A stretch of 12,009 nucleotides of DNA, taken from the NCBI GenBank assembly GCA_946886425.1, contig CAMPIP010000060.1:1-12009 (forward strand), read 5' to 3'. Positions 1 through 12,009 of this stretch are shown here, piece after piece. A program made the position numbers and the translations under genes. The number at the start of each line of letters is the position of its first letter. Within the stretch, counting starts at the first letter, position 1. The notes beneath the pieces were generated by a model, which worked only from the letters and a program-made list of their open reading frames with translations, was not told where the DNA came from and did not search any database. The DNA comes from an uncultured Actinomycetes bacterium. Its GTDB lineage: Bacteria > Actinomycetota > Thermoleophilia > Solirubrobacterales > 70-9.

Positions 1-771
<771 letters not shown>

Positions 772-798
772 TTATGGACTCGGCTCTACGGACCCGGG

Positions 799-1161
799 TC
801 AGTCGGAGCCGATGGTGATCTCGATCTCGTACCCGTCCGGGTCCTTGAGAAAGGCGGAGTAGCTGCCGGAGCCGTAGGAACGGCGCTCGCCGGGGTCGCC
901 GAGGCTGACGCCACCGGCCCTGACCCCGGCTTCCCAGGCCGCCTTGACGGCGACGATGCCGAGACCGGAGAAGCTGAGCAGGCCGAAGTTCGGGCCCGGC
1001 TCGTGGTGCGCTGAGACGAAGAAGACCGGTTTGGCGATTCCCCAGCCGATCGTCTGGTCCTCGTCGAAATGGCGGCGCCAACCCAGCGGCGCCAGCAACG
1101 CGTCGTAGAACGCGCCGCTTCGCCCCAGATCGGACACCTCGAGGAGGACGTGGTGCAGCAT
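799..1161 (-). CDS. VOC-superfamily (glyoxalase/dioxygenase fold) protein
   Basis: A 120-residue single-domain protein of the vicinal oxygen chelate superfamily, whose members use a metal to act on small substrates (glyoxalases, extradiol dioxygenases, fosfomycin or bleomycin resistance proteins). The opening HHVLLEVSDLGRSGAFYDAL (residues 3-22) and the closing FLKDPDGYEIEI (104-115) are the usual first and last elements of the fold. They supply the likely metal ligands His4 and Glu114. The second ligand, normally a His in a strand of the type 'HVAF', is not evident: that part reads FGLLSFSG (59-66). The real activity is therefore open and may be binding rather than catalysis. The gene lies 46 bases after the exporter permease and 66 before gap, on the same strand. 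A strong hairpin sits just before its ATG and no clear Shine-Dalgarno is seen. The substrate is unknown. Confidence 0.85.
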   Translation of the reverse strand: MLHHVLLEVSDLGRSGAFYDALLAPLGWRRHFDEDQTIGWGIAKPVFFVSAHHEPGPNFGLLSFSGLGIVAVKAAWEAGVRAGGVSLGDPGERRSYGSGSYSAFLKDPDGYEIEITIGSD

Positions 1162-1168
1162 GCGGCCG

Positions 1169-1189
1169 GGGAGGCTATATGAGCCTCCC
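1169..1189 (-). terminator. Perfect 8-bp hairpin between exporter permease and VOC gene
   Basis: In the minus sense, GGGAGGCT and AGCCTCCC flank a five-base loop, giving a perfect 8-bp GC-rich stem. It begins 18 bases after the permease stop and ends 7 bases before the VOC start. No T tract follows, so it is not a textbook intrinsic terminator. Actinobacteria often use such T-less stems at gene ends, and a role in masking the VOC leader is equally possible because its 5' arm contains GGGAGG. Confidence 0.5.
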
Positions 1190-1207
1190 AGCGGAACCGG
1201 GGACGGC

Positions 1208-1978
1208 CTAGTCGCCGCGGGGCGTCCAGCGGAAGAAGCGGATCGCCAGCAGCAGGCCGGCGACGCCCCAGATCGCGACCACGCCGAGCTCGTGCCAGGC
1301 GATCCCGGTGCCCCCGCCGGGCACGTAGACCGCGAAGAAGGCCTCGAAGAAGGGGCGCACCGGGAAGTGGTTGGCGAAGTCGATGACGCCGCTCGGCAGC
1401 TCGTCCTCGGGGATGAAGATCCCGGAGAGGAAGTAGAGCGGCAGCAGCAGCGCGTTGACGATCGCCGCCGCCGCGTCCTGGGAGGGGATCACCGCGGTCA
1501 GGGCGATGCCGAGGCAGCAGAAGGCGGCGGCGCCGACGGCGATCGTCAGCAGCAGCTCCGGCAGCCGCTCCCAGGGGAACGGCACCGAGTAGAGGATCCC
1601 GCCGATCAGGCCCAGCAGCGCCATCATCAGCAGCGCCACCACGATCGAGTTGCCGATCCGGCCGGCGATGAAGACCCAGGCCGGCATCGGCGTCCCCCGC
1701 CCCCGCTTCAGGCGGCCGTCTTCGCGGGCGATCGTCAGCGTCATCGCCAGCGTCTGCATCGTCGCCGAGATGATCGCCATCGACATGATCGCCGGCACGT
1801 AGTAGGTGGTCGCCTCGATGCCGCCGTGGATCTTCACCGTCGAGCCCTCGAAGACGATCGCGAGGATGAAGAAGACGACGACCGGGAACATCACCGTGAA
1901 GAAGACGGCCGCCGGGTTGCGCCAGAAGGCCTTCTGGTCGTAGCGGAACTGGTGGGCGACGAGGGCCAGGGCGTTCAC
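1208..1978 (-). CDS. ABC-2 type exporter permease
   Basis: A 256-residue integral membrane protein forming the channel of an ABC exporter with the ATPase encoded just upstream. Six hydrophobic segments are visible, near residues 24-42, 58-82, 105-130, 141-164, 171-190 and 230-249. The long hydrophilic stretch (83-100, basic) and the IFIPEDELPSGV motif after segment five are typical of the ABC-2 (DrrB/NodJ-like) family. The start is GTG at 1978, whose bases overlap the ATPase stop codon (GTGA), a sign of translational coupling. The frame is open further upstream to 2629, but that part runs antiparallel-free through the ATPase gene and is a shadow. The cargo is unknown; relatives export drugs, antibiotics or lipids. 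Confidence 0.93.
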   Translation of the reverse strand: MNALALVAHQFRYDQKAFWRNPAAVFFTVMFPVVVFFILAIVFEGSTVKIHGGIEATTYYVPAIMSMAIISATMQTLAMTLTIAREDGRLKRGRGTPMPAWVFIAGRIGNSIVVALLMMALLGLIGGILYSVPFPWERLPELLLTIAVGAAAFCCLGIALTAVIPSQDAAAAIVNALLLPLYFLSGIFIPEDELPSGVIDFANHFPVRPFFEAFFAVYVPGGGTGIAWHELGVVAIWGVAGLLLAIRFFRWTPRGD

Positions 1979-2853
1979 TCCGCCACCTCCGCCTCGCCGG
2001 CCTCGGGCTCGGCGGTCAGCTCCAGGTAGACGTCCTCGAGGCTCGGCCTGGTCACTTCCAGCCCCTCGAGGTTCTCGCCGCCGGCCAGCGCCGCCGCGGT
2101 CAGCTCGTTCAGCGTCTTCACCAGCGTCGTCGTCTCGACGACGACCTCCTCGCCGCCGGCGAGGTAGCGGATCGTCGCCGGCTGGTTGCCGCGGTCGCCG
2201 AGGTCCTCGGGGGTGCCGCGGGCGACGATCTCGCCGCCGGAGATGATCGTCACCCGGTCGGCGAGGCGCTGCGCCTCGTCCATGTAGTGGGTGGTGAGGA
2301 AGACCGTCTTGCCGAGGTCGCGGAGCCCGGCGATCACGTCCCAGGCCTGGCGCCGCGCCGAGGGGTCGAAGCCGGTGGTCGGCTCGTCGAGGAAGAGCAG
2401 CTCCGGGTCGCCGACCAGGGCCATGCCGACGTCGAGGCGGCGCTGCTGGCCGCCGGAGAGCTTGCGGGTCCGCACGTCGGCCTTGTCCTCCAGCCCGACC
2501 AGGGCGATCACCTCGTCGATCGGCCGCGGCGCCCGGAAGTAGCCGGCGTAGAGCCCAAGCGACTCGCGGACGGTCAGGTAGGGATCGAGGCGGCCGCTCT
2601 GCAGGACGATCCCGATCCGCTCCCGCCACCGGCGTCCCGCCCGCTGCGGGTCCTCGCCCAGCACCGTGACCTCGCCGCCGCTGCGCTTCCGGTACCCCTC
2701 GAGGATCTCGACCGTCGTCGTCTTCCCCGCCCCGTTGGGGCCGAGGAACGCGAAGACCTCGCCGGGCATGACCTCGAGGTCGATGCCCCGCACGGCTTCG
2801 TGGTCGCCGTAGCTCTTGCGCAGGCCACGGATCGAGATGGCAGGTTCAGGCAA
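1975..2853 (-). CDS. ABC exporter ATP-binding protein (DrrA-like)
   Basis: A 292-residue cytoplasmic ATPase powering the partner permease. Walker A is GPNGAGKTT (residues 38-46), the Q-loop is Gln85, the signature is LSGGQ (132-136), Walker B is ELLFLDEP with catalytic Glu157, and the H-loop is His189. After residue 210 comes the short C-terminal extension ending in SLEDVYLELT that is usual in DrrA-type exporters. All catalytic motifs are intact. The start is TTG at 2853: an in-frame TAG lies five codons upstream and there is no ATG or GTG in between. No Shine-Dalgarno is visible, so the message may be leaderless or poorly initiated. The 4-base overlap with the permease indicates a two-gene operon. 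The substrate is not indicated. Confidence 0.94.
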   Translation of the reverse strand: MPEPAISIRGLRKSYGDHEAVRGIDLEVMPGEVFAFLGPNGAGKTTTVEILEGYRKRSGGEVTVLGEDPQRAGRRWRERIGIVLQSGRLDPYLTVRESLGLYAGYFRAPRPIDEVIALVGLEDKADVRTRKLSGGQQRRLDVGMALVGDPELLFLDEPTTGFDPSARRQAWDVIAGLRDLGKTVFLTTHYMDEAQRLADRVTIISGGEIVARGTPEDLGDRGNQPATIRYLAGGEEVVVETTTLVKTLNELTAAALAGGENLEGLEVTRPSLEDVYLELTAEPEAGEAEVAE

Positions 2854-2885
2854 AGCCCGGCGATTCTAGGGACGTGCGGCCCAGA

Positions 2886-2934
2886 GGCCTCCAGGCAAGG
2901 ACGCAGGGAGGCCGAATAGCAGCGCTATTTGGCC
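2886..2934 (-). promoter_or_regulatory. Two overlapping, mutually exclusive hairpins after rapZ
   Basis: Two inverted repeats share one segment. Hairpin A spans 2910-2934: 4-bp outer and 6-bp inner arms (AATAGC, GCTATT) with one mismatch between them, enclosing the rapZ stop codon. Hairpin B spans 2886-2913: 7-bp perfect arms GGCCTCC and GGAGGCC. Bases 2910-2913 belong to both, so only one can form completely. They lie between rapZ and the exporter ATPase and could end or attenuate read-through. No T tract follows either. Confidence 0.4.
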
Positions 2935-3830
2935 GACCGAGGACGCCGCATGGTGGCCTCTGGGTCCACGTCGCGGTGCTTCATCCGCACAATTACGTCC
3001 TCGCGGGTAGCCAGGTCGCGGCGGATGCGGTCGGCGACGGTGACCGAGCGGTGGCGGCCGCCGGTGCAGCCGACCGCGATCGTCAGGTGGCTCTTGCCCT
3101 CGGCGACATAGGCGGGGACTAGGAACTCCAGCAGCGGCAGCAGGCGGCCGTAGAACTCGCCGGCCTGGGTGCCGGACTCGACGTAGGCGCGGACCTGCTC
3201 GTCGAGGCCCGTCATCGGCCGCAGCTCGTCGACGTAGTGCGGGTTGGGCAGGAAGCGGACGTCGAGCGTGAGGTCGGCGTCGCGGGGCGGCCCGTTTTTG
3301 AACCCGAAGGTGAGCAGGGTCAGGGCCAGCTCCCCCCCGTCCTCGCCGCCCAGCATCTCCTCGGCGATCCGCCGCCGCAGCTCGGCCCCGGTCAGGTCGC
3401 TGGTGTCCATCACCAGGTCGGCGCGCTCGCGCAGCGGCGCCAGCAGCTCGCGCTCGGCGCGGATCCCCTCGACGATCCGGCCTTCCGGCGCCAGCGGGTG
3501 GCGGCGGCGGGTCTCCTTGTAGCGGTCGAGCAGGGTCTCCTCGTCGGCCTCGAGGAACAGTACCTGGGGCTTGAGGCCGTTTTGCTCGAGCTCGTCCAGC
3601 ACCTGCAGGAGGTCCTCGAAGTAGTCGCCGCCGCGCACGTCGGAGACCACCGCGGCCCGCTCGACGCCGCTGCCCTCGTGCCGGAACAGCTCGCCGAGGC
3701 TCTCAATCATCCGCGGCGGCAGGTTGTCGACGCAGAAGTAGCCGCCGTCCTCGAAGGCGGCGATCGCCTCCGACTTCCCGGCCCCGGAGTGGCCGGTGAT
3801 CAGCACCAGCGTCATTGCCTTGTCCGCCAT
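2925..3830 (-). CDS. rapZ: RapZ/YvcJ-family nucleotide-binding protein
   Basis: A 301-residue cytoplasmic P-loop protein. In E. coli RapZ is an RNA-binding adaptor that targets the small RNA GlmZ for decay; in Bacillus the homologue YvcJ hydrolyses nucleotides. The role in actinobacteria is less clear. Walker A is GHSGAGKS (13-20), followed by the family motif YFCVDNLPP (31-39). The C-terminal domain has FGFKNGPP (175-182), RFLPNPHYVDELRP (192-205) and the hallmark GCTGGRHRSV (254-263). Length is usual for the family. The start at 3830 lies 5 bases after the uvrC stop; an in-frame ATG at 3815 is a possible alternative, because the start at 3830 has only a very close AGGGG in front. Close spacing suggests co-transcription with uvrC, a conserved pairing in Gram-positive bacteria. 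Confidence 0.96.
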   Translation of the reverse strand: MADKAMTLVLITGHSGAGKSEAIAAFEDGGYFCVDNLPPRMIESLGELFRHEGSGVERAAVVSDVRGGDYFEDLLQVLDELEQNGLKPQVLFLEADEETLLDRYKETRRRHPLAPEGRIVEGIRAERELLAPLRERADLVMDTSDLTGAELRRRIAEEMLGGEDGGELALTLLTFGFKNGPPRDADLTLDVRFLPNPHYVDELRPMTGLDEQVRAYVESGTQAGEFYGRLLPLLEFLVPAYVAEGKSHLTIAVGCTGGRHRSVTVADRIRRDLATREDVIVRMKHRDVDPEATMRRPRSAK

Positions 3831-3835
3831 CGCCC

Positions 3836-5731
3836 CTACCCGATCCTGTTCAGCTGCTCGTGTATCTCCCGCCCTACTTTGCCAGGCAGGCCGGGCACCG
3901 CCTCGAGTTCCTCCCGGGTCGCGGCGAGAAAACGCTCCGGCGAGCCGAAGTGGCGCAGCAGCGCCCGCTTGCGCGCCGGCCCGATCCCCTTCAGCTCGTC
4001 CAGCACCGAGCCGGTCATCGCCCGGTCGCGGCGGCCGCGGTGGTGTTCGATCGCGAATCGGTGGGCCTCGTCACGGACCCTCTGCAACAGCTTGTTGGCC
4101 TCGGAGTCTCGGGGCAGGTCGAGCGGCGCCGAACGGCCGGGGACGTAGACCTCCTCCTCGCGCTTGGCGAGGCTGATCACGGTGACGCCGCGCTCGACGA
4201 ACGGCTGCAGCGCCTTCATCCCCGCGGTCAGCTGGCCCTTGCCGCCGTCGATCATCACCAGCGAGGGCAGCGCCGAGAAGCTGGCGTCGCGCTTGCCGTC
4301 GTGAGGGGAGAGGTCGGCCTGTTCGAGATAGCGGGCGATCCGGCGCCGCAGCACCTCCTCCATCGAGGCGAAGTCGTCGGGGCCGGCGTTATCGTCGGCG
4401 CGCATCTCGCCGCGCACTTTGAAGCGCCGGTAGTCGGACTTCTTGGTGGCGCCGCCCTCGAAGACGACCATCGAGGCGACGGTGTGCTCGCCGCCGATCG
4501 TGGAGATGTCGAAGCCCTCGATCCGGACCGGCAGCTCGTCCATCCCCAGCGCCGCCGCCAGCGAGGCCAGCGACTCGACCCGGCGGGCGCGGCGGTGCTC
4601 GCGGCGCAGCCGGTCCTGGTCGAGGGCGAGCCGGGCGTTGCGCTCGGCCAGCTCGCGAAGCCGTCGTTTGTCGCCCCGCTCGGCCGCCCGCACCTCGACC
4701 GGGGCGCCGCGCCGCTCGCCCAGCGCCTCGGCGATCACCTCGACCCGCTCGCGCAGGTAGGGGCCGACGATCACCATCGCCGGCAGCGCCGGCGAGGCCG
4801 AGTAGTACTGGGCGATGAACTCCTCGGCGACCTCGGCGGGCTCGCGCTCGCCCTGGTTTTCGAGGTAGAAGCTCTGCCGCTCGGCGAGGATCCCGTCGCG
4901 GACCTGGAAGACCTGGGCGTTGGCGTCTTCGCCTTCGACCGCGACCCCGATCAGGTCGGCGGTGCCGACCGAGCCGCCGGCGACCCGCTGGCGCTCGAAC
5001 AGCGAGCGGATCGCTTTCAGCCGGTCGCGGTGCAGGGCGGCGCGCTCGAACTCCTGGGCCGCCGCGGCGGCGTCCATCTTCGCCTCCTCCTCGGCCTCGA
5101 CGTGGCGGTAGCGGCCGGAAAGGAAGTCGACGATCGCGGCGACGTTGCGCCGGTACTCCTCCTGGCTGACGTAGCCGACACAGGGCGCCCCGCAGCGCTT
5201 GATGTAGTAGTCGAGGCAGGGGCTGCCGGAGCGACGGCCCGGCTCGACCCCCTCGCAGGTGCGGAACTGGAACAGCTTGCCGAGCAGGTCGAGCGTCTCC
5301 CGCACCCGCTTGGCGCTGGAGAAAGGTCCGAAGTAGGCGCGGTGGGGCCGGTGTTTCTCCCGGGTGAAGTAGACGCGCGGATAGTCCTCGTCGAGGCTGA
5401 CCGCGACGTAGGGGTAGGACTTGTCGTCGCGGAGGCGGATGTTGAAGCGCGGCCGATGCCGCTTGATGAAGCTCTGCTCGGCGAGCAGCGCCTCCGCCTC
5501 GGTGGCGGTGACGAGCGTCTCGATGCGGTCGACCCGCGAGGTCAGCCGGGTCTCGCCGCCGGAGAAGTGGGAGGCGACGCGTTTGCGGATCGAGCGGGCC
5601 TTGCCGACGTAGAGCAGCTCGTCGGCCTTGTCGTGGAAGAGGTAGACGCCGGGCGAGTCGGGCAGGGCGCGGCGCTGTTGAGCGATTCGCTCAACCCGCG
5701 AGAGGTCGCCGTTGCCGTCGCTGTCCGCCAC
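3836..5731 (-). CDS. uvrC: UvrABC excinuclease subunit C
   Basis: The 631-residue nuclease of nucleotide excision repair, which cuts on both sides of a lesion presented by UvrA and UvrB. The N-terminal GIY-YIG domain (about 22-100) has PGVYLF and LLYVGKA. Four cysteines, 159, 172, 180 and 184, are spaced like the iron-sulfur ligands known in E. coli UvrC. A UvrB-binding UVR segment lies near 213-248. The RNase H-like 5' nuclease domain shows FDIS (Asp408), MIDGGKGQ (Asp495) and His557. Tandem helix-hairpin-helix motifs end the protein (578-627, KGIGPARKRALL and VPGLPGKVG). It is complete and appears active. The start is GTG at 5731; a TGA two codons upstream rules out an earlier one. It is divergent from the crotonase gene, 57 bases away, and heads the run into rapZ. 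Confidence 0.98.
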   Translation of the reverse strand: MADSDGNGDLSRVERIAQQRRALPDSPGVYLFHDKADELLYVGKARSIRKRVASHFSGGETRLTSRVDRIETLVTATEAEALLAEQSFIKRHRPRFNIRLRDDKSYPYVAVSLDEDYPRVYFTREKHRPHRAYFGPFSSAKRVRETLDLLGKLFQFRTCEGVEPGRRSGSPCLDYYIKRCGAPCVGYVSQEEYRRNVAAIVDFLSGRYRHVEAEEEAKMDAAAAAQEFERAALHRDRLKAIRSLFERQRVAGGSVGTADLIGVAVEGEDANAQVFQVRDGILAERQSFYLENQGEREPAEVAEEFIAQYYSASPALPAMVIVGPYLRERVEVIAEALGERRGAPVEVRAAERGDKRRLRELAERNARLALDQDRLRREHRRARRVESLASLAAALGMDELPVRIEGFDISTIGGEHTVASMVVFEGGATKKSDYRRFKVRGEMRADDNAGPDDFASMEEVLRRRIARYLEQADLSPHDGKRDASFSALPSLVMIDGGKGQLTAGMKALQPFVERGVTVISLAKREEEVYVPGRSAPLDLPRDSEANKLLQRVRDEAHRFAIEHHRGRRDRAMTGSVLDELKGIGPARKRALLRHFGSPERFLAATREELEAVPGLPGKVGREIHEQLNRIG

Positions 5732-5760
5732 GGGTCAAAGGGTAGGCTGCTGGCCACTCG

Positions 5761-5780
5761 GCCAAACGGACGCCAAACGG
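5761..5780. promoter_or_regulatory. Direct repeat in the uvrC / crotonase divergent promoter region
   Basis: The nine bases GCCAAACGG occur twice, at 5761-5769 and 5772-5780, so the repeat period is 11 bp, about one helical turn. The second copy ends in the GG of the GGAG ribosome binding site of the plus-strand gene. The 57-bp gap must hold promoters for both genes, so a regulator site here is plausible. I see no convincing -35/-10 pair. Confidence 0.35.
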
Positions 5781-5788
5781 AGAGCGAG

Positions 5789-6613
5789 ATGACCAGCCAG
5801 ACCCAGAGCCCGCCCGAGCTGAAGACCCTGCAGATCGAGATCGAGGGCGAGGTCGGGATCCTCACCCTCAACCGGCCCGACGCCTTCAACGCGATGAGCC
5901 CGGAGATGATCATGGAGTTCCCGACCGCCTTCTCCTGGCTGGCCGACCGGGCGCCGCTGCGAGCCCTGATCGTGACCGGCGCCGGCAAGGCGTTCTGCGC
6001 CGGCGGCGACGTCACCTGGTTCCGCAAGGGCGTCGAGTCGGAGGAGGTCGACCTGCCCGCCGAGGTGCGCCAGGGAGCCGAGGCCCTGCACGTCGGCATC
6101 GTCGACCTGCGGCGGATCCCCTACCCGGTGATCGCCGCCGTCAACGGCCCCGCCGCCGGCGCCGGCTTCTCGCTGGCGCTCGCCTGCGACTTCCGGATCG
6201 CCTCCGAGTCGGCCTTCCTGGCCTGCGCCTACGGCCGCATCGGCGCCTCCCCCGACGGCGGCATGACCTACTTCCTACCGCGCGTCGTCGGCCCCAGCAG
6301 GGCGCTGGAACTGCTGCTCGAGGACCCCAACCTGACCGCCGCGCAGGCGCTCGAGGAGGGTCTCGTCTCCGCGGTGGTGGCGCCCGACGAGCTGATGACC
6401 GCCGCCCGGGCCAAGGCCGAGGTGCTGGCCGCCAAAGCGCCCCACTACGTGCGGATGGCGAAGCGGCTCTGCGCGGTCAGCATCGAGAACAGCCTCACCG
6501 AGCACCTGCAGCTGGAGCGGCACGGGATCGCCGACAGCATGGGCACCGAGGACCTCAGGAACGGCGTCGAGGCGTTCTTCGGCGGTGGCACCCCGGTCTT
6601 CGAGGGACGCTGA
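5789..6613 (+). CDS. Crotonase-fold acyl-CoA enzyme, probably a PaaG-like enoyl-CoA isomerase
   Basis: A 274-residue member of the enoyl-CoA hydratase/isomerase superfamily, acting on acyl-CoA thioesters in the cytoplasm. The oxyanion-hole elements GKAFCAGGDV (66-75) and NGPAAGAGFSLALACD (119-134) are present. The two glutamates of true hydratases are not: Ser128 and about Ala147 occupy their places. Instead there is IGASPDGGMTYFLPRVVG (151-168), whose Asp156 corresponds to the catalytic acid of PaaG-type isomerases. An isomerase is therefore likelier than a hydratase; the substrate is unknown. The start at 5789 has GGAG six bases upstream (5779-5782). The open frame continues far upstream through the uvrC antisense strand, but that is a shadow. 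It may belong to a fatty or aromatic acid pathway with the MaoC hydratase nearby. Confidence 0.92.
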   Translation: MTSQTQSPPELKTLQIEIEGEVGILTLNRPDAFNAMSPEMIMEFPTAFSWLADRAPLRALIVTGAGKAFCAGGDVTWFRKGVESEEVDLPAEVRQGAEALHVGIVDLRRIPYPVIAAVNGPAAGAGFSLALACDFRIASESAFLACAYGRIGASPDGGMTYFLPRVVGPSRALELLLEDPNLTAAQALEEGLVSAVVAPDELMTAARAKAEVLAAKAPHYVRMAKRLCAVSIENSLTEHLQLERHGIADSMGTEDLRNGVEAFFGGGTPVFEGR

Positions 6614-6618
6614 ACCGT

Positions 6619-6649
6619 GGCGGATATCCGCCCGTATCCGGGGTACAGT
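6619..6649 (+). promoter_or_regulatory. Palindromic operator and probable promoter of the copper lipoprotein
   Basis: A perfect 14-bp palindrome, GGCGGATATCCGCC, occupies 6619-6632. TACAGT at 6644-6649 fits the actinobacterial -10 pattern TANNNT. With a 17-18 bp spacer, the -35 position falls inside the palindrome, the right place for a repressor. TATCCG recurs at 6625-6630 and 6635-6640, one helical turn apart. Transcription would begin about 25 bases before the ATG at 6682. Confidence 0.45.
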
Positions 6650-6681
6650 CAGCCGTGACCGATTTCTCAGAAGGGGGCAAC

Positions 6682-7134
6682 ATGAAGAAGGCCGCAGTCG
6701 CGTTAGTCCTGATCCTCGCCTCGCTGGCGCTCGTCGCCTGCGGCGGCGGCGACGACGATTCGGACACGAACACGACCACCGAAACGACGCAGGAAAGCAA
6801 CGCCGGCGGTGCTGGCGGCGAAGCCGAAGGCGGCTCGGCTGGCAGCGCCAAAGCGATCGCTTTCGAGGCCGACCCGGCCGGCGGTCTCGCCTACACCACC
6901 GACAAGGTCACGGCCAAAGCGGGCAACGTCACGATCGACTTCTCCAACCCGCAGCCGCTCATGCACGACGTCGCGATCGAAGACAAGAGCGGCAAGACGA
7001 TCGCCCAGACCGAGGTGATCGCCGAAGGCTCCGACTCGACCACGGCCGAACTGGAACCGGGCGAATACACCTTCTACTGCACCGTCCCGGGCCACCGCGA
7101 GGGCGGCATGGAAGGAACCCTGACGGTCAAATAG
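6682..7134 (+). CDS. Type I copper (plastocyanin/azurin-like) lipoprotein
   Basis: A 150-residue membrane-anchored blue-copper protein, likely an extracellular electron carrier. A basic start (MKK), a hydrophobic segment and the lipobox LVAC give lipid attachment at Cys20. A low-complexity linker of Gly, Ser, Thr, Asp and Glu follows (21-56), then a cupredoxin domain (58-150). Copper ligands are His95 (LMHDVAI), Cys133, His138 and Met143 in FYCTVPGHREGGM. The ligand set is complete. ATG 6682 is chosen because AAGGGGG lies four bases before it and the signal peptide starts there; an upstream GTG at 6655 would add nine unsuitable residues. Glutamate codons are mostly GAA (10 of 13), against almost only GAG in the neighbouring genes. 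The SRPBCC gene follows after 17 bases. The redox partner is unknown; relatives serve respiratory or copper-handling chains. Confidence 0.93.
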   Translation: MKKAAVALVLILASLALVACGGGDDDSDTNTTTETTQESNAGGAGGEAEGGSAGSAKAIAFEADPAGGLAYTTDKVTAKAGNVTIDFSNPQPLMHDVAIEDKSGKTIAQTEVIAEGSDSTTAELEPGEYTFYCTVPGHREGGMEGTLTVK

Positions 7135-7151
7135 CGGCTGGCGGCAAGACG

Positions 7152-7580
7152 ATGAGTCGCTGGGAGACGTCGAGCACCCTCGAGGCCGACGTCTCCCCCG
7201 CCGCCATCTGGGAGCGCGCCTACGCCGACGCCGGCGCCTGGCCACGCTGGAACGCCGAGATCAAGCGAGCGACCCTCGACGGCCCGCTCGCCCTCGGCGC
7301 CGAGGCGAGGATCGTCTTCCGGACCGGCCTGCGCCTCCGCTTCCGCGTCGTCGAGTTCGAGCCGAACCGGCTCTTCACCGACGAGTCCCGCCTCCCGGGC
7401 GGCCGCATGGGCCACCGCCACCTGATCGAGCCGACCCCGGACGGCGGCAGCCGCCTCACCAACACGATCTACATCGAGGGCCCGCTGGCGCCGCTGTGGC
7501 GACGGATCATGGGGCCGCCCGCGGCGCGGGCGCTGCCCGCCGGGCAGCAAGCGGCAGTCGACCTTGCTCGGAGCAGCTGA
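7152..7580 (+). CDS. SRPBCC (START/Bet v1-like) fold protein
   Basis: A 142-residue cytoplasmic protein with the pattern of polyketide-cyclase/dehydrase-like SRPBCC proteins, which bind hydrophobic ligands in a deep cavity. Typical elements are a substrate-entry helix (VSPAAIWERAYADAGAWPRW, 14-33), the strand following it with basic EIKRATLDGPLALGAEARI, the RVVEFEPNRLFTDES region (65-79), and the closing helix preceded by GPLAPLWRRIMG (110-121). No catalytic residue can be named. It lies 17 bases after the copper lipoprotein and probably shares its transcript, with only a weak GGCGGC ahead of the ATG. It converges with the MaoC gene, 14 bases away; no terminator is visible between them. The ligand is unknown. 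Confidence 0.85.
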   Translation: MSRWETSSTLEADVSPAAIWERAYADAGAWPRWNAEIKRATLDGPLALGAEARIVFRTGLRLRFRVVEFEPNRLFTDESRLPGGRMGHRHLIEPTPDGGSRLTNTIYIEGPLAPLWRRIMGPPAARALPAGQQAAVDLARSS

Positions 7581-7594
7581 AGCGCGGGGCCCGA

Positions 7595-8068
7595 TCAGCC
7601 GATAGGCGCCATCACCCGGGTCACCGAGTCGCCCACGAAGCAGGGCTTGTCGCCGCCCTCGACCTCGAGGGTGAAGCGGGTGATCACCTGGTACCAGCCG
7701 CCGCCGACCTCGTCGATGGAGACGATCTCGGCGCGGGCGCGAACGTTGGAGTCGACCGGGACCGGGGCCGGGAAGCGGATCTTGTTCCAGCCGTAGTTGA
7801 CGCCGAGCGCGAAGCCGCTGGCCTCGATCAACTCCTTGCGGAAGCCGTCGACCAGCGAGAGGGTCAGGTTGCCGTGGGCGATCGTCGTCTTGAACGGGCT
7901 CTCGGTCCTGGCCCGCTCGACGTCGACGTGGATCCACTGGTCGTCGCCGGAGAGGTCCGCGAAGGTGTCGATGTCCGCCTGGGTGACCGTGCGCCACTCG
8001 CTCGGCCCGACCTCCTGGCCGAGCAGGGACCGCATGCCCTCGACGCCCTCGATCCGTACCGATGCCAT
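7595..8068 (-). CDS. MaoC-like (R)-specific enoyl-CoA hydratase, HtdZ/NodN type
   Basis: A 157-residue single-hotdog hydratase that would add water to trans-2-enoyl-CoA to give (R)-3-hydroxyacyl-CoA. The signature SGDDQWIHVDVERA (40-53) contains Asp42 and His47, spaced as the catalytic pair of (R)-hydratases. TTIAHGNLTLSLV (61-73) and NYGWNKIRFPAPVPV (91-105) closely recall Mycobacterium tuberculosis HtdZ (Rv0130) and rhizobial NodN. Length matches these. The start is ATG 8068, without a clear ribosome binding site; an in-frame ATG at residue 12 is an alternative. The cupin stop lies 26 bases upstream, with a small hairpin over it (stem AGGCG/CGCCT, 8083-8095), so the two may be co-transcribed. 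Together with the crotonase gene it hints at acyl-CoA metabolism, but the two need not share a pathway. Confidence 0.92.
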   Translation of the reverse strand: MASVRIEGVEGMRSLLGQEVGPSEWRTVTQADIDTFADLSGDDQWIHVDVERARTESPFKTTIAHGNLTLSLVDGFRKELIEASGFALGVNYGWNKIRFPAPVPVDSNVRARAEIVSIDEVGGGWYQVITRFTLEVEGGDKPCFVGDSVTRVMAPIG

Positions 8069-8094
8069 CGGGCCGGCAGTCTAGGCGAAGCGCC

Positions 8095-8484
8095 TCAGTC
8101 CGACCACCAGTCCTGGACGATTTCCCCGTCGCCGTCGTGGTGGGCGCCGACCGCGAGCACCTCGAGCCCCTCGTCGCCGGCCTCGAAGGCGCGGATCACC
8201 TCAGGCGAGACCCGGATCGCGTCGAGCGTCTCGATCTCGATGATTTCGTCGTCCAGCTTCATCCGCCCGGAGCCGGCGATGACGATGTAGACCTCCTCGG
8301 CCTCGTCGTGCTTGTGCCCGAAGGGGCTGCGCTTGCCCGGCTTCAGCCGCTGATGGCTGACCCCGGTCCGCTCGGCGTCGAGGTCGCCCCTGGCGAAACG
8401 TGCTTCCTGGGTCTCCCCCAGGCCGGCCTCGGCGGCCGAGTCCTTGACGTCGGTGAGCTTCTTGTGGGTGAAGGGAAGGTGCAT
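8095..8484 (-). CDS. Small cupin-domain protein with an altered metal site
   Basis: A 129-residue single-domain cupin. Motif 1 is present: GKRSPFGHKHDEAEEVYIV (50-68) gives His57, His59 and Glu63 or Glu64. In motif 2 the usual third histidine is replaced: SPEVIRAFEAGDEGLEVLAVG (93-113) has Arg98 at that place. Metal binding may thus be weakened or changed, and the function may be ligand binding or regulation rather than oxygen chemistry. The start at 8484 is well supported: AGGAGG lies five bases upstream (8490-8495). The much longer open frame to 8976 overlaps vapC and is a shadow. A consensus -35 and a large dyad lie in the 71-base gap from vapC, so it likely has its own promoter, shared with the MaoC gene after it. 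Function unknown. Confidence 0.88.
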   Translation of the reverse strand: MHLPFTHKKLTDVKDSAAEAGLGETQEARFARGDLDAERTGVSHQRLKPGKRSPFGHKHDEAEEVYIVIAGSGRMKLDDEIIEIETLDAIRVSPEVIRAFEAGDEGLEVLAVGAHHDGDGEIVQDWWSD

Positions 8485-8489
8485 CGCGG

Positions 8490-8495
8490 CCTCCT
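8490..8495 (-). promoter_or_regulatory. Consensus ribosome binding site of the cupin gene
   Basis: The minus strand reads AGGAGG five bases before the ATG at 8484. It decides the start of the cupin against the longer in-frame extension that would overlap vapC. Confidence 0.75.
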
Positions 8496-8515
8496 CGGCT
8501 GGGGTTCGGTCGTGA

Positions 8516-8544
8516 TTGACGCTACCCCAGGGGGGTGGTGTCAA
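8516..8544 (-). promoter_or_regulatory. 29-bp dyad with a consensus -35 box upstream of the cupin gene
   Basis: Two 13-base arms (8516-8528 and 8532-8544) are inverted copies with 11 of 13 positions matching, around a three-base centre. In the minus sense the distal arm begins with a perfect -35 hexamer TTGACA (8539-8544). With an 18-bp spacer, GTCAAT (8515-8520) would be the -10. A dyad lying between the two promoter boxes is the layout of MerR-family activator sites and also of some repressor sites. No regulator gene is in the window. Confidence 0.5.
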
Positions 8545-8555
8545 GCGTCGGTCGG

Positions 8556-8951
8556 TTAGCCGGCCAGCTTCAGGGACGTATGGCGGGCGATCGTCTCGAA
8601 GTCGGCATCGGCAGCGAGCAGCTCGGCACCGGAGCGAATCGCGACCGCGGCGATCAGGCAGTCGCCGAGCTTGCGCGGGGTCTCGCCGCCCCGACGGCAG
8701 CGGCGGTAGAGCTCCGCCGCCTGCTCGTAGTCGCCGGGGCCCTCCACGGCAAGGAACTCGAGCCCGTAGACGAGGCGACGCAAGCGATCCCGGTCGGCGT
8801 CGTCGCGAGCGCCGGCAAGTAGCTCCATCGCGATGACGTCGGTCGCGGCGAGCTCGGTCCCGCTCTCCAGCGCCGAGCGCAGTCGCAGGTGGGCCTCGTC
8901 GCCGGTCGCCCGCAGGAACTCGATCCAGGCGGAAGTGTCGACGAGGATCAT
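8556..8951 (-). CDS. vapC: VapC-type PIN-domain ribonuclease toxin
   Basis: A 131-residue PIN-domain protein, predicted to be a Mg2+-dependent ribonuclease that stops translation by cutting specific RNAs, usually tRNA or rRNA, when its antitoxin is lost. The acidic active site is complete: Asp5 (MILVDTSAWIEFL), Glu43 (AMELLAGA), Asp97 (KLGDCLIAAVAI) and Asp115/Asp117 (LLAADADFE). Length is typical. Its ATG overlaps the vapB stop codon by four bases (ATGA), the usual antitoxin-first arrangement that keeps the two products balanced. The toxin looks intact. The cleaved RNA cannot be told from sequence. Confidence 0.94.
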   Translation of the reverse strand: MILVDTSAWIEFLRATGDEAHLRLRSALESGTELAATDVIAMELLAGARDDADRDRLRRLVYGLEFLAVEGPGDYEQAAELYRRCRRGGETPRKLGDCLIAAVAIRSGAELLAADADFETIARHTSLKLAG

Positions 8952-9160
8952 CGCTCGGGGATCTCGTCGCGCGCACGAATCTCGGTCAGGTCGCCGGCCC
9001 AGCCGCTGCCCTCGGTCGCGAGGGCTTCCTGACGATTCATCGGATCGCCGACAAGTCGGCGCAGCGCCAGGTCAACCGCCTCTTTCTTGCTGCGAAGGCG
9101 GTAAAGACGCATCGCCCTGGCGACCAGCTCGTCGTCGATCTCGATGTTCGTGCGCGTCAT
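8948..9160 (-). CDS. vapB: VapB-type ribbon-helix-helix antitoxin
   Basis: A 70-residue antitoxin. The N-terminal ribbon-helix-helix DNA-binding domain is clear: MTRTNIEIDDELVARAMRLY, then RLRSKKEAVDLALRRLV up to residue 37, matching the VapB family (PF09957). The C-terminal tail with GSGWAGDLTEIR (51-62) is the usual toxin-wrapping part. The start at 9160 is preferred to the longer frame up to 9358 because the family begins here and because the operator lies directly in front; the upstream part would run into the fusion gene. It should bind the palindrome at 9170-9187 together with VapC and repress its own operon. There is no strong Shine-Dalgarno. Confidence 0.93.
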   Translation of the reverse strand: MTRTNIEIDDELVARAMRLYRLRSKKEAVDLALRRLVGDPMNRQEALATEGSGWAGDLTEIRARDEIPER

Positions 9161-9166
9161 TGCACC

Positions 9167-9187
9167 AGGATACACCTTGAGGTGTAT
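9167..9187 (-). promoter_or_regulatory. vapBC operator and overlapping -10 element
   Basis: A perfect 8-bp inverted repeat with a two-base centre, ATACACCT-TG-AGGTGTAT, lies at 9170-9187. In the minus sense TATCCT (9167-9172) fits the -10 pattern TANNNT and overlaps one arm, so bound VapB would block RNA polymerase. The -10 lies six bases before the vapB ATG, which places the transcript start at or near the A of ATG and suggests a leaderless message. No good -35 is seen. Confidence 0.65.
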
Positions 9188-9240
9188 TGAGCTGGGGCAG
9201 CGGTGTCGGCCGTCCCCCGGGGCTGACAGCAGGCCCGCGG

Positions 9241-10575
9241 TCACGCGACCAACCTCACTTCGAAGCTGGGGAGCGCAAGGTCCCCGGCGCCACCGAGAAG
9301 CGCGAGGATGCGGCTGACGTAGGCGCGTGTCTCGGGGTAGGGCGGTACGCAGCGGCAACCTTCGACGGCGCCGGGGCCGGCGTTGTAGCCGGCCAGCGCG
9401 AGTTCGGGCGAGCCGAGCTGGCGGAGCAGGTCGGACATGAGGTGGGCCTGGGCCTCGATCGCGGCGATGGGGTCGAACGGGTCGTCGAGTCCGTAGGACG
9501 CCGCCGTCGAGGGCATGAACTGGGCGATGCCCTGGGCGCCGGCGGGGGAGACGGCGAACGGGTTGAAGTTGGACTCCGCCATCAGCTGCGCGGCGAGCAG
9601 TGACGCCGAGAGGTTCCAGCGCGCCGCTGCTTGGAGAAGCGGGTCGCGGAAGCGGGCGGGAACGAAGCTCGGCAGCGCCGCGCCGCTCGGAGCCGAGCGG
9701 TCTCCCCCGCTCCCGAGCATGGCGTTACCCGCCTCCGAGCAGGGCGCCGGGCCGGCAGAGAAGCCGTAGTGCCAGGCCTCCCACGAGTACCTCTGGACGA
9801 AGCCGAAGCGACTTGCGTTAGCGGCGAGCCAGCCGTAGGCGGCGTCCGGCCCGAGGTCGAGCTCGGTCGCGCAGCGGTGCAACGATCGCCCCGGCGGCGC
9901 CACCCAGGTCGGGTCGGGATGGGCGGCGAACAGCTTCGCCTGCTCGGCGTCGGAGCGGAAGCCGGAGACGACGAGGAGCGCGATCCCGCCGCCACGGGCA
10001 GCGGCTGCCATGCGATCGAACGCCGCGGCCACATCCGGTCGCATCCCCTCGCCGTTTCGGTAGACGAGAGGCCCGGCGTAGCCGCCGCCACTCGCCATCG
10101 ACGGCTCCGAGGCCGATCCGGACGGGGCCGCCGCTTCGGCGACCGCCGATCCCTCCACGCGGCCGACGCCCTCGAGCTCCAACCGCGCGAGCACGATCGC
10201 CTTCACCCGCAGCGGCGCGAACGACGCCAGGTCGGGGAACGAGACCCGGACCCGCTCGGGTGCGACGCCGTTCGACCTGGTGACGTCGAGGGCCGCCGCC
10301 CGGGCACGGGCGAGGTAGGCGACCTTGTCGAGGTGAATTGGGTTCGGCAGCCCGTTGGGCAGCGTCGGCGGCGAGAGCAGCCGTGGCAGGTCGTCGCGCA
10401 TCGACCGCGCCGCCGAGATCGCGACGAGGTCGGCCGCTCGCTGGACGCGGCCTTTGCCGGTGATCGCGCCGGCGATCGCGACCAACGCCAGGGCACCGGC
10501 AATGAGCACGAAGCAAGCGCCCACGGCGAGGACCAGCGCCTGCCCAGCCTCCCCTCTGTCGGTCCCGCGCCGCAT
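9241..10575 (-). CDS. Membrane-tethered fusion: TadE/TadG-like segment + VanY D,D-carboxypeptidase + SLT lytic transglycosylase
   Basis: A 444-residue three-part protein. Residues 1-150 resemble an actinobacterial TadE/TadG-like pseudopilin: AGQALVLAVGA (10-20), one membrane helix (13-38), then VQRAADLVAISAARS. A Gly/Ser/Ala/Glu linker follows (145-168). Residues 169-272 form a VanY-type zinc peptidase: VSGFRS (203-208), zinc ligands His233 and Asp240 (SLHRCATELDLGP), and EAWH (Glu266, His269); it would trim D-Ala from stem peptides. Residues 300-430 form an SLT lytic transglycosylase: catalytic Glu334 (AESNFNP), GAQGIAQFMPST (346-357) and LAGYNAGPGAV (394-404), cutting the glycan strand. All catalytic residues are present. 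The helix would place both enzymes outside the membrane. No Shine-Dalgarno precedes ATG 10575. It follows two pseudopilin genes and an unknown gene on the same strand, suggesting a wall-opening role for a Tad pilus (inference). Confidence 0.93.
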   Translation of the reverse strand: MRRGTDRGEAGQALVLAVGACFVLIAGALALVAIAGAITGKGRVQRAADLVAISAARSMRDDLPRLLSPPTLPNGLPNPIHLDKVAYLARARAAALDVTRSNGVAPERVRVSFPDLASFAPLRVKAIVLARLELEGVGRVEGSAVAEAAAPSGSASEPSMASGGGYAGPLVYRNGEGMRPDVAAAFDRMAAAARGGGIALLVVSGFRSDAEQAKLFAAHPDPTWVAPPGRSLHRCATELDLGPDAAYGWLAANASRFGFVQRYSWEAWHYGFSAGPAPCSEAGNAMLGSGGDRSAPSGAALPSFVPARFRDPLLQAAARWNLSASLLAAQLMAESNFNPFAVSPAGAQGIAQFMPSTAASYGLDDPFDPIAAIEAQAHLMSDLLRQLGSPELALAGYNAGPGAVEGCRCVPPYPETRAYVSRILALLGGAGDLALPSFEVRLVA

Positions 10576-10616
10576 GCGCCGAGCTTGCCGATCGAGAGCG
10601 CACGCGTGGGGCGCAC

Positions 10617-10646
10617 AGAATCAGAAGTTCGCGCCAACTTCGTCAC
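10617..10646 (-). promoter_or_regulatory. Possible promoter of the fusion gene with an inverted repeat in its spacer
   Basis: GAAGTT and AACTTC form a perfect 6-bp inverted repeat around a six-base centre (10624-10641). In the minus sense GTGACG (10641-10646, four of six matches to the -35 consensus) and GATTCT (10617-10622, a weak -10) stand 18 bp apart, with the dyad filling the spacer. Transcription would begin about 35 bases before the ATG at 10575. The boxes are weak; the dyad is the firmer part. Confidence 0.35.
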
Positions 10647-10718
10647 CGATGCGAACCTTTCGAGGCCTCGGCCTGCCGTCACCCTCGCCAAACGCCCGTG
10701 TAGAGCGGCAGTTCGTGG

Positions 10719-10733
10719 GCGCAAGCAGTGCGC
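10719..10733 (-). terminator. Small hairpin just after the 209-residue gene
   Basis: A perfect 5-bp stem, GCGCA/TGCGC, with a five-base loop begins eight bases after the stop codon. No T tract follows. It may be a weak T-less terminator separating the pseudopilin operon from the fusion gene, but so short a stem is common in DNA this GC-rich. Confidence 0.25.
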
Positions 10734-10741
10734 GGCGATCA

Positions 10742-11371
10742 TCAAGGCGACGGCGCGCGGCCCTCGGGGTCGAGCAAGAAAAGCTTTCGTTCGACCGCTG
10801 CGGGCAAGCCGCCCGCCGACCCGGGCGGGAGGGCGCCGAAGAGCGCGCGGCGCTCCGCAACCCAGTGGAGGCGGCGCTTGAGGACGGCGACGGCGAGGCC
10901 GCGGCTGAGGAGACCGGCGACAGCGAGGGCCAGCAGTGGGCGATCCGTGGCCAGGTCGGCGCGGAGGAGGACGCCGGAGATCTCCTCGCCGAGCGGCGAG
11001 CCGAGCAGCGCCTGCGCCATCGCCGGCTCGACGTGGACGACGCGCAGCCCGTCGCGAGCGACGGTCGCGGCGGCGAGGGCCGTCGCCTGACCGTCCGGGT
11101 CGTTGCCGACCGCGAGCTGACAGACGTGGCCGCGAGCCGCCACGTGGGCCGGGGGCAGATGCGCGACGAGGCGCTCCTCGAGGCGCTGCGCCGTCGCTGA
11201 GGCCAGCAGAGTAGGGCGCGGCGCGCGGCCGCCGACGTCGATGAGCAGGGTCGCGCGGTCGACGTCGGCGCCGGCGCAGGCAAGCGCCGCGGCGGCCGCC
11301 CTCGCACCCTCGGCGGAGCCCACAGCGGTGACCAGCACCGCGGGCCCGGCGGTTGGCACCGCGACCCTCAC
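10742..11371 (-). CDS. Unknown 209-residue protein in the Tad-like locus
   Basis: I do not recognise a family with confidence. The 209-residue protein is rich in Ala, Leu and Arg and has no signal peptide, and only a weakly hydrophobic stretch (146-164), so it is probably cytoplasmic. Its layout vaguely recalls a ParA/MinD-type fold: VLVTAVGSAEGARAAAAALA (12-31) stands where a P-loop strand and helix would be, and TLLIDVGG (41-48) resembles a Walker B/switch strand. However, the P-loop lysine is absent, so normal ATP hydrolysis is unlikely. Tad systems carry an atypical ParA/MinD-like protein, TadZ/CpaE, so a degenerate TadZ relative is one guess, held with low confidence. The start is GTG 11371, overlapping the preceding TadE-like stop by four bases (GTGA), so the two are translationally coupled. 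Confidence 0.8.
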   Translation of the reverse strand: MRVAVPTAGPAVLVTAVGSAEGARAAAAALACAGADVDRATLLIDVGGRAPRPTLLASATAQRLEERLVAHLPPAHVAARGHVCQLAVGNDPDGQATALAAATVARDGLRVVHVEPAMAQALLGSPLGEEISGVLLRADLATDRPLLALAVAGLLSRGLAVAVLKRRLHWVAERRALFGALPPGSAGGLPAAVERKLFLLDPEGRAPSP

Positions 11372-11700
11372 GGCGCCGGCCTCGCGCTGGCGCTGCTGGT
11401 CACGGCGAGGTGGTCGGCGACCGCCGCCAGCGGCGACGGCGGCCGCAGCCGCACGCTGACCCGGCCGCCCTCGATCTCGACGGCGAGGTCCCCGCGGGCC
11501 CAGCCAGGGAGGGCGGCACGCGCCGCCTCGCGTGCCGAGCCGCCCGAGGCGAGCGCCAGCGCCCCGGCCTCGGCGGCGCCGTCGGCAAGGGTCAGCGCGT
11601 ATCCGGCGAGGAGCAGCTGCAGGGCGACCGCGCCGGCCAGCAGCAGCATCGGCAGCGCCGCGACCATCTCCACGGTTGCCTGACCGTCGGAGTCAGCCAT
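11368..11700 (-). CDS. TadE-like pseudopilin 2
   Basis: A 110-residue TadE-like protein with one N-terminal membrane helix. MADSDGQATVEMVAALPMLL (1-20) holds the type IVb prepilin pattern G-x4-E: Gly6, then Glu11 at position +5 after the expected TadV-type cut, followed directly by the hydrophobic helix (12-38). ADGAAEAGALAL (39-50) and a short extracytoplasmic domain ending VSVRLRPPSPL... follow, as in minor pilins. It would be inserted in the membrane, processed by a prepilin peptidase and assembled in or at the base of a Tad pilus. The ATG at 11700 overlaps the stop of the preceding TadE-like gene by eight bases, and its own stop overlaps the next start by four, so three genes form a tight operon. 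Confidence 0.87.
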   Translation of the reverse strand: MADSDGQATVEMVAALPMLLLAGAVALQLLLAGYALTLADGAAEAGALALASGGSAREAARAALPGWARGDLAVEIEGGRVSVRLRPPSPLAAVADHLAVTSSASARPAP

Positions 11701-12009
11701 CGGCCGGCCCCAGCGCCGCGCTCGCCCCCACCCGGACCTCGGGCATCGCCGGGAACAGCCGCGGGACGACGACGCGCACGGTGACCTCGCCCGCCTCCTC
11801 GACCCTGGCGCCGGCGCGCAGCGGCGGCGGCAGCGCCTTCCGCGCCACCGCCGCCGCGTTCCCACCCACCAGCGCCGCCCGAGCCCCCGCACGGGCGGCC
11901 ACGCCCGCCGACCAGAGGGCCTGGCCCGCGAGCGCCACCTGCGCAACCGCCAGGACCGCCACCAGCAAGAAGGGGACGACGGCGACCAGCTCGACCGAGG
12001 CGGTCCCCT
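11693..12009 (-). CDS. TadE-like pseudopilin 1 (5' end outside window)
   Basis: The last 104 residues of a TadE-like protein; the frame is open through the right edge. The visible part begins GTASVELVAVVPFLLVAVLA, with the prepilin pattern G-x4-E (Gly-Thr-Ala-Ser-Val-Glu) directly before a membrane helix. A TTG at 11968 could be mistaken for a start, but it lies inside that helix. After the helix come Ala- and Gly-rich residues and a short domain ending VRVVVPRLFPAMPEVRVGAS, typical of the C-terminal strands of these minor pilins. Only the first few residues of the protein are likely missing. The gene overlaps the next pseudopilin gene by eight bases. Confidence 0.85.
   Translation of the reverse strand, partial: GTASVELVAVVPFLLVAVLAVAQVALAGQALWSAGVAARAGARAALVGGNAAAVARKALPPPLRAGARVEEAGEVTVRVVVPRLFPAMPEVRVGASAALGPADG

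Follow-up and report, generated by a model that had tools for sequence, protein, structure and literature searches.

The window (the whole 12,009-nucleotide stretch of DNA analysed here) carries on its minus strand, at 9241..10575, an intact frame for a 444-aa protein in which a TadG-like pilin part is fused to a VanY and an SLT enzyme domain, an assignment based on this frame, Pfam, NCBIfam and homologues. The pilin part (residues 1-150; 10126..10575, minus) resembles the TadE/TadG (Rv3654c) type and has no Glu5, as judged from TIGR03816, a profile match and an AF2 model; its polar leader runs to Gly11 and is followed by a helix at residues 12-67, another helix, and three strands. Next come a VanY (M15B) D,D-carboxypeptidase domain with H233, D240, E266 and H269 (residues 166-275; 9751..10080, minus) and an SLT lytic transglycosylase domain with E334 (residues 302-429; 9289..9672, minus). 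The initial annotation had described a three-part protein of this kind in one intact frame, which is borne out by the frame itself, the Pfam and NCBIfam matches, homologues, and the predicted structure; its coordinates were correct, and only the strand had to be corrected, as the gene runs from 10575 to 9241 and a plus-strand reading of 9241..10575 contains an internal stop.

In the HMM search that had been proposed for this gene, both enzyme domains of the window copy were clear (SLT PF01464, residues 314-404, E 1.8e-21; VanY PF02557, residues 177-272, E 2e-13; both Pfam). The pilin-type models fell below their curated cut-offs: Tad PF13400 matched residues 11-57 at 20.7 bits, slightly under the 22.3-bit Pfam cut-off, and the NCBIfam model TIGR03816 (Rv3654c family TadE-like) matched residues 9-61 with E 6.7e-6 and 26.3 bits, for a cut-off of 50.95. 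An Rfam search of the window gave no match at gathering scores. We then evaluated the same domains in an alignment of 41 family members with 42-77% identity to the window copy, where at E <= 0.01 VanY was found in 41/41, SLT in 39/41, TIGR03816 in 39/41 and PF13400 in 29/41, so that the pilin-like N-terminus claimed earlier was recovered across the family; the PF13400 cut-off itself was passed by the fusion gene in 10/16 genomes. The homologues listed include full-length proteins from other records that are 100% and 99% identical, and 120/120 of those listed have both enzyme domains (429-488 aa), which makes a joining error unlikely; together with full-length copies across the class, these near-identical proteins led us to rule out a sequencing or assembly error that fused two genes. 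Judged from the sequences, the three-part architecture is far beyond chance.

The catalytic residues had been named correctly from the start (His233, Asp240, Glu266, His269 and Glu334). The first four are invariant in 41/41 members and fit the VanY signature, in which we take them to be the zinc ligands His, Asp and His together with the catalytic Glu; E334 is invariant in the 39/39 SLT-bearing members and is presumably the catalytic Glu of a GH23-type SLT signature, accompanied by GIAQFMP and AYNAG-type motifs. Given this conservation across the alignment, both active sites appear complete. Median pairwise identity was 0.71 for VanY and 0.65 for SLT, compared to 0.43 and 0.39 for two pieces of the pilin part (38/41 members, leaving out L046, which is cut by a contig end, as well as L047 and L048), and by this measure constraint on the protein is strongest in its enzyme domains. 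SLT is absent from L047 and L048, while VanY is present in all 41; these two branch beside an SLT-bearing member and within the SLT-bearing set (support 87, midpoint root), a nesting that makes loss of SLT likelier than gain. An RTX calcium-binding repeat protein (PF00353; 8 and 7 stretches) was observed after the SLT-less members (L047:5562-6926 and L048:3301-4674).

All 41 fusions retain G11, a prepilin-type Gly before the hydrophobic helix, and Glu5 is present in 0/41, compared to Gly and Glu5 found together in 77/77 TadE-like copies encoded nearby. In a profile comparison, the fusion N-terminus nevertheless matched the neighbouring TadE set (prob 83, E 9e-6), whereas three controls gave prob 0.1-0.3. 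The structure prediction that the initial annotation had suggested for the three parts returned a pilin-like helix-plus-sheet (helix 12-67, helix 84-101, three strands to 149) followed by separate VanY and SLT domains, with linkers that are weakly ordered in the AF2 model; when the whole-protein model was compared with solved structures, the matches listed included SLT-type chains and one VanY, with no pilin among them. Tip complexes are described as capped by a subunit without Glu5 in part of one account (PMC10191384), and retention of the Gly with absence of Glu5 is, as far as a sequence signature can tell, what one would expect if a pilin caps the tip complex.

Upstream of the fusion gene lie the TadE-like genes that had been reported beside it, although in each case their own matches to PF07811 and NF041390 are under the cut-offs. 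TadE2 (11368..11700, minus) encodes a TadE-like minor pilin with the motif G/QATVEM; TadE1 (11693..12009, minus), whose 5' end lies past the window, encodes another of the same family and motif type (G/TASVEL), and the two overlap by 8 bases if the ATG at 11700 is the start of TadE2. Using a profile (domain E < 1e-9) over about 3.5 kb upstream of each fusion, we detected 77 TadE-like copies in 40/51 loci, and these are the alignment rows in which Gly and Glu5 were counted; just three frames were discarded (E 5e-4 to 8e-4), all of them the N-terminus of the fusion gene itself. Upstream sequence in the 11 loci with no TadE amounted to about 1.1 kb or less in eight, 1.8-1.9 kb in L015 and L048, and 9.9 kb in L037, where no TadE was found within about 3.5 kb upstream of the fusion. 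A membrane protein of about 117 aa was also observed upstream of TadE1 (L001:8096-8449 and relatives), for which a profile search across the loci gave 36 rows.

Between TadE2 and the fusion, a gene at 10742..11371 (minus), which overlaps TadE2 by 4 bases, encodes a protein of 209 aa whose predicted fold is of the ParA/MinD type, with no conserved P-loop. On the basis of this model it is perhaps TadZ-like; the TadZ structure 3fkq ranked 12th in Foldseek (E 0.034) and was not among the best 50 in a second comparison. An assignment to AbrB, to which Pfam gave a weak match of 17.0 bits for a cut-off of 29.2, was dropped once the ParA/MinD-type fold was predicted. Directly downstream of the fusion is a Pfam-matched pair of a VapB antitoxin and a PIN-domain toxin (8556-8951 and 8948-9358, minus), and since other genes occupy this position in L001, L013 and L017, the pair in the window may be a local insertion. 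The wider surroundings differ as well among Pfam-confirmed neighbours, with uvrC and rapZ adjoining the locus in the window and polyphosphate kinase and phosphate-transport genes adjoining that of L001. A 932-aa plus-strand frame at 3815-6613 is mostly antisense to uvrC (Pfam) and has an enoyl-CoA hydratase-like stretch at its 3' end, noted by eye; long antisense frames are common in the GC-rich DNA of this window.

The suggestion that the fusion might be widespread in related genomes proved right: the family occurs in at least 73 of 199 genomes drawn from the class Thermoleophilia (E <= 1e-45), a set picked by hand that includes two genomes with matches lacking SLT (G168, G145) and one in which the gene is split between contigs (G075), while genomes with possible fragments (G069, G081, G087 and, more weakly, G140) were counted as fusion-minus. 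Each of the 16 genomes first examined has one main match. A protein search yielded 7,954 relatives at E <= 0.001 among 7,996 candidates scored, and a scan of genome contigs recovered 52 loci, mostly titled Solirubrobacterales or other Thermoleophilia and some titled Actinomycetota only. One of these, from an Oscillospiraceae record (L052), was rejected as a family member as its match covers the VanY part alone. The fusion is also present in L051, whose record is titled, probably wrongly, as a Bifidobacterium breve MAG; in the tree L051 falls with L039, an actinobacterium from a lake bin. In a draw of 396 genomes across the phylum, with at most 4 candidates scored per genome, 74 genomes matched, 53 of them through the SLT part only and 21 beyond it; all 21 were also in the class draw, and no genome outside the class-draw set had a full fusion. 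A plasmid origin was rejected, given that 0/1,107 matching plasmid records cover 80% of the fusion protein. Carriers from culture collections include Solirubrobacter phytolaccae KCTC 29190 and S. taibaiensis KCTC 29222, whose loci contain the fusion, and the wall-crossing question discussed below can thus be tested in collection strains.

The initial annotation had also placed the fusion in Tad loci, which was not supported as it stood. No tadA, tadB or tadC lies beside the fusion in any of 51 loci with flanks of up to 10 kb; the two genes are on different contigs in 51/61 class genomes having both, and in the 10 with both on one contig the distance to the nearest TadA ranges from 40 kb to 943 kb. 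The fusion thus sits in a pilin mini-cluster whose motor is encoded at another place in the genome. An ATPase paired with a platform protein, both of Tad type, was found in 15/16 fusion genomes, judged by eye from scores and places, the remaining genome (G013) having T4a-type genes only and no Tad-type motor; a Peptidase_A24 prepilin peptidase was likewise found in 15/16 (not in G016), including 6/6 fusion genomes without T4a-type genes. Across the 199 genomes, 61 have both the fusion and TadA, 12 the fusion only, 49 TadA only and 77 neither, which gives a Fisher p of 6e-10 when genomes are treated as independent and relatedness is left uncontrolled; in those 12 of the 73 fusion genomes there was no TadA at E <= 1e-60. 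Since the cluster was never seen beside motor genes, the link between fusion and motor rests on co-inheritance, and because this co-inheritance follows taxonomy, shared ancestry alone may explain it.

To characterize the motors we constructed a TadA phylogeny of 90 chosen copies (80 and 10 from two sets, with 136 copies listed in all by a profile search of the genomes). A group of 33 Flp-type copies (support 91), made up of 27 copies that belong to fusion-minus genomes and 6 that are second copies in fusion genomes, is set apart from the other 57, which comprise 52 copies from fusion genomes and 5 from fusion-minus genomes; three of those five (G069, G081, G087) show possible fusion pieces. 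Thus 52/58 TadA copies of fusion genomes fall outside the Flp-type group, a count in which the second copy of G136 was left out and in which the 'first' copy was defined as the better match to a fusion-genome profile, so that the label leans towards this result. The motor loci have the order tadA-tadB-tadC, and mraZ, with which the division and wall cluster begins, is no more than about 4 kb from the motor in 30/52 loci of fusion genomes, compared to 0/32 loci of fusion-minus genomes and 2/6 second copies; in L093, MraZ, MraW and a penicillin-binding protein were confirmed by Pfam. A SAF-domain gene also occurs in the L093 motor locus and, by similarity, in only 2/52 motor loci. Two genomes contain both kinds of motor locus about 13 kb apart, Flp-type and fusion-type (G101:C7 571051-584773 and G191:C112 5667-19608). 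As far as this tree indicates, the fusion goes with its own TadA motor group, lineage and function being inseparable here.

The Flp major pilin model PF04964 and DUF4244 (PF14029) were above cut-off in 0/16 fusion genomes, and a Flp match at E <= 0.05 (a threshold used here because the curated cut-off was passed by only 14/199 genomes) lay no more than 10 kb from the best TadA in 29/49 fusion-minus genomes versus 2/61 fusion genomes; in both exceptions, G101 and G191, the neighbour is the second, Flp-type locus. In 14/16 Miltoncostaea-like motor loci, a proline-rich pilin-like protein of about 90 aa and the RG/STTAEYLG type is encoded directly after tadC in the same operon (L158:6917-7207, L159:1865-2155, L098:10670-10951 and eleven other loci), and the remaining 2/16 contigs stop about 0.5 kb after tadA. 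These small proteins have Glu or Asp at +5 in 13/14 cases, with Glu at +6 in L167, and the L098 copy has no Pfam match, which indicates that Flp models overlook such proteins. No Flp-like pilin was detected near the Solirubrobacterales motors, either by motif scanning or by a profile search; the motif scan was weak, flagging 14/33 Flp-type loci and 8/51 fusion loci, since its filter scored Pro in the helix against a match.

Thermoleophilia, within the Actinomycetota, are monoderm. Taken together, the pilin-like segment, two complete active sites, Glu5-bearing TadE partners and the association with a TadA group, all read from sequence, may be accounted for if this class has a split Tad-type pilus machine in which the fusion serves as the large, TadG-like minor pilin. 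TadE1 and TadE2 would be two small minor pilins that form a TadE/F/G-like tip complex with the fusion. The prepilin peptidase would cut the fusion after Gly11, and the trio would prime a filament or pseudopilus driven by TadA, TadB and TadC. VanY and SLT could then sit on flexible linkers at the advancing end, the former trimming stem peptides and the latter cutting glycan strands, so that the filament crosses the thick wall. We consider it an evenly balanced proposition that the fusion is the TadG-like, peptidoglycan-cutting subunit of a TadE/F/G-like tip cassette in a split Tad machine. Tentatively, and with some doubt, we further propose a self-drilling pilus whose Tad-type tip is a two-activity peptidoglycan cutter that makes its own passage across the thick wall as the filament grows and takes both enzymes outward; if true, this would explain wall crossing without a separate dedicated hydrolase.

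The initial annotation had instead imagined a wall enzyme tethered by a pseudopilin. Its pilin part and its enzymes stand, and the tether fits less well, as the missing Glu5 next to two Glu5-bearing TadE genes favours a tip subunit. The same signature bears on the alternative that retains most of that idea, in which the fusion is held at a fixed envelope anchor and its enzymes reach the wall from there. Lytic transglycosylases do serve other envelope machines (as part of PMC12307814 also notes), a table in PMC10191384 lists TadG as part of a membrane sub-complex and not as a minor pilin, and the weakly ordered linkers of the model would allow the enzymes wall contact; on the other hand, a protein that keeps Gly-1 and lacks Glu5, next to two TadE genes that have Glu5, shows the pattern of a tip cap, and TadG-like proteins are treated as tip pilins in more recent work (PMC12075869, PMC13170226). 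We regard a fixed anchor as unlikely.

Still less probable, in our judgement, is a general growth or division wall enzyme that has borrowed a pilin-type anchor and has no link to a filament. The absence of motor genes from flanks of up to 10 kb at 51 loci, the strong conservation of the enzyme domains, the Pfam-confirmed neighbours in L001 and in the window, and the frequent position of motor loci by mraZ-rsmH, which makes a tie to wall growth possible, are all compatible with such a role, but in 40/51 loci the fusion is found with two TadE genes whose prepilin signature is intact, and the fusion goes with one TadA group. The enzymes might also act outwards, as a contact weapon or feeding device in which they cut the walls of neighbouring bacteria, much as Myxococcus Kil tips, which are TadE/F/G-like and required for killing according to part of PMC12075869, act on prey; a prey-adapting weapon would be expected to vary in its enzyme domains, whereas these are the least variable part of the protein, and as 16 genomes each have a single main copy, this reading seems very improbable. 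Finally, we hardly credit a T4a-type PilB/PilC machine as the user of the TadE and fusion minor pilins in place of the Tad motor: a two-domain PilC-type T2SSF protein in 9/16 fusion genomes and a PilB-like ATPase in G001 (by eye) would fit it, but G003, G004, G006, G007, G009 and G015 have the fusion and a Tad-type motor with no PilC- or PilB-type match, and the pilins match TadE-type profiles.

The tip-subunit reading can be placed among several known systems. VirB1, EtgA and the flagellar SLT enzymes are SLT lytic transglycosylases dedicated to envelope machines and are separate proteins, unlike the SLT domain here, which is fused to a pilin part and a carboxypeptidase. The mycobacterial Rv3654c/Rv3655c pair, which adjoins flp motor genes, is echoed by the TIGR03816 matches in 39/41 fusions at E <= 0.01 and by weak NF041390 matches of the TadE genes; it differs in that the Rv3654c-type TIGR03816 model spans 109 positions and has no enzyme domain, with the window copy scoring below its cut-off. 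The TadG/KilN/CpaL large minor pilins of Tad pili (Myxococcus Kil tips and Caulobacter CpaJ-CpaK-CpaL) likewise combine a pilin part and a C-terminal module with two small TadE/TadF-like pilins. PMC12075869 presents trios of the TadE/F/G-like kind as pilus tips in which the TadG-like member bears a modular C-terminal domain at the extremity, and three of the four Myxococcus Kil tips as encoded in separate clusters. The modules differ, with a vWA domain in CpaL (excerpt of PMC13170226) and an unknown C-terminal fold in KilN4, compared to two peptidoglycan-enzyme domains in the fusion. Streptococcus sanguinis PilB and PilC similarly have a functional domain grafted on a pilin (PMC10191384 and PMC6916266, in part), unlike the fusion in that those domains are adhesive and its own are wall enzymes.

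How type IV pili cross the thick monoderm wall is a stated open question (a passage of PMC6916266), and a 2025 paper states that reports of a peptidoglycan hydrolase or lytic transglycosylase are lacking for the Tad pilus (PMC12307814), in agreement with the earlier remark that no Tad wall enzyme had been described. At the level of titles and abstract openings in the open-licence literature, we found no description of a pilin/VanY/SLT fusion. The family also points to a Tad system whose parts lie at two loci far from each other, and surveys based on loci could miss such systems. Modular minor pilins are already known; as read from its sequence, what is new here is a modular minor pilin with two wall-enzyme domains, and a widespread family that fuses two such domains to a pilin part offers a testable answer to the stated gap.
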